Positions 1 through 64,000 of a stretch of 64,000 nt of DNA are shown here, piece after piece. The first letter of the stretch is position 1. Every line of letters begins with the position of its first letter. The notes beneath the pieces were generated by a model. That model was not told the origin of the DNA. It did no database searches and worked only from the letters and a program-made list of their open reading frames with translations. Origin of the DNA: Chloroflexota bacterium. GTDB taxonomy: Bacteria; Chloroflexota; Anaerolineae; UBA1429. The stretch covers positions 153,782 to 217,781 of the forward strand of contig JAAYDC010000006.1 of assembly GCA_012729455.1 (NCBI GenBank). Direction: 5' to 3'. A program made the translations under genes and the position numbers.

Positions 1-983
1 TCGGCGATCTCGCGGTAGCCCAGCAGCCACTGCGTGAGCAGGGTTTGCGGCAGCTCCAGAGTGGTGGTGGTGCCCTCGCCAAGCTTGACAGAGGTGGCAC
101 CCAGATCAGTTTTAAAGAGCAGCGTACCGCGCCAAGCGCTGCCGGAGGATTCCAGACGGCGTTTGAACACCGGCCGCAGAGCCTTGAGCACAGTCGACTG
201 GTCGATCAGGCGTGCCATGCCGCCCGAGTTGCGTGCATAGTTGAGCGATGTGCTGCAGCCATAACGGCGCGCGTAATGCAGGAAGGGGTCATCAGCGGGG
301 GCATGTAACACCAGGAACTCAACACGCTTTTCCAGGGCCTGGCGCGTGCCTTCGGCCAGGATAGTGCTCCAGGCATTCGGCGTGCTATAACCTATCTCGC
401 CAAGAGCATGATGTCCGGGGTTGAGCTCGTAGCTGGCATACCCGATGATCTTGTCGCCATCCAGCACCACAAAGGCGCCAATGCGGTCGCTCCAGTTGCC
501 GCCGATGCGAAAGCCGGACCAGGTTTTCGGGTCACGCGCGCAGCTAAAGGTGCGCTCGGCGGTCATCTGCTCATATATTTCGGCCACCCGTGGATGATCA
601 GCTGGCTCCAACTCGCGCACACTGTAGCGCGCCTGGGCAAACTCTGCATCGCGCAACGGCACCGAGGATTCAATGCCCGGCAGCGCCACCACATAACCGA
701 ACTTGGGGTAAAAATTGGGGATCCCAAACAGCGCCGAAAAGTGGAACTGTTTCTCCTGCATATAGGCCACCGCGTCCTGCATCATCATGCGGGCATAGCC
801 ATGCTGGCGATGCTCGCGGCGCGTCGAGACGTCGCCGATCCCGCCGCAGGTAAAAAGCTTGCCGCCGATGCGCACCAGGCGGTCGTAGACGAGTACGGAG
901 CTGGCAACCTTGTCTTCGACGAGCACCTCGATGCGGGTGCCGGATTCGAAAGGCGTTCTGCGCAGTGCTGGTGTTGCACTCAT
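1..983 (-). CDS. GNAT-family N-acetyltransferase, Eis-like (C-terminus cut by the window edge)
   Basis: The reading frame stays open from ATG 983 to the left edge, so the C-terminus is missing. The start has an AGGAG box seven bases upstream. The N-terminal half reads like an acetyl-CoA-binding GNAT domain: GGIGDVSTRREHRQHGYARM carries the V-x-x-x-x-R-x-x-G-x-A/G core. It is followed by FHFSALFGIPNFYPKFGY, the F-Y-x-x-x-G-F/Y signature of the domain. A second acetyltransferase-like half and then a probable SCP2-type C-terminal region follow, as in Eis-type acetyltransferases (about 400 residues). Family members acetylate amines such as aminoglycosides, peptides or polyamines; the substrate here cannot be read. 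It is divergent from the 1098 gene, with back-to-back promoters. Confidence 0.75.
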   Translation of the reverse strand, partial: MSATPALRRTPFESGTRIEVLVEDKVASSVLVYDRLVRIGGKLFTCGGIGDVSTRREHRQHGYARMMMQDAVAYMQEKQFHFSALFGIPNFYPKFGYVVALPGIESSVPLRDAEFAQARYSVRELEPADHPRVAEIYEQMTAERTFSCARDPKTWSGFRIGGNWSDRIGAFVVLDGDKIIGYASYELNPGHHALGEIGYSTPNAWSTILAEGTRQALEKRVEFLVLHAPADDPFLHYARRYGCSTSLNYARNSGGMARLIDQSTVLKALRPVFKRRLESSGSAWRGTLLFKTDLGATSVKLGEGTTTTLELPQTLLTQWLLGYREIA

Positions 984-1010
984 GAGCCACTCCTGGCTGG
1001 TAATGCTGTA

Positions 1011-1039
1011 GGTATAGCGAACGCGGGGCTCGCTGTCAA
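1011..1039 (-). promoter_or_regulatory. sigma70-type promoter of the GNAT gene
   Basis: On the minus strand, TTGACA (1039-1034) is followed by a 17-base spacer and TATACC (1016-1011). It lies about 30 bases upstream of ATG 983 and back to back with the plus-strand promoter at 1049. Confidence 0.7.
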
Positions 1040-1048
1040 CAACGCGCA

Positions 1049-1077
1049 TTGACAAGCGCAAAGCGTGCCTTTATACT
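1049..1077 (+). promoter_or_regulatory. near-consensus promoter for the 1098 gene and hpt
   Basis: TTGACA (1049-1054), a 17-base spacer and TATACT (1072-1077). The longer frame beginning at GTG 1065 would start inside this promoter, so the true start is ATG 1098. Confidence 0.8.
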
Positions 1078-1097
1078 GGCACGCAGCAAGGGGCTTT

Positions 1098-1529
1098 ATG
1101 GAAACCGACGCATCGTCTGACAACCGCCCGAAACCGATCCGCAACCCCGCCGTTCCGCGCGAGGCTATCAGTTTTAGCCACCCCAGCGAAGCAGAGTTCG
1201 CCCAGGTACTCGACTTTTTCGGTGTCGCCTGGCGCTATGAGCCGACCACTTTTCCGATCTATTGGGATGAGCAGGGCAACCTGCTGGAAGCCTTTTCGCC
1301 CGATTTTTACCTGGTCGAGCAGGATCTTTATGTCGAGTTGACGACCCTGCGTGCCAAACTGATGAAGGTCAAGCACCGCAAGATCAGGCGCATGCGCGAG
1401 CTTTACCCCGAGATCAATATCCGTCTGTGGGACCGTGCCGACTATATGGGCTTTATGCAGCGCTTTGGCCTGAGCGGCCACGAGGCCAGCCTTGTGGGCA
1501 AGAGCGCCCTCAGCCCCCAAGACGAGTAA
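1098..1529 (+). CDS. small conserved protein with a PD-(D/E)XK nuclease-like core
   Basis: A 143-residue protein starting at ATG 1098, after AAGGGG and a strong promoter. The central part reads SEAEFAQVLDFFGVAWRYEP, then FSPDFYLVEQDLYVELTT, then a basic helix KLMKVKHRKIRRMRELYP. An early helix with Glu, a beta-hairpin carrying S-P-D and then a strand with V-E-L is the layout of PD-(D/E)XK nuclease-like folds. The usual E-x-K is replaced by E-L-T, although a lysine-rich helix follows directly. It ends six bases before hpt, so the two are co-transcribed. No established function is known to me; the nuclease-fold call is inference. Confidence 0.6.
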   Translation: METDASSDNRPKPIRNPAVPREAISFSHPSEAEFAQVLDFFGVAWRYEPTTFPIYWDEQGNLLEAFSPDFYLVEQDLYVELTTLRAKLMKVKHRKIRRMRELYPEINIRLWDRADYMGFMQRFGLSGHEASLVGKSALSPQDE

Positions 1530-1535
1530 GCGCCA

Positions 1536-2075
1536 ATGTCCATCCGCGACGAGTTACAGCAGATCCTCTACGACGAAGCTACCCTGCACGCGCGCATCGC
1601 TGAGCTAGGCGCGCAGATTTCGCGCGATTATGCCGACCTCAACCCAGTGGTGGTGGGGGTGCTCAACGGCGTTGTGATTTTCATCGCTGACTTGCTGAGA
1701 GAGCTGACCATCCCGCTGACGGTGGATTTCATGGCGATCAGCCAGTACCAGTCGGGGGCGGGCAGCGGTAGTGTGCAGATCACCAAAGACCTGGATAATT
1801 CGATCACCGGCCGGCACGTGCTCTTTGTCGAGGATGTCATCGATACCGGCCTGAGCCTGAACTATTTGCTGCGCACTCTGCAGACACGCCAACCCGCCAG
1901 TATCAAGGTATGCGTGTTATTCGACCGGCCTTACCGCCGGCTTGCCAACGTGCCGATTGCCTATCAGGGCTTTGAGCTACCGGATCTGTGGGTCGTGGGC
2001 TACGGCCTGGACTCGCAGGGGCACTACCGCAACCTGCCAGTGGTAGGCACCCTCAAACCGCGTAACGATTTCTAG
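1536..2075 (+). CDS. hpt: hypoxanthine phosphoribosyltransferase
   Basis: A 179-residue protein of the normal length for bacterial HPRT. The cytosolic enzyme converts hypoxanthine or guanine plus PRPP to IMP or GMP in purine salvage. The PRPP-binding loop VLFVEDVIDTGLSLNYLL is intact (E99, D100, D103). Upstream, VVVGVLNGVVIFIADLLREL supplies the G-V-L-x-G segment, and the C-terminal DLWVVGYGLD contains the family's base-contacting and metal-binding region. It starts six bases after the preceding gene and shares its promoter. Its last four bases overlap the end of the convergent debranching-enzyme gene. Confidence 0.93.
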   Translation: MSIRDELQQILYDEATLHARIAELGAQISRDYADLNPVVVGVLNGVVIFIADLLRELTIPLTVDFMAISQYQSGAGSGSVQITKDLDNSITGRHVLFVEDVIDTGLSLNYLLRTLQTRQPASIKVCVLFDRPYRRLANVPIAYQGFELPDLWVVGYGLDSQGHYRNLPVVGTLKPRNDF

Positions 2076-4162
2076 CACCGCGGCGGAGCATACAGCACTA
2101 CCGTGCTGTGAGCTCCCACACGTATCTGTGTACCGCTTACCCAGGGCGCTTCCTCTTCGCCATAAAAGTCATCGGGAGAATCCTGGGCCGTGTCGATCAG
2201 GCGGCGCCAGCTGATATCGACCGGCAGCGCAAAAGTAAGTTCGTCATGGTAGGCGTTAACTATCAGGTAAAAGTTGCCATCGCCCGCCACGCCATGGTAA
2301 TGCACCGCCAGACTGTGCGACTTGGTGCCCCAGTCGGGCTGTCCAAGCTGAACCCCATGATAAGTCAACCTTTTGTGCAGCATCTCTTCGTAACGGCGTG
2401 AACCGAGTTGGTAACTGGCAGTAAGGGTGGCATGCCGCAGGCGCAGGGCGATCAGCTCACGCACAAAGCGCAGCAAGCCGGCGTTGCTTTCCATCAGGCG
2501 CCAGTCGTACCAGCTGACGGGGTTATCTTGGCAGTAGGCATTGTTGTTGCCGCCTTGGCTGCGGGCGAACTCGTCGCCCCCCAACAACATGGGCGTACCG
2601 CGCGCCATAAAGAGGATCGTCAGCAGATTGCGCATCTGGCAGCTGCGCAATGCCAGGATATTGGGGTCCGTTGTCGGGCCCTCTACTCCGCAGTTCCACG
2701 AATAGTTGGCATCGGCGCCATCCCGGTTGCCCTCGCCGTTGGCCAGATTGTGCTTTTTCTCGTAACTGACGAGGTCGTGCAGGGTAAAGCCGTCGTGGCA
2801 GGTGATATAGTTGATGCTGCGGTAAGAGACGTAGCTTGGCTTGGAACGGAAAATATCAAAACTACCGCTCAGGCGCCAGGCCAAGTCGCGCACGGTATCT
2901 TCGTCGCCGCGGATGAAACGGCGCACATCGTCGCGAAAGCGGCCGTTCCATTCTGCCCAGCGGTCGCCGGTAAATGACCCCAGCTGGTATAACCCCGAGG
3001 CATCCCACGCCTCGGCGATCAGCTTGGTGCCGGCCAGCACCGGGTCCGACTCGATTTCCCACAGGATCGGCGCGTCTGAGATCGGCTCGCCATCCTGCCC
3101 GCGCGAAAACACCGAGGCCAGGTCAAAGCGAAAGCCATCGATGTGAAACTCACTCACCCAGTAGCGCAGGCAATCCAGTATCAGGCGGCGCACCACTGAG
3201 TGGTTCGTATCAACAGTGTTGCCGGTGCCCGAAAAGTTGCGATAGTAGCGCGGGTCTTGAGCCAGCATATAGTAGGCGATGTTTTCAAGCCCGCGGAAGC
3301 TGATCGTAGGCCCCTTGTGGTCGTTCTCGGCGGTATGGTTATAGACCACATCCAGGATCACTTCGATGCCGGCCTGATGCAGGGCACGCACCAGGTCGCG
3401 CAGCTCGTTTTGCACGGCGAGTGGATCGCCGCTGGCAGAATACCCAAGGTGGGGAGCAAAAAAGGCGATCGGCGCATATCCCCAGTAGTTGCGCAAAGGC
3501 TTGCCGGTGAGCGGGTTGCGCCTGTTGACCTCTTGCTCGTCGTATTGGGTGATCGGCATCAGTTCGACGGCGGTAACACCGAGCTCCTGCAGATAGGCGA
3601 TCTTTTCCTGCATGCCGCTGAATGTGCCGGGAGCCTTTACGCCGGAGGATGGATCGGCGGTAAAGCCGCGCAAGTGCATCTCATAAATCACGGTCTGGCT
3701 GAGCGGACGACGCAGGGGCGTATCCCGCTGCCAGTCGTAGGTTTCGCCGTTGGTCACCACCGCCTTGAGCGCCTGGATGGCGTTATCACCGCTGCTGCCG
3801 GCAGCAGCGCGCGACCAGTTGTCGCCGTAAGAGACCCCGCGCGCGTACGGGTCGAGAAGCACCTTGCTGCGGTCAAAACGCATGCCCTCCTCGGGCCGAT
3901 AGGGGCCATCTACGCGGTAGGCATAGCGCTGACCGATGCCAATACCAGGGATAAAGATATGCCAATAGTAGTAGGTTTTATTAACCAGCGGATCGAGCAC
4001 AAAGGTGTGGCTGGGCGGCGAATCGTCGCTGTCGAACAAGAGAAGCTCAACAGAAGTAGCATTGGCGCTAAAGATCGAAAAGTTGACGCCGTCGGCATCG
4101 ACAGCCGCACCCAGCGGATACGGGCGCCCAGGCTCGGGGATGAGCGGGCCATATGGACACAC
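2072..4162 (-). CDS. glgX: glycogen debranching enzyme / isoamylase (GH13)
   Basis: A 696-residue cytosolic enzyme that hydrolyses alpha-1,6 branches in glycogen. The order is an N-terminal beta-sandwich (CBM48-like, about 1-140), a GH13 barrel and a C-terminal beta domain. The conserved barrel regions are DVVYNHTAE (region I), GFRFDLAS (catalytic nucleophile D347), LIAEAWD (acid/base E384) and ITCHDGFTLHDLVSYEKKHN. GGDEFARSQGGNNNAYCQD is typical of the GlgX/TreX group. The start is GTG 4162, preceded by GAGGAGG and a promoter at 4181-4208. It converges with hpt. No other glycogen gene is in the window. Confidence 0.93.
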   Translation of the reverse strand: MCPYGPLIPEPGRPYPLGAAVDADGVNFSIFSANATSVELLLFDSDDSPPSHTFVLDPLVNKTYYYWHIFIPGIGIGQRYAYRVDGPYRPEEGMRFDRSKVLLDPYARGVSYGDNWSRAAAGSSGDNAIQALKAVVTNGETYDWQRDTPLRRPLSQTVIYEMHLRGFTADPSSGVKAPGTFSGMQEKIAYLQELGVTAVELMPITQYDEQEVNRRNPLTGKPLRNYWGYAPIAFFAPHLGYSASGDPLAVQNELRDLVRALHQAGIEVILDVVYNHTAENDHKGPTISFRGLENIAYYMLAQDPRYYRNFSGTGNTVDTNHSVVRRLILDCLRYWVSEFHIDGFRFDLASVFSRGQDGEPISDAPILWEIESDPVLAGTKLIAEAWDASGLYQLGSFTGDRWAEWNGRFRDDVRRFIRGDEDTVRDLAWRLSGSFDIFRSKPSYVSYRSINYITCHDGFTLHDLVSYEKKHNLANGEGNRDGADANYSWNCGVEGPTTDPNILALRSCQMRNLLTILFMARGTPMLLGGDEFARSQGGNNNAYCQDNPVSWYDWRLMESNAGLLRFVRELIALRLRHATLTASYQLGSRRYEEMLHKRLTYHGVQLGQPDWGTKSHSLAVHYHGVAGDGNFYLIVNAYHDELTFALPVDISWRRLIDTAQDSPDDFYGEEEAPWVSGTQIRVGAHSTVVLYAPPRC

Positions 4163-4180
4163 GGGCCTCCTCCTCGCACT

Positions 4181-4208
4181 AGTATATTCCTGCGCCTACA
4201 GCAGGCAA
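4181..4208 (-). promoter_or_regulatory. promoter of glgX
   Basis: On the minus strand, TTGCCT (4208-4203), a 16-base spacer and TATACT (4186-4181), 19 bases before the GTG start. Confidence 0.5.
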
Positions 4209-4268
4209 ATCGCAACGATATTTCAACAGTTGTGCTAGAATAGCCAAAACGCATTGAGAGGAGCTGCC

Positions 4269-4598
4269 ATGCAGATCGCACGTTTTGACAAGGCTACCGC
4301 CATCTTGGCCCACAATAACACTATCCTGGCGGCGCCGGTGCTTCCCGAGGGCATGCCGGCGCCCTTTTCGCACGCCTGGGGCTATGTGGAAGCTGAGGGC
4401 GCCCTCGAGGGACATGCCCATCCTACTGTAGAGGCTTACTTTATCCACCTGGGCGAGGGCGAAATTACGGTAGGAGATGAAACCGCCGCCGTCAGCGCCG
4501 GCGATCTGGTAGTGATTCCAAGCGGGGCTTACCACGCGCTGCGCAACATCACCAACGAACCGTTGCAGTGGTTCGCGCTGTGGTGGCCAGAGGCCTAG
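4269..4598 (+). CDS. small cupin-domain protein
   Basis: A 109-residue single-domain cupin. The start chosen is ATG 4269 with AGGAG upstream, rather than the upstream TTG. Cupin motif 1 is visible as G-H-A-H-P-T-V-E-A-Y-F (two metal-ligand His and a Glu, residues about 52-62). Motif 2 is GDLVVIPSGAYHALRN, with its His near residue 91. Such stand-alone cupins bind a metal and may be sugar-related isomerases, dioxygenases or small-molecule sensors; the specificity cannot be inferred. It stands alone between divergent glgX and the convergent ROK kinase, overlapping the latter by four bases. A TAGAAT -10-like element at 4236 could serve it. Confidence 0.8.
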   Translation: MQIARFDKATAILAHNNTILAAPVLPEGMPAPFSHAWGYVEAEGALEGHAHPTVEAYFIHLGEGEITVGDETAAVSAGDLVVIPSGAYHALRNITNEPLQWFALWWPEA

Positions 4599-5530
4599 CT
4601 ATCGCGCAAGGCCTCGATCGCCGCGCACAGCGCGGCCATGTCTCCGATCTGTTCGCCCAGAGCCGCCGGCACCACCTGGCAAATGGCACTCGTGCCTGGC
4701 AATGCTTCACGCGCCAGTTCGCGGCGGGCGGGCTCAAGCAGTAGCTCGCCCAGGCGCACGCCCATGCTGCCGATCACAAACATCTCGGGGTTGAGGATAT
4801 CGGCCAGCACTGCCAGCCCGCGCCCCAGGTAGAACCCAATACGTGCCGTGACGGCCACGGCATCGGCATCGCCGGCCAGGGCCAGAGCCACCACTTCCGG
4901 GGTGGTGACGCCCGCACCCCAGCGCGCCGGATATATCCTGGCTGCCATGCGCGCAAAGGCTGACCCGGCACAATAGCCCTCCCAGGAGCCGCGCTTTCCA
5001 TACACCAGCGGGCCGCTGGCAGCAATACGCATGTGACCGACTTCGCCGGCCAGATCGCTGGCACCGCGATGCACGCGTCCGTCCAGGATAATGCCGGCCC
5101 CCAGACCCGTGCCCATGGTGAGGAACACCAGGTTCGAGACCCCGACGCCGGCACCAAAGCGCCACTCAGCGATGGCTCCGGCATTGCCGTCGTGCTCTAT
5201 AAAGACGTCCAGTCCAAAGCGCTCCGCGAGCAAATCACGCAGGGGAATGGCATCCCAACCCGGCAGGTTGGGCGGCGAGTAGATGATCCCGCGGTCGATA
5301 TCGAGCGGTCCCCCGATCGATACCGAGAGGGCACGCACCTTCCGCCCGGCGCTGGCAGCTGCTTCGAGCGCCTGAGCCGTCAGAGCGCAGATCGTCTCAA
5401 AGCTCGCATCAAAACCCAGCTCGGGTTGGGTAGCAGTCTGACGCCGCGAAAGTATCACGCCATCCAGAGTGCCTTCTATGACCGCGGTTTTGGTGCCGCC
5501 GATATCCAAGCCTATAAGGGTTGCATGCAT
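4595..5530 (-). CDS. ROK-family sugar kinase (glucokinase-like) lacking the zinc cysteines
   Basis: A 311-residue kinase that would phosphorylate glucose or another hexose or N-acetylhexosamine with ATP. The phosphate-1 loop is GLDIGGTKTAV (residues 7-17). The catalytic segment is FIEHDGNAGAIAEWRFGAG (D114), with the phosphate-2 loop FLTMGTGLGAGIILDG. The ROK signature EVGHMRI retains H166, but the following C-x-C-G-x-x-G-C zinc knuckle reads L-V-Y-G-K-R-G-S (175-182), so all three cysteines are absent while G178, G181 and E184 remain. It therefore belongs to a metal-free or diverged ROK subgroup. The start is ATG 5530, and the region upstream is shared with the rho promoter. Confidence 0.85.
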   Translation of the reverse strand: MHATLIGLDIGGTKTAVIEGTLDGVILSRRQTATQPELGFDASFETICALTAQALEAAASAGRKVRALSVSIGGPLDIDRGIIYSPPNLPGWDAIPLRDLLAERFGLDVFIEHDGNAGAIAEWRFGAGVGVSNLVFLTMGTGLGAGIILDGRVHRGASDLAGEVGHMRIAASGPLVYGKRGSWEGYCAGSAFARMAARIYPARWGAGVTTPEVVALALAGDADAVAVTARIGFYLGRGLAVLADILNPEMFVIGSMGVRLGELLLEPARRELAREALPGTSAICQVVPAALGEQIGDMAALCAAIEALRDS

Positions 5531-5547
5531 ACGATAGCTCCCAGCAG

Positions 5548-5576
5548 TTGACGAATCGGTTGCTGTATGCTATAGT
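5548..5576 (+). promoter_or_regulatory. strong promoter for rho
   Basis: TTGACG (5548-5553), a 17-base spacer and TATAGT (5571-5576). Transcription from here would give a leader of roughly 230 bases before the rho start. Confidence 0.7.
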
Positions 5577-5582
5577 ACTTAG

Positions 5583-5811
5583 GTGCTGTTCGCAAGCCGC
5601 CTCAACCGTCGGTCAGAGGAGCTGGAGGAATCCAGACGCCCGGGCCGGCAAAGCCCAAAACATGCTCTATCAATGCAACAGGGTGACTGATCACGCCTTA
5701 TTTGCATGGTTCTGAACGAAAAAGCAACTTCCTCATGCCAGCGCCCTCTCACTCGTGCGCCTGGGTCTCGCGGCATGCTTAACAACCACCATATGCACCG
5801 GAGTACAGTCA
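5583..5811 (+). other. long structured 5' leader of rho
   Basis: No convincing coding region lies between the promoter and rho. The segment contains three successive short hairpins: CTGGA-GGAA-TCCAG (about 5622-5635, GNRA-type loop), GGGC-CGGCAAA-GCCC (about 5642-5656) and GTGA-CTGA-TCAC (5683-5694). I could not match it to any riboswitch consensus I know. Autoregulation of rho through its leader is established in enterobacteria, so a regulatory role is plausible but inferred. Confidence 0.4.
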
Positions 5812-7059
5812 GTGAACATCAATGAACTCGAAGCGATGACCCTGAGCGCCCTGCGCGATATTGCCAAGCAGCGCGACATCACAGCCTACAGCCGTCTGAA
5901 AAAACAAGACCTGATCTTGCGTCTGCTGCGTTCGCAGGCTGAAGAACAGGGGCTGATCTTTGGTGGCGGCGTGCTGGAGGTGGTGCAGGACGGCATCGGC
6001 TTTTTACGCAGCGACCACCTCATCCCAGGGCCGGATGATGTGTATGTCTCCCAGTCGCAGATCCGGCGCTTTAGCCTGCGCACCGGCGACATGGTGATCG
6101 GCCAGGTGCGTCCGCCCAAGGAATCGGAAAAATACTTTTCGCTCCTGCGGGTTGAGGCGATCAACGGCCTGGACCCAGAACACGCCAAGACGCGCCCGGT
6201 TTACGAGAAACTGACCCCTATCTTTCCGTTTCAGCAGTTCAAGCTCGAGACTAACCGCGACATCTTTTCAACGCGCCTGATAGACCTGCTGGCGCCCATC
6301 GGCCGTGGCCAACGCGGGCTGATCGTCTCGCCGCCCAAGGCCGGCAAGACCACTATCCTGAAACAGATCGCCAACGGCATCTCGAGCAACTATGACGATG
6401 TGCACCTGATGGTGTGTCTGATCGGTGAGCGCCCCGAAGAGGTCACCGACATGGACCGCTCTGTCGAGGCTGAGGTGGTCAGTTCGACTTTTGATGAGCC
6501 CGTCAACAATCACACCCGCGTGGCCGAGATGGCACTCGAGCGCGCCAAACGCCTGGTCGAGGTAGGCAAGGATGTGGTCATCCTGCTTGATAGCATCACG
6601 CGGCTTTCGCGCGCCTATAACCTGGTGGTGCCCCCCAGCGGGCGCACGCTCTCGGGCGGTATCGATCCGGCGGCCGTGCATCCGCCCAAGCACTTTTTCG
6701 GGGCTGCTCGCAAACTCGAAGAGGCCGGCAGCCTGACGATCATCGCTACCTGCCTGGTAGATACCGGCAGCCGCATGGATGACATCATCTATGAAGAGTT
6801 CAAGGGCACCGGCAACATGGAGCTGCACCTCAACCGCCGCCTGGCCGAACGGCGCTTTTTCCCGGCTATTGATATCCAGCGCTCTGGCACCCGCCGCGAA
6901 GAGCTGATGCTGCCGCCATTGGTGATGAACAAGGTTTGGACCCTGCGCCGCATGATCGATACGATCGGGGGGCTGGAGGCTACCGAGCCTATATTAGAGC
7001 GTCTGGCCAAGACCAGATCGAACGAAGAGTTCCTGGCAACGCTCAACAAGGATATGTAG
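5812..7059 (+). CDS. rho: transcription termination factor Rho
   Basis: A 415-residue hexameric RNA-dependent ATPase that terminates transcription. The longest frame begins at 5755. The N-terminus [18 protein letters not shown] matches the usual start of Rho, so GTG 5812 (GGAG upstream) was chosen. The order is an N-terminal helical domain ([20 protein letters not shown]), a cold-shock-like RNA-binding domain ([20 protein letters not shown]), Walker [12 protein letters not shown] (K179), Q-loop/Walker [20 protein letters not shown], and R-loop ALGRP-type residues in [19 protein letters not shown]. It lacks the long inserted N-terminal region of actinobacterial Rho. It is followed 20 bases later by the LysM peptidase gene, with no visible terminator between them. 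Confidence 0.96.
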
Positions 7060-7079
7060 CTTTGAGGTAGCGTGTTCTA

Positions 7080-8243
7080 ATGGATCCTTTGTATAAGGAT
7101 AGTCTTAGCGCATGGCTGCAGCGTGCGCGTCGTTTTCTATACAATGCCGACCGCTCGACGATCACGCGTGCCACTGGACACCTCACCATCGTTGCCTTGC
7201 TGGTGTTGGCAGGCAGCTTTTCGCTGCCACAGCCGGTCGGTGCGACCGCCGTAGGCACCACCATCGGCGCGCTGGTGGTCGAAAACGGTGTCGAGCAACC
7301 CATGCTACGGGTGCGTTTCAGCAGCACCTCGCCCGAACAACACCACCTGCAGCAGGCTGCACTGCCATATACTGCACGCAACCTGCAGGGCATTGTGCAA
7401 CTTGCCAGCGCAGACCGCTCGGTGCGCACCCAGGTACTGATCTATCGCGCCCAACCCGGAGATGTGATCGATACGATCGCCACCCGTTTTGGGTTAAAAC
7501 CCGAGACGATCATGTATTCCAACCCCGAGATCATGGCCTATCCTGACGCCCTGGCGATCGACCAGGAAGTGCGCATCCCGCCGGTGGATGGCGCGGTATA
7601 TACTGTGGGTGCAGGTGAATCGCTGGAAGCAATTGCCGCCCTGTTCCAGGTCTCGCCCGAGGTGATTGCCTCGTTCGCCAGCAACAACATCGGGCCGGAT
7701 CATATTCTGACACCTGGCCAGGACCTGGTGATCCCGGGCGGCATCGCGCCAACCCCTGTGCCGACACCGCGGCCGACCAACACACCGCTACCCAGGCCGA
7801 CCGCCGCACCCAAGACCCAACCCACGGCAATCCCACCAGCGGCAAAAGAGCCAGCCGATCCGCCTGCGCCAAAGCAAGCCACGGGGTATCTGGATTGGCC
7901 AACCTCCGGGGGCATCTCGCAGGACTGCTACTCGTATCACGTGGCACTGGACATCTATAACGCCTCGGGCACGCCGATCTATGCAGCAGATTCGGGCTAT
8001 GTCTCGACCCTCGAGACGCTCACCTATAGCTATGGCTGGTACCTGATCATCGACCATGGTAACGGCATCAAGACGCGTTATGCCCACCTTTCGGGCTTTA
8101 ACGTCTCGGCGGGTGAATCGGTTTCCAGGGGCCAACTGATCGGCTGGATGGGCTCAACCGGTAAATCTACCGGACCGCACCTGCACTTTGAGGTGATCGT
8201 CAACGGCAGGCAGGTTTGCCCGTGGGGCTACCTGCCCAACTAG
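7080..8243 (+). CDS. LysM/M23 peptidoglycan endopeptidase, membrane-anchored or secreted
   Basis: A 387-residue envelope protein. A hydrophobic segment at about 33-52 serves as signal or anchor. Two LysM repeats (about 122-168 and 173-219, with the Y-R-A-Q-P-G-D and Y-T-V-G-A-G-E-S openings) bind peptidoglycan. A Pro/Thr linker (about 222-267) leads to an M23 lysostaphin-type zinc peptidase. Its motifs are complete: H287-x-x-x-D291 and H377-x-H379 in GPHLHFEV, with Y-A-H-L-S between them. It probably cleaves peptide cross-links or regulates wall remodelling. It lies 20 bases downstream of rho and probably shares its transcript. It is terminated by the hairpin at 8262-8287. Confidence 0.9.
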   Translation: MDPLYKDSLSAWLQRARRFLYNADRSTITRATGHLTIVALLVLAGSFSLPQPVGATAVGTTIGALVVENGVEQPMLRVRFSSTSPEQHHLQQAALPYTARNLQGIVQLASADRSVRTQVLIYRAQPGDVIDTIATRFGLKPETIMYSNPEIMAYPDALAIDQEVRIPPVDGAVYTVGAGESLEAIAALFQVSPEVIASFASNNIGPDHILTPGQDLVIPGGIAPTPVPTPRPTNTPLPRPTAAPKTQPTAIPPAAKEPADPPAPKQATGYLDWPTSGGISQDCYSYHVALDIYNASGTPIYAADSGYVSTLETLTYSYGWYLIIDHGNGIKTRYAHLSGFNVSAGESVSRGQLIGWMGSTGKSTGPHLHFEVIVNGRQVCPWGYLPN

Positions 8244-8261
8244 CCTTTTACCCAGAACGAA

Positions 8262-8287
8262 AAGGGGGGTGCTGGTGCACCCCCCTT
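8262..8287. terminator. bidirectional intrinsic terminator
   Basis: A perfect stem AAGGGGGGTGC / GCACCCCCCTT with a TGGT loop lies between the convergent M23 peptidase and PBP genes. The stem is long enough to act on both strands, and a T-rich tail follows on the plus strand. Confidence 0.85.
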
Positions 8288-8292
8288 CTATC

Positions 8293-11040
8293 TTATGGGA
8301 CGGGCGTTTCCGTCGCAGGTTCAGGTTCAGGAGGAAGCGTCGGCGCCGGCTCGGTCGTAGCGGTGGAAGTTGGCGGCTCGGTAGGCGGAGGCGGTACAGA
8401 GGTCGCCGTTTCATCCGGCTCGGGTGTCACCGTTGGCGGCGCCGGTGTGGGAGTTTCCTTGGTTGGCTTGGGTGTATGACTCGGTTTTTCTTCGGGCTTT
8501 AACGTCGGCTTCTCGGGAGTAGGCGTCGGCTGGTTGTTGAGGATCTCGACGATCACCCGCGCCTCATAGGTATGGCCGGTCTGGTCGTGCACCACCACGC
8601 GCAGGGTGTAGACGCCATCGGGCAGCGTGCGGGTATCCCACCGCATCAGCACGCCACTCACCACCATCTGGTGCTGCTGGCCTGTGAGGGTGCCCCAGCC
8701 GATCGGATCAGTGCCCTCGCCATATTCGACTATGTAATAGTCAAACCCATCTACCTGGGTAGAGCCACGAATCTGGGCTATCCCCGAAAGCGGCAGCGAC
8801 GGCGCCGAAATTTCGACATTACTGGGGGCAGTGTGGATATCGCAGGTTTCGCGACCCGGCACAGGATTGCCATTGGCAGCCAGCCAGTCATCCCATTGGG
8901 GACCGTAATCCTCCACCGGCTGGTCTTGGACCGTCTCGAGCGGACAGTAGGTGTTTGCCAACTTGTTCGAAACCGTGCAAATGTGCTGACGCACATGCAC
9001 CGTACAAGGCTCTTTGGGAAGGTAATCTACAGCAAAGAGCTCGGTTTTGCCAGATGGGCAATCCGGGTTGCGCAGCATGCCCGAAAGGGCACAGACCTCG
9101 AGCTCGACGATACCCTCCGGGCGCTGGAAGTCCGGGTGGTCGCTGTTGGCCAAGGCGATTAGCATAAAATCGTGCCAGATGGGGCCGGCACCGAACGAAC
9201 CGCCCACGCCCTTCATCTCCGAGTAATCGGCATTGCCCACCCACACGCCGGTGACCAGATCGGGAGTGTAGCCGATGGTGTAGCCATCGCGGTAATCGTT
9301 GGTAGTACCGGTCTTGGCTGCAGCCGGGAAACCGAGCACCAGCGGGTTATCTACACCAAAGACGATGCTGCGCGCTTCGTTATCCGAGAGGATATCGGTG
9401 ATCAGATACGCCAGGCGGTTATCGACCACCTGCGGCTGGTCGAAGGGTTGGTCAGGAATCAGCACTTGACCATCCACCGATTCGATGCGCAAAACCGTGC
9501 GCGGTGTCACCAGTCGGCCTTCGTTGGCCAACCCAGCGTAGGCAGCAGTCATCTGCAGCAGACTGACCTCGCCGCCGCCCAGAGTAAGCGAGAGACCATA
9601 GTAATCAGCAGTGAGGGTGTCGACACCAAAGCGGAACATCATCTCGATCAACGCCGGTATGCCCACCTGTTGCAGCGTGTATACAGCCGGGATGTTGCGC
9701 GAGGTAGCGAGCGCCACACGCAGCGAGATCGGTCCCAGCTCTTTCATATCGACATTGGTTGGGTGGAAGGGCTCGTTGGCTCCGTCGGGGAAATCCTGCT
9801 CCACGTCCATCAGCATGGTGGCGGGCGTCCAACCCTTTTCAAAGGCCGCCAGAAAGGTAAAGGGCTTGATGGTTGAACCGGGCTGGCGCATGCTGCGCGC
9901 AATGTTGACCTGCCCGCTGATCTCGGCGTTGTTAAAATCGGCGCTGCCCACCATGGCGAGCACATCGCCGTTACGCGGGTCGATTGCCACCAACGAACCG
10001 TTGGTCACGTGGTAATCGGCCAGAACCGCGACACGCTCAGCAACGATGCGTTCGGCCTCGCGCTGTAGTCCGAGATCGAGCGTGGTATAGACCTGCAGAC
10101 CGCCTTTATAAAGCGCCTCGGTGCCATACTGGGCCTCGATCAGCTCGCGCACATACATCACCAGGTGCGGCGCCTGGATCGAGGTCGTCTGCTGGATGAT
10201 GCCCAGCGGCTCAGCAGCGGCGGCATCTGCCTCGGCCTGGGTGATGTATTCGGCGGTCACCATTAGGTCGAGCACTACACGGCGCCGTTCAAGCGCGGCA
10301 TCCGGATACAGGCAGGGGTCATACATGGCGGGCGACTGCAACAAGCCGGCGATCAGGGCCGACTCCGCCAGTGTCAGGTCGGAGGCCTTTTTACTGTAAT
10401 ACGATTCAGCAGCGGCATTGATACCGTAGGCCAGATTGCCAAAGTAAACCTCATTGAGGTAAGCCTCGAGGATTTCCTCTTTACTGTAACGGCGCGTGAT
10501 TTCACCCGCCAGGATGGCTTCTCTGATCTTGCGTGACATGCTCTGTTCGGTCGACAGGAACACGTTCTTGACCAGCTGCTGGGTGATGGTGCTGGCGCCC
10601 GAGACGGTGCGCCTAGCCCGCAGATTCTGGTAGATAGCACGCAAAATACTGGGGATGCTAAAGCCGGGGTTGCTGAAAAAGGTGCGGTCTTCGGTAGCGA
10701 CGACGGCCTTTATCACCCATGGTGAGATCTGGTCATACTTGACGAGGGTTCTGCGGCCGCCCTCCGGGTCGAATACATCATACAAGAGGATGCCGTTGCG
10801 GTCATAGATGCGCGTGCTCTGGAATCGGACCACGCGCTGGTGAAGCTCCTGGGGAGAAGGCAGGTCGCGGGCATAAAAGATATAGATGGCAATGCTGGCG
10901 AGGACTGCCAGTACGATCGCGCCGGTGGTGCCCAGGAAGGCATACATCAGCCCCTGGCTAAAGCGTTTGCCTGCCGAGGGATGATAAGCTGGATCAGGCA
11001 CAAAGTGTGCATACGGGTTAGCGGGATAGTTCGGCGCCAT
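8293..11040 (-). CDS. class A penicillin-binding protein (PBP1A-type) with Ig-like and Thr/Pro-rich C-terminal extension
   Basis: A 915-residue bifunctional peptidoglycan synthase. A single membrane anchor spans about 34-56. The GT51 glycosyltransferase domain has catalytic E117 in VVATEDRTFF, plus GASTITQQLVKNVFLS and RKIREAILAGEI. The transpeptidase has SxxK (S389-T-I-K392), SxN (S447-R-N) and KTGTT (K576). After about residue 680 there is an Ig-like beta domain (YYIVEYGEGTDPIGW...GVLMRWDTRTLPDGVYTLRV), then a tail of about 80 residues rich in T-P-x-P-E. The same Ig-like domain occurs in the secreted protein at 22932. ATG 11040 follows AGGA. It has its own promoter and lies downstream of the ABC-F gene. 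Confidence 0.94.
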   Translation of the reverse strand: MAPNYPANPYAHFVPDPAYHPSAGKRFSQGLMYAFLGTTGAIVLAVLASIAIYIFYARDLPSPQELHQRVVRFQSTRIYDRNGILLYDVFDPEGGRRTLVKYDQISPWVIKAVVATEDRTFFSNPGFSIPSILRAIYQNLRARRTVSGASTITQQLVKNVFLSTEQSMSRKIREAILAGEITRRYSKEEILEAYLNEVYFGNLAYGINAAAESYYSKKASDLTLAESALIAGLLQSPAMYDPCLYPDAALERRRVVLDLMVTAEYITQAEADAAAAEPLGIIQQTTSIQAPHLVMYVRELIEAQYGTEALYKGGLQVYTTLDLGLQREAERIVAERVAVLADYHVTNGSLVAIDPRNGDVLAMVGSADFNNAEISGQVNIARSMRQPGSTIKPFTFLAAFEKGWTPATMLMDVEQDFPDGANEPFHPTNVDMKELGPISLRVALATSRNIPAVYTLQQVGIPALIEMMFRFGVDTLTADYYGLSLTLGGGEVSLLQMTAAYAGLANEGRLVTPRTVLRIESVDGQVLIPDQPFDQPQVVDNRLAYLITDILSDNEARSIVFGVDNPLVLGFPAAAKTGTTNDYRDGYTIGYTPDLVTGVWVGNADYSEMKGVGGSFGAGPIWHDFMLIALANSDHPDFQRPEGIVELEVCALSGMLRNPDCPSGKTELFAVDYLPKEPCTVHVRQHICTVSNKLANTYCPLETVQDQPVEDYGPQWDDWLAANGNPVPGRETCDIHTAPSNVEISAPSLPLSGIAQIRGSTQVDGFDYYIVEYGEGTDPIGWGTLTGQQHQMVVSGVLMRWDTRTLPDGVYTLRVVVHDQTGHTYEARVIVEILNNQPTPTPEKPTLKPEEKPSHTPKPTKETPTPAPPTVTPEPDETATSVPPPPTEPPTSTATTEPAPTLPPEPEPATETPVP

Positions 11041-11066
11041 AACACGTCCTGAGGTTATGATGATTC

Positions 11067-11096
11067 ATTGTATGCCAAAACACCTCACCTGACCAA
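11067..11096 (-). promoter_or_regulatory. promoter of the PBP gene
   Basis: On the minus strand, TTGGTC (11096-11091), an 18-base spacer and TACAAT (11072-11067), in the 65-base gap after the ABC-F gene. Confidence 0.5.
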
Positions 11097-11105
11097 AGGT
11101 CGCGT

Positions 11106-12764
11106 TCAACGCAGTATGCGCAGGTAGCTCTCGTAATCTGGCAGGCGCTGGATGGAGGTGTCCTCGATTGTCCAAACCGCGCTGGCATAGCGCTGCGCAA
11201 AATAGCGGTCGTGCACCACTGCCAACACTGTACCGCTGAAACCAGCCAGGGCGTGCTCAAAACGCTCGCGCGAGGGGATATCGAGGTGATTAATGGGCTC
11301 ATCCAGCAAGAGCAGGTTGCAGCGCTGCAAGACGAGTATCCCCAACGCCAGGCGGGCACGCTCACCGTAACTCAGGCTGCCCGAGGGCGTGAAAACCTCG
11401 TCGCCCTTGAAAAGGAAATAGTGCAGAAAAGTGCGCGCTTGTGATTCGTCCAGCGCAGCATTGGCGCGCACCAGGTCGTAGGGGGACAGGGCGGCATCAA
11501 TAGTATCCTGGCTTTGCGAAAGGTAACCGACCTTGACATTACTCCCCAGGCGTACACTGCCCTGGCTGGGCGGCTCGAGACCCATGATGATGCGCAGGAG
11601 GGTGGTTTTGCCGGTGCCGTTGGGCCCCAGTAGGACGATGCGTTCCTGGCGACGCAGGGTTAGGTAAACGTCTTTAAACAGTACCAGGTCGCCAAAGCGC
11701 TTGCCGAGATCCTGCAGAATGAGCACATCCTGGCCAGATTCAGGCGTTTCGGCGAACTCGAGCTTTATATCGTAGCTTTGTTGCGGTTTTTCCAAGTGGT
11801 CTTCCGAGTTCAACATGCGCTCGATGCGCTTGCGGTGCACTACCGCAGCACGCGCCACCTTGAGGGCACGCTTACGCCAGTAAAAGTCGATCGTCTCGCC
11901 CTCGATCTTACGCGCCTGGCCCTCCAAGCCGCGCACGGTGCTCTGCAGCCCGGCAATGCGCACCTCCTGCTCGCGGTAGGCTTGGGCATATTTCACGCGT
12001 TCGGTCTCTTTGGCGGCGGTATAGTCGCTATAGTTGCCCGCATAATTCGTCATCGTCTGTTTTTGGGGGTCGATTTCTAGGATGCGGTTGACAACCTGAT
12101 CCAAAAAAGTGCGGTCGTGCGAGACGATCAGCATGCCGGCGCGCGAGCGGCTGAGGTAGCGCTCCAGCCACTGCAAACCGCTGATATCGAGGTGGTTGGT
12201 GGGTTCGTCCAGGATGAGAAACGCCGGCCGAGAAAGCAAAAGCTGCGCCAGGCCGAGGCGCGTCTTTTGCCCGCCGGAGAGAATCGCCACCGGCTGGTCG
12301 AGAGCCAGGCTATCCAGGTTGAGGCCTGCCAGGATCTCTTTGAGTTCGTGCTCCTGCACGCTCTGGTCGGCGCTCGAGAGGCGCTCCAGCACCTCATGAT
12401 AGGCTGCTTCGACTGCCTCGCGGTTATCCAGCTGCGCCCGGGTGAGCTGTTCGGCCAGGCGCTCCAATTCGGCAGCCAAGGCGTCGTCATCATGGCGCTC
12501 ACCGCCCAGGTAGGCCCGTAGCGTGGCATCTGCCGGCAAGTCGAGTGCTTGCGGCAAATAACCGACCGCACTCATGGGCACGTCCCAGCGCACTGCACCG
12601 CTATCGGATGACTCTTCGCCCAGGATGATGCGGATGAGGGTGGTCTTGCCGGAACCGTTGGGCCCGACAAGGCCGACACGTTCGCCGGCGTTGATCACGG
12701 TGCTGGCCTGCTTGAACAGCAGCCGGCCGCCATAGCTTTTGGTGATATCAGACAGGTGCAGCAT
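11106..12764 (-). CDS. ABC-F family ribosome-protection-type ATPase
   Basis: A 552-residue cytosolic protein with two ABC domains and no membrane segment. Domain 1 has Walker A GPNGSGKTT (34-42), signature LSGGQ (162-166) and FLILDEPTNHLD. Domain 2 has GPNGTGKTT (370-378), signature LSYGE and LLLLDEPINHLD. The interdomain linker (about 236-330) is long, helical and basic (DFYWRKRALKVARAAVVHRK). This is the P-site tRNA interaction motif that separates antibiotic-protection ABC-F proteins from short-linker housekeeping ones. Whether this one confers resistance is inference. The start ATG 12764 has AGAAGG upstream and lies 17 bases inside the HAD gene, so the two are translationally coupled. Upstream control is by the attenuator-like leader at 13398-13578. 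Confidence 0.9.
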   Translation of the reverse strand: MLHLSDITKSYGGRLLFKQASTVINAGERVGLVGPNGSGKTTLIRIILGEESSDSGAVRWDVPMSAVGYLPQALDLPADATLRAYLGGERHDDDALAAELERLAEQLTRAQLDNREAVEAAYHEVLERLSSADQSVQEHELKEILAGLNLDSLALDQPVAILSGGQKTRLGLAQLLLSRPAFLILDEPTNHLDISGLQWLERYLSRSRAGMLIVSHDRTFLDQVVNRILEIDPQKQTMTNYAGNYSDYTAAKETERVKYAQAYREQEVRIAGLQSTVRGLEGQARKIEGETIDFYWRKRALKVARAAVVHRKRIERMLNSEDHLEKPQQSYDIKLEFAETPESGQDVLILQDLGKRFGDLVLFKDVYLTLRRQERIVLLGPNGTGKTTLLRIIMGLEPPSQGSVRLGSNVKVGYLSQSQDTIDAALSPYDLVRANAALDESQARTFLHYFLFKGDEVFTPSGSLSYGERARLALGILVLQRCNLLLLDEPINHLDIPSRERFEHALAGFSGTVLAVVHDRYFAQRYASAVWTIEDTSIQRLPDYESYLRILR

Positions 12765-13398
12765 GTTCACCTTCTTGCATGCTGGAGGCAGGTTGCTCGG
12801 TTGGCAGGTAAACCTGCAGCTGGCGGTCGAGTTCGTCTTCGCCGACATACCACAGGATGTGCATGCCCTGCGCGGCAGCCGCCGCGACACTTTCGGCACG
12901 GTCATCGATAAAGAGCGCTTCGTGCGCCGCGACCCCTTCGGTGCGCAGCACCTTGAGAAATATGCCGGCATCCGGCTTGGTCACGCCCAGATCGCATGAG
13001 ATGTAGATGGCGTCCAGATGCGCGGTCAGTCCGTGCTGCTCCAGAAGGGGCGCGATCACATCTGAAGCGTTACTGAGGAGTGCCACGCGATAGTGTGCGC
13101 GCATGCGATCGACCCAGGCAAGCACTCTCGGATTCACCGCAAAGGCGCCCCAGAGCTCGGCGCGCATCACCTGCAGCTCCTGCGGGGTTGCCAGCGGAAA
13201 CTGACTTGCGAGGCTCTCCCAGTAGGCATGATCACTGATCTCGCCGATCTCGGAGAGCCGGCAGCCTTCACTCTCCCAGAGGATCCGGCGCAGTTCTTCG
13301 GTCGTGAGCCCATATTTGGCCGCCCAGCGCGCCTTGATGTGCGCATCATCGGCTTTCATTACCACACCACCGCAATCGAACAAAACCAGTTTGATCAT
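12748..13398 (-). CDS. HAD-superfamily phosphatase (subfamily IA)
   Basis: A 216-residue soluble phosphatase. ATG 13398 follows AGGAG by eight bases; the 25 extra residues in the longer frame would be read through the terminator. Motif I is VLFDCGGVV (nucleophile D8; the usual second Asp is Gly, as in the FDxGGV/GNV branch that includes YihX). Motif II is VALLSNASD, followed by a Lys in motif III (GVTKPDAGIF) and motif IV ALFIDDRAESVAAAAAQGM. The branch includes sugar-phosphate and nucleotide phosphatases; the substrate is unknown. Its last 17 bases overlap the ABC-F gene, an unusual partner that implies co-expression. Confidence 0.88.
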   Translation of the reverse strand: MIKLVLFDCGGVVMKADDAHIKARWAAKYGLTTEELRRILWESEGCRLSEIGEISDHAYWESLASQFPLATPQELQVMRAELWGAFAVNPRVLAWVDRMRAHYRVALLSNASDVIAPLLEQHGLTAHLDAIYISCDLGVTKPDAGIFLKVLRTEGVAAHEALFIDDRAESVAAAAAQGMHILWYVGEDELDRQLQVYLPTEQPASSMQEGEHAAPV

Positions 13399-13425
13399 CC
13401 TTATGACTCCTCGCAGAAATAGAAA

Positions 13426-13451
13426 ACGCCGCAGGCACAGCCCGCGGCGTT
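13426..13451 (-). terminator. intrinsic terminator inside the HAD/ABC-F leader (candidate attenuator)
   Basis: On the minus strand, AACGCCGCGGG pairs with CCTGCGGCGTT across a five-base loop (about 11 pairs, one G-T), followed by TTTTCTATTTCT. It lies between the promoter at 13578-13550 and the HAD start at 13398, so transcripts from that promoter must read through it. It would also stop transcripts coming from the upstream glycosidase operon. Confidence 0.8.
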
Positions 13452-13503
13452 GATGTCCATATAACGATCGCAAACAGATCCGACCATGGGCAAGTGCTGC
13501 TGG

Positions 13504-13524
13504 TTAGATCTGGCTGGTCGTCAT
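13504..13524 (-). CDS. putative six-residue leader peptide (MTTSQI)
   Basis: A six-codon ORF with the best ribosome-binding site in the area: GGAGG seven bases before ATG 13524. It begins about 20 bases after the predicted transcription start and about 55 bases before the terminator hairpin. An even shorter ORF (MEADE) overlaps it upstream, with its TGA inside the second ATG. Very short leader peptides that control ABC-F resistance genes by ribosome stalling are known, for example for msrD. The assignment here rests on layout only. Confidence 0.5.
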   Translation of the reverse strand: MTTSQI

Positions 13525-13549
13525 TCGTCTGCCTCCATGTACTTATCGC

Positions 13550-13578
13550 AGTATAAAGCCGGCGCGCTCACTTGTCAA
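13550..13578 (-). promoter_or_regulatory. near-consensus promoter for the leader peptide-HAD-ABC-F unit
   Basis: On the minus strand, TTGACA (13578-13573), a 17-base spacer and TATACT (13555-13550). The -35 box lies in the last codons of the upstream gene. No annotated gene other than the leader ORF lies between this promoter and the terminator. Confidence 0.8.
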
Positions 13579-14944
13579 TGGATACAATGCGGCAACCGGA
13601 GCCGTCGGTCACCTCGATCCTGCGGCCGTCGAGCTCCAGCCAGGCGCGCTGCCCTTCAGAGCCCGCGAAATCGCTGCGGCGCACCAGCAGGCGATCGCCC
13701 AGACGCAGCGCCGATAGCACGGCGCCCTCGCGCCGCGGTACATCAAAGGTTACCGGCACGCCACCTGTCAGGAACTCGGCATATTCGAGCGACTCGGCCC
13801 ACGTCTCATGCAAGAGAGGCGCCTCGTGGGCTGCCTCGTCATCCGGGCACCACGAGAAAAAGGCGTCGTGTCCGCGCAACAGGGCATGCCACAATAGCTC
13901 ACGATAAGCCGCCTCGGACATCGGTTGCACGTGCCCCAAGCCCTCAGCGGGCGGATCCGTCACATTATGGTGCACAAAGCTGATGATCGGCAGGCCCCTG
14001 GGGGCGCTCTGGCCGGCATTTGAGGCTACCTTGAGCATATTGTAGAACCAGCGGTAGTCCGTCGTATAGTCGTACCAGTCGTAGGTGCGGTACCAGGTAT
14101 ACATCACCGGCATGGCAAAGCTGTAGCCAGTTCCGCTGAACTCGTCTGCCCAAGGCCGCGCCGGCTCACGCGCATCAAAAGCGTGCGGCAGGCTGGGTTT
14201 AAAACGCTCGAAATAATCGTACCAGTAACGCCAGCCATTGTGTGGATAGACCGCATAGTTGCCCACCAGCGCCTGCGGCCAGCGGCTCAGGAGCGGCTGC
14301 GCATAGACCTGCCGTTGCATCTCTCCGCGCAGCGTGCGCAGGGTGTGCTGAAAGCTGGTGAAATCCTCGATCTGCGGCAGCTGTGCGCGGCAGCGCGAGC
14401 ATCGCTTGCTGTGCTCCCAGGCGTCGTTCCACTCGAGCGGACCGTCGACTTCCCAGTCGGAGTATACAAACCCGAGCTGCAAGCCGGCGCGCTGATAGGC
14501 ATCGGCGTAGAATTCGACCTGCGAACGGATCGCTCCATAGCGCTGCTCGATGCCAAAGGGGCAGCCCATCGGCACCTTGCCGAACGAGTCGTCGAAAAAG
14601 GACTGTCTCTGGTCATCAACATGCGCCGTCGCAGGTGAGCCATCGAAGAAACTATACAGCGGGGCGATGCAGTTGGCGCCCACCAGCAACCCCAGCTCCT
14701 GCTGGATGCGCCCCAGTCTCAACGCCTGCGCCAGGCTCTCGTCGCGCTCATCGCCAGTGGTCCACCTGGCCAGCATGGCGATGCCGCGACGATCCAGCTC
14801 GCGCAGGGCGTCGGCCAGGGCGGTGTCGGAAAGATCCGGCGTGCCCTGCAGCTGCCACAAAAAGAGCGGCAGACGCTCGCCGCGCGGCCAGCGCAGCGGC
14901 TGGGTGCGTTCCAGGATCATCTGGAGGTGCGCCAGGCTGGTCAC
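13568..14944 (-). CDS. orphan TIM-barrel-like protein, possible glycoside hydrolase
   Basis: A 458-residue protein without a signal peptide. I do not recognise the family. It has glycosidase-like features: aromatic-rich segments (NGWRYWYDYFERF, MYTWYRTYDWYDYTTDYRWF), acidic strand ends (GFVYSDWEVDGPLEW), a Cys pair (CSRCRAQL) and a small C-terminal beta domain of the GRRIEVTDG type seen after GH barrels. FFSWCPDDEAAHEAP could hold a late-barrel acidic residue. Its start overlaps the stop of the GH106-like gene by four bases (ATGA), so it is translated from the same mRNA and probably acts on the same glycan. Function remains unassigned. Confidence 0.65.
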   Translation of the reverse strand: MTSLAHLQMILERTQPLRWPRGERLPLFLWQLQGTPDLSDTALADALRELDRRGIAMLARWTTGDERDESLAQALRLGRIQQELGLLVGANCIAPLYSFFDGSPATAHVDDQRQSFFDDSFGKVPMGCPFGIEQRYGAIRSQVEFYADAYQRAGLQLGFVYSDWEVDGPLEWNDAWEHSKRCSRCRAQLPQIEDFTSFQHTLRTLRGEMQRQVYAQPLLSRWPQALVGNYAVYPHNGWRYWYDYFERFKPSLPHAFDAREPARPWADEFSGTGYSFAMPVMYTWYRTYDWYDYTTDYRWFYNMLKVASNAGQSAPRGLPIISFVHHNVTDPPAEGLGHVQPMSEAAYRELLWHALLRGHDAFFSWCPDDEAAHEAPLLHETWAESLEYAEFLTGGVPVTFDVPRREGAVLSALRLGDRLLVRRSDFAGSEGQRAWLELDGRRIEVTDGSGCRIVSIDK

Positions 14945-17916
14945 GGCTGAGGCTCCAGCTCGAGACCAAAGGGCATCACGCAGTAGCCCTCGTTCCAGGC
15001 GCTGTAACCCCAGATGTTGGGCTCCTTGAAGAACAGGCCGGGATGCACGACATAGCTCTCGCCCTGCTCGAGATGGTGCGGCCCCAACAGGTTACGCAGC
15101 CCACTCGTCAGAGTGATGCTAAAGCTGTTTTCACCTTCCTTGAGATACGCGCTCACGTCGGCGCAGTAGGGACGCCACAGCCAGGTCTTGACCGACTGGC
15201 CGTTGACGCACAACTTGGTGATCTGGGCGCGCTGCTCGCTGTAGCAAAACGCGCGTGCGGCAAGCTCGTTGGCTGCCAGATTCACCGTCTTGGTCAGGCG
15301 CACTTTACCGTTGAAGAAGGGCAAGCCCTGGATGGTCAGGTCGGTTATCTCGGCGCTCTCGGGCAGCGGCGCGAGTACCAGGTCGCCCGTGTAACGCCAG
15401 GCATTCAGCTTTAGGCGTTCAAAGTTGCCGGGTGTGGCTACGGCAAAGTTGCCCACCAGATAGCTGGCCTCGATCTCGCTGTCATAGGTCAGCTTGTTCT
15501 TTTCGGCCTCAAAGACCTGCGCACGCTTCAGGTTCTCGTAAACTTTGGCACTTTGTTCAAAGCGGGTCTCGAGCACGATCTCGTTGACGCCGGGCTGCAG
15601 CAAGCCACTGATGTTGAGCTTGCGGAAGGCACTATCGCGGTAAAAGCCCTCTTCGCGCTGTGAGATAGCCTTGTCGTTGATGCTCACACGCAGTTTCTCG
15701 GGCTGTTCCACCACCAGCCACAGGTCGCCGGGAGGGGTAAAGCCCTCAGCCACCTGCACCTGATAGCGCAGCTTGATCTCGACTGGACGGCCAAGGGCCA
15801 GAGCGCGCCCCTGCACCACGCTGACAGATTCGTGTTCAGCAATCAGCTCGCCATCGAACCAGATATCGCAGTAATCCAGAGTCAGCGAGTTCGGATCGAG
15901 CAGCTCGAGCTGCCACTTGCCGGCAAAGAGGTCGGCCGGCAGAGCTTGCAGCGGTTTGGCTTTTTCTGCCGATGGGGCAGCCGCTGCAGAGGTAAACACC
16001 GCCACGCACAACGACCCACGCCGCGGGAAGGTATGCTCGATCACCAGCTGGTCGCCTTCGGTGTGCCAGGTGATCGGTTCCAACGTGCCGTCTTCCAGCA
16101 CGATGCGCACTGCGCTACCGCCCTGCATCCTAATGCGCGCGGCATAGTCGTGCTCGGTATCGGCATTGGCGAAAAAGTAGATTACTGCGGCGCCTTGATC
16201 ATTGAAATCGCCGACGCAGCGCTTGGTATACGTGATCGGGGCGATCTCTACGCCGTCTGCCGTAGCGATCGACACTACCCGCAGCGAGGCCAGCGCGGCG
16301 TTCAGGTCGGTCAAATCCACCCGCTTGCCGTGCGCCGTCAGTGCCTTTAGTGCCTCCGAAGGTTCGGCATTCACCATGGTAGGCAACTGCTCCACCCAGA
16401 TGATCTGACCGCCGCCATCGGCAAAGGCGCTCAGCAGTGCAACCGTGCTTGGTTCGAGGGTCTCGATGGGCGGCACCACCACCGTGCTATAGCTCTGCGT
16501 GCCCACAACTAGCTTGGCGCCCTCTACCAGGCCATGACGGCGCAGGATGCGCTCATCGCCATAGTGAAAGAGCACGTGTTCGGCTTCGAGGGCCTGGCCG
16601 ACCGCCATAAAGCTCTGCGAGAGCTCTTTGAGGCCTGGGTTTTCCTCATTGTCGTAATGCAGCCAGGCGCTCTGCTGCGGATGAAGCATCAGCACGTCAT
16701 AGCGCACGTCGCCTTTAGCTAGGAGCATGCCCAGGCGCGAGACCATGTCGGTAAAGTGGCGGAAATCGGGCCACCACGGCTCGTGGTAAAAGAACGAGGG
16801 CGGATAGTCGCGCTTGCGGATGCCGCGCAGCGAATAGCCCTGCAGGTGCTGGCAGAGGCTTGTTACACCGCGTACACACTGCCAGTCAAACATCCATTTT
16901 AGCTCTTCAAAGGTCACGTTCCAACCGGTGAGCGCAAAGGTTTCGCTGAGGATCTGGCGGCGCCCCAACTGGTGCGATACCGACGCAACCTGCAGGGGAG
17001 TGGTGATCGGATTGATGCTACGCCCCAGCCAGTCCATGCCAGGCATGTGGAAGAACTCGTAATGCGGCATCACCGCGGCATTTGAGGTGATCTGGCTATG
17101 AAGGGTCTCTTCCAGCACCATGTGCCCCGTCAACTGGGCTCCGTGCGCCTCACACCAGTCATAGATCTGCTGGGTAAAGTTCATCACAAAGAGCTCTTGC
17201 ACCAGCCACCAGAAGCGATGGCGCGTACGCTGGTAGCCTTCAACCTCCAGGAACAATCCCGGCAGGGCTGGCACCAAGTCTTCATCAAAGGTTTTACGGT
17301 ACTCGTCGATCATCATCAGCGACCAGGGGATGCCGTTGCGCGAAACCTGCGGCTCGTCGGTGAAAAAGCCCGGCATGGCACGCCCCATGTCATTCTGGAA
17401 GAGTTCATAGTAGGGCTGGTAGATCTCTTCCAAAAAAGCAGCCGTCACGGCACGGTCGAGGGTATCGACGTAAAAGGGGTTGACGTCGTAATAAAAGTGC
17501 AGAATACGCCCATCTCCGAGGGTAACGTTGGCGATGGTGCGGCCATCCTCACCCTCGGTGTTTTTCTCAACGACCTCATAGCGCAGATACTTTTGCTGCC
17601 AGACCTCGCCGCGGCCGTTAATAATCCCATTTCCGAACCCGCTCGGCCAGCCGTTCTCGTCATAAGCCCAGGCGCCCATACCACGCTCGCGGGCTTCTTC
17701 GATGCCGGCGCGGATGTTGTCCATCCATTCCTGCTGCATATAGGGCGTCTGCAGACCGCCGCGGGCATGCATAAAGTAACCGCCGATGCCGGCTTTTTCC
17801 ATCTCGTCGATCTGGCGGCGGGTTTCGGCCTCGTTGAGGCGCTCATTCCACGACCAGAAGGGGATTGGACGGTATTTGTTTGGCGGATTGGGCAGCTTTG
17901 AGGCGATGTTTCCCAT
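14941..17916 (-). CDS. GH106-like alpha-L-rhamnosidase family protein
   Basis: A 991-residue protein with no signal peptide. The opening (RPIPFWSWNERLNEAETRRQ, then GIGGYFMHARGGLQTPYM and WAYDENGWPSGFGNG) is characteristic of GH106 and related enzymes, which are large multi-domain rhamnosidases. A catalytic-barrel region of about 450 residues is followed by beta-rich domains. The C-terminal one (about 700-985) has galactose-binding-like features (WQLELLDPNSLTLDYCDIWF, LPFFNGKVRLTKTVNL). The rhamnosidase activity is inferred; related families act on other deoxy- or acidic sugars. It has its own promoter, AAGGAG before ATG 17916, and leads an operon with the orphan barrel protein. A RhaD-like aldolase lies 3 kb away. 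Confidence 0.75.
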   Translation of the reverse strand: MGNIASKLPNPPNKYRPIPFWSWNERLNEAETRRQIDEMEKAGIGGYFMHARGGLQTPYMQQEWMDNIRAGIEEARERGMGAWAYDENGWPSGFGNGIINGRGEVWQQKYLRYEVVEKNTEGEDGRTIANVTLGDGRILHFYYDVNPFYVDTLDRAVTAAFLEEIYQPYYELFQNDMGRAMPGFFTDEPQVSRNGIPWSLMMIDEYRKTFDEDLVPALPGLFLEVEGYQRTRHRFWWLVQELFVMNFTQQIYDWCEAHGAQLTGHMVLEETLHSQITSNAAVMPHYEFFHMPGMDWLGRSINPITTPLQVASVSHQLGRRQILSETFALTGWNVTFEELKWMFDWQCVRGVTSLCQHLQGYSLRGIRKRDYPPSFFYHEPWWPDFRHFTDMVSRLGMLLAKGDVRYDVLMLHPQQSAWLHYDNEENPGLKELSQSFMAVGQALEAEHVLFHYGDERILRRHGLVEGAKLVVGTQSYSTVVVPPIETLEPSTVALLSAFADGGGQIIWVEQLPTMVNAEPSEALKALTAHGKRVDLTDLNAALASLRVVSIATADGVEIAPITYTKRCVGDFNDQGAAVIYFFANADTEHDYAARIRMQGGSAVRIVLEDGTLEPITWHTEGDQLVIEHTFPRRGSLCVAVFTSAAAAPSAEKAKPLQALPADLFAGKWQLELLDPNSLTLDYCDIWFDGELIAEHESVSVVQGRALALGRPVEIKLRYQVQVAEGFTPPGDLWLVVEQPEKLRVSINDKAISQREEGFYRDSAFRKLNISGLLQPGVNEIVLETRFEQSAKVYENLKRAQVFEAEKNKLTYDSEIEASYLVGNFAVATPGNFERLKLNAWRYTGDLVLAPLPESAEITDLTIQGLPFFNGKVRLTKTVNLAANELAARAFCYSEQRAQITKLCVNGQSVKTWLWRPYCADVSAYLKEGENSFSITLTSGLRNLLGPHHLEQGESYVVHPGLFFKEPNIWGYSAWNEGYCVMPFGLELEPQP

Positions 17917-17944
17917 GTTGGCTCCTTACGCTATCGTGATCGTT

Positions 17945-17973
17945 ATCTTACCCGGGATACGCACAGCCGGCAA
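17945..17973 (-). promoter_or_regulatory. promoter of the GH106-like operon
   Basis: On the minus strand, TTGCCG (17973-17968), a 17-base spacer and TAAGAT (17950-17945). A small GCCGGC/GCCGGC hairpin (about 17963-17984) overlaps the -35 box at the end of the upstream glycosyltransferase gene. Confidence 0.45.
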
Positions 17974-17983
17974 CCACGCCGGC

Positions 17984-19828
17984 TTATTCGATGGTGAGGG
18001 TAGCGAGCACCAGATGGTCCTGTCCATCTGGGAGAGTCAGACGCTCGCCCGAGACAGCGTCATAGCAGCCCACCCAGAGCTCCAGACGCGTGCCAACCGC
18101 CAGCAATCCGCGCGGCATAAAGAGGGCATGCCGATCAATGAGGACGTCCCCACTCGGCGTGCTGGCTGGCACAGGCCCATCGTGCTGGGCAATCAGGTGT
18201 CCCTGCTCGTCAACGAGATGCACAAATACCTTGGTGGTCTCGGGCAGCGCCCTCTCCTCCCGCCAGGCTAGTTCGACCGCCAAGGCCTGGTCAGCGCGCA
18301 AGCGGGCGTTCCAGCGTGCTTGGTCCAGGCGCAAAAGCTGGCCAAAACTTGACTGTGGATTGACCGATGCCCCAAGCTCCCCTGGCAGGCAGTAACGCAG
18401 GTAGAGCATCTCATCACCGAGCCACTCTTCGCCCGCCGGATAGAGGTGCTGCGCCAGCCAGGCAACCTGCGGGGCATTGGAGCCGTAACTGCCCTGGTAT
18501 TGTGCGAACCAGAGGCGCTGCTGCGGATGAGCCTGGCATTGGATGCGCTCCGCCACCACCTCGATCGGCTCGATGATCGGGTCCCAGCTGAGCGCGTACG
18601 ACCAGGGGGCATCCTCGGCGGTATTGCGATGATTTTCGTACCAGCCGGCACGTGCCAGCACGTTGAAAAAGACCAGGTCGCTGGCGGTCGCGCGTTCGTG
18701 CAGGTAGGTATAATCAGCAGCCGGGTCGAACGGACCGGTCACTTCGAGCGTTTTTTCATACACAAATGCGCTGCTGGCCGGCCAGTAGAGCCACACACAG
18801 GTGATAATAGCCACCAGCCGGAGCGGTTTCCATATTCGGCCTAGCTGCACCAGCGCCCAGGCGATCAGCAGCCCCAAAAAGGGAACAATGGGCATCAGGT
18901 GACGCACCGCAAACCAATAGATGCGCGCACTGAATGCCACCCCCAACACCCCTATCACCAGCACGGTGATAGGCAGGATCAGCAGGCGCGTCCTGGCACG
19001 GCGATAGAGACCTGCTATCAGCCCAGCAACGACGATCACCACCAACGCCAGCCAGACATACGGGCGCGCGGCATAGGTGAAAGCCAAACCCTGCAGAGCC
19101 GGTGGAATGTTGGCCAGTGTTTCCTGCCAGGCACCCGGTCCAAACAAACTCACCTCACCCAGCCAGCCGCTCACCGTTTTAAAGCTCAGCCATAACCAGG
19201 GCAGGTAACCCGCCAGCAGAGCAACTCCGGCGGCCAACAAACCGAGGGCGCGCTTTGGATAGCGCAGCATGCCATAGATCCACAGCCCCAGCAACGCCCA
19301 GGCCGAAAGATAGAAAGTATACAAGGCTGTCAGTGCAGCCGCCACCAGCGCAATCCAGCGCCGCCAGCTTGGCAGTGCCACGGCGCGCTCCAGACACCAC
19401 GCGGTCAGCACCAGGCTGGTAGCTGCCAGCGCATACATCCGCGTTACCTGGGCGTAATAGATCACCAGCGGGTAAACCGCCATAAAGAACGCGCTCATCA
19501 GCCCCACGCGGCGGTCACCAGACCAGTCGCGTCCCAGCAGGTAGACAAGCGGGATACCTGTCAGGCTAAAGAGCACCGAGAGCAGACGCAGCCACCAGGC
19601 CGAGTTGCCGGCCGCGCGCCAAAGTTTGAGCAGGGCGATATACAGCGGCGGGTGCCATTCCTGCATGCCGATGCGCACAAGGTCGCGCCAGGGCAGGCTG
19701 GCATGTGCCAGACTCCAGCCCTCATCCCAACGCAGCACCGGCTCACCCAGGCGGTGCAGCCGCAATGCCACACCCAACAACACGACTACCATCAGCCAAA
19801 AGCAAGGGTCCCGCAGAACCCTCGCCAA
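17984..19828 (-). CDS. GT39/PMT-type membrane glycosyltransferase
   Basis: About 614 residues from the likely TTG 19828. The frame is open to GTG 19948, but that start would overlap the upstream gene by nearly 100 bases. The first extracytoplasmic loop carries the family's acidic pair (RWDEGWSL, D35-E36 in this numbering). At least ten hydrophobic segments follow (for example FWLMVVVLLGVALRL, LLAAGVALLAGYLPWLWL). This fold uses polyprenyl-phosphate sugars to glycosylate proteins or lipids outside the membrane. After the last membrane segment, about 220 residues are soluble and end in a beta domain (VELAWREERALPETTKVFVH) also seen in the 44034 and 46299 proteins. It lies downstream of, and overlaps the frame of, the stalked surface protein, a possible glycosylation target. 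Confidence 0.8.
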   Translation of the reverse strand: MARVLRDPCFWLMVVVLLGVALRLHRLGEPVLRWDEGWSLAHASLPWRDLVRIGMQEWHPPLYIALLKLWRAAGNSAWWLRLLSVLFSLTGIPLVYLLGRDWSGDRRVGLMSAFFMAVYPLVIYYAQVTRMYALAATSLVLTAWCLERAVALPSWRRWIALVAAALTALYTFYLSAWALLGLWIYGMLRYPKRALGLLAAGVALLAGYLPWLWLSFKTVSGWLGEVSLFGPGAWQETLANIPPALQGLAFTYAARPYVWLALVVIVVAGLIAGLYRRARTRLLILPITVLVIGVLGVAFSARIYWFAVRHLMPIVPFLGLLIAWALVQLGRIWKPLRLVAIITCVWLYWPASSAFVYEKTLEVTGPFDPAADYTYLHERATASDLVFFNVLARAGWYENHRNTAEDAPWSYALSWDPIIEPIEVVAERIQCQAHPQQRLWFAQYQGSYGSNAPQVAWLAQHLYPAGEEWLGDEMLYLRYCLPGELGASVNPQSSFGQLLRLDQARWNARLRADQALAVELAWREERALPETTKVFVHLVDEQGHLIAQHDGPVPASTPSGDVLIDRHALFMPRGLLAVGTRLELWVGCYDAVSGERLTLPDGQDHLVLATLTIE

Positions 19829-19851
19829 GCGAACGCGCTTAAAATTGGTGC

Positions 19852-20916
19852 CTAGTAGCGTCTGCGTCTGCGTCGCACCCCTCCGCGTGAGTAAGCATAA
19901 ACAGCAACCGCCACCAAGCTGGCTACTGCCACCACCGGGATCACCCACCTGTTCTGAGAGCTTGAGGCGTGCTCGTCCGCGGTTGTTAGCTGCGGTGCGG
20001 CGGTTGCCTGGGCTTCAGGGGGCTGCGCGGTCGGCTCGGATGTATTAGCTGGCGCCGCCGAGGCCGGTTCCGTCTTGGTAGCGGCGGGCGTCGGCGTCGA
20101 TGACGCTGTCTCCTGCGGGGTCTGGCTGGGCTCGGGCGTCGCCGAGGCGGCAGGCGTTTCGGTAACGTTCGGTGTTTCCGTCACTTCTGAGGTGAGGGTT
20201 GGCTCGGGCGTATCTGTAGCCGGCGGAGCAACTACTACCAGTTCGGCATCATCCAGGTAAACGTTGTTATCCTGACTGCGGTAATCCGGATACGAATACA
20301 CAAACACTGTCACCGTACTGGCAGCCGCGGTCGCCTCGACCGCCAAGGGATGCCAGGCATCGTAGGCGTTGATCTCGCTGGACCAGACGATCTCGGGGGC
20401 AAAGGGGTCGGTGCCGCCATCCGGGTCGATGCCGATGCGCAGGTGCATGGGCGAAGGATCGCCCGAGGTGGCGCCAGCACAGTTGCCCTTGGATTCATCG
20501 TCGCACGACCAGGTCAGCGCCCAAATTGTAAAGCGCAGTCGCTGGCCAGCTTTGACACCATTGACCACCTGGTAGATGCCCGCCTGAAAATTGCCAAAGC
20601 TGTGAAAGTATTGCTGCGAGAGTGATCCGCTGCGCACGCGGTTGCCGGGGTAATCGGCCCAGGTAGCCATCTTGTATTCGGGCGCCAGCAAGTAACCAGC
20701 CGCAGTCTGTTCGGCATTGCCCTCGACGAACCAGGCCAACCAGGGCACCGCGATCAGGCAGTTTTCTTTACCCGGCAATGAAGCGGCAAAGGGCGCCTCC
20801 ATACCGGGATTCTGCAAGAGGTTCGGGCCTTGCGCACTGGCCGGTGCAGCGGGGCTGACCAGGGCCATCATCGCAAATAAGGCGGCTAACAGCAGGATAC
20901 TCCACTTTCGCGTCAT
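19852..20916 (-). CDS. secreted, C-terminally membrane-anchored stalk protein with a carbohydrate-binding-like domain
   Basis: 354 residues from ATG 20916 (AAGGAG upstream); the longer frame lacks a ribosome site. The signal peptide is MTRKWSILLLAALFAMMA, with cleavage after A-S-A. A beta-sandwich follows, opening with NLLQNPGMEAPF and ending in VYLDDAELVVV, the pattern of CBM-like jelly rolls. About 90 residues of Thr/Pro/Glu stalk come next. The end is one membrane helix (WVIPVVAVASLVAVAVYAYS) and a six-arginine tail. The topology is therefore extracellular domain-stalk-anchor. No catalytic residues are evident, so a binding or structural surface role is likely. The Thr-rich stalk is a plausible substrate for the GT39 enzyme encoded next. 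Confidence 0.8.
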   Translation of the reverse strand: MTRKWSILLLAALFAMMALVSPAAPASAQGPNLLQNPGMEAPFAASLPGKENCLIAVPWLAWFVEGNAEQTAAGYLLAPEYKMATWADYPGNRVRSGSLSQQYFHSFGNFQAGIYQVVNGVKAGQRLRFTIWALTWSCDDESKGNCAGATSGDPSPMHLRIGIDPDGGTDPFAPEIVWSSEINAYDAWHPLAVEATAAASTVTVFVYSYPDYRSQDNNVYLDDAELVVVAPPATDTPEPTLTSEVTETPNVTETPAASATPEPSQTPQETASSTPTPAATKTEPASAAPANTSEPTAQPPEAQATAAPQLTTADEHASSSQNRWVIPVVAVASLVAVAVYAYSRGGVRRRRRRY

Positions 20917-20942
20917 ATATGGCTCCTTACGTAGTTGAGTTA

Positions 20943-20970
20943 AGCATATCGAACGACCCCTGTTTGTCAA
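20943..20970 (-). promoter_or_regulatory. promoter of the stalk-protein gene
   Basis: On the minus strand, TTGACA (20970-20965), a 16-base spacer and TATGCT (20948-20943). It lies back to back with the aldolase promoter. Confidence 0.6.
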
Positions 20971-20978
20971 AGCCATGC

Positions 20979-20988
20979 CAAGCGCTTG
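20979..20988. promoter_or_regulatory. LacI-family-like operator palindrome
   Basis: A perfect palindrome CAAGCGCTTG centred on CG, the pattern typical of LacI-family sugar repressors. It overlaps the -35 box of the aldolase promoter and lies nine bases from the -35 box of the divergent promoter. No LacI gene is in the window, so the regulator is unknown. Confidence 0.45.
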
Positions 20989-21014
20989 CCAAGGACGGGG
21001 TGCCGTGGTATAAG
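20986..21014 (+). promoter_or_regulatory. promoter of the RhaD-like aldolase
   Basis: TTGCCA (20986-20991), a 17-base spacer and TATAAG (21009-21014), about 30 bases before ATG 21046. Confidence 0.6.
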
Positions 21015-21045
21015 CATGTCAGATGTTGCACTAAAGGAGGAAACC

Positions 21046-21870
21046 ATGCCCGTCCAAGCCCCGTATCCTGGATTATCTGAAATTATGGAGTTGATGGGCG
21101 AAGCCGGGCGCCGCATCTCGGAAATCGACGCCTCAGAGGGCGCTGCCGGGAACATCTCGGTATATATTGGCTGGCCGCTAGATCCGCGCCGCAAATTCCC
21201 GGTGCAGCGCGAGCTCGAGCTCCCCAGCCCACTGCCCGACCTGGTCGGCTCGCTCTTTCTGATCACCGGCTCGGGACGCAGGTTGCGTGAGATCCATTAC
21301 GACCCGCCGGCTAACCTCGGCGCTCTGGTGATCAACCCGGGCGGTAAAACGGCACAGCTCTTTACAGCGCCCAACTGCCTGTTTGAACGGCTGACCAGCG
21401 AACTCAACTCGCATCTGGCCGTACATCATGACCAGATCACCTCAACCGGCACCAACTTTCACGCTGTGATCCACGCACAGCCGCCACACCTGACGTATCT
21501 TTCGCACGTGCCGCGCTACCAGGATGAATCCTACCTCAACCGCCACCTGCTGCACTGGCAGCCCGAACTGATCATCAACCTGCCCGAAGGGATTGGCTAT
21601 ATCCCGTTTTGCATCCCGGGCTCTGCCGAGTTGATGGGTCACACCCTGGCCAAGCTGCGCGAGCACCGCGTGGTGCTGTGGGGTAAACATGGTGCCATGG
21701 CTCGCTCGGATATGTCGGTCAAGCGCGCTAGCGACCGCATCGAATATGCCGAAACGGCTGCCAAATACGAATACATGAATCTGGTAAACGGCGAAGCCGG
21801 TGAGGGGTTGACCGACGAGCAGATGCGCGCCATCTGCAAAGCGTTCAACATCAAACAGAGTTTTTATTAG
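21046..21870 (+). CDS. class II aldolase, rhamnulose-1-phosphate aldolase-like
   Basis: 274 residues, the length of E. coli RhaD, from ATG 21046 with a textbook AAAGGAGG. RhaD-type features are GNISVYIG near the N-terminus, LFLITGSGRRLREI, the catalytic Glu in LTSELNSHL (E119), and VVLWGKHGAMARS with metal-ligand H215. The other metal site, H-x-H in known members, reads H143-A-Q145, so one zinc ligand is replaced. Known members split rhamnulose-1-phosphate into DHAP and lactaldehyde. Rhamnose catabolism fits the nearby GH106-like gene, but the altered site leaves substrate and metal open. Its 3' end overlaps the convergent anti-sigma-like gene by 20 bases. Confidence 0.78.
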   Translation: MPVQAPYPGLSEIMELMGEAGRRISEIDASEGAAGNISVYIGWPLDPRRKFPVQRELELPSPLPDLVGSLFLITGSGRRLREIHYDPPANLGALVINPGGKTAQLFTAPNCLFERLTSELNSHLAVHHDQITSTGTNFHAVIHAQPPHLTYLSHVPRYQDESYLNRHLLHWQPELIINLPEGIGYIPFCIPGSAELMGHTLAKLREHRVVLWGKHGAMARSDMSVKRASDRIEYAETAAKYEYMNLVNGEAGEGLTDEQMRAICKAFNIKQSFY

Positions 21871-22213
21871 AGGATTCAGCGGGTTTCGTTCGGGGAGAGC
21901 GCAGGCACAGGTAGATCAAGGTGCCGACCAGCAAGCCGAGCAACCCAAAAGCGACACCCAGCCTGACGCCGGAGCGTGCCTCGCAGACCGGATCAATGCA
22001 TACACCGCGATCCTTGCGCAGACGGGCGACCTCGAGATTTTGCCTGAGCCCTTCGCGGAAGGTTGCCTGCGGTTCAACCGGCTGTAACGCTGCGGCGATC
22101 GCAGATTCAAGGGCTTCCAGCTCATCATCAGAGATATCCTGGTTGCCGTAGAGCGCCTTGTCCAATAATGTGCGCCAGTTACGCCTGAGATTTATGGCAG
22201 TACCCCTGCTCAT
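21851..22213 (-). CDS. small single-span membrane protein, putative anti-sigma factor
   Basis: 120 residues. An N-terminal cytosolic helical part (SDDELEALESAIAAALQPVE, then FREGLRQNLEVARLRKDRG) is followed by one membrane helix (VRLGVAFGLLGLLVGTLIYLCL) and a short polar tail. Its ATG overlaps the TGA of the ECF sigma gene (ATGA). That arrangement and topology are typical of membrane-bound anti-sigma factors. It lacks the H-x-x-x-C-x-x-C zinc anti-sigma motif; the only cysteines near the membrane are C-I-D-P-V-C. The role is inferred from context. Confidence 0.6.
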   Translation of the reverse strand: MSRGTAINLRRNWRTLLDKALYGNQDISDDELEALESAIAAALQPVEPQATFREGLRQNLEVARLRKDRGVCIDPVCEARSGVRLGVAFGLLGLLVGTLIYLCLRSPRTKPAESSNKNSV

Positions 22214-22785
22214 CGCTCGAACCCCTTGTTTTCGAGTTCTTTGCGTAACGCCAACAGCGTACGGTGATAGAGCGACTTGATCGCCCCCTCACTCTTGCCC
22301 AAGATTTTCCCGATCTCGGCGTTCGAGAACTCGCCGGTGGCCTTTAAAAAAACCAGCTCGCGGCGTTCAGCATCCAGGTTCCTGATCGCAGCGTTCAGTT
22401 GCCGGGCAGATTCGTGCTGCTCTGCCATTGGCTCAGGATGCTCGTGCGCTGGGCTGCTGAGGATAATGTCGTCCAGCGAAATCACCGGCCGGCGCGAGCG
22501 ATCACGGTGCCAGTTCGCTAACAAATTATGCGCGATGCGGTACAGCCACGCTGTAAAAGGCACTCCTTGCTCGCGATACGATGCCAGATGTGAGTAGGCG
22601 CTGTAAAACACGCGCGATGTCAGATCTTCAGCATCGTGTACATTCCCAACCCGATGAAAGACATAGTTATAGATGCGGCTAACGTGCCGCTCATACAACA
22701 CGCCAAAGACAGATGAATCGGTGCGTGAGTGCTCAACCAACTCATGATCATCAAGCTGTTCCAGCGCTTGATTTTGCTCTGACAA
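22210..22785 (-). CDS. ECF-type RNA polymerase sigma factor
   Basis: 191 residues from TTG 22785, which has AGGGG six bases upstream; the frame extends to 22818 without a better ribosome site. Region 2 is FGVLYERHVSRIYNYVFHRV with GNVHDAEDLTSRVFYSAY and FTAWLYRIAHNLLANWHRD. Region 4 is a helix-turn-helix: RRELVFLKATGEFSNAEIGK then SEGAIKSLYHRTLLALRKEL. It would direct RNA polymerase to stress or envelope genes and is followed, with overlap, by a single-span membrane protein likely to restrain it. The secreted Ig-like protein gene lies divergently upstream. I could not identify a distinctive autoregulatory promoter. Confidence 0.88.
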   Translation of the reverse strand: MSEQNQALEQLDDHELVEHSRTDSSVFGVLYERHVSRIYNYVFHRVGNVHDAEDLTSRVFYSAYSHLASYREQGVPFTAWLYRIAHNLLANWHRDRSRRPVISLDDIILSSPAHEHPEPMAEQHESARQLNAAIRNLDAERRELVFLKATGEFSNAEIGKILGKSEGAIKSLYHRTLLALRKELENKGFER

Positions 22786-22871
22786 CGATAACCCCTCTAC
22801 ACGCTTCAGGTTACACAACCCTAGCCAACACAGCCAAGTTTAGCGCTTCAACCACTCATGTCAAAGAATAA

Positions 22872-22900
22872 TTGGTCAGCAACACGCTTTATGGTACACT
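22872..22900 (+). promoter_or_regulatory. promoter of the secreted Ig-like protein gene
   Basis: TTGGTC (22872-22877), a 17-base spacer and TACACT (22895-22900), 32 bases before ATG 22932. Confidence 0.5.
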
Positions 22901-22931
22901 GGCGCTGGAACTCGTACCAGTAAGGAGATAC

Positions 22932-23705
22932 ATGCGCAAACACATTACCTCAGGCTTGTGCTTGATGGTGTTTGCCATTCTAGTTCTGCTCCCAGTTGCC
23001 CGCGCGGCGGCTCAGGCGCCCGAAGTAAGCATCACGTCGCCAGGCTCCAACTCCGAGGTCAGCGGAGTGGTCAGCGTCTGGGGCTCTGCCTCGACCAGCG
23101 ACTTTTCCTTTTACCTGGTAGAGTTTGGCAGCGGCGCCAGCCCCAGCGCATGGACACCCATCGGCGGTACCCACAACAGCGCGGTGATCAACGGCCAACT
23201 CGAAACCTGGGATACCACTCGCCTGGCTTCAGGCGTCTATAGCCTGCGTGTGCGCGCTGTCAAGACCGACGGCAACTATGACGAAGCCTATGCTCGTTCA
23301 ATCACGGTAGTGAACGATACGCCTCCTGGCGATCCAACCTCGCCGTCGGAAGCCACCCCTGAGACGACTGCCAATCCCGACGAGTTACTCGAGACGTCCG
23401 GAGCGCAGCCGACTGTAGACGGCACTCCCACACCCAACGAAACGGCTGTGCCTGTGCCAACCAGCGAACCGCCCTCTAACAGCGATGGTACCGACCCTGA
23501 GGCGGCTGCAACCCTCGACGTGGTGGCGCCTGCCGAAGGCGCCAGTTTTGCGACACCGACGCCCACGCCAATCCGCGTGACCCCCAATAATACCCTGCAG
23601 CTCGATACCGATGGCTGGAAACAAGCCTTTCTGATCGGCGCCGGAGCTATGGCCGTGATTTTTGTCGTATTGGGGATCCTGTTCGGCTTACGCAAGCTGA
23701 TCTAG
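22932..23705 (+). CDS. secreted Ig-like domain protein with Thr/Pro stalk and C-terminal anchor
   Basis: 257 residues from ATG 22932 (AAGGAG upstream). The signal peptide (GLCLMVFAILVLLPVARAAA) is followed by one Ig-like beta domain (VSITSPGSNSEVSGVVSVWG, then FSFYLVEFGSGASPSAWTPI and TWDTTRLASGVYSLRVRAV). A stalk of about 110 residues rich in Thr/Pro/Glu and a terminal membrane helix (AFLIGAGAMAVIFVVLGILF) complete it. The Ig-like domain closely matches the C-terminal one of the PBP at 8293 (YYIVEYGEGTDPIGW, RWDTRTLPDGVYTLRV). A cell-wall-associated or adhesive role is inferred. It is 33 bases upstream of pth on the same strand. Confidence 0.8.
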   Translation: MRKHITSGLCLMVFAILVLLPVARAAAQAPEVSITSPGSNSEVSGVVSVWGSASTSDFSFYLVEFGSGASPSAWTPIGGTHNSAVINGQLETWDTTRLASGVYSLRVRAVKTDGNYDEAYARSITVVNDTPPGDPTSPSEATPETTANPDELLETSGAQPTVDGTPTPNETAVPVPTSEPPSNSDGTDPEAAATLDVVAPAEGASFATPTPTPIRVTPNNTLQLDTDGWKQAFLIGAGAMAVIFVVLGILFGLRKLI

Positions 23706-23738
23706 CCGCCATCCGGCGTGCTGTGAACTGGTCATAGT

Positions 23739-24374
23739 ATGGATAAAAACCAATCTGGGCGCATCCCCCCGTGGTTGCTGGTTGGCTTGGGCAACCCCGG
23801 CGAGCGTTACGTCCGCACTCGCCACAATGTCGGCTTCCGCGCCCTCGACCAGCTGGCCGCCCAGTATGGCATCTCGGTCAGCCGCAAGCGCTTTCAGGCC
23901 CTGATGGGTGAAGGCCGACTGGGAAACGAACGCGTGGTGATGCTCAAGCCCCAGACCTTTATGAACGAGTCGGGACTGGCCGTGCAACAGGCGCTACGCT
24001 GGTTCAAGGTGCCCGCAGAACGCCTGCTGGTGATCTATGACGACATCGACCTGCCGATCGGGCGGGTGCGCATCCGTGCGGATGGCTCCAGCGGTGGGCA
24101 CCGCGGTATCCATTCGATTATCCAGTCGATTGGCACGCAGGGCTTTATCCGTGTGCGCATCGGCGTCAGCCGGCCACGCGGCGATGCCGTCGACCACGTG
24201 CTGAGCGGGTTTAGTGCCGATGAAGAAGCCATCATCCGCGAGATACTCTCCTATATCGACCCGCTTGTGCGCTTGTGCCTGACCGAGGGCACTGCCGCAG
24301 CGATGAACCGCTACAACAGCCTCGATCTGTGCCCCGTTCCCGAGAACCCGCCGGATCCCTCGCGGGAGGGATAA
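23739..24374 (+). CDS. pth: peptidyl-tRNA hydrolase
   Basis: A 211-residue cytosolic enzyme that releases tRNA from stalled peptidyl-tRNA. The family core is complete: LVGLGNPGERY (N19), TRHNVGF (catalytic H29), MLKPQTFMNESG, and YDDIDLPIGRVRIR with the catalytic Asp. In the later helix segment, E. coli has G-G-H-N-G; here it is G-G-H-R-G, so the Asn that contacts tRNA is Arg. The C-terminus carries a short extra Pro-rich tail (CPVPENPPDPSREG). The stop lies one base before the mfd start, so the two genes are translationally coupled. Confidence 0.94.
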   Translation: MDKNQSGRIPPWLLVGLGNPGERYVRTRHNVGFRALDQLAAQYGISVSRKRFQALMGEGRLGNERVVMLKPQTFMNESGLAVQQALRWFKVPAERLLVIYDDIDLPIGRVRIRADGSSGGHRGIHSIIQSIGTQGFIRVRIGVSRPRGDAVDHVLSGFSADEEAIIREILSYIDPLVRLCLTEGTAAAMNRYNSLDLCPVPENPPDPSREG

Positions 24375-24375
24375 G

Positions 24376-27300
24376 ATGGACCTTGCCAGGCTGGTCAACC
24401 TGCTGTGCGAGGACGCACATTACCAGGCACTGACCGCACAGCTGCGCGCACACGCCCAACAACCGGGCGCGCTGGGCATCCTAGAGGCCGCCCGCCCGTG
24501 GGTCATCGGCGCACTGCAGCGCGACTGGCAAGGCTTATTAGTGGTCATCTCGCCCACGCCTGATACGGCCCGCGCGTTGGCCACCCAACTAGCCAGCTGG
24601 TTAGTCCCTGAAAGCAGCATCCTGTATCTTCCGCCGCCCGATGTGCTCTTTTATGATGCCGCTCCATGGGATCGTGACACCCAGTGCCAGCGCGCCGGTG
24701 TGTTGGCACAGGTGGCCGAATATACGCATTCCGAACCCGCTCAGCCGACTGTGCTGGTGAGCAGCGTGTGGGCGCTGATGCCGCGCAGCGTGCCGGCGAG
24801 CGCCTTTCGGCGCGCGATGCGTATCCTTGAGCCCGGCCAACGACTGATGCCGCGTGATCTGCTCGAGCAACTCGTGCGGCTGGGTTACGAGTATGCTCCA
24901 GTGGTCGAATCACCGGGCACTTTTAGCCACCGCGGCTCAATTGTCGACCTCTACAGCCCGCAGCATACCCAGCCGCTGCGCATCGACTTTTGGGGCGATG
25001 AGATCGACACACTGCGCTGGTTCGACCCGGTATCACAGCGCTCGGGCGAGACAGCCATCCTCCCGAGCATCACCCCCGCCAGCGAGGCATTGCCGCAATA
25101 TGGCCCGACGGCTGCTCAGACACTTGAGCGCCTGGATCTCTCCGGCATGCAGCCCAGCCAGCGTCAGCGCCTGCGCGAAGAGATCACCGCTCTGCAGGAA
25201 AGCCGTAATCCGAGCGGACTGGTACGTTTTCTGCCGATGCTGTATCCGCAGCCCGGCAATATCCTGGGACTGCTGCCGGAATCCAGCCTGGTACTGGCGG
25301 ATGACCTGGCAGCGTGCCGCAACGCTGCCCTGGTCCTCGAGGAACAGGCTCGCGCGCTGCAGACCGATATGCTCGCCGAGGGTGAGCTTCCCGAGGGCTG
25401 GCCCAAACCCTACTTTGAATGGCGCCAGCTGACCGCCCAGCTCGAGGAACACCGCACGTACGACCTGGGCTATGGCGAGACTGAGGCGCTGCCGATCCTG
25501 GGTGAACGCAGTTTTATCGCCGTGCCGCAGTTCGCCGGCCAGCTGCGCTTTGCCCTGGCGGATATCGCCGAACTGGCCCGCAGCCAGCGCGTGGTGATCG
25601 TTACACGCCAATCCGAGCGCCTGGAAGACCTCTTGCGCGAACAGGAGCTCGCTCCCCAACGGGTGGAAGCCGTGCCCGAAGTGCTGCCCGAGCATGGCGT
25701 GCTACTGATGGATGGCATCCTCAGCGAAGGGGTGGCCTACACGCCGGGCGCACTGGTACTGCTGACAGATGCCGAGATCTTTGGCTGGGTTCGCCCTCCG
25801 CGGCGCCGCACTCAACTTGAACGCACCATCTCGCCCGACACTTTTTATTCCGATCTGCGCCCCGGCGACTATGTGGTGCACCTCGAGCACGGCGTAGCCC
25901 GCTTTCATGGGCTGGTGCACAAGAGCATGGGCGGCCTGGAGCGCGAATACCTCGAGCTTGAATATGCCGCCGGCGACCGTCTGTTTGTGCCGGTACATCA
26001 GGCCGAGCGGGTGGGCCGTTACATCGGCCCCGACGATAAAGAGCCTACTTTGCAGCGCTTGAGCTCGCACGACTGGGAGGCCGCCCGCCAGCGCGCCCAG
26101 CGCGCAGTGCGCGACATCGCCATGGAGCTGCTCGAGTTGTATGCCACCCGCGCCATCGTCCCCGGGCATGCCTTTGGCGAAGACACTCCCTGGCAGCGTG
26201 AGCTAGAGAGCTCCTTTCCCTACGAAGAGACGCCCGACCAGCTCCGTGCGCTGAGCGACATCAAGGCCGATATGGAGTCAAGCCGTCCGATGGACCGCCT
26301 GCTGTGCGGTGATGTCGGCTACGGCAAGACGGAGGTGGCCTTGCGGGCAGCCTTCAAGGCCGTAATGGACGGCAAGCAGGTGGCCGTGCTGGTACCCACC
26401 ACCGTGCTGGCGCAGCAGCACTTTTATACCTTCCGGCGCCGCCTGCGCGCTTTCCCTGTCACCGTCGAGATGCTCTCGCGTTTTCGCTCACCTGCCGAGC
26501 AGGACGAAATCGTGCGTAAACTCGCCGAAGGCTTCCTCGATATCGTTATCGGCACGCATCGCCTGCTTTCGGGGGATGTTGCCTTTCGCAATCTGGGGCT
26601 GCTGGTGATCGACGAAGAGCAGCGTTTTGGGGTCAGCCACAAGGAGACCCTCAAAAAGATGCGCAGCGAGGTCGATGTGCTGACCCTCACCGCCACGCCT
26701 ATCCCGCGCACGCTCTATCTGGCACTCTCGGGCGCGCGCGATATGAGCCTGATCGACACCCCCCCCGAAGACCGTCTGCCGGTGCGCACCACCGTCTCGG
26801 CCTACGACCCGGCCCTGGTGCGCAAGGCGATCCTGCGCGAGCTGGATCGCGGCGGACAGGTGTTTTACGTGCACAACCGCGTGCAGGGCATCTATGCCGT
26901 AGCTGATCAGCTCCAGGAGCTGGTGCCGGAGGCCTCCTTTGTCGTGGGGCACGGCCAGATGGCCGAAAACGAACTGGCTCAGGTGATGCTGGGGTTTGCC
27001 AACGGCGAGGCCAATGTGTTGGTGTGCACCACCATTATCGAAAGTGGGTTGGATATCCCCAACGTCAACACCATCATCATCGACCACGCCGACACTTTTG
27101 GCCTGGCACAGCTCTACCAGCTGCGCGGACGCGTGGGGCGCGGCACCAACCGTGCCTATGCCTATCTGTTTTACGACGGCACCTTGCCGCTCAGCGAGAT
27201 CGCGCGGCGCAGGCTGCAGACCATCCAGGAGGCTACCGAACTGGGGGCGGGCTTTCGTGTGGCTATGCAGGATATGGAGATCCGCGGTGCCGGCGAGGTG

Positions 27301-27915
27301 CTAGGGGCCGAGCAGCACGGGCACATCGCCGCGATCGGCTATGACCTGTACGTGCGATTGCTGCAGAGCGCCGTGCAGGAGCTAAAGGAGAGCAGCGGAG
27401 ACAGCGTCGAGGCGATCCGGCGGGCTCAACGCAGATTGTCGACTCATTTGCTGACGCTCGAGGTGGGGCCGACCATCGACCTGCCCCTTTCGGCTTATGT
27501 GCCGCCCAGCTATCTGGCGGATAACACCCTGCGGCTGCGCTTTTATCGGCGCCTGGCGCGCGCCGAGAGCCTGGAAGAGATCGAGGCGCTGGAACACGAG
27601 GTGACCGACCGTTACGGCAGCCTGCCAGAGCCAGTGGCCAACCTGCTATACATCCTGCGCATCCGCAGCCTGGCGGCGCAGTGCGGCATCAACACCATCT
27701 CGGTCGAAGACCAGCAGATCGCCATGGCGCTGCCGCAAACCCTGCTGTCCAGCCTGGCGCGCAAACTCAGCAGCCAGTTCGATGGCGTGACAGCACGCGG
27801 CGGACGCATCTGGCTGGCGATGCGGGAAGGCTGGCCTGCTGCGCTCGAAGAGCTGTTGCGAACCTTGTCTGAGAACCCAGCCTACCTGGCGCTCGTCAGT
27901 CCTCCTCGGGCTTGA
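24376..27915 (+). CDS. mfd: transcription-repair coupling factor Mfd
   Basis: A 1179-residue DNA translocase that removes stalled RNA polymerase and recruits UvrA. The order is UvrB-homology domains (about 1-340), an RNA-polymerase-interacting domain around DLRPGDYVVHLEHGVARFHG, helicase motif I CGDVGYGKTEVALRAAFKAV, motif Ia VAVLVPTTVLAQQHF, DEEQ-box LLVIDEEQRFGVSHKE, TLTATPIPRTLYLALSG, and motif VI YQLRGRVGRGTNRAYAYL. A TRCF C-terminal domain (about 1000-1150) follows. Length and motifs are normal. ATG 24376 directly follows pth with GGGAGG upstream. The 3' end overlaps lon (convergent) by 20 bases. Confidence 0.96.
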   Translation: MDLARLVNLLCEDAHYQALTAQLRAHAQQPGALGILEAARPWVIGALQRDWQGLLVVISPTPDTARALATQLASWLVPESSILYLPPPDVLFYDAAPWDRDTQCQRAGVLAQVAEYTHSEPAQPTVLVSSVWALMPRSVPASAFRRAMRILEPGQRLMPRDLLEQLVRLGYEYAPVVESPGTFSHRGSIVDLYSPQHTQPLRIDFWGDEIDTLRWFDPVSQRSGETAILPSITPASEALPQYGPTAAQTLERLDLSGMQPSQRQRLREEITALQESRNPSGLVRFLPMLYPQPGNILGLLPESSLVLADDLAACRNAALVLEEQARALQTDMLAEGELPEGWPKPYFEWRQLTAQLEEHRTYDLGYGETEALPILGERSFIAVPQFAGQLRFALADIAELARSQRVVIVTRQSERLEDLLREQELAPQRVEAVPEVLPEHGVLLMDGILSEGVAYTPGALVLLTDAEIFGWVRPPRRRTQLERTISPDTFYSDLRPGDYVVHLEHGVARFHGLVHKSMGGLEREYLELEYAAGDRLFVPVHQAERVGRYIGPDDKEPTLQRLSSHDWEAARQRAQRAVRDIAMELLELYATRAIVPGHAFGEDTPWQRELESSFPYEETPDQLRALSDIKADMESSRPMDRLLCGDVGYGKTEVALRAAFKAVMDGKQVAVLVPTTVLAQQHFYTFRRRLRAFPVTVEMLSRFRSPAEQDEIVRKLAEGFLDIVIGTHRLLSGDVAFRNLGLLVIDEEQRFGVSHKETLKKMRSEVDVLTLTATPIPRTLYLALSGARDMSLIDTPPEDRLPVRTTVSAYDPALVRKAILRELDRGGQVFYVHNRVQGIYAVADQLQELVPEASFVVGHGQMAENELAQVMLGFANGEANVLVCTTIIESGLDIPNVNTIIIDHADTFGLAQLYQLRGRVGRGTNRAYAYLFYDGTLPLSEIARRRLQTIQEATELGAGFRVAMQDMEIRGAGEVLGAEQHGHIAAIGYDLYVRLLQSAVQELKESSGDSVEAIRRAQRRLSTHLLTLEVGPTIDLPLSAYVPPSYLADNTLRLRFYRRLARAESLEEIEALEHEVTDRYGSLPEPVANLLYILRIRSLAAQCGINTISVEDQQIAMALPQTLLSSLARKLSSQFDGVTARGGRIWLAMREGWPAALEELLRTLSENPAYLALVSPPRA

Positions 27916-30349
27916 CCTCTTCAGCTTTCTTGGATCGGCTGCGGCGCGGTTTGGGCGCCGCCACGGGCTTGTCGGCCAGGGCGACCGGCAGCACGTCATC
28001 CATGTGCTGGATAAAGACAAAGCGCATGCCCTTTTGCATCTTCTTGGGCACTTCGATCAAGTCGGGCTTGTTGCGAAGCGGGATCAGCAGAGTATCGATG
28101 CCCGCCCGCCGCGCGGCCAGAAGCTTTTCACGCAGGCCGCCGATCGGCAACACCTTCCCGCGCAGGGTAATCTCACCGGTCATAGCCACATTATGATGCA
28201 CTGCGCGCCCCGTCAACACCGAGATCAGCGCTGTGGCAATGGTGATACCCGCCGAGGGGCCGTCCTTGGGAACCGCGCCTTCGGGCACGTGAATATGGAT
28301 ATCGATCTTGTCAAAGTCGAGATTGCCGATCCCCAGCTCGTCGACCCGAGAGCGCGCATACGAAAGCGCCGCCTGGGCGGATTCCTGCATCACCTCGCCC
28401 AGCTGCCCCGTCAGCAGCAGGTTGCCCTTGCCGTTCAGGATGGTAACCTCGATCAGGAGCGTATCACCGCCCGACTCGGTCCATGCCAGGCCGGTGGCTA
28501 CTCCCACCTGATCCTGCTTGTCGGTCTCAGTCTCCATATAGTGCGGGGGGCCGAGGTACTTGACGAGCGAGCGCCGCACAACCTGCTTGGGAGCCGGCTT
28601 GCCCTCTGCGATGCGGCGCGCCACCTTGCGGCAAATGTTGGCGATCTCGCGCTCCAGGTTGCGGACACCCGCCTCCTGGGTGTACTCGCGGATCAACCCG
28701 TTCAGGGCACTATCGGCAAAGTGCAGTTCGGTCACGCCGTTTTGTTCCAGCTGATGCGGGATCAGGAACTGGCGCGCGATCTTGATCTTGTCCTCTTCCA
28801 CATAGCCGAGGAACTCGATCACTTCCATGCGGTCGAGCAAGGCCGGCGGGATCGGGTCGAGCATGTTGGCAGTGGTGATAAACATCACCCTGGAAAGGTC
28901 GTAAGGCAGCTCAAGGTAGTGGTCGGAAAAGGCATAGTTCTGCTCCGGGTCGAGCACTTCAAGCAGGGCTGCCGAAGGGTCGCCGCGAAAGTCCGAGCCG
29001 ACCTTGTCGATCTCATCGAGCATGAACACCGGGTTGCTCGAGCCGGCGTTGCGCATCGTCTGAATGATGCGCCCCGGCATGGCGCCGATATAGGTACGGC
29101 GATGCCCGCGAATCTCGGCCTCGTCGCGGATGCCGCCCAAACTTACGCGGACAAACTTGCGTCCGAGCGCCTGAGCAATCGACTTGCCCAGCGAGGTCTT
29201 GCCGGTGCCGGGCGGGCCGACAAAGCACAGGATCGGATTCTTCATCTTGTCGGCAGCCAGCTTGCGCACCGCCAGGTGCTCCAGGATGCGTTCCTTGGCC
29301 TTGGGCAAGCCGTAGTGGGTGGCATCCAGCACCTTGGCTGCCTCGGTGATATCGAGCTTGTCTTCGGTGGGCGCGTTCCAGGGCAGCGTCAGGATCCAGT
29401 CGATATAGGTGCGGATCACGCCCACCTCGGGCGATGCTGAGGGCAGCCCGTTCAGGCGGTTGAGCTCCTTTTCGGCACGCGCGCGCACATCATCCGAGAG
29501 CGAGAGCTTGGATAGCCGTTCGCTCAGCTCTTTGACGTCCTGCAAAAACGGGTCGTTCTCGCCCAGCTCGTTTTGGATCACGCGCATCTGTTCGCGCAGG
29601 TAATACTCGCGCTGGGTACGGTCAACCTCGGACTGCACCTGTGAGCTAATCTTATTTTGCAGCTCGAGCACATCCAGCTCGCCGGCCAGGATCACGCTCA
29701 GCTTTTGCAGGCGGATGGTAACATCGGGGGTCTCCAGCAGTTCCTGGCGCTTTTCGATCGGCAGATCGATGATGGAGGCCACCAGGTCAGCCAGCCAGCT
29801 GGGTTCATCGGCGTTAAGTGCCGCTACATAGGCGTCGTCCGGGATGTTGCGGTTGTTCTGCACCACCTTTTCAAAGAGCGCCAGCACCGCGCGTATCAGC
29901 GCCTCGGTGGCCAGGCCATCCTCGGCCGATTCGCGGATGGGGGTCACCTCCACCGCCAGATAAGGATTGACCTGGGTAAAGCGCTGCACGCGCACTCGGC
30001 GCTGCCCCTGCACCCAGATCGAGGTGGTGCCATCCGGCATGCGCAGGGTGCGGCCGATCAGCACCTCGGTGCCGGTGGTGTAAAGCTCTTTGCTGTCAGG
30101 ATCTTCGAGCTCCTGGTCGAGCTGAGCGAGCGTCACCAGGCGCTGGTTGTTGGCCATGGCGGCCTCGATCGCCTTGACCGACTTTTCTCGCCCCACAAAG
30201 AGCGGCGCAACCATGCGCGGATACACCACCGTATCGCGTAAGGGGATCACGGGGAATTCTTCGATCTCGAATTCCTCGGTCGTTACTTCAGTTTCTTCAC
30301 CCAACCACTCGTCAAACTCTGTGGTAGTTGGTTTGACTTGTTTAGCCAT
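27896..30349 (-). CDS. lon: ATP-dependent protease Lon
   Basis: 817 residues from ATG 30349 (MAKQVKPTTT); a GTG three codons upstream is the alternative start. The order is the N-terminal substrate domain (FPVIPLRDTVVYPRMVAPLF), the AAA+ module with Walker A FVGPPGTGKTSLGKSIAQAL, VFMLDEIDKVGSDFRGDPSA, and the Lon protease domain. The Ser-Lys dyad is present: Ser in KDGPSAGITIATAL and Lys in TGEITLRGKVLPIGG. It degrades misfolded and regulatory proteins in the cytosol. The C-terminus ends in a short Lys/Arg/Glu-rich tail. It overlaps the end of mfd tail to tail. Confidence 0.96.
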   Translation of the reverse strand: MAKQVKPTTTEFDEWLGEETEVTTEEFEIEEFPVIPLRDTVVYPRMVAPLFVGREKSVKAIEAAMANNQRLVTLAQLDQELEDPDSKELYTTGTEVLIGRTLRMPDGTTSIWVQGQRRVRVQRFTQVNPYLAVEVTPIRESAEDGLATEALIRAVLALFEKVVQNNRNIPDDAYVAALNADEPSWLADLVASIIDLPIEKRQELLETPDVTIRLQKLSVILAGELDVLELQNKISSQVQSEVDRTQREYYLREQMRVIQNELGENDPFLQDVKELSERLSKLSLSDDVRARAEKELNRLNGLPSASPEVGVIRTYIDWILTLPWNAPTEDKLDITEAAKVLDATHYGLPKAKERILEHLAVRKLAADKMKNPILCFVGPPGTGKTSLGKSIAQALGRKFVRVSLGGIRDEAEIRGHRRTYIGAMPGRIIQTMRNAGSSNPVFMLDEIDKVGSDFRGDPSAALLEVLDPEQNYAFSDHYLELPYDLSRVMFITTANMLDPIPPALLDRMEVIEFLGYVEEDKIKIARQFLIPHQLEQNGVTELHFADSALNGLIREYTQEAGVRNLEREIANICRKVARRIAEGKPAPKQVVRRSLVKYLGPPHYMETETDKQDQVGVATGLAWTESGGDTLLIEVTILNGKGNLLLTGQLGEVMQESAQAALSYARSRVDELGIGNLDFDKIDIHIHVPEGAVPKDGPSAGITIATALISVLTGRAVHHNVAMTGEITLRGKVLPIGGLREKLLAARRAGIDTLLIPLRNKPDLIEVPKKMQKGMRFVFIQHMDDVLPVALADKPVAAPKPRRSRSKKAEEVKPEED

Positions 30350-30381
30350 CTGGCGCACGGACCTCCACAAGATAACACAAA

Positions 30382-30410
30382 ATGATAACACGCCCATCGG
30401 CGATAACCAA
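30382..30410 (-). promoter_or_regulatory. promoter of lon
   Basis: On the minus strand, TTGGTT (30410-30405), a 17-base spacer and TATCAT (30387-30382), 33 bases before ATG 30349. No heat-shock CIRCE or HAIR repeat is visible. Confidence 0.4.
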
Positions 30411-30454
30411 ACGCCGCCTGGCAGAGTTGCAGGGATTATCGGATCAAGAGACGT

Positions 30455-30820
30455 CTAGTCGGGGATAAAAGTCGCCCAAGCATCCGGCGATTCATACACC
30501 TGAACCTCGGCAATATGCGTACACGGCAGCGCGGCAGCCAGACGGGTATACACGTCGCGGGCAATGTTCTCGGCGCTGGGGTTAACTAGGTCAAAGGGCA
30601 GCACTTCGTTGAGGCTATGATGGTCAAAGCGATCTAAGACCTTGTCGAGCTCCTTTTTTAGGAGTGTGAAATCGAACGCCATCCCTTCGCTGTCGAGCTC
30701 GGCTGAGGCGATCGTCACGATCACCTCCCAGCGGTGGCCGTGCACGTTTTCGCACTTGCCCTGGTAACAGCGCAGCCAATGAGCCGCATCAAAATGGCGC
30801 CGCACGGATACTCGATACAC
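30455..30820 (-). CDS. queD: 6-carboxy-tetrahydropterin synthase / 6-pyruvoyl-tetrahydropterin synthase family
   Basis: A 121-residue protein starting at GTG 30820 with GGGAGG upstream. Zinc ligands H14, H27 and H29 and the C23-x-x-x-H-G-H motif of QueD are present, as are DHHSLNEVLPFD (catalytic Asp-His region) and the conserved late Glu (VQVYESP). QueD makes carboxy-tetrahydropterin for queuosine/preQ0 synthesis; some homologues act in folate or biopterin pathways. No other queuosine gene is in the window. It lies downstream of and divergent from the sugar island and may be a single-gene unit. Confidence 0.88.
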   Translation of the reverse strand: MYRVSVRRHFDAAHWLRCYQGKCENVHGHRWEVIVTIASAELDSEGMAFDFTLLKKELDKVLDRFDHHSLNEVLPFDLVNPSAENIARDVYTRLAAALPCTHIAEVQVYESPDAWATFIPD

Positions 30821-30881
30821 GCCGCAACCTCCCGATGGTTCATCCTAGGATATGCTAACTACCGCGTTTGGCAAAAATCGG

Positions 30882-30910
30882 TTGCCCATCGGGCTATTGC
30901 TGATTACACT
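30882..30910 (+). promoter_or_regulatory. promoter of the dehydratase/URO-D operon
   Basis: TTGCCC (30882-30887), a 17-base spacer and TACACT (30905-30910), 27 bases before ATG 30938. Confidence 0.6.
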
Positions 30911-30937
30911 GCAGGCATCGAACACGGGAGGGCGGGC

Positions 30938-32098
30938 ATGAAGATCTCCGATATCAAAACCTACCCGATTTGGGTGGGTACGCGCAACCAGATGATCGTC
31001 AAGGTCGAGACCGACGAGGGCTTGGTGGGCTGGGGCGAGGGCGGTCTCTCGAGCCGCGAACTGGCGGTGCAGGGAGCGGTCAGGCACTATCGCGAGTTTT
31101 TGCTGGGGCGCGACCCAATGCAGCGCGGCGCGCTCTGGCAGGAGATGTATCGATCGCAGTACTTTGAGGGCGGAAGGGTGCTCACCTCGGCCATCGCAGC
31201 CATCGACATCGCCCTCTACGACATCGCCGGCAAGGCTCTGGGTGTGCCAGTCTATCAGCTGCTGGGCGGTAAACAGCGTGATCTGGTGCCCTGCTTTGCC
31301 ACTACCTCAGCACCGGTCGGCCCCAGGCTGCTGGATGACGTGGCGTTGCTGCTCGACAAGGGCTGGAACTGCATCCGCACTGGAATATATCACCGTCCGC
31401 ACCCCGAAGACCCTGGACGTTTTGAGCCGCGCGAATCGATCGCCGAGACGGCCAAGTGGCTCGTCAAGGTGCGCGAGACCTTTGGCAGCGAGCCGGTACT
31501 GGGGATCGACTATCACCACCGTCTGAGCGTGGCAGAGACCGCCAGTTTTTGCCAGCGCATGCCGTCTGGCACACTCGATTTTTTGGAAGAGCCGATCCGT
31601 GCCGAAAGCCCAGAGGCTTACGAATCCCTGCGCAGCATGACGGACGTGCCGCTGGCGATCGGCGAAGAGTTCTCGAGCAAGTGGGCCTTTTTGCCCTTTA
31701 TCGAGCGCGGCATCACCAACTATGTGCGCCTTGATGTCAGTAATGTGGGCGGAATCACCGAAGCCATGAAGGTGGCCGGCTGGGCCGAGGCCCATTATAT
31801 CGATTTGATGCCACACAACCCGCTGGGGCCGATCTGCACAGCCGCCAGCCTGCACGTGGCAGCGGCTTGCGCCAACTTTTCGTGGCTGGAGGTGCGCAAC
31901 TCGCCCACCGAGCACCTCGGCTTTGACGACCCCGAGCTCTTTCCCGAGCAGCCAGTGCAGGAGGGCGCCTTTTACCGCGTGCCCGAAGGGCCCGGCCTGG
32001 GGGTCTCGTTCAATGAGGAGAAAGCAGCCAGCATGTCGTTTCGCTTTCACGAGACGGGGCGTATCCATCGCGCCGACGGCTCGTATACCAACGCCTGA
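30938..32098 (+). CDS. enolase-superfamily acid-sugar dehydratase (galactonate dehydratase-like)
   Basis: 386 residues from ATG 30938 with GGGAGG upstream; the longest frame (30734) runs through queD. The mandelate racemase/enolase fold shows metal ligands D191 (GIDYHH), E217 (LEEPI) and E243 (GEEFSS). H293 lies in LMPHNPLGPICTAASLHVAA, a segment close to that of D-galactonate and gluconate dehydratases. Such enzymes remove water from an aldonic acid to give a 2-keto-3-deoxy sugar acid. The exact substrate cannot be read, but galactonate fits the beta-galactosidases nearby. It is 14 bases upstream of the URO-D-like gene in the same operon. Confidence 0.85.
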   Translation: MKISDIKTYPIWVGTRNQMIVKVETDEGLVGWGEGGLSSRELAVQGAVRHYREFLLGRDPMQRGALWQEMYRSQYFEGGRVLTSAIAAIDIALYDIAGKALGVPVYQLLGGKQRDLVPCFATTSAPVGPRLLDDVALLLDKGWNCIRTGIYHRPHPEDPGRFEPRESIAETAKWLVKVRETFGSEPVLGIDYHHRLSVAETASFCQRMPSGTLDFLEEPIRAESPEAYESLRSMTDVPLAIGEEFSSKWAFLPFIERGITNYVRLDVSNVGGITEAMKVAGWAEAHYIDLMPHNPLGPICTAASLHVAAACANFSWLEVRNSPTEHLGFDDPELFPEQPVQEGAFYRVPEGPGLGVSFNEEKAASMSFRFHETGRIHRADGSYTNA

Positions 32099-32112
32099 TC
32101 GAGGAGCCCAGC

Positions 32113-33195
32113 ATGAGCAAGCCATTTTCGGTGCCGGTTAAACCCGATTGGCCCGCCTTTGTGCGCACCATCCTGCGCCAGGGCACCCCAGAGCGCGTCC
32201 ACCACATCGAGCTGTTTCTGGATCCCGAAGTGCAAACCGCCGTCTGTGAGCGCTTTGACCTGGAAGAGGGGCTCGACCGTGCCGATCCCTTTTTCGCCGA
32301 AAAGCGCCAGATCCGCATCCAGCGCTTTCTGGGGTATGACTATGTGCGCGCAGCCATCAGCGGCCTCGACTTTACCTTTGTATGGAACCAGACCCCCGAT
32401 ACAGCCGATCTGGCGCGCGGGGGCGGCCGCAACTATCTTGACGAGCATCGCGGGCCCATTACCAGCTGGGAGGAATACGAGGCCTTTCCATGGCCGGACC
32501 CAAGCTCGATCAATACCACCACACTCGAGTGGTACGAGCGCAATCTGCCGGATGATATGTGCCTGGTGATCAGCGGCGGTTTTGCCCACTTTGCAGAATA
32601 CCTCAACTGGCTGATGGGCTATGAGACTCTCTGTTATGCGCTATACGATGCCCGCGACCTGGTCAGGGAGATCAGCAATCGCCTAGTCGATCTCTATCGC
32701 ACGGTACTCGAGGTGGCACTACAGTTCAAGCGCGTGGGGGTAGTGTGGGGCAGCGATGATATGGGCCACAAGACCGGCACGCTGATCAGCCCTGACGACC
32801 TGCGCGAATTTGTGCTGCCCGGCCACAAGCTGATAGCCGAGATGGCACACGCTGCCGGGCACCCCTACATACTGCACGCCTGCGGCAACCTCAACGAGAT
32901 CATGCCCGACCTGATCGAGGATGTGCGCATCGATGGCAAACACTCGTATGAGGATACTATCGAGGACGTCATCGAGCTGAAAACCGGATATGGCCAGCAG
33001 ATCGCCCTGCTGGGCGGTATCGATGTCGACTTTTTATGCCGCGCCGATGAGGCGGCTATCCACGAACGGGTGCGCCGCACGCTGGATGTGTGCCAGCCCG
33101 GCGGGGGCTACTGCCTGGGGACTGGCAACAGCGTGGCCAACTATATCCCGTTGGATGCCTACCTGGCGATGGTCGACGAAGGACGACGTTACTAG
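32113..33195 (+). CDS. URO-D superfamily protein with a corrinoid-methyltransferase zinc motif
   Basis: A 360-residue TIM-barrel protein of the uroporphyrinogen decarboxylase/MtaA-CmuA superfamily. It lacks the Arg-rich N-terminal signature of true HemE, and no heme genes are near. It keeps the zinc site of methylcobalamin methyltransferases: H255-A-C257-G in YILHACGN, and C334 in GGYCLGTGNS, with GGIDVDFLCRAD between them. That motif predicts zinc-thiolate activation of a methyl acceptor. No corrinoid protein is encoded here. It forms an operon with the acid-sugar dehydratase, so O-demethylation of a methylated sugar is one hypothesis. A second family member (50575) has lost the motif. Confidence 0.75.
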   Translation: MSKPFSVPVKPDWPAFVRTILRQGTPERVHHIELFLDPEVQTAVCERFDLEEGLDRADPFFAEKRQIRIQRFLGYDYVRAAISGLDFTFVWNQTPDTADLARGGGRNYLDEHRGPITSWEEYEAFPWPDPSSINTTTLEWYERNLPDDMCLVISGGFAHFAEYLNWLMGYETLCYALYDARDLVREISNRLVDLYRTVLEVALQFKRVGVVWGSDDMGHKTGTLISPDDLREFVLPGHKLIAEMAHAAGHPYILHACGNLNEIMPDLIEDVRIDGKHSYEDTIEDVIELKTGYGQQIALLGGIDVDFLCRADEAAIHERVRRTLDVCQPGGGYCLGTGNSVANYIPLDAYLAMVDEGRRY

Positions 33196-33207
33196 AACGC
33201 CCAAAAC

Positions 33208-33239
33208 AAAACCAGCCGTCCTCGCGAACGGCTGGTTTT
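33208..33239. terminator. bidirectional intrinsic terminator
   Basis: A perfect stem AAAACCAGCCG / CGGCTGGTTTT with a ten-base loop, A-run on one side and T-run on the other. It serves both the URO-D operon (plus) and the 33249 gene (minus). Confidence 0.85.
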
Positions 33240-33248
33240 AGCTCTACG

Positions 33249-34049
33249 CTACGGCAGCGGCTGTGAGCCCACCCGCGCTACCCATTGCCGTGCCCATTCG
33301 ACGCCAGGGATACCTAGGTCGCAAATGCACGACGCAAGCAGAATCATGCCGTCGGTGACGCCGGCCTTGAGCCACTCTAGACCGGTCTCGAACTGGCGCT
33401 CCAGGGCTGGCTGGGGGATCTCCTGGTTGGTGCCAAAGTCCCACATATAGCAGCCCTGCACGATGCGCTTGCCCGGCGCCAGCTCACGAACGCGCGCCAT
33501 GTTGCGCTCCAAGTCGGCCAATTCGGGGGCTGTCCAGGTCCAGAAGGTCACCACGTCGCACTCTGCCAGGATCGGCGCCACATCCAGATCCAGGTCGTGG
33601 GCATACAGCACTACCCACAGGTCCAACGGCCGGTTGGCGCGATGCAGGGCATCCGCAAAGCCGGCGATCTCCTCGCCGCTATAGCGACTGACGGCGCCCG
33701 ATTCGTTGGGCTTGTGGAAAAAGTCGTCCATGATGGCGCCCGCCAAAGGGGGTATGTCGGGCACGAGCGCGACCACTTCGTCCAAATCGGTCTGCTGGTC
33801 GTTGCGCTTGGATGACGAATCCCCTACGATTGACCAAACCAGCTTATCGAGGTGCTTGAGCTCCTGAGCATGCGGCAGGAGCGGCGGCTCGGGTTTGCCA
33901 CCAAAGGCCACCAAGATGACGTTACGCAGCCCCATATAGGCAGCAGCAGCAGCCACGGAGATGGCAGAGTTGCCGCCCAGGTTCCAGATGCCGGTATAGC
34001 TGCCGGCCGGATGGCCCCACAGCCACAGTTTGTCGCTTACTGTTGGCAT
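33249..34049 (-). CDS. orphan protein of a sugar-gene operon, possible TIM barrel
   Basis: 266 residues from ATG 34049 (AGGAG upstream); the longer frame runs into the preceding gene. No signal peptide is present, and I do not recognise the family. Visible traits are LWGHPAGSYTGIWNLGGNSA near the start, then alternating strand/helix patterns with acidic strand ends (AIMDDFFHKP, WVVLYAHDLDLDVAPIL, VVTFWTWTAPELADLE) and GKRIVQGCYMWDFGTNQEIP. The pattern suits a barrel hydrolase or isomerase. It follows the Gfo/Idh/MocA gene by eight bases, so it probably acts on the same sugar. Confidence 0.6.
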   Translation of the reverse strand: MPTVSDKLWLWGHPAGSYTGIWNLGGNSAISVAAAAAYMGLRNVILVAFGGKPEPPLLPHAQELKHLDKLVWSIVGDSSSKRNDQQTDLDEVVALVPDIPPLAGAIMDDFFHKPNESGAVSRYSGEEIAGFADALHRANRPLDLWVVLYAHDLDLDVAPILAECDVVTFWTWTAPELADLERNMARVRELAPGKRIVQGCYMWDFGTNQEIPQPALERQFETGLEWLKAGVTDGMILLASCICDLGIPGVEWARQWVARVGSQPLP

Positions 34050-34057
34050 ATGCTCTC

Positions 34058-35221
34058 CTAAAGGCTGATGACGCGGTTGGTCTCGGCAGAGGTGACGATC
34101 GCGTCCACCACCACCGTCTGACGCATGCCGTCTTCTTGGTTGGGCAGCGGCCCCAGGCCCTGCCAGGTGCTGGGCATAAGGGTATCCTGGAGGATGGCGT
34201 CGATGAACAGCCCGTCGAGTGCCATCCATTCACTATAACCCAAGCCGTCGAACTCGAGGGCCGGCAGCAGCATGCTGGTGCCGGCTTTCAGAGCGCCGGC
34301 TGCAGGATCCATCCACTGCATGCGCGCTGTCACGTTGGCTCCCAGCTTAGCCAGTTCCTGCTGATGGGTGAGTAGTTCGGCTGCCGGCAGATCCTTGTGC
34401 AGGTTAGCGCGCCAGCCCGGCGTGCAGTTAAAAGCGCCGCGCTTGTTATAGATCAGGGTGCCGTCAGAGCCTGAAAAACACATGTAAAATTCGACCAGGT
34501 CATCGATGTGCTTGATCCACTCAGCCTTGACGCGCACTTTTAGGCCGTTATCAAAGGTTAAATAGGCGTCATAGAGGTCGGGGGTATAGCCCAGCACCTG
34601 CTGCTGCTTGATGGCATACACCTCGCGTACTTCGGCGGGGGTGAAATAAAAACGCAGCAGGTCAACCACGTGGCTCAACAAAAAGTAGGCCGTCGACGAG
34701 CCGGCTGCCCACTCGCGCGTGCGCGCGCCCCACATCTTGGTCGGCACTGAGATGTTGTCATCCAGCCTGGATTCACCATAGACCACCTGCCCCAGCAGGC
34801 CCGACTGGATGGTATAACGCGTGGCGATATCCAGCGGTGAAGTGCGGTTGGCAAAGTTGATGAAAAAACGCGCGCGCTGGCGCTGAATAGCCTCGTAGAG
34901 CGCCTCGGCATCCGCCATGGTGGTGGCAAAGGGCTTTTCCTGCAGGATATTGGGCACCCTCGCCGCGAGACATGCGAGCGTGGGGGCAGCGTGCAAGGGA
35001 TCCGGAGTAGCGACCACCGCCAGATCGAGCTTGTGTTCGGCCAGCATCGCCTCATAGCTGGTATAGGCCTGGCAGCCAATGCGTTTAGCGGCCTGTTCGG
35101 CAGCTTCGCTGCGCAGGTCGGCCACCGCCACCACCTCGACCTCGGGGCGCTTGGCCAGATAGTCGGCATGTTCGTTTCCCAGAATCCCTAACCCGATGAT
35201 ACCCGTCTTGAGCTTGCTCAT
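34058..35221 (-). CDS. Gfo/Idh/MocA-family NAD(P)-dependent sugar oxidoreductase
   Basis: 387 residues from ATG 35221 (AGGAGG upstream). The Rossmann start is KTGIIGLGILGNEHADYLAK. The family's EKP catalytic motif is present in NILQEKPFATTMADAEALYE, and VVATPDPLHAAPTL fits the cofactor-binding beta-alpha unit. The C-terminal half has the usual beta-sheet substrate domain (WAAGSSTAYFLLSHVVDLLR). Members oxidise or epimerise sugars, inositols or glycosides; substrate unknown. It heads a two-gene operon with the 33249 protein and is divergent from the GH42-like gene. Confidence 0.87.
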   Translation of the reverse strand: MSKLKTGIIGLGILGNEHADYLAKRPEVEVVAVADLRSEAAEQAAKRIGCQAYTSYEAMLAEHKLDLAVVATPDPLHAAPTLACLAARVPNILQEKPFATTMADAEALYEAIQRQRARFFINFANRTSPLDIATRYTIQSGLLGQVVYGESRLDDNISVPTKMWGARTREWAAGSSTAYFLLSHVVDLLRFYFTPAEVREVYAIKQQQVLGYTPDLYDAYLTFDNGLKVRVKAEWIKHIDDLVEFYMCFSGSDGTLIYNKRGAFNCTPGWRANLHKDLPAAELLTHQQELAKLGANVTARMQWMDPAAGALKAGTSMLLPALEFDGLGYSEWMALDGLFIDAILQDTLMPSTWQGLGPLPNQEDGMRQTVVVDAIVTSAETNRVISL

Positions 35222-35248
35222 GACGCCTCCTGTTGTGCTCCTGGAGGT

Positions 35249-35276
35249 ATCATATCGCCGTTGGGGCATTTGTCCA
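35249..35276 (-). promoter_or_regulatory. promoter of the Gfo/Idh/MocA operon
   Basis: On the minus strand, TGGACA (35276-35271), a 16-base spacer and TATGAT (35254-35249). The -10 box lies within one copy of a short direct repeat, AT(C/G)ATATCGCC, shared with the divergent promoter. Confidence 0.45.
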
Positions 35277-35288
35277 GTGCTGCGGACG

Positions 35289-35317
35289 TTGACTCACACG
35301 CGGCAATCGGCTATGAT
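35289..35317 (+). promoter_or_regulatory. promoter of the GH42-like operon
   Basis: TTGACT (35289-35294), a 17-base spacer and TATGAT (35312-35317), 28 bases before ATG 35345. Confidence 0.65.
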
Positions 35318-35344
35318 ATCGCCACTATCCACAGGAGCTGGACG

Positions 35345-37489
35345 ATGACAACCCACGCACAGCGCGTCCACGCACAATTGGCCATGCATGGCGGCGTCCC
35401 GACTATCCATTTCGACGGTCAGCCTGACCCGGGCTTGGCGTTTATGACTTATTGGCCGCGCAGCCAGCAGATGCGCGAGTTTGCCGAGGCAGGCGTGCAC
35501 CTCTATTCGGCGCCCAGCACCTCCTGCCAGCACCTTTGGGAACCAATGGCTCCCCAGGTATGGCTGGGGCCTGATAACTATGAATACACGCATGTCGACC
35601 GCCTGATGGAGCAGATCGTGGCGGCCGATCCAAAGGCGCGCATTTTCCCGCGCATCTACCTCAACTCGCCGCGCTGGTGGGATATGCGCCACCCCGACCA
35701 GCTGGTGCTGGTGGATGACGGCCAGGGCGTACCGGTGCCTTATTACGAGCGCAACCAAAAGCGCGTGCCCAGCTGGGCCTCTGAAGTGTGGCGCCAGGAT
35801 ACCGCCGAGACGCTGCGCTCCTATATCCGCCACATCCAGGCAGCCCCTTATGCCGAGCATGTCATCGGCTACCACCTGGCCAGCGGCACCACCGAGGAAT
35901 GGATGTACTGGGGCGCTAACGACGGCATGTATGCCGATTTCTCCAGCCCGAGCCTGGTGCGCTTCAAGGATTGGCTGCGTGAGAAATACGGCAACGACAC
36001 GGCGCGCCTGCGGGAGGCCTGGGCTGACCCAAAGATCGATTTCGAGCGCGTCACTATCCCCACCAAGGCCGAGCGCCTACACACCTCAAGAGGCTTCCTG
36101 CGCGACCCGCAGCGCGAGATGTGCGTGATCGATTACCTCTTGTATCATTCGTGGATGACAGCCGACACGATCTGCGGCCTAGCCAAGGTGATTACCGAGA
36201 CCACCGAACGGAGCGCCTTGTGCGGCGTCTTTTATGGTTACCTGATGCAGCTGGCAGCGCGCGATTTTCGCTGGCAGAACTGCGGGCATCTGGGGCTCAA
36301 GCAGATCCTGGCGTCGCCCGATATCGACTTTGTCTGCAGCCCCAGCAACTATTCGGCGCGCAACCTGGGCGCGGGCGGCTATAGCATGTTCATGTCGCTG
36401 ACCGATTCGATCAAGCTGCACGGCAAAACCTGGTTCGACGAAAACGACTATCGCACCTGTGTGGCCACTGCCCACGGCTGGGGCAAGACCTATACCATGG
36501 CCGATACCATCGCCGTGCAGCGCCGCGAGCTGGCCAATGTGCTCGCCAACGGGGTGTGCATGTGGTGGTTCAACCTCACTACCGAGCCCTGGTTCAGCGA
36601 CCCCGAGCTACTGGGCGAGATCGCGCATCACCGGCGCATCGGCCAGGCCAGCCTGAGCTGGGACCGCCGCTCGGTCGCCCAAATCGGCGTGCTCTATGAT
36701 GAAGACGCTGTAACCTATGCTCAGGTGGATAGCGAACTGCCTGAGCAGCTGGTGATCCGCCAGATGCCCGAGCTGGGGCGCAGCGGTGCGCCGTACGCAC
36801 TCTACCACATCGATGACCTTGAGCTGCTCAGCGGCGACGAGTGCAAGGTATGGTTTATGTTAACAAGCTTTGCCACGACGGCGCGCAAACGCGAGCTGAT
36901 CCGCGCCAAACTGCAGCGTGCAGGCAACACGCTGGTATGGATCTATGCACCGGGGGTGATCGCCGATGAGCGCTACTCGCTGGAGGCCTCCGCCGAGCTG
37001 ACGGGCATCCGCCTGGCCAGCATTGAGGAGGCCATGCCGATCGAGGTCATTCCGGACACCGGCAGCCCGCTGGCTTTCGCGCGCTATGGCGTACAAAAAC
37101 CGATCGGCCCTGTGTTCTATGCCGACGAGCCGGCCGCCGAAACCTGGGGCGAACTGGCTGGCCTCGGAAAACCAGGCCTTGTGGTGCGCCAAATGACAGG
37201 CTGGTGTTCGGTCTACTCCGCTGCCCCCTGTCTGCCCAGCGACCTGCTGCGCGAACTAGCCAAACGTGCTGGCGTACACATCTATAACGACGCCGGCGAT
37301 GTGGTGTATGCCAACCGCTCGTTCATCGGGGTGAGCGCTGACTATAGCGGCACGCGCACCATCCGCCTGCCGCAGCGCGCCGATGTGACCGACCTGCTGA
37401 CGGATAAGGTGATCGCTCGCGCTGCGGAAGCGTTCGAGGTTCACCTGGAGGGAAAACAGACCGGCCTTTATCACCTGAGCTGGGTTTGA
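35345..37489 (+). CDS. GH42-like (clan GH-A) glycoside hydrolase
   Basis: 714 residues from ATG 35345 (AGGAG upstream), no signal peptide. The N-terminal barrel includes IFPRIYLNSPRWWDMRHPDQ, YHLASGTTEEWMYWGANDG (acidic pair E184-E185 at the expected acid/base position), FKDWLREKYGNDTARLREAW (a segment typical of GH42) and KTWFDENDYRT (candidate nucleophile). A trimerisation-like alpha/beta domain (about 440-610) and a small C-terminal beta domain follow, as in GH42 beta-galactosidases. The usual N-E-x-G acid/base context is replaced, so the sugar specificity may differ. It is followed 11 bases later by the GH99-like gene. Confidence 0.75.
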   Translation: MTTHAQRVHAQLAMHGGVPTIHFDGQPDPGLAFMTYWPRSQQMREFAEAGVHLYSAPSTSCQHLWEPMAPQVWLGPDNYEYTHVDRLMEQIVAADPKARIFPRIYLNSPRWWDMRHPDQLVLVDDGQGVPVPYYERNQKRVPSWASEVWRQDTAETLRSYIRHIQAAPYAEHVIGYHLASGTTEEWMYWGANDGMYADFSSPSLVRFKDWLREKYGNDTARLREAWADPKIDFERVTIPTKAERLHTSRGFLRDPQREMCVIDYLLYHSWMTADTICGLAKVITETTERSALCGVFYGYLMQLAARDFRWQNCGHLGLKQILASPDIDFVCSPSNYSARNLGAGGYSMFMSLTDSIKLHGKTWFDENDYRTCVATAHGWGKTYTMADTIAVQRRELANVLANGVCMWWFNLTTEPWFSDPELLGEIAHHRRIGQASLSWDRRSVAQIGVLYDEDAVTYAQVDSELPEQLVIRQMPELGRSGAPYALYHIDDLELLSGDECKVWFMLTSFATTARKRELIRAKLQRAGNTLVWIYAPGVIADERYSLEASAELTGIRLASIEEAMPIEVIPDTGSPLAFARYGVQKPIGPVFYADEPAAETWGELAGLGKPGLVVRQMTGWCSVYSAAPCLPSDLLRELAKRAGVHIYNDAGDVVYANRSFIGVSADYSGTRTIRLPQRADVTDLLTDKVIARAAEAFEVHLEGKQTGLYHLSWV

Positions 37490-37500
37490 GGAGGGCTATC

Positions 37501-38484
37501 ATGCAGCGCGCCGACCCATCTATCCTGACGAACGGCAATCGCCCCGCCACCACCGACGTGGGCACCTGGTATTGCACCTATTACGACGATAACTGGGATA
37601 ACGTAGGCGGTATGGGCTACGTGCCCACCTACTACCGCCCGCTGTGCTCGGATACGCCCGACGATTACCGCACCTATCGCGCCGACGATGCAGCGGTAAT
37701 CGACTATCATCTCGCCCAGCTAGCCGCAGCACAAATCGATTTCATCCTCTTTGAGGTAACCCCGGGTGGGTTGGGCGGCTACCGTCTGACAATGCAGCCC
37801 TTTGTCGACAAGGCGCGCGCGGTGTGCGAGCGTCTGGCGCTCTGGAACGCTGGCAACCCCTGGAAGATCCGCTACGCCATCGCCGCCGGCGCGCACTATG
37901 GCGTTTACCAATCCGACCCGGTGGGCTTGTGCATGGAGCGCGAGGCTCAGGAAGTCTGGGAGACCTTTGTCACCAATCCGGCCTATGGCGGGGAGGATAC
38001 CTGCTACCAGCTCAACGGCAAGCCGCTGCTGGTCTACTGGGGCGACCCGGAGGCGAACCCGCGTCATTGGGCAGCTTATGAGGGCGATAAAACCTATGGC
38101 GAGCGCTTTAGCATACGCTATGCCAGTGACGTACGCGCCGGCACCTATGGCTGGAACATTTACGCCAGCGGCACGGTGCTGCACCCCGAGGTGGAGGTGG
38201 TCTCGCCGGGTTGGGGCCACTATACGCGCGCCGAACCGCCCTATGTCGAACGCCAGGCAGGCCGCTTTTACCAGCGCTGCTGGGATACCGTGCTGGGCAA
38301 CTCGCTTCCGGCGATTGTGATGGTGGTGACCTTTAACGACTATCTCGAGAACACCGCTGTGTGGACAGCTGACACGTCCGCAGTGACCGACGCTGACCGC
38401 TGGCTCAACCCTGCCGGCGAGCTCGACCCGGCGCTCTACTGGCGCCTGACAGTCGACAACATCCGGCGATTACGCAAGGGCTGA
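37501..38484 (+). CDS. GH99/GH71-like endo-acting TIM-barrel protein
   Basis: 327 residues from ATG 37501 (GAGGAGG upstream), no signal peptide. The start (DVGTWYCTYYDDNW, then YRTYRADDAAVIDYHLAQLA and QIDFILFEVTPGG) resembles the opening of GH99/GH71 endo-glycosidase barrels, where the protein is seen as a wandering Y/W-rich strand followed by an acidic strand end. PLLVYWGDPEANP, YGWNIYASGTVLHPEVEVVS and VMVVTFNDYLENTAVW supply further barrel strands; N-D-Y-x-E is the region of the family's catalytic acid. Family members cut internal alpha-mannosidic or alpha-1,3-glucan linkages; activity here is unproven. Confidence 0.55.
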   Translation: MQRADPSILTNGNRPATTDVGTWYCTYYDDNWDNVGGMGYVPTYYRPLCSDTPDDYRTYRADDAAVIDYHLAQLAAAQIDFILFEVTPGGLGGYRLTMQPFVDKARAVCERLALWNAGNPWKIRYAIAAGAHYGVYQSDPVGLCMEREAQEVWETFVTNPAYGGEDTCYQLNGKPLLVYWGDPEANPRHWAAYEGDKTYGERFSIRYASDVRAGTYGWNIYASGTVLHPEVEVVSPGWGHYTRAEPPYVERQAGRFYQRCWDTVLGNSLPAIVMVVTFNDYLENTAVWTADTSAVTDADRWLNPAGELDPALYWRLTVDNIRRLRKG

Positions 38485-38528
38485 ACAAATCCTGTACAAT
38501 CACATCATCGAATCAGGAAATACACGTA

Positions 38529-40334
38529 ATGGCACTAGTACCGCGCAGCGAAATCGATCCGGCAGATCGCTGGAACCTCTCGGTTTTTTACTCATCGGAT
38601 GCCGCCTGGGAGACAGACCTGCAGGCCGCAGCCGGCTGGCCCGACAAAATAGCCGCTTTCCAGGGGCGCCTGGGTGAGAGCGCTGAGGTGCTGGCCGATG
38701 CCATCGAGACCTATATGGCTGCCAACCGTGCACTCGAAAAGATCTATGTCTATTCGCATCTGCGCCATGACGAGGACCAGGGCAACAGCACCTGCCAAGC
38801 TATGCAGGAGCGTGCGCGCTCCAGCTATATTCGTCTGATGGCCGCGAGCGCCTACCTGGCCCCCGAGTTATTGACAATCCCGGACGAGACCATGCAAGGC
38901 TGGATGAGCCACGCGCGTCTGGTTCCCTACCGCATCTGGCTGGAGGAGCAGCTGCGCGGAAAGCCCTACACCCTCTCGCAACCCGAAGAGCGCATCCTGG
39001 CGATGCTGGCAGAGCCGTTGGGGGCGCTTTCGAACATCTACTCGGTGCTCAAGAACGTTGATCTGGCAGCCCGTCTGCCCGAAGTGAACATCGAGGGGCA
39101 AGAACCGGTCCAGCTCACACATGCCACCTTTGTCAAAGCCCTCGAAAACAAGGATCGTGCTGTGCGCCGCGCCGCCTTTGACGGCTATTACCGCGAATAC
39201 CGCGGCAACCGCGCCACCATCGCCGCCACTCTGGAGGGCGCTGTCAAATCACACACTGTACTGGCGCAGCTGCGCGGTTTTGGGTCGGCACTCGAGGCGG
39301 CGCTGTTTAATGATAATGTCCAGCCGGCGGTCTACAACAGCCTGATCGAGGCGGTGCATAACGCTCTGCCGGCTTTTTACCGCTATATTGAAGTGCGCAA
39401 AAAGCTGCTCGGGCTCGACCCGCTGCACCTATACGATGCCTATGTACCGGCGGTAGATTCTGTCGATCTGAATTACAGCTATGACGAGGCAGTCGAGCTC
39501 GTGCTCAAGGCTCTGGCGCCTTTGGGCGCGGAATACACCGACCAGGCACGCAAGGGGCTGCTGGGCGGCTGGGTCGACCGCTATGAGAACGCCGGCAAGC
39601 GCTCGGGGGCTTATTCATCGGGGTGCTATGACTCGTGGCCCTATATCCTGATGAACTATACCGGCACGCTTAATTCGGTCTCGACCCTGGCACACGAGCT
39701 GGGGCACTCGATGCACACCTACCTCTCGCATAACGCCCAGCCCTATCAGACGGCCGACTATCGCATTCTGGTAGCTGAGGTGGCTTCGACCACCAACGAA
39801 AACCTGCTGACCCATTACCTGCTCGAGCAAAACAGCGACAAGGCGGTGAAAGCATATCTGATCGACCGCCAACTCGATACCCTGCGCGGCACCCTGTATC
39901 GCCAGACCATGTTTTCCGAGTTCGAAAAACTGATCCACGAGCAGGCCGAGGCGGGCCAGCCGCTCACCGTTGATTCGCTGGACGAGACTTATTACAACCT
40001 GGTCAAACTCTACTTTGGCCCTGGGGTGGCTTTTGACGAAGAAGATGCGCCGATCGCCTGGGAATGGGCCAGGGTCGACCACTTTTTCTACAACTTTTAT
40101 GTCTACAAGTATGCCGCTGGCATCGCCAGCGCCATAGCCATCTCGGGCGGGTTGTTGGCAAACGAGCCGCACACTGCAGAGCGCTATTTTGCCTTTTTGC
40201 GCAGCGGCAGCAGCAAATACCCGCTCGAGCTACTCAAAGACGCCGGGGTCGACCTCACCACCCCAGAGCCCGTGGCGGAAGCCCTAAGCGAGTTCGACCG
40301 CCTGACCAGCGAGCTGGAGCGCCTGCTCGCCTGA
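38529..40334 (+). CDS. pepF: oligoendopeptidase F (M3B metallopeptidase)
   Basis: A 601-residue cytosolic zinc peptidase with the full H389-E-L-G-H393 motif in STLAHELGHSMHTYLS and the later third-ligand Glu in VAEVASTTNENLL. The N-terminal helical half (LEKIYVYSHLRHDEDQGNST) and C-terminal FDEEDAPIAWEWARVDHFFY are standard for PepF, which degrades peptides of about 7-17 residues. Length is normal. It follows the sugar operon by about 45 bases, with a TACAAT -10-like element at 38495. It ends at the bidirectional hairpin at 40346-40375, separate from the M55 gene beyond. Confidence 0.93.
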   Translation: MALVPRSEIDPADRWNLSVFYSSDAAWETDLQAAAGWPDKIAAFQGRLGESAEVLADAIETYMAANRALEKIYVYSHLRHDEDQGNSTCQAMQERARSSYIRLMAASAYLAPELLTIPDETMQGWMSHARLVPYRIWLEEQLRGKPYTLSQPEERILAMLAEPLGALSNIYSVLKNVDLAARLPEVNIEGQEPVQLTHATFVKALENKDRAVRRAAFDGYYREYRGNRATIAATLEGAVKSHTVLAQLRGFGSALEAALFNDNVQPAVYNSLIEAVHNALPAFYRYIEVRKKLLGLDPLHLYDAYVPAVDSVDLNYSYDEAVELVLKALAPLGAEYTDQARKGLLGGWVDRYENAGKRSGAYSSGCYDSWPYILMNYTGTLNSVSTLAHELGHSMHTYLSHNAQPYQTADYRILVAEVASTTNENLLTHYLLEQNSDKAVKAYLIDRQLDTLRGTLYRQTMFSEFEKLIHEQAEAGQPLTVDSLDETYYNLVKLYFGPGVAFDEEDAPIAWEWARVDHFFYNFYVYKYAAGIASAIAISGGLLANEPHTAERYFAFLRSGSSKYPLELLKDAGVDLTTPEPVAEALSEFDRLTSELERLLA

Positions 40335-40345
40335 GCTTTCTATAT

Positions 40346-40375
40346 AAAGAGGCCGGCATAACAGCCGGCCTCTTT
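40346..40375. terminator. bidirectional intrinsic terminator
   Basis: A perfect stem AAAGAGGCCGGC / GCCGGCCTCTTT with an ATAACA loop between convergent pepF and the M55 peptidase gene, with flanking T/A runs. Confidence 0.88.
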
Positions 40376-40388
40376 GCTTTTAGTGCTC

Positions 40389-41240
40389 TCAGGGCTGGTA
40401 GGGTTCGGGGCGCCAGGCAGCGTTCATCACCCCGATCACGCTGGTAGCGTGCCGGGCGATGTCGATACGGTACGGGTCGCCGGGCTTGTCGGGGCGAAAG
40501 CGCGTGACACGCTCATAAGGCGGCTGCAGGGTTGCCAACCCCCAGCCCTGCGGCTGGGCCTTGAGCTTGGTCAGGGCAGCCCGCGCGCCCTCATAGATCA
40601 TCTCGCGCGCCTTTTCGGGCTGGCGATGGATGGCCGAGAGGTTGGCGCGCATGTACTGCTCGGTAGTCAGCAGGGCGCCGTGATCGGGGTTGAGGCCGTG
40701 TTTGACAGCGGTAGTGATGATGCCGGGGATGAGCGCCTGCGCCTCGCGCACCAGCGCCATATCCCCCGAGGCATAAATGCACGGCACGCCCAGCTCTCCG
40801 GCACACAGCGCCATTTCACCCAGCTCGCCGATGCTGACGTTGTTGATGGTTTGGTCGAGGTAGTTGAACCATTGGGTATGCGCCAGATGGGCCAGCTGTG
40901 TGCCGGCTTTGGCGTGCTGGCCGATCCAGATGACCGCGCTAAAGCTCCGATCCAGGCCGCCGGGCCAGCCGCCTACCGAGCTGCGCAGCAGCCAGGCGCG
41001 CCGATCCAGCAGCGCCGGGTTGATGCCGCCAGCACCATGGCCGTCCGAGACGACCACCTCATCCGCGCCAGCCTCGAACAAGCCATCGATGGCGGCATTG
41101 ACCTCGCGCGTCAAAAAGGCGCGCCCCAGATCATAGTAGCGTCCGCGGTATTGGCCGCCAGCCGGCTGACACCAGTCGTCATGGTCGAGGATGCCGGCCA
41201 CGCCCTCCATGTCGGTCTCTATAAACACCTTAATGCTCAT
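40389..41240 (-). CDS. M55-family D-aminopeptidase (DppA-like)
   Basis: A 283-residue soluble zinc peptidase. The family's metal-ligand start is VFIETDMEGVAGI (D10, E12). SDGHGAGG and IWIGQHAKAGTQLAHLAHT supply further ligands. DppA forms decameric shells that release D-amino acids from peptides such as D-Ala-D-Ala. Its ATG overlaps the stop of the CHAT gene upstream by four bases, so it is the second gene of that operon. Coupling of a D-amino-acid peptidase to a CHAT protease is unusual. Cell-wall fragment processing or self-directed toxicity are both possible, and neither is shown. Confidence 0.88.
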   Translation of the reverse strand: MSIKVFIETDMEGVAGILDHDDWCQPAGGQYRGRYYDLGRAFLTREVNAAIDGLFEAGADEVVVSDGHGAGGINPALLDRRAWLLRSSVGGWPGGLDRSFSAVIWIGQHAKAGTQLAHLAHTQWFNYLDQTINNVSIGELGEMALCAGELGVPCIYASGDMALVREAQALIPGIITTAVKHGLNPDHGALLTTEQYMRANLSAIHRQPEKAREMIYEGARAALTKLKAQPQGWGLATLQPPYERVTRFRPDKPGDPYRIDIARHATSVIGVMNAAWRPEPYQP

Positions 41241-43945
41241 TGCGTCTCCTGCGCAGCGCGCACCTGGTCGCGCAAAAAGGTCTCGATCGAACCTCTGGAT
41301 TCCAGTAGCTCGGCGATTTTTGAATCCGGCAACGGTACCACCAGAACGCCTTCATAGCGCATGGCCGTAAAGGGCGGATGCGCCTTTTCGGCCGGGGTGC
41401 TCAGGATTACAAAGGCCAGCTTGATGCCGCGCAGTTGAGCCTGGCGCACCACCTCGATCGGCCACTGTACCTCTGTGTGTGCACTCGACCTGCGGCTCAC
41501 CAGCACAGCCGGCATATAATTCAGCCAGAACGAATCGTCGGGAACATTCGGCTCGATGGTAAACACCAGGTCGAGGCGCTCCTGGTCGGAGTTCACCTCG
41601 GGCACCACGGTAAAAGCGGGCACTGCCGCAAAAAAGGCAGCAGCAAAGGCCTCCCAAGCGGTGTCAGCCTGATAGTAGCCGCGCGAACCCAGCGCCTGCC
41701 AGCGCAGGTTGCGCAGCCGAGCAAACATCTCGCGCGCCACGTCGTCGGGCATGGCCAGCGATTCGCGGATATCGGCCGACGCTGTCTCGTCGTCCTCTTG
41801 CTGCTGGGCGTAGAAGTCGCGCAGGGCACGCGCATACAGCTCATTGCGCAAGCTGGCCGGCTGTGTGGGCGCGAGCACGCCGATCATCTCCAGAGACGCC
41901 AGCACCGGGTCGTTGCGCGTAAAGGGCATGCGCCGGCCTTCCATGGTGATAGCCTGCATACGGCGGCGCTGCAGCGGACGGCGGGAGAGCTCGTGCAGCA
42001 CATGATGGATGTTGTCGTCATCCAGCAGCATCTGCTGAGCCGCCGCCTCAACCTGCTCGGTGCCGATCTCGCTCGCTCCGCTCTCCAGCAGTTTGGCGCA
42101 CATCTGCATCGTTAAATAGGGGTGTCCATGCGCGAGCTGATAGATCGCATCGCGCGCTCCGGCATCCACGGCCACCTGATGGTGTTTAAACTGGTCGATC
42201 AGGCGATTGACGCTATCGCGGTCAAAATCGCGCAGGTAGACCTTTTCGCAGATATTGAGCGGCGACTGATGCCCAAAGGTGAGGGCATACAGATCAACCG
42301 CCCCGCTGAACACAAACAGGTACTTGCTCAGCTCGGGCGACATACTGCGTCCTTGGATAAAGACAGCACGCAGCGCGCTGAAAAAGCCGTCGGATACTTC
42401 TGGGCTGAGCGCGCCCACCTCGTCGAGCAGCACGATGATGCGCGTATCCGGCACCCACAGCGCCAGGCGCTGCAGAAAAGCGACAAATTCGGCGGTGGTT
42501 TCCAACAGCTCGGCGGGCTGATCGGCCTCGTCCTGCAGGTGCTCGCGGAATTCACTCGTCAGGCGAAACGCCAGGTAGCGGAAGCAGGCCTTGGTATCCT
42601 GCGCGCGCAGCACCGAGAGATCGACAAACACCGGGTTATAGCGCGGACGCAGGCGCTCCATCAGGTTGAGGAGCAGGGTGGTCTTGCCAGTCTGGCGGGC
42701 GCTCAGGATGGCGATGTATTGCGTCACCGAAGGCTGCGACGCCAGGCGCAGCACGCGGCGCAACTCGGGACGGTTGACCAGCATATTGGCGCCAAAAGCG
42801 CTTGTCAGCGGGCCGCGTGTGGTAAAGGGTTCATCCTGCGGAGCTGGATCCGCCAGCGCGCCGCGGTCGTTAGTCCCCGAGCGCACAGTGCGGACGGGGT
42901 CTTCGCTCCATAACCGGCCGTTTTGGGAACGTAAGAAAAGCACCGGCGCCAGCCAATCACTCGGTTCGACGCCGGCCGCGCCCGCACCCAGGCGGCCCTC
43001 GGCCATGCATTCGTCGATAGTGCGGCCCATCGCCAGGGCGCGGTAAAAGAAGCGACAAAAACGCGTGGCGGCGGCATCTTCTACCGGCCACTGCATCGCC
43101 ACAACGGCGGGGATCTCGGCACGCACCAAGGAGGGTGCCAAGCCCGCCCAGGCTCCGTTGGCGGTGTCACAGGCGTTCAGCACCACCAGGTTGACGCCGT
43201 AGCGACCAAACATGTGCGACATCTCGCCGGCCTTCAGGAGCGAGGTATGCCCCTGGTCGTCCTCCAGCACCAGGGCGCCCTGCTGCAGCTCGCGATTATA
43301 GTGGCCGTGCCCAACATAGTGCACCACATCGGGGTTGTGCTCCTGCAGGGCCGTCAGCAAGCGCTCGTAAGTGGTGTGTTCGACCACATTGACGCGTGCC
43401 TGGCTTGCCTGGGTCAGCTCGCTCAGCGACTCTTTAAGCACCTCGATCTCGTGCTGCCAGTTGAGCTGCACCTGGTCTTGCGGGTTAGCCGCCACCACCA
43501 GGATCGACAGCGAGCCGCGCTGACGCAGCGTGGGCGGGCCGGCATGCAGCCGCAGATAGCGCACCAGCGAGATGGCCGGGTCAAACACCAAAAAGTTGCT
43601 CTTGCGCGAATCGTACAGGAGCTCCCAGGCCAGGCGCGCCAGCTCCCAGGCATCGATGTGCAGGCGCAGACGCAGGCCGCGTCCGCGCTCGCGCGCTACC
43701 TGGTACGATTCATACCACAGCGTCTGAGCTTCGCGCTGAAAGACGGACTTGAACAGCGCGTTGCCCAACTGAGCAGCGACCGGCCGTTGGCGCGGCGCCT
43801 GGCTGGCGGCTTGCAGGATATCAGCCGGCAGGTTAAAGCGGTAGCGTTCTGATTCGCCCACCGGTGAAGCCAGCACCTCGGCCATGCCCAGGTAGGTCGC
43901 GGGGTTCCAGTCGGTCAGGCGTAAATCAAAGCTAAGATATTCCAT
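41237..43945 (-). CDS. CHAT protease-AAA ATPase fusion with a degenerate nuclease-like C-terminus
   Basis: 902 residues from ATG 43945 (GGGAG upstream). Residues 1-130 form an alpha/beta region often found before CHAT domains. The CHAT caspase-like protease (about 140-345) has its dyad: H213 in VVHYVGHGHYN and C259 in LVVLNACDTANG. An AAA/STAND-type ATPase (about 385-660) has Walker A SARQTGKTTLLLNLM (K421) and Walker B IIVLLDEVGAL (D508, E509). The last 130 residues resemble a restriction-endonuclease fold (E765, D792 in ERLDLVF), but the E-x-K strand reads V-S-R-R (816-819). Such architectures occur in bacterial conflict and cell-death systems. The M55 peptidase gene follows with overlap. 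Confidence 0.87.
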   Translation of the reverse strand: MEYLSFDLRLTDWNPATYLGMAEVLASPVGESERYRFNLPADILQAASQAPRQRPVAAQLGNALFKSVFQREAQTLWYESYQVARERGRGLRLRLHIDAWELARLAWELLYDSRKSNFLVFDPAISLVRYLRLHAGPPTLRQRGSLSILVVAANPQDQVQLNWQHEIEVLKESLSELTQASQARVNVVEHTTYERLLTALQEHNPDVVHYVGHGHYNRELQQGALVLEDDQGHTSLLKAGEMSHMFGRYGVNLVVLNACDTANGAWAGLAPSLVRAEIPAVVAMQWPVEDAAATRFCRFFYRALAMGRTIDECMAEGRLGAGAAGVEPSDWLAPVLFLRSQNGRLWSEDPVRTVRSGTNDRGALADPAPQDEPFTTRGPLTSAFGANMLVNRPELRRVLRLASQPSVTQYIAILSARQTGKTTLLLNLMERLRPRYNPVFVDLSVLRAQDTKACFRYLAFRLTSEFREHLQDEADQPAELLETTAEFVAFLQRLALWVPDTRIIVLLDEVGALSPEVSDGFFSALRAVFIQGRSMSPELSKYLFVFSGAVDLYALTFGHQSPLNICEKVYLRDFDRDSVNRLIDQFKHHQVAVDAGARDAIYQLAHGHPYLTMQMCAKLLESGASEIGTEQVEAAAQQMLLDDDNIHHVLHELSRRPLQRRRMQAITMEGRRMPFTRNDPVLASLEMIGVLAPTQPASLRNELYARALRDFYAQQQEDDETASADIRESLAMPDDVAREMFARLRNLRWQALGSRGYYQADTAWEAFAAAFFAAVPAFTVVPEVNSDQERLDLVFTIEPNVPDDSFWLNYMPAVLVSRRSSAHTEVQWPIEVVRQAQLRGIKLAFVILSTPAEKAHPPFTAMRYEGVLVVPLPDSKIAELLESRGSIETFLRDQVRAAQETQ

Positions 43946-43962
43946 CGGCTCTCCCGACTCGG

Positions 43963-43992
43963 TTGTACAAAAGGGTGGATGCGTACTATTGT
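43963..43992 (+). promoter_or_regulatory. possible promoter of the 44034 glycosyltransferase gene
   Basis: TTGTAC (43963-43968), an 18-base spacer and TATTGT (43987-43992). It lies just downstream of, and divergent to, the CHAT promoter, so the two transcripts would overlap at their 5' ends. Confidence 0.3.
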
Positions 43993-44000
43993 AGTATCCT

Positions 44001-44030
44001 ATTATAGGCATCCGTGCTCGAACCGGTCAA
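44001..44030 (-). promoter_or_regulatory. strong promoter of the CHAT-M55 operon
   Basis: On the minus strand, TTGACC (44030-44025), an 18-base spacer and consensus TATAAT (44006-44001), 55 bases before ATG 43945. Confidence 0.7.
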
Positions 44031-44033
44031 GCC

Positions 44034-46295
44034 ATGCAGCCCGATACAACCAAACCAAAGAACCAGCAATACCTGACGCCCGTCGCTACCGCCAACGGGC
44101 TGTTTGGCATTATTCTGGCGCTTTTCGTCGCCCTGGGGCTGTATTATAGCATCGCCACGCCCATTTTCGAGGCACCTGATGAGGTGTGGCACTATGCCTT
44201 TATCCAGCATCTGGCGGAGTGCAAAAACCTGCCGGTGCTGGATCCTGCCGCGCCGGGCAGCTGGGCCCAGGAGGGCGGACAGCCGCCGCTCTATTACTGG
44301 CTGGCCTCCCAGCTCACGCGCCAGCTGCTGCCGGCGAATTACCATGACCTGATGGTGCCCAACCAGCACGCCGAACTCGGTACCTACCGCCCCGACGGCA
44401 ATACCAGCGCCTTTATCCACACTCCTGAAGAAGCCTGGCCCTGGTCCGGTGCGGCGCTGGCCATCCATCTGGCACGCTGGTTTTCGCTCCTGCTGGCAGC
44501 CGGCTCGGTGAGCGCGGTCTGGGCGATCGGCCGGACGATCTGGCCCACACATCCCCTGCGCGCCGCAGCCGCAGCGGGGCTCTTGGCCTTTAACCCGATG
44601 TTCCTGTTTATTTCGGCCTCGGTTTCCAACGATAACCTGGCAACTCTGATCGCCAGCCTGACGCTGCTCGCGCTGGCACGCCTGGTGCGCCGCGAAACCA
44701 TCGCAGGATGGCTCGCGGTGGGGGTGCTGCTGGGTCTGGGGGCTCTCAGCAAGATCAGCACCCTGGCGCTGGCGGCGCCGGCTATCATCGTGCTGGGGTG
44801 GTGCGCCTGGCACAAGCGCAGCCTGGCGTGTTTTCTCTTGCGCGGTCTGCTGCTGGCAGGCAGCGCGCTGGTGATTGCCGGATGGTGGTACTGGCGTAAC
44901 TGGCAGCTGTATGGCGACCCGCTGGGGCTGAATGCCTTTGTGGCCACGATCGGCCCACGCATGCCGGCTATCTCACTGCTCGAGCTCAGCGCCGAATCTC
45001 AGGGCTTTAGTCGGTCGTTTTGGGGCGTGTTTGGCTGGATGAACCTGGTCGCACCAGAATGGTACTATACCCTCACGCTGGCAATCGTCATCGTAGCCGC
45101 CCTTGGACTGGGGTTGGCCGTGGCGCGTAACCTGGTTGGCCAAGGCAGACGGGGTGCTCGCAACTGGCTGTTGATCGCGGTCGGGTTGGTTTGGCCGGCG
45201 GCGGTGTTTGCCGGCCTGGTCCGCTGGACGATGATCACGCCCGCCTCACAGGGGCGGTTGCTCTTTCCGGCAGCTAACGCCCTGGCTCTGGCTACCGCTT
45301 ATGGCCTCGAACAGCTGCTTCCCGGACGTTGGCGGCATCTGCCGCAAGCTGCTGCCGTACTGTTGTTGCTGGGGCTGGCTATCTGGGTACCCAGCGGGGT
45401 GATCGCGCCGGCCTATCGCGCACCCGCCGCCCTCAGCGAAACCCAGCTGCCTGCCAGTATGCAGGCGGTCGGCACCAGCTACGAAGGGCGCGTCAGGTTG
45501 CTGGGCTATGAACTTGCCGCATCATCTGCAGCACCGGGCGGGATCGTCTCGGTAACACTCTACTGGCAGCTGGAACGCCCCGAACGTGAGCCGCTCTCGG
45601 CCTATGTGCAGCTGGTCGATGCCGGCGGCCAGGTGGTGGCGCAGCGCGACAAGCTGTTGGGTGATGCTCTGCTGGACACGCGCCAATGGCAGCCCGGCGA
45701 AATCTATGCGCAGCGCTATGATATCTTCCTACCCGCGGATACGCTCAACCCCAGCCAGCTGGAGCTGATCGCGGGGCTGTATCAGCGCCACAGCGACAGC
45801 CGCCGCTTAAAGACCGTGCGGGATGGTGCCACAATTGGCGAGGTGCAGTCACTGGCTATGATGGTATCGATCTCCGGGCCGGGGGTGGATGGCATCGCCA
45901 ATCCCATGCAGATAACCCTGGGCGACGACCTTGACCTGCTGGGCTTTACTCTGGGAAGCGACCGTTATGCCCCCGGCGACAGCCTGAGCATCACGCTCTA
46001 CTGGCGCTCACGAGCGCCAATCGCGCAGGATTACGTGTTCTTTACCCAGCTGCTGGACGCCAGCAATGGGGTGATCGCCCAATGGCATGGCCAGCCGCAG
46101 GATAACACCGCTCCGACCAGCACATGGGTCGCCGGCAGGATTGTGGCGAACACGGTGCAGCTGCAGATCGACCCGGCTGCTGCGCGCGGCGGTTACCGCC
46201 TGGATGTGGGCGCTTACCCGGCTGCCGGCGGTGAGAATCTGCTCTTTGGTGATGGAGAAAACCACCTGGTACTGGGTTGGCTGCGCATCGAGTGA
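44034..46295 (+). CDS. PMT/GT39-like membrane glycosyltransferase with tandem C-terminal beta domains
   Basis: A 753-residue multi-span protein. After the first helix comes TPIFEAPDEVWHYAFIQHLA with the acidic pair D49-E50, then QPPLYYWLASQL, the extracytoplasmic loop pattern of PMT/ArnT and DUF2142-type transferases. About ten membrane helices run to residue about 460. Two soluble beta-sandwich repeats follow (VSVTLYWQLERPEREPLSAY and LSITLYWRSRAPIAQDYVFF). The enzyme would move a sugar from polyprenyl phosphate to a surface acceptor. It is 38% or so similar by eye in its motifs to the convergent 46299 protein (both share AFNPMFLFISASV-NDN), but no identity was computed. Its start lies next to the CHAT promoter. 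Confidence 0.75.
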   Translation: MQPDTTKPKNQQYLTPVATANGLFGIILALFVALGLYYSIATPIFEAPDEVWHYAFIQHLAECKNLPVLDPAAPGSWAQEGGQPPLYYWLASQLTRQLLPANYHDLMVPNQHAELGTYRPDGNTSAFIHTPEEAWPWSGAALAIHLARWFSLLLAAGSVSAVWAIGRTIWPTHPLRAAAAAGLLAFNPMFLFISASVSNDNLATLIASLTLLALARLVRRETIAGWLAVGVLLGLGALSKISTLALAAPAIIVLGWCAWHKRSLACFLLRGLLLAGSALVIAGWWYWRNWQLYGDPLGLNAFVATIGPRMPAISLLELSAESQGFSRSFWGVFGWMNLVAPEWYYTLTLAIVIVAALGLGLAVARNLVGQGRRGARNWLLIAVGLVWPAAVFAGLVRWTMITPASQGRLLFPAANALALATAYGLEQLLPGRWRHLPQAAAVLLLLGLAIWVPSGVIAPAYRAPAALSETQLPASMQAVGTSYEGRVRLLGYELAASSAAPGGIVSVTLYWQLERPEREPLSAYVQLVDAGGQVVAQRDKLLGDALLDTRQWQPGEIYAQRYDIFLPADTLNPSQLELIAGLYQRHSDSRRLKTVRDGATIGEVQSLAMMVSISGPGVDGIANPMQITLGDDLDLLGFTLGSDRYAPGDSLSITLYWRSRAPIAQDYVFFTQLLDASNGVIAQWHGQPQDNTAPTSTWVAGRIVANTVQLQIDPAAARGGYRLDVGAYPAAGGENLLFGDGENHLVLGWLRIE

Positions 46296-46298
46296 TCT

Positions 46299-48557
46299 TT
46301 AGCGCACCGTGATGCGTGCCAGACGGATCGAATCTCCCTTACGCTCACCGGCCTGATTGACGACGCTCAGGCGTTCGCCCGTTATCGCATTGTAAAGGCC
46401 CACTACCAGCCAATACTCGCCGGGCGCAGCCTCTGCCTCAATCTGGCAGGTGTGCGGATCGCGCAGCCAGTCGCCAGGCGCCCAGAACGAGGTAGGATAC
46501 GCGCCCGAGAGCGGCGGGGCATCCCCCGAGCCGTGATTGGCGCCCTCGGTATCCACCAGGTGTACAAAAAGGGTCAGGTCATCGGGCAGCTCGCGCAGTA
46601 CGTGCCAATACAGTGTAAAGGGCAGCAGGCCTCCCGCTTCAACCGTTTCGGCTGGCAGATCGAGGCCCACCAGCTCGACAGCATTGTTGAGGTTGGCGTT
46701 GAGTTCCGCCTGCGGCTGCGGCGGTGAGGTGGGTACGGCGATGCGCACGCGCCCGATCACCGGCCAGCCAACCGCCTGCCCGGCTGGATCGACCACCGGC
46801 AGCTTATCCATGGTCTCCAGGTCGTACAAGCCAACGCTGATCCAAGCGGCGATAGGCTGCTCAAGGGTGGCCGAAATCGGCAGCCAGTAACGGTCGTGCA
46901 GGATATCGCCCGCAGCCAGCGAACTGGTCGGACGGGTACCGCCGCCTGGGTAGCTGTCATACTGCCCCAGGGTCACTTGCCCCTCACCGGCCGCATGCAG
47001 ATAGATCGAATAATCGCGAGGCATGGGCGCCAACACCTCCCAATACAGGTCGATCGGCACACTCTCGCCGGGCGATACGCTGCGTACGCCCAGTTGTGTG
47101 GCCAGCAGGCGCATCATGCCGGCATATTCAGTGCCATAGGCTTGTGCATCGGCCGGGATCTGATCGCGGGTAATGAGCGGTGCGGGACGGTATTCTGCGC
47201 GGATTACCCAGGGCGAGCTCACTGCCAGCGCCAGCAAGACGCCCAGCAGCACGCCCGGCAAGACGCGCTGCAGGGGACGCACCGGGATGCCTCCCAAGCC
47301 CAGCATCAACAGCAGGCTGGCAGCCGGCAGGGCGCCAAAGAGCAGGCGCCCCTGAGAAGCCATCGTCAGGCTAGCCCAGCGCAGGAGCGAGACGGCATAG
47401 GCGATGATCCACACCAGTGCAAAGAGCCCCTGCCAGGCGCGCAAATTCAAGCCCCGGCGCCAACGCACCGCCAGCTGCCACACCAGACTCGCGCCTGCCG
47501 CCACGCTCAGCAGGTCGAGCAGGCGGTAGACGATAGTTGGCTGCATCAGGATATTGACCGCGCCAAAGAGGCCCCAGTAACTGTAGCGCAGGCCGCGAAA
47601 CTCGCCGATCAGGTCAGCCAGGCTCGTCACCGGAATGGTGCGTCCGCCCACGATCGACAGCATGGCGTTTAGGCCGGTGGGGTCGCCATACAGCTGCCAG
47701 TTGCGCCAGTACCACCAGCCACCGATCAGCATCACCGGAACAGCCAACAACAAGCCAGCGCGCACTGCCGGCCAGATCACCTGCCGGATACGCGCACGCC
47801 ACCCGACGTGTGAACCACGCAACAGCTCCCCCAAAAGCACGGCCAGCCACACCAACGGCGCCAGGGTCAAACCGGATAGTTTGGTGAGTGCCGCCAGGCC
47901 CAAAAGCACACCCACAGCCGGCAACCAGCGCCAGCTGATACTGCGGGTAATCAGGCGCAGGCTCAGCCAAAAGGCGAGCGCTGCCCATAAGTTGAGCAGG
48001 TTGTCGTTGTTGACGGAGGCACTGATAAAGAGGAACATCGGGTTAAAGGCGATCAACCCCACCACTGCCAGCCGCAACCAGGGGCGATTGGTAATCACCA
48101 GGCGCACGGCACGATAAGCGGCATAGAGCGTACCGGCCCCAAGCAGCACCCCAAACACGCGCAGCACATGGAGGGCGTTCAGTGTACCCGAAGTGGTGTA
48201 CCCGGCAGGCGGATGTACCACCATGTTTTTGTTATCCGCCGCCAGCGGGATGCCGATGCGCGCATGCGGGTTGAGGCGCACAAGCTGCTCGAAATCGCGG
48301 GTATCAAAGGCGCGCACCACCCGGCTAGCCAGGTAGTAATAGAGCGGTGGCTGGCTGCCCTCCTGTTCCCAAAGGGCATCAGCACCGGCACGCTGGACGG
48401 GCAAGCGACTGCCGCGTGCCAGGTGCTCGACGAATGCAAAGTGGCGCAGCTCGTCAGAGACCTCGAACGGCGGGGACGAAAACGCGAACAGCACCCCCAA
48501 GGCGAGGTACGCCAGAACGATCAATCCCAGGATGAGCCGTTCGCGCGTCGGGTTCAT
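46299..48557 (-). CDS. PMT/GT39-like membrane glycosyltransferase, paralogue of the 44034 protein
   Basis: 752 residues, nearly the same length as its convergent neighbour, with the same layout. The first loop has SPPFEVSDELRHFAFVEHLA (acidic pair D35-E36) and SQPPLYYYLASRVV. The shared core is LIAFNPMFLFISASVNNDNL, then GGWWYWRNWQLYGDPTGLNA. The soluble C-terminal half carries two beta repeats (VPIDLYWEVLAPMPRDYSIY and LPFTLYWHVLRELPDDLTLF). Its ATG overlaps the stop of the GH42 gene by four bases, so it is the last gene of the lacZ-type operon. Donor and acceptor are unknown. The stop codons of the two paralogues are three bases apart. Confidence 0.78.
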   Translation of the reverse strand: MNPTRERLILGLIVLAYLALGVLFAFSSPPFEVSDELRHFAFVEHLARGSRLPVQRAGADALWEQEGSQPPLYYYLASRVVRAFDTRDFEQLVRLNPHARIGIPLAADNKNMVVHPPAGYTTSGTLNALHVLRVFGVLLGAGTLYAAYRAVRLVITNRPWLRLAVVGLIAFNPMFLFISASVNNDNLLNLWAALAFWLSLRLITRSISWRWLPAVGVLLGLAALTKLSGLTLAPLVWLAVLLGELLRGSHVGWRARIRQVIWPAVRAGLLLAVPVMLIGGWWYWRNWQLYGDPTGLNAMLSIVGGRTIPVTSLADLIGEFRGLRYSYWGLFGAVNILMQPTIVYRLLDLLSVAAGASLVWQLAVRWRRGLNLRAWQGLFALVWIIAYAVSLLRWASLTMASQGRLLFGALPAASLLLMLGLGGIPVRPLQRVLPGVLLGVLLALAVSSPWVIRAEYRPAPLITRDQIPADAQAYGTEYAGMMRLLATQLGVRSVSPGESVPIDLYWEVLAPMPRDYSIYLHAAGEGQVTLGQYDSYPGGGTRPTSSLAAGDILHDRYWLPISATLEQPIAAWISVGLYDLETMDKLPVVDPAGQAVGWPVIGRVRIAVPTSPPQPQAELNANLNNAVELVGLDLPAETVEAGGLLPFTLYWHVLRELPDDLTLFVHLVDTEGANHGSGDAPPLSGAYPTSFWAPGDWLRDPHTCQIEAEAAPGEYWLVVGLYNAITGERLSVVNQAGERKGDSIRLARITVR

Positions 48558-50560
48558 TCGTTGGTGAACGGCTGCAGGTCGTACTGCAACACGCGCACGC
48601 TATAGGGCGGCATCGCGACCTCGCCGCTGCACAGCTCACCACTGAGCAAGTCGACCGCAAGGCGTTCCAGCGGTAAGCGGGCGGGCTGGTTTTCCAGCTC
48701 AATTGCTACCAGGCCCGCGGCATTCTCACCGCTGCGCGGCACCACCAGCAGGTTGGGAGATGCCCCCGCGTAGGGCAGAATGTCGACCTCGCGGCCCAGG
48801 GTGCCGATCAGGTTGACCAGCTCCTGTTCGCGCGGAAGGGTGCCCAACACCACGATCTGCCCCTGCCCAATGCGCTGGCGCACCGCGGCGGCCAGACCTG
48901 CCAGAGGCCCATCGGCATAGAGCGCCAGCACTTCAGCACCGCGCGGCTCCAGGCCATCATACCAAACCGAACCGAGCGCAGACGAGCCCTCGTTCCAGCG
49001 CACCTGATAATCGGCCGGAGCGCCGGGCAGCTCGTAACGGCACACGATCTTGGTCCAGGCTTCCAGATGGCCGTACGGTGCGTGAGTATACTTGCACGCC
49101 TCGCGCGTGCGGATATCCGAAAGCGGCCCGACCACCCAGGTGCCGCCGGCGCGCACCCATTCAAGCACCTTGTCGGCGAACTTGGCCTCTTCCAGGGTCG
49201 GCAGGAACGGTGAAAGCAGCAGGCGATAGGCATCCAGGTCAGCGGCCGGGTCGATCACATCCGGGCGGAACTGGGCGCGGATCAATGGGCGGTAGATGCT
49301 GTTTTTTAGTTTTTCCAGATAGTTAAATCCGGCGACCATCGGCTGGAACTCAAACATACTGTAAGCCAACCCGGAAAAGTGCAGCGCCAGACCAGAGTTG
49401 CTAGGCCGGGTGCTCGAAAGGAACTCGCCCGCCTGACTGAAGCCATTGGCGACCTCGCGCACCTCATCAAAGATGTGCAGCGGCCTGCCGCAGCTCGAGA
49501 CCACCGAGCCATGCATCAGCTCCTGGCCCGACCAGTGGGCGCGCCACAGCCAATACAGGTTGGCTTCGCCCCCCAGGGCGATCGGCATCCACGAGTTTAC
49601 GCGGTTAAAGCCCGGTTTTTTCACCCCGTTGGCCATGGTCGAACCGTTCCAGCAGGTAGCTGTCTCGGTATTCCAAAAGGGCCGCTCCTTGAGCGAACGG
49701 CACAGGTCCATCCAGAAGGACGATTCCCACAGGTTTTCCATGCTGTTATAGTGATTGAACTGCACGATATCAAGCTTGCGGTGGACATCGTAATAGTTCA
49801 GCGCCCCATAGGGCATCATGTCGGTGCCGACCGGCTTGCGCGTGTATTTGTGGAGGATGTCGGCCTGATAGTTGGAAAAGTCGACATATGCACGCGACTG
49901 AAACTGCATCCAGGAGGTCAGCAGCGAAGGATGATGCCAGGTATCGGCGCGCGGCGGCAACGGCACTTGGCTGAAGTCATTATATGTCTGGCTCCACAAG
50001 TTGGTGCCCCAGGCCTGGTTGAGGGCCGCCACGCTGCCAAACTGTTTGCGCAGTTGGTTGCGGTAGGTATCCTGACAATGGGCGCAGCAGCAGCCGCGTT
50101 TGCCGTAAGGATAGAGCTCGTTATCGATTTGCCAGCCGATGATGTTGGCGTCGCGCCCAAACTCTTTGCCCATTCGCGAGACAATGCGGCGCACATACTT
50201 GCGATATATCGGGTTGGTAGGACAGGCATGCCGGCGCGCGCCATGCTGGGCGGGAATGCCCTGGTCGTTGACGGCCAAGATCTCGGGGTGCTTTTGGGAG
50301 AGCCAGGCCGGCGGGGTGCAGGTTGGCGTGCACATGATCACGGCAATCCCGGCTTTGCCCAGCTTGTTGACCACGCGGTGCAGCCAAGCCCAGTCGTAGC
50401 TGCCCTCTTCGGGCTCCATGCGGCTCCAGGCGAATTCACCGATGCGCATCACCTTCATACCGGCGCGCAGCATCAGGGCGATATCACCATCGACCTGCTC
50501 AGCCGGCCAGTCTTCGGGATAGTAGGCAGCCCCCAGGAATGGTTGATTCAAGCGCTTCAT
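48554..50560 (-). CDS. beta-galactosidase, GH42
   Basis: A 668-residue cytosolic enzyme from ATG 50560 (AAGGAG upstream). The GH42 barrel opens with LGAAYYPEDWPAEQVDGDIA. Acid/base E148 is in IIGWQIDNELYPYG and nucleophile E299 in PFWNTETATCWNG. The zinc-type Cys cluster CCCAHC (157-162) and the earlier CTPTC are present. A trimerisation domain (about 390-600) and a C-terminal beta domain (AMPPYSVRVLQYDL-like) follow. It removes terminal beta-galactose from oligosaccharides. It is the fourth gene of a five-gene operon, after the URO-D-like gene and before the membrane transferase. Confidence 0.92.
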   Translation of the reverse strand: MKRLNQPFLGAAYYPEDWPAEQVDGDIALMLRAGMKVMRIGEFAWSRMEPEEGSYDWAWLHRVVNKLGKAGIAVIMCTPTCTPPAWLSQKHPEILAVNDQGIPAQHGARRHACPTNPIYRKYVRRIVSRMGKEFGRDANIIGWQIDNELYPYGKRGCCCAHCQDTYRNQLRKQFGSVAALNQAWGTNLWSQTYNDFSQVPLPPRADTWHHPSLLTSWMQFQSRAYVDFSNYQADILHKYTRKPVGTDMMPYGALNYYDVHRKLDIVQFNHYNSMENLWESSFWMDLCRSLKERPFWNTETATCWNGSTMANGVKKPGFNRVNSWMPIALGGEANLYWLWRAHWSGQELMHGSVVSSCGRPLHIFDEVREVANGFSQAGEFLSSTRPSNSGLALHFSGLAYSMFEFQPMVAGFNYLEKLKNSIYRPLIRAQFRPDVIDPAADLDAYRLLLSPFLPTLEEAKFADKVLEWVRAGGTWVVGPLSDIRTREACKYTHAPYGHLEAWTKIVCRYELPGAPADYQVRWNEGSSALGSVWYDGLEPRGAEVLALYADGPLAGLAAAVRQRIGQGQIVVLGTLPREQELVNLIGTLGREVDILPYAGASPNLLVVPRSGENAAGLVAIELENQPARLPLERLAVDLLSGELCSGEVAMPPYSVRVLQYDLQPFTNE

Positions 50561-50574
50561 GCTGCTCCTTGTCG

Positions 50575-51729
50575 TTAGCCGCCCAACTCGACGCAGCGGC
50601 GGCGATAGTATAGGTAATCGTCATAGGGAACTTCGGCCGGGACACCGTGATCGCAGGTGGGAATATAACCGCCGCGCTCTCGCATGGGCGGGATGGTATA
50701 TTCAAGAAACTGGTCGATCGCCGCGCGCCCTTGCGCCAGCACGCGCTTGTCGATGCCGCCAAACATCACCAGGTCGGGATACTGCCGGCTCAGCGCGACG
50801 ACATCACAGCCGGCGGCGACCTCAAAGGGGCTCATCACATCCATGCCCATCTCGCGATAGATCGGGATCACCGCTGGCGCATAGCCGTCGGTATCCAGAT
50901 GGAAATAGAGGTGGCGCTGCTTGTCGATCTGGCGTGCTTTGATGTTGGTGAGCAGCTGCTGGTAGTAGGGCATCAGAAAGGTGCGGATCATCTCGTTCGA
51001 AATCAGCGATCCGCTGTTATAGCAGATATCCTCACCAAAATAGACTTCATCGAGCGTCACATGCTGCTGATGGCGCGCGGTAATAGTATCGGCCAACTCC
51101 AGCCAGGCCTGCATGCAGGCGTGGATAACCTCGGGCATGTCGTAAAAGGCATATAACAGGTCTCCGGGGCCGATCAGGCTGCGCAGGTACATGTATCCGC
51201 CGATGATATTCTGGCCGATCATCAGGCCCTGTGCGGCGGCCTGGCGCGCCTGCTGCATACGGGTGTCGAGATCGGCATAACGCTCGGGCGAGGATGGGTT
51301 CATACGCGGCTGGATGAGCTCCTGAAAGGTGGCCATATCCTTGACGGGGTGGTCGACATATTCGGGCATAAAGCCATCGCGGCGACCTTTGAAAAAGAGC
51401 ACATGGCGGCCGGCGAAATCCTGCACCAGCTCATAGTCGCCACGGTCTTCCAGCACCCTGGTCTCAAACACTGGGCTGAGGGCTGCCTCACACCAACCGC
51501 ACTGCCCCAGATAGTGGTCACCGAACGGGTCGTAATCAAAGAGCTCGCTATAGGGCACGTCTTGAGGCATGCCCTGCTCGCACCAGGCATCCAGGCTATA
51601 GTAGCCAAACTCGCGCTTAAAGAGCGGCAAGCTCGGGGTGAGCGCATAAGTTGCGCGCAGCTTGCGGGCCGCAGGGGTCATCTGTTCGGGCGGGACCATT
51701 GCGTGAATTCCATCGGCGTTCGCTTGCAT
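50575..51729 (-). CDS. URO-D superfamily protein lacking the zinc Cys
   Basis: 384 residues from ATG 51729 (GAGGG seven bases upstream); ATG 51747 would overlap the previous gene. The TIM barrel resembles uroporphyrinogen decarboxylase and corrinoid methyltransferases (GQNIIGGYMYLRSLIGPGDL, GGIDKRVLAQGRAAIDQFLE). At the zinc site it reads F-H277-L-D279-T rather than H-x-C, although a late Cys remains (GYIPTCDHGVP, C359). It is therefore a diverged relative of the 32113 protein and probably catalyses something else. It sits among beta-galactosidase and FAD oxidoreductase genes, so a sugar-derived substrate is likely. Confidence 0.72.
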   Translation of the reverse strand: MQANADGIHAMVPPEQMTPAARKLRATYALTPSLPLFKREFGYYSLDAWCEQGMPQDVPYSELFDYDPFGDHYLGQCGWCEAALSPVFETRVLEDRGDYELVQDFAGRHVLFFKGRRDGFMPEYVDHPVKDMATFQELIQPRMNPSSPERYADLDTRMQQARQAAAQGLMIGQNIIGGYMYLRSLIGPGDLLYAFYDMPEVIHACMQAWLELADTITARHQQHVTLDEVYFGEDICYNSGSLISNEMIRTFLMPYYQQLLTNIKARQIDKQRHLYFHLDTDGYAPAVIPIYREMGMDVMSPFEVAAGCDVVALSRQYPDLVMFGGIDKRVLAQGRAAIDQFLEYTIPPMRERGGYIPTCDHGVPAEVPYDDYLYYRRRCVELGG

Positions 51730-51733
51730 CGTT

Positions 51734-56281
<4,548 letters not shown>

Positions 56282-56310
56282 AGCGCCACGAACTCCAAGG
56301 AGGCAGATAG

Positions 56311-57612
56311 ATGGTTAAAATCGCTTTTTTAGGTGCGGGCAGCACCGTCTTTGCCAAAGCTGTACTGGGTGATAGCCTGCACGTGCCCCTCTTGCAGGAT
56401 GCCCACATCTCGTTGATCGACCTCGACCCGCAGCGCCTGGCCGATTCGCAGGCCATGATGCAAAACATCAACCGCACCTTGGGGACCAGCGCTACAATCG
56501 AAGCCTACACCGCCGATCAGGCCAAAAAAGCCTTGGCTGGGGCGGATTTTGTGGTCAATGCCATCCAGGTGGGCGGTTATGAGCCCAGCACGGTGATCGA
56601 TTTCGAGATCCCAAAACGCTTCGGGCTGCGCCAGACCATCGGCGATACGCTGGGGATCGGCGGCATCTTTCGCGCCTTGCGCACGATCCCGGTGATGCTC
56701 GACTATTGCCGCATCATCGAGCGCGTCGCTCCCAAGGCATTGTTGCTCAACTATTCGAACCCGATGGGCATGCTGACGGGCGCGATCCTGAAGGCCACCG
56801 ACGTCAAGACGGTGGGGTTGTGCCACAGCGTGCAGGGCTGCGCCACGCACCTGTGCCACATGCTCGACCTGCCGACCGACGACCTGCAGTGGCAGATCGC
56901 CGGGATCAACCACCAGGGATGGCTGCTCTCGATCTCGCGCCACGGACAAGACCTGTATCCCGAGATCAAGCGGCGCGCCGAGCTGCCCGAGTACAAACCC
57001 AAGGACGCCGTACGCTTTGAGCTGATGAAGTGGTTTGGCCATTATGTCACGGAGTCGAGCGAGCACAGCTCCGAGTATGTGCCGTGGTTTATCAAATCCA
57101 GGGCACCTGAGCTGATCGAGCGCTTTTTGATCCCGCTGGATGAATATCCGCGCCGCTGCATCGCCCAGATCGAGGGCTGGAAGCACATGCGCGAGGAGCT
57201 GGTGACGGACAAACCGCTCGAACACAAGCGCACCGGCGAGTATGCCTCACACATTATGGAGGCAGTTATCACCGGCAAGCCGATGACCTTTGGCGGAAAC
57301 GTGCTCAATACCGGGCTGATCACCAACCTGCCGCAGGGCTGCTGTGTTGAGGTGATGTGCGTCGCCGACCGCAACGGCATCACGCCTACCTATGTGGGCG
57401 ACCTGCCGCTACAATGCGCCGCGCTCACACGCACCAATGTCAACGTCCAGGAACTGACCATTGCGGCAGCGCTGACGCGCAAAAAGCACTATATCTACCA
57501 GGCAGCCCTGCTGGATCCGCACACCGCCGCCGAGCTCACTATCGACGAGACCATCGCCATGTGCGACGAGTTGATCGCCGCGCATGGTGACTATCTGCCT
57601 GCTTACGACTGA
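56311..57612 (+). CDS. melA: alpha-galactosidase/6-phospho-glycosidase family GH4
   Basis: A 433-residue NAD+- and Mn2+-dependent glycosidase. The Rossmann start is VKIAFLGAGSTVFAKAVLGD. ADFVVNAIQVGGYEPSTVID and NYSNPMGMLTGAI are family motifs. The metal site C171-H-S-V-Q-G of the alpha-galactosidase branch is present, with GINHQGWLLSI nearby. GH4 enzymes oxidise the substrate transiently at C3. The CHSVQG sequence points to alpha-galactosidase (MelA) or alpha-glucuronidase rather than phospho-glucosidases, which carry CN. It starts after GGAGG and is divergent from the lacZ operon across a symmetric regulatory region. Confidence 0.88.
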   Translation: MVKIAFLGAGSTVFAKAVLGDSLHVPLLQDAHISLIDLDPQRLADSQAMMQNINRTLGTSATIEAYTADQAKKALAGADFVVNAIQVGGYEPSTVIDFEIPKRFGLRQTIGDTLGIGGIFRALRTIPVMLDYCRIIERVAPKALLLNYSNPMGMLTGAILKATDVKTVGLCHSVQGCATHLCHMLDLPTDDLQWQIAGINHQGWLLSISRHGQDLYPEIKRRAELPEYKPKDAVRFELMKWFGHYVTESSEHSSEYVPWFIKSRAPELIERFLIPLDEYPRRCIAQIEGWKHMREELVTDKPLEHKRTGEYASHIMEAVITGKPMTFGGNVLNTGLITNLPQGCCVEVMCVADRNGITPTYVGDLPLQCAALTRTNVNVQELTIAAALTRKKHYIYQAALLDPHTAAELTIDETIAMCDELIAAHGDYLPAYD

Positions 57613-57630
57613 ACGTCGCACAAGAAAAAT

Positions 57631-57658
57631 AAAGACTCCCCCGTTTGGGGGAGTCTTT
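57631..57658. terminator. bidirectional intrinsic terminator
   Basis: A perfect stem AAAGACTCCCCC / GGGGGAGTCTTT with a GTTT loop and A/T runs on both sides, between convergent melA and the 57672 gene. Confidence 0.9.
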
Positions 57659-57671
57659 TATTCAGGCGGGT

Positions 57672-58661
57672 CTACTTGCTGAAAGCGGCGTCAAAGGCCA
57701 GGTTCGAGGCGCCGAAATCGCTGCGGCGCACAAACTCGGCCGCGTCGCGCGCGCCATATTCGCGGTCCATGCCCGAATCCTCCCACTCGACTGAGAGCGG
57801 CCCCGTGTAGCCGATGCGGTTGAGCTGGCGGATGATGGACTCGAAATCGACATCGCCGTGGCCCGGTGAGCGGAAATCCCAGCCGCGATGCGCCTCGCCA
57901 AAGTTGAGGTGCGAAGCCAGGATGCCAGAATAGCCATCCAACGTCACCGCCGCATCCTTTACGTGCACGTGGTAGATGCGGTCGGAGAACTCTTCCAGGA
58001 AGCGCACCGGGTCGACCCCCTGCCACACCAGGTGGCTCGGGTCAAAGTTAAAGCCAAACTCGGGGCGGTTGTCGAGGGCATCCAGGGCGCGCTTGGCGGT
58101 GATGATATCAAAGGCGATCTCGGTGGGGTGCACTTCGAGGGCAAAGCGCACGCCCTGCTTCTTGAACTCGTCCAGGATCGGGTTCCACTTGTCGGCAAAG
58201 AACTGGTAGCCCTGATCGATCACCTTGAAATCGTAGGGCGGGAAGGCATACAGCAAGTGCCAGATCGAGGAACCGGTAAAGCCGTTGACGACCTCCACGC
58301 CCATGTTTTTGGCGGCTTTGGCGGTCTTTTTCACAAACTCGATCGCCCAGGCGCGCTTTTCTTCGGGTTTGCCGGCCAGCTCGGGCGGCGCAAAGCCGTC
58401 GGTGCGAAAGTCGTTCATATCGCACACCATCTGGCCAACCAGGTGCGTGCTGATCGACCAAACCCCCAGTCCGTTCTTTTCGAGCAGAGCGCGGCGGCCT
58501 TGAGCGTATTCGACGCTCTTGGCGGCCTGTTCGACATCAAAATGGTCGCCCCAGCAGGCCAGCTCGAGGCCATCGTAGCCGAAATCCTTGGCTTTGGGCG
58601 CCAGTTCGGTCAGCAGCAGGTCGGCCCACTGTCCGGTGAAGAGAGTAACTGGTCTGGACAT
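57672..58661 (-). CDS. sugar phosphate isomerase/epimerase-like TIM barrel (AP endonuclease 2 fold)
   Basis: A 329-residue protein of the xylose-isomerase-like family. The barrel markers are [36 protein letters not shown] (metal Glu and His), [20 protein letters not shown] (Asp-x-x-His), [13 protein letters not shown] and [11 protein letters not shown] with the late Glu. Members isomerise or epimerise ketoses and inositol derivatives, and some bind sugars only as partners of Gfo/Idh oxidoreductases. It follows the Gfo/Idh gene by 13 bases in one operon, a pairing typical of inositol and keto-sugar pathways. Specificity is unknown. Confidence 0.85.
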
Positions 58662-58674
58662 AATCTACTCCTTA

Positions 58675-59865
58675 TTACTTGAACTTGGCCGGGTACCACT
58701 TAACATCCGAAGCGCTGCTCTCGACCGCCTTGTTGATAAAGAATACCCCGCGGGCTCCATCTTCGACGGTCGGGAAGTCGAGCATAACCTCGGTCGGCTC
58801 GGTATTCAGCAGCTTGCAGCGGATCGTATCGCAAAAGTTGCGATAGATGTTGCCAAAGGCCTCGATGAACCCCTCGGGATGGCCGGAGGGGATGCGAACG
58901 TTGGCGTTGGCGATGTCATAGTTGTAGGGGTTGTTGCGGCGATAAATCTGCTCGGGAGCACTGTTGGAAAGGATGTGGAGATAGTTCGGGTCTTCCTGCG
59001 TCCACTCGAGCCCGCCCTTGGTACCCCACACGCGCAGTTTCAGGCTGTTTTCCTGGCCGGGACAGATCTGCGAGGCGGTCAGCACGCCCTTGGCGCCGCC
59101 CTTGAAGCGCAGCAACATACTGCCGTCGTCATCCAGCTGGCGGCCGGGTGCAAACGCCGTCAGGTCGGCGCACAGCGACTCTAGCTCCAGGCCTGTCACA
59201 TACGAGACCAGGTTTTCGCAGTGCGAGCCGATATCGCCGATGCAGCCCGAGATGCCAGAGCGCGCCGGGTCGGTGCGCCAGGCGGCCTGCTTGCTGCCGG
59301 TTTCCTCGATGCGATCGAGCAGCCAACCCTGCGGATATTCGACAATCACTTTTTGGATCTTGCCCAGCTCGCCGTTGGCGATCATGCAGCGCGCCTGCTT
59401 GACCATCGGGTAGCCGGTATAGTTATAGGTGACAGCAAAGACTACATTTTTGGCCTTGACGGCCTTGACCAGATCGTTGGCCTGTTCGATGGTGTGCACC
59501 ATGGGCTTGTCGCAGGCGACATTAAAGCCAGCCTGAACAAACGCCATCGCCGCGGGATAATGCACGTGGTTGGGGGTAACGATCGAGACGAAATCGACGC
59601 GCTCGCCTTCCGGCAGCTTTAATTCGCGCTTGATCATCTCTTCATAGTTAGCATAGACGCGGTTTTCGTCGAGCAGGAGGTCGCGCCCCGAAGCCTTGCT
59701 CTTTTCGGGCGTCGATGAGAATGCACCCGCCACCAGCTCGACATTGCCTTCCAGCATGGCAGCGCGTCGATGCACCGAGCCGATAAAGGCATCACGCCCG
59801 CCGCCAACCATGCCCATCTTTAGCTTGCGCGCAAAGAACGCCTCTTCCTTTTTACCACTGACCAT
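58675..59865 (-). CDS. Gfo/Idh/MocA-family oxidoreductase
   Basis: 396 residues from ATG 59865 with AGGAGG upstream. The Rossmann start is [20 protein letters not shown], a variant often seen in this subgroup. The catalytic-site motif is [17 protein letters not shown] (D-K-P replaces E-K-P), followed by [20 protein letters not shown] and [13 protein letters not shown] in the substrate domain. It probably oxidises a sugar or inositol with NAD(P), then passes the product to the TIM-barrel isomerase encoded next. Transcribed from the promoter at 59904-59932. Confidence 0.86.
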
Positions 59866-59903
59866 ACCAACCTCCTTGTTCGGTGTATACGTTGCTTTTT
59901 CCT

Positions 59904-59932
59904 ATTCTGGCGTGCCCAGACGCGTTTGTCAA
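59904..59932 (-). promoter_or_regulatory. promoter of the Gfo/Idh-isomerase operon
   Basis: On the minus strand, TTGACA (59932-59927), a 17-base spacer and CAGAAT (59909-59904). Confidence 0.5.
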
Positions 59933-59938
59933 ACGTTT
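59931..59938. promoter_or_regulatory. possible LacI-family-like operator palindrome
   Basis: AAACGTTT is a perfect palindrome centred on CG and overlaps the -35 box of the Gfo/Idh promoter, directly before the proA stop. At eight bases it could be chance. Confidence 0.25.
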
Positions 59939-61219
59939 TCAGGCGCGTACGTGATAGTCGCCCTCGACAATCCATTTATAGGTGGTCAGTTCGCGCAATC
60001 CCAGTGGCCCGCGCGCGTGCATGCGCTGCGTGCTGATAGCCACCTCAGCCCCCAGGCCGAGCTGCCCGCCATCGGTAAAGCGCGTCGAGGCGTTCACGTA
60101 GACCACCGCCGAATCGACCTCGGCAGTAAAGCACGCGGCGTTGGCATGATCGTTGGTGAGGATGCCGTCCGAATGCTGTGTCGAATATTGGGCGATGTGG
60201 GCGATGGCCTCATCCAACGAATCGACCACCCGCACCGAAAAGACCAGTGAGAGGAACTCGCGACCGAAATCATCCGCCGTAGCCGACGCCAGGAGCTCAT
60301 TATTGGCAGCCAACGCCTCCGGCACAAGCGTCATGGAGCGCTTATCTAGGAGCATACGAACGCCGGACTCTTTAAACATTGTTACCAGCCTGGGGATAAA
60401 GGCCTCGGCGATGGCGCTGTGCACCAGCACAGTATCAAGGGCGTTGCACACCGAGGGCGCCTGGGTCTTGGCGTTATGGATGACCTTCAGCGAGGCATTC
60501 AGGTCGGCGGCGGCATCGACGAACAGATGGCATACCCCGATCCCACCATAGACCACCGGCATGCGCGCAAACTTGCGCACCAGGTTCTGCAGCCCCTGTC
60601 CGCCGCGCGGGATCACCAGGTCGATGACATCGTCCATGCCAAGCAGCTCTTCGACCAGGGCGCGGTCAGGATCAGTGATCAGTTGCACGGCGTCGGCCGG
60701 CAAGCCGGCCGCCTCGCAGGCAGCGCGCACCAGCTCACCGAGTACCACGTTGGTGCGGAGCGTCTCCTTACCGCCGCGCAGGATCACGGCGTTGCCGGTC
60801 TTGAGCGTCAGACTGGAGATCTCGATCGTGACGTTCGGGCGCGATTCATAGATCGCGGCGATCACGCCGATCGGCACCCTGCGGCGGGAGACGCGCAGCC
60901 CATTGGGCAGCTGCGAGCCATCGATCAGTTCCCCCAAGGCATCCGGCAGGGCGGCCACATCTCGGCAGCCAGCCGCAATGGCAGCGATGCGTTTGGGCGT
61001 GAGGGTCAGGCGATCGAGCAGGGCAGCCGACAAGCCATCCTGCCGGCCCTGAGCGACATCTGCGGCGTTGGCCGTCAGCACCTCGCCAGAGGCTTCCAGA
61101 CGGCGGGCGATCTCGAGCAGTGCTGTATCGCGCTGCCGGCGGGAGGAAACAGCCAGCTGGCGGATAGCAGCCCGCGCGCGTTGGCCGAGCTCGGGCAGGT
61201 TGGTGGTTAAAGTCTTCAT
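59939..61219 (-). CDS. proA: gamma-glutamyl phosphate reductase
   Basis: A 426-residue cytosolic enzyme that reduces gamma-glutamyl phosphate with NADPH in proline biosynthesis. The catalytic Cys is C258 in APSVCNALDTVLVH. Other family segments are RVPIGVIAAIYESRPNVTIE, LKTGNAVILRGGKETLRTN and the late DGILTNDHANAACF. Length and motifs are normal. It is eight bases after proB and co-transcribed from the promoter at 62373-62402. It separates the sugar island from the MFS gene. Confidence 0.96.
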   Translation of the reverse strand: MKTLTTNLPELGQRARAAIRQLAVSSRRQRDTALLEIARRLEASGEVLTANAADVAQGRQDGLSAALLDRLTLTPKRIAAIAAGCRDVAALPDALGELIDGSQLPNGLRVSRRRVPIGVIAAIYESRPNVTIEISSLTLKTGNAVILRGGKETLRTNVVLGELVRAACEAAGLPADAVQLITDPDRALVEELLGMDDVIDLVIPRGGQGLQNLVRKFARMPVVYGGIGVCHLFVDAAADLNASLKVIHNAKTQAPSVCNALDTVLVHSAIAEAFIPRLVTMFKESGVRMLLDKRSMTLVPEALAANNELLASATADDFGREFLSLVFSVRVVDSLDEAIAHIAQYSTQHSDGILTNDHANAACFTAEVDSAVVYVNASTRFTDGGQLGLGAEVAISTQRMHARGPLGLRELTTYKWIVEGDYHVRA

Positions 61220-61227
61220 GTTGTCTC

Positions 61228-62331
61228 CTAAGAAAGGATCACCATCTTGTCGCGATGGATCACCTCGGGTCCGTAATCGTAACCCAACAGTTCGGCGATG
61301 CTGCCGGAGCGATGTCCGAGGATGCGGCAGATACCTGCCGAGCTGTAATTACTCAGACCTCTGGCGACCTCGCCGGATTCGGTGCGCACCCCGATAAAGG
61401 CACCGCGCTCAAAATCGCCCGTGACCTGGAGGATACCGGCCGGCAGCAGGCTGCGACCGCTCGAAACGATAGCGCGCTCGGCGCCGGCATCGATGGTGAC
61501 CATGCCAGCCACCACTTTTTGAGCCAGCAGCCAACGCTTGCGGCCTTCAGCCAGGGTGACCCGTGCCGGGAACCAGGTCGCCGGCTGCGTGCGATCCATC
61601 AGGCTGGTGAGGATACCCTCGCGCGCGCCATTGGCGATCACGACCTCGGTACCAGAGCGTGTGGCCATATCGGCGGCGGCAATTTTGGTATACATCCCGC
61701 CAGTGCCATATTCGCTGCGGCTATCGCCGGCCAACTCATAGATGCTGCGATCGATGTGCTCGACACGCTCGATCAGGCGCGCTTCGGGCCAGTGAAAGGG
61801 ATCAGCCGTATACAGCCCGTCGATATCCGAAAGCAGCACCAGCAGATCGGCCTCCACCAGGATGGCTACCATAGCCGAAAGCGAGTCGTTTTCGCCGACT
61901 TTGATCTCTTCGGTGGCAACCGCGTCGTTTTCGTTGACGATCGGCACAATGCGGCGCTCGAGCAGGCTATCAAAGGTATCGCGCACATTCAGATAACGGC
62001 TGCGGTCGTCGATATCCTGGCGGGTGAGGAGCACCTGGGCAGCCAGCATGCCGTAGAGGTCAAAGTATTCGTCCCACAGGTGCATCAGGCGCCCCTGCCC
62101 GATAGCGGCCAGCATTTGTTTGGTGGGGATGTGCTGGCCCTCACAGCTGGCGCCCAGGCGCTCGCGGCCGGCTTGCTGCGCTCCCGAGGTCACCAACACC
62201 ACGTCAGTGCCCTGCGTGCGCAAGGCTGCTATCTGGCGTACCAGATCGAGCATCCGCGGCGCACTGAGCTGGCCGGTTCCAGCCGTCAGCGTGCTCGTGC
62301 CCACTTTGATGACCATTTTATGCCACGACAT
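61228..62331 (-). CDS. proB: glutamate 5-kinase with C-terminal PUA domain
   Basis: A 367-residue enzyme that phosphorylates glutamate, the first step of proline synthesis. The amino-acid kinase domain (about 1-255) shows MVIKVGTSTLTAG, VLVTSGAQQAGRERLG, IVNENDAVATEEIKVGENDS and YGTGGMYTKIAAADMATRSG. The PUA domain (about 275-365) opens with AIVSSGRSLLPAGILQVTGD. The first-step enzyme is normally feedback-inhibited by proline. It is the first gene of the proB-proA operon. Confidence 0.96.
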   Translation of the reverse strand: MSWHKMVIKVGTSTLTAGTGQLSAPRMLDLVRQIAALRTQGTDVVLVTSGAQQAGRERLGASCEGQHIPTKQMLAAIGQGRLMHLWDEYFDLYGMLAAQVLLTRQDIDDRSRYLNVRDTFDSLLERRIVPIVNENDAVATEEIKVGENDSLSAMVAILVEADLLVLLSDIDGLYTADPFHWPEARLIERVEHIDRSIYELAGDSRSEYGTGGMYTKIAAADMATRSGTEVVIANGAREGILTSLMDRTQPATWFPARVTLAEGRKRWLLAQKVVAGMVTIDAGAERAIVSSGRSLLPAGILQVTGDFERGAFIGVRTESGEVARGLSNYSSAGICRILGHRSGSIAELLGYDYGPEVIHRDKMVILS

Positions 62332-62372
62332 GCGGGTTCGCTCCCTCTGTTGCGGTATTTGGGAACGCTCCC

Positions 62373-62402
62373 ATTATACCACGCCCAAGAGTGTCGTTCC
62401 AA
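62373..62402 (-). promoter_or_regulatory. promoter of proBA
   Basis: On the minus strand, TTGGAA (62402-62397), an 18-base spacer and consensus TATAAT (62378-62373), about 40 bases before ATG 62331. Confidence 0.65.
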
Positions 62403-62417
62403 GCACCTGCAAGGTTA

Positions 62418-62447
62418 TTGAGCACACTTGCCAGAATGTGCTATACT
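62418..62447 (+). promoter_or_regulatory. promoter of the MFS transporter gene
   Basis: TTGAGC (62418-62423), an 18-base spacer and TATACT (62442-62447). The -10 box lies between arms of an inverted repeat, TTGCCA (62428) and TGGCA (62448), a possible operator. Confidence 0.55.
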
Positions 62448-62475
62448 TGGCAGCGATGTCAGCCAAAGGAAAGCC

Positions 62476-63780
62476 ATGCTCAAGTTCAGCCTCCGGCGTT
62501 TGTTCGTCGATAGCACCAAACAGGAAGAAAAGGTTGAACGCAACGTCCTGTTGCTCTATCTTGAAATAGCTTTTGCGTCACTGTTAACTGTCGCAGCCTC
62601 TTTTAACAGCGCCTATATCCTGCGTTCGGGCGGTTCCAACACCCTCGTTGGTCTGCTCTCGTCGATCCCGGCCCTGATTGCCGCGGTGACTTATATTCCA
62701 TCCGCCAGCTTTCTCGAACGGCTCCAAAATGTGCGCCGCTACCTGCTGGGCAGCTTGTTTCTTGCGCGCATCGGCTACCTGTTGATCGCCCTGCTGCCGT
62801 TTTTCCTGCACAGGTTGATTCCCGAGATCACGGTTGCCATTCTGATCTCCATGACGGCGTTTTCGGCTTTTTTCGCGACTGCCTTTAGCCCGGTCTTTGG
62901 CCAAATTATCCCCGTACGCTCGCGCTCGACGGTCATTTCGTGGCGCGCGATTATCTCGAGCATCACGATCGCGCCGATGATGTTTCTGGCGGGACGCTGG
63001 CTGGTCTCGATCGAGTTCCCGCTAAACTACCAGCTTTTATATATATTTGGTATAACTGGCGGGATGATCAGCCTCTACCTGGTCTCGCGCATCAAGATAC
63101 CCAAATCGACCAAACCCGCGCCAGCGAGTGGTACCAAGCGCAATATCCTGCGCGAGTATAAAGAGCTCATCAGCAAAAATCCGATGTTTATGCGTATTAC
63201 AGTCAACACGCTGCTCCTCAGCCTTGGCGCGTGGATGACAGGTCCTCTCTATATTATCCTTTATGTCAAACAATTAGGGGCAAACGACGGCTGGTTGGGC
63301 TTGGCCAACACGGTATCGTATGTCGGCGTGATCATCGGCTACTGGCTATGGCGCCGGCTGATTCGCCGTTGGGGCGAAAAGCGCTCGCTGTTGATTGCCC
63401 TGCCGCTCGCGATCACCTTTCCCTTTATGGTCTCGCTGGTGCCCAACCTGACGTTTATCCTTTTTGCGGCGATGCTGGTGAATATCGTTAGCCCAGGGGT
63501 TGACCTGAGCCATAGCGTGATCTGGTACTCGCTGCTCCCGCCAGGCCAACAATACTCTGGCACTGCGTTGTATTCGAGCGTGATGAACGTGGGCGCGTTC
63601 GTCGCGCCGCTGATCGGTGTGGCAATCGCTGACAAGATCGGGGTGATCCCTACGTTGTTAATCGGCGGGACGCTGCGTGTGATCGGCGCGGCCGTCTTTT
63701 ATCTCTTCCCTGTCAGTCCGGCTGCCGTTACTGAGACGGCGCCGGCAAGTGAGGTTGCAGGTGATGGCAAAACGGACTGA
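62476..63780 (+). CDS. MFS transporter
   Basis: 434 residues from ATG 62476 (AAAGGAAAG upstream); the longer frame begins in the promoter. Twelve hydrophobic segments can be counted, for example LEIAFASLLTVAASFNSAYI, ILISMTAFSAFFATAFSPVF and LGLANTVSYVGVIIGYWLWR. The loop-2/3 basic motif is weak (FLERLQNVRRYLLG), and an equivalent RRLIRRWGEKRSLLIALPLA lies between helices 8 and 9. Substrate unknown; the family exports drugs or moves sugars. It overlaps a small gene by 17 bases and seems to head a plus-strand operon that leaves the window. Confidence 0.85.
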   Translation: MLKFSLRRLFVDSTKQEEKVERNVLLLYLEIAFASLLTVAASFNSAYILRSGGSNTLVGLLSSIPALIAAVTYIPSASFLERLQNVRRYLLGSLFLARIGYLLIALLPFFLHRLIPEITVAILISMTAFSAFFATAFSPVFGQIIPVRSRSTVISWRAIISSITIAPMMFLAGRWLVSIEFPLNYQLLYIFGITGGMISLYLVSRIKIPKSTKPAPASGTKRNILREYKELISKNPMFMRITVNTLLLSLGAWMTGPLYIILYVKQLGANDGWLGLANTVSYVGVIIGYWLWRRLIRRWGEKRSLLIALPLAITFPFMVSLVPNLTFILFAAMLVNIVSPGVDLSHSVIWYSLLPPGQQYSGTALYSSVMNVGAFVAPLIGVAIADKIGVIPTLLIGGTLRVIGAAVFYLFPVSPAAVTETAPASEVAGDGKTD

Positions 63781-63947
63781 TCAACGCGTCCTGGCGCTGG
63801 CACGCCACAACAGCCAGATCCGTGAGCGCATCGACGAGATCGAAACGAACATCCGCCAGGCAAGCCGCCGAAATCGGCGAGCATCCTGGCTATGGCGAGG
63901 CGTTCAAGCGCATCCGCCTGCAACATCTGAGACCAAGGAGAGCCTGA
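63764..63947 (+). CDS. small helical protein gene with an apparent one-base frameshift
   Basis: ATG 63764 lies 17 bases inside the MFS gene. The first 33 codons give a helical, charged sequence (RVLALARHNSQIRERIDEIE). Then the frame turns into an Arg-rich, unlikely stretch (ASRRNRRASWLWRG). If one A is removed from the AA at 63862-63863, the reading becomes AAEIGEHPGYGEAFKRIRLQ and ends at a TGA (63945) that overlaps the next ATG (TGATG). The result is a coherent protein of about 61 residues. This is either a sequencing error or a real disruption; no function is known. Confidence 0.45.
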
Positions 63948-64000
63948 TGAAGACAATCCGACTATTACCGCTCGTTGGCGCAGTTGTGGCAGCCCTCTGC
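63947..64000 (+). CDS. start of a secreted or lipid-anchored protein, cut by the window edge
   Basis: ATG 63947 has AAGGAG upstream. The 18 visible codons give M-K-T-I-R followed by LLPLVGAVVAALC, a signal peptide ending at a Cys that could be a lipobox residue. The ATG overlaps the TGA of the repaired upstream frame. Nothing more can be said. Confidence 0.45.
   Translation, partial: MKTIRLLPLVGAVVAALC

Follow-up and report, generated by a model that had tools for sequence, protein, structure and literature searches.

The Bacillus subtilis ABC-F gene vmlR is preceded by a leader in which a three-codon upstream open reading frame (uORF) lies within an anti-antiterminator, with an antiterminator and a terminator; drugs that stall ribosomes as they initiate act as its inducers (PMC9226507). 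Comparable short uORFs are known for cplR, VmlR2, and LsaA, and cplR, whose transcripts terminate early when no drug is present, uses both transcription and translation attenuation (PMC10201436). Control of msrD involves ribosome stalling on a leader ORF and responds to cladinose-containing macrolides (PMC10314930). The inducible ABC-F leaders that we found in the literature belong to Firmicutes and Actinobacteria; none from Chloroflexota was found, in a search that most subscription papers lay outside. Here we describe a segment on the minus strand of a 64,000-nucleotide stretch of DNA from a Chloroflexota bacterium of the class Anaerolineae (the whole stretch is called the window), which quite likely acts as a ribosome-mediated attenuator of transcription ahead of an ABC-F operon, opened by a translation inhibitor. 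We read it as an ABC-F attenuator of the already known vmlR type, apparently undescribed in Chloroflexota. Its parts, and the genes behind it, are these:

13550..13578, minus strand: promoter TTGACA-17-TATACT, an 11/12 match and the top promoter match within 10000-16000
13532..13536, minus strand: Shine-Dalgarno sequence (SD) of the uORF, GGAGG
13504..13524, minus strand: six-codon uORF MTTSQI* (ATG ACG ACC AGC CAG ATC TAA); that of the nearest relative is MTCFQI*
13461..13524, minus strand: predicted anti-antiterminator hairpin, with the uORF inside, that conceals the antiterminator segment; -26.4 kcal/mol before the terminator is transcribed
13481..13500, minus strand: antiterminator segment GCAGCACUUGCCCAUGGUCG, whose pairing with 13449-13435 is worth -20.1 kcal/mol
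13435..13449, minus strand: target of the antiterminator, that is, the terminator 5' arm and loop
13415..13451, minus strand: intrinsic terminator stem-loop and T-rich tail
13407..13410, minus strand: SD of the HAD gene
12748..13398, minus strand: HAD-IA family hydrolase; its gene, with the ATG at 13398, comes first in the operon
11106..12764, minus strand: ABC-F ATPase, ribosomal-protection-like by NF000355 (428 bits, above the curated cut-off)

The window leader resembles that of vmlR in having a very short, SD-led uORF inside an anti-antiterminator hairpin, an antiterminator, an intrinsic terminator, and an ABC-F target, and start-proximal stalling would turn on both. The two come, however, from different phyla and have no recognisable sequence relation, being likened by their parts rather than by alignment; the uORF is MIN in vmlR and MTTSQI in the window, the HAD gene stands between the window leader and the ABC-F gene, and no pause hairpin or SD-sequestering hairpin was identified in the window leader. 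Short, variable uORFs (MR[I/M], MAGN) also lie 5' of the ABC-F genes cplR, lmo0919, and lsaA, but unlike cplR the window shows transcription attenuation only, what appears to be an anti-SD form being seen in the Anaerolineae family f36 (below). As with msrD, an ABC-F gene would be under the control of ribosome stalling on a leader ORF, although the window-type uORF peptide is conserved only in its Thr/Ile second residue.

On the computations reported here, the window leader would function as vmlR does. Transcription would begin about 20 nt 5' of the six-codon uORF. With no ribosome held, the uORF RNA would fold into the anti-antiterminator hairpin and hide the antiterminator, the terminator would then form, and RNA polymerase would halt before the HAD and ABC-F genes. 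With a ribosome trapped by a translation inhibitor on the uORF start codon or close to it, this hairpin would be blocked, and the freed antiterminator would pair with the emerging 5' arm and loop of the terminator, so that transcription would enter the operon. The attenuator is real and conserved, is most likely ribosome-mediated, and is probably drug-induced. Computation shows that the parts are present and conserved, that the pairing co-varies, and that it depends on a ribosome at the start codon; we infer that the uORF is translated, that drugs are the inducer, and that the ABC-F protects the ribosome.

A preliminary description, made from the letters of the window, had proposed such an attenuator, and its interpretation is largely supported. 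The near-consensus promoter that it placed at 13578-13550 is borne out, the six-codon ORF MTTSQI and its GGAGG are located as claimed (13524-13504 and 13536-13532), and before the HAD start there is indeed a strong terminator, with a stem at 13451-13425 of 12 pairs, a 3-nt loop, and a T-rich tail after it (-22.3 kcal/mol). It had also held that no other promoter follows the terminator, and a second promoter sought nearby was not found. The whole leader folds better than 200 of 200 dinucleotide shuffles (z -3.4). The end of the HAD gene (12748) and the start of the ABC-F gene (12764) overlap by 17 nt, which suggests that their translation is coupled. Two genes lie upstream of the leader (window 13568-17916, minus strand). 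One encodes an alpha-L-rhamnosidase-like protein (PF17132) and the other a 458-residue protein without a Pfam or NCBIfam match, whose stop codon falls within the promoter spacer and which has a homologue, at 73% identity, at the same place in G001.

The pairing previously suggested to break the terminator, 13500-13488 with 13443-13431, exists, with 11 pairs rather than the ten then counted (-15.9 kcal/mol), and a longer alternative, 13497-13481 with 13449-13435, is stronger (-20.1 kcal/mol). The antiterminator segment had been drawn too short: it mainly uses the terminator 5' arm and loop, and it extends past the segment first claimed. In many leaders the terminator 5' arm and loop have their match in a segment that lies directly after the uORF or within its final codons, as in L009 (AAUGCCCAC with GUGGGCGUU), L002 (GCCCAGUGG with CCACGGGC), L150 (GUGCAUCCC with GGGUGCAU), and both L221 and L222 (GGAAAGC[CU] with GGCUUUCC). 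The covariation check that the preliminary description had called for came out in its favour: when one leader was drawn per family, leaders paired better with the 5' arm and loop of their own terminators than with those of other families, by 1.9 kcal/mol (p about 0.004). The same exchange with the loop and 3' arm was not significant (p 0.15), nor was own versus other pairing within the window's family alone (p 0.54), perhaps a matter of few leaders with similar terminators, and within-group exchange tests were weak. A best-duplex test against shuffles separated the two arms poorly (combined p 4e-4 for the 5' arm, 5e-3 for the 3' arm), whereas the one-leader-per-family exchange test did separate them. 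Because leader and own terminator co-vary across lineages, the comparisons support a functional pairing between them.

To examine ribosome dependence, RNA ending at the terminator loop was modelled in three states: with a ribosome (footprint -20 to +15) on the uORF start, with one on the uORF stop, and with none. For each state the mean pairing between leader and terminator 5' arm was set against 100 shuffle sets. Class-wide, the modelled leaders, with the uORF hand-picked where a leader offered more than one, gave mean pairings of 0.63 with the ribosome at the start, 0.55 at the stop, and 0.56 with no ribosome, versus 0.52, 0.52, and 0.55 for shuffled leaders. The start state alone exceeded the shuffles (z 5.3, versus z 0.4 for the no-ribosome state), and none of the 100 shuffle sets attained either the start-minus-none or the start-minus-stop difference. 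For the window the corresponding pairings were 0.71, 0.62, and 0.28, and the rise with a start ribosome in this leader alone was matched by 2 of 100 shuffles; tested singly, the effect lay within shuffles for four of six same-family leaders. These values agree with the earlier proposal that a ribosome stalled early would free the antiterminator. Its counterpart, that a ribosome at the stop codon would cover the antiterminator, is not supported for the window, where the model leaves most of the pairing in place (0.62). Without a ribosome the window antiterminator is held in the 13524-13461 hairpin (-26.4 kcal/mol), and in the model the OFF default of the window is better explained by this hairpin than by masking by a stop-codon ribosome. 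Such masking may operate elsewhere in the class, since class-wide start-stalled pairing exceeds stop-stalled pairing. In the full transcript at equilibrium the terminator always folds, and the switch must therefore be kinetic.

HAD orthologues adjoin the ABC-F gene in most of 15 same-family genomes, and in most of them promoter, SD, uORF, terminator, HAD, and ABC-F still follow one another in this sequence, despite leader DNA diverged beyond reliable alignment. Where scored, the same-family promoters read TTGACA-(16/17)-TATA[AC]T and lie 25-29 nt 5' of the uORF, and the uORFs are MTCFQI, MTISRAL, MGIAIACRLG, MFSDAKNVRFS, and MIDSGCMAAPGGAGRTA. Terminators are present in seven of nine same-family HAD leaders, with none seen in the other two (L005 and L006). 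In the comparison of homologous leaders that had been proposed, promoter, SD-led uORF, and terminator are kept in most same-family genomes, whereas the MTTSQI peptide is not conserved beyond the Thr or Ile at residue 2. The nearest relative, G001, retains the upstream gene and the CAGATC...GGATCTG hairpin arms around the antiterminator, and in G007 the leader sits directly on the ABC-F gene with no HAD gene between. Because leaders diverge so fast, direct DNA searches fail to recover them: against 100 relatives the sole match was of 30 nt, to the terminator, in G080, where the surrounding sequence is without leader-like features. A contig scan with the HAD alignment returned known family members only and no new leaders. 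Tandem terminators, two per leader, were seen in L004, 5' of HAD, and in L162, L213, and L224, 5' of ABC-F.

Orthologues of the ABC-F protein (about 40-52% identity) occur in more than 100 Anaerolineae genomes, nearly always without a HAD gene; as this is so, and as the G007 leader lies directly on ABC-F, the leader appears to belong with the ABC-F gene and not with the HAD gene. A strong terminator lies within 160 nt of the gene in 47 of 97 orthologue upstream regions, about half of the class's orthologues having none seen upstream, versus 1 of 20 regions upstream of paralogous ABC-F genes, and often it stands 24-30 nt before the ABC-F start. The terminator-bearing leaders number 59, from 17 families (16 besides the window's, with ABC-F alone). 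Of these, 50 carry an SD-led uORF no longer than 25 codons, versus 12.8 expected from shuffles, and 32 carry an ATG uORF with a five-base SD (2.8 expected); a promoter matching at least 10/12 lies just 5' of the uORF in 23 of the 42 leaders with enough upstream sequence (0.4 expected).

These counts bear on two other readings. The hairpin could simply terminate transcription of the rhamnosidase-like genes upstream, with the HAD and ABC-F genes expressed by leakage or from an unseen promoter, and the same-strand upstream gene does end at 13568, just 117 nt before the terminator; but a near-consensus promoter and an SD-led uORF stand between that gene and the hairpin, the triple of promoter, SD-uORF, and hairpin is found again before orthologues in many families, and the control paralogue is without terminators (1 of 20), all of which makes this reading very unlikely. 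We consider it extremely improbable that the segment is a metabolite- or protein-binding, riboswitch-like attenuator for the HAD phosphatase, in which the uORF is incidental. HAD comes first in the operon, and some relatives have long structured leaders, as such a reading would have it, but Rfam gave no credible match, and none at gathering score, for the window and 16 leaders searched, uORFs are four times commoner than chance, and leaders outside the family, as well as G007 inside it, lie directly on ABC-F without HAD.

Within the ribosome-mediated attenuator, the uORF peptide is not conserved except for its Thr/Ile second residue, which suggests that stalling would occur close to the start codon. 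Thr or Ile occupies residue 2 in 34 of 49 uORFs, again hand-picked where a leader offered more than one, versus 11 of 106 baseline ORF starts (10%), and as the bias is seen again in most families it does not reflect shared ancestry alone. The signature could lie in the nucleotides ATGAY or in a stalling preference. A ribosome-mediated device of this kind might, instead of drugs, sense amino-acid supply or the general state of translation, since very short, initiation-pausing uORFs could report initiation or elongation defects, and vmlR responds also to ribosome assembly defects (PMC9226507). We judge this unlikely, as the uORF codons vary widely and contain no single-amino-acid run, the start-proximal position suits drugs that stall initiation, and the controlled gene is a ribosomal-protection-like ABC-F.

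Lying second in the operon, behind HAD, the window ABC-F passes the cut-off of the NCBIfam model NF000355 (ribosomal-protection-like ABC-F), while none of the models for the named antibiotic-resistance (ARE) subfamilies Vga, Msr, Lsa, Sal, OptrA, and TlrC reaches its own cut-off on it. Among solved relatives it scores best with 8buu (named ExpZ; 264 bits), followed closely by YheS and EttA. On sequence grounds ribosome protection is its likely, putative function.

Three things are unusual here: a HAD gene separates the leader from ABC-F, a single class holds a broad range of divergent versions, and the uORFs bear a Met-Thr/Ile signature. A bolder reading, which we hold to be less likely than not, is that ABC-F attenuators diversified into a large set in the Anaerolineae, some acting on transcription and others on translation, around Met-Thr and Met-Ile uORFs that sense inhibitors trapping the ribosome in its first elongation steps, and that in one family a HAD phosphatase was drawn into the drug response. 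The dozens of divergent leaders on one orthologous gene form a natural series for the uORF features and RNA pairings that are required, and for the kind of stalling sensed the repeated Thr/Ile second codon offers a specific clue. These leaders further suggest that exposure to ribosome-targeting antibiotics is frequent enough among environmental Chloroflexota for an inducible defence to be retained.

A second design is seen in family f36, whose ABC-F orthologues are mostly without terminators and where several leaders carry three-codon uORFs (MTD, MID, MTN, MIQ, MIR, and MTE). There the SD and start of the ABC-F gene have a match in a segment located at the uORF stop or beyond it, with compensating differences (UAAGUUCACUCC with GGAGUAAACUUA; UAAGUUCAUUCC with GGAAUGAACUUA). 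L176, L187, L188, L198, L200, L204, and L216 all carry such a segment, able to pair with the SD and start codon of ABC-F, and the pairing exceeds shuffles individually in just some leaders. We regard this as a lead, to a probable translation attenuator of the same ABC-F gene.

Two further groups of leaders were observed. Nine leaders (L192, L195, L199, L201, L205, L211, L212, L214, and L217) have a family of uORFs close to MTDxL, and in these a recurrent AGGGCA could pair with the terminator loop and 3' arm (TGCCCT), a different antiterminator geometry. Another nine, all 5' of ABC-F (L131, L133, L134, L141, L143, L145, L146, L147, and L159), are long leaders in which a conserved block like GGCAGGTTCGTGGCGGGACCACGCGCCTGCTGTGA is followed by a terminator like ACGCCGCAGGCGC; with no Rfam match, they are a candidate new structured RNA family.
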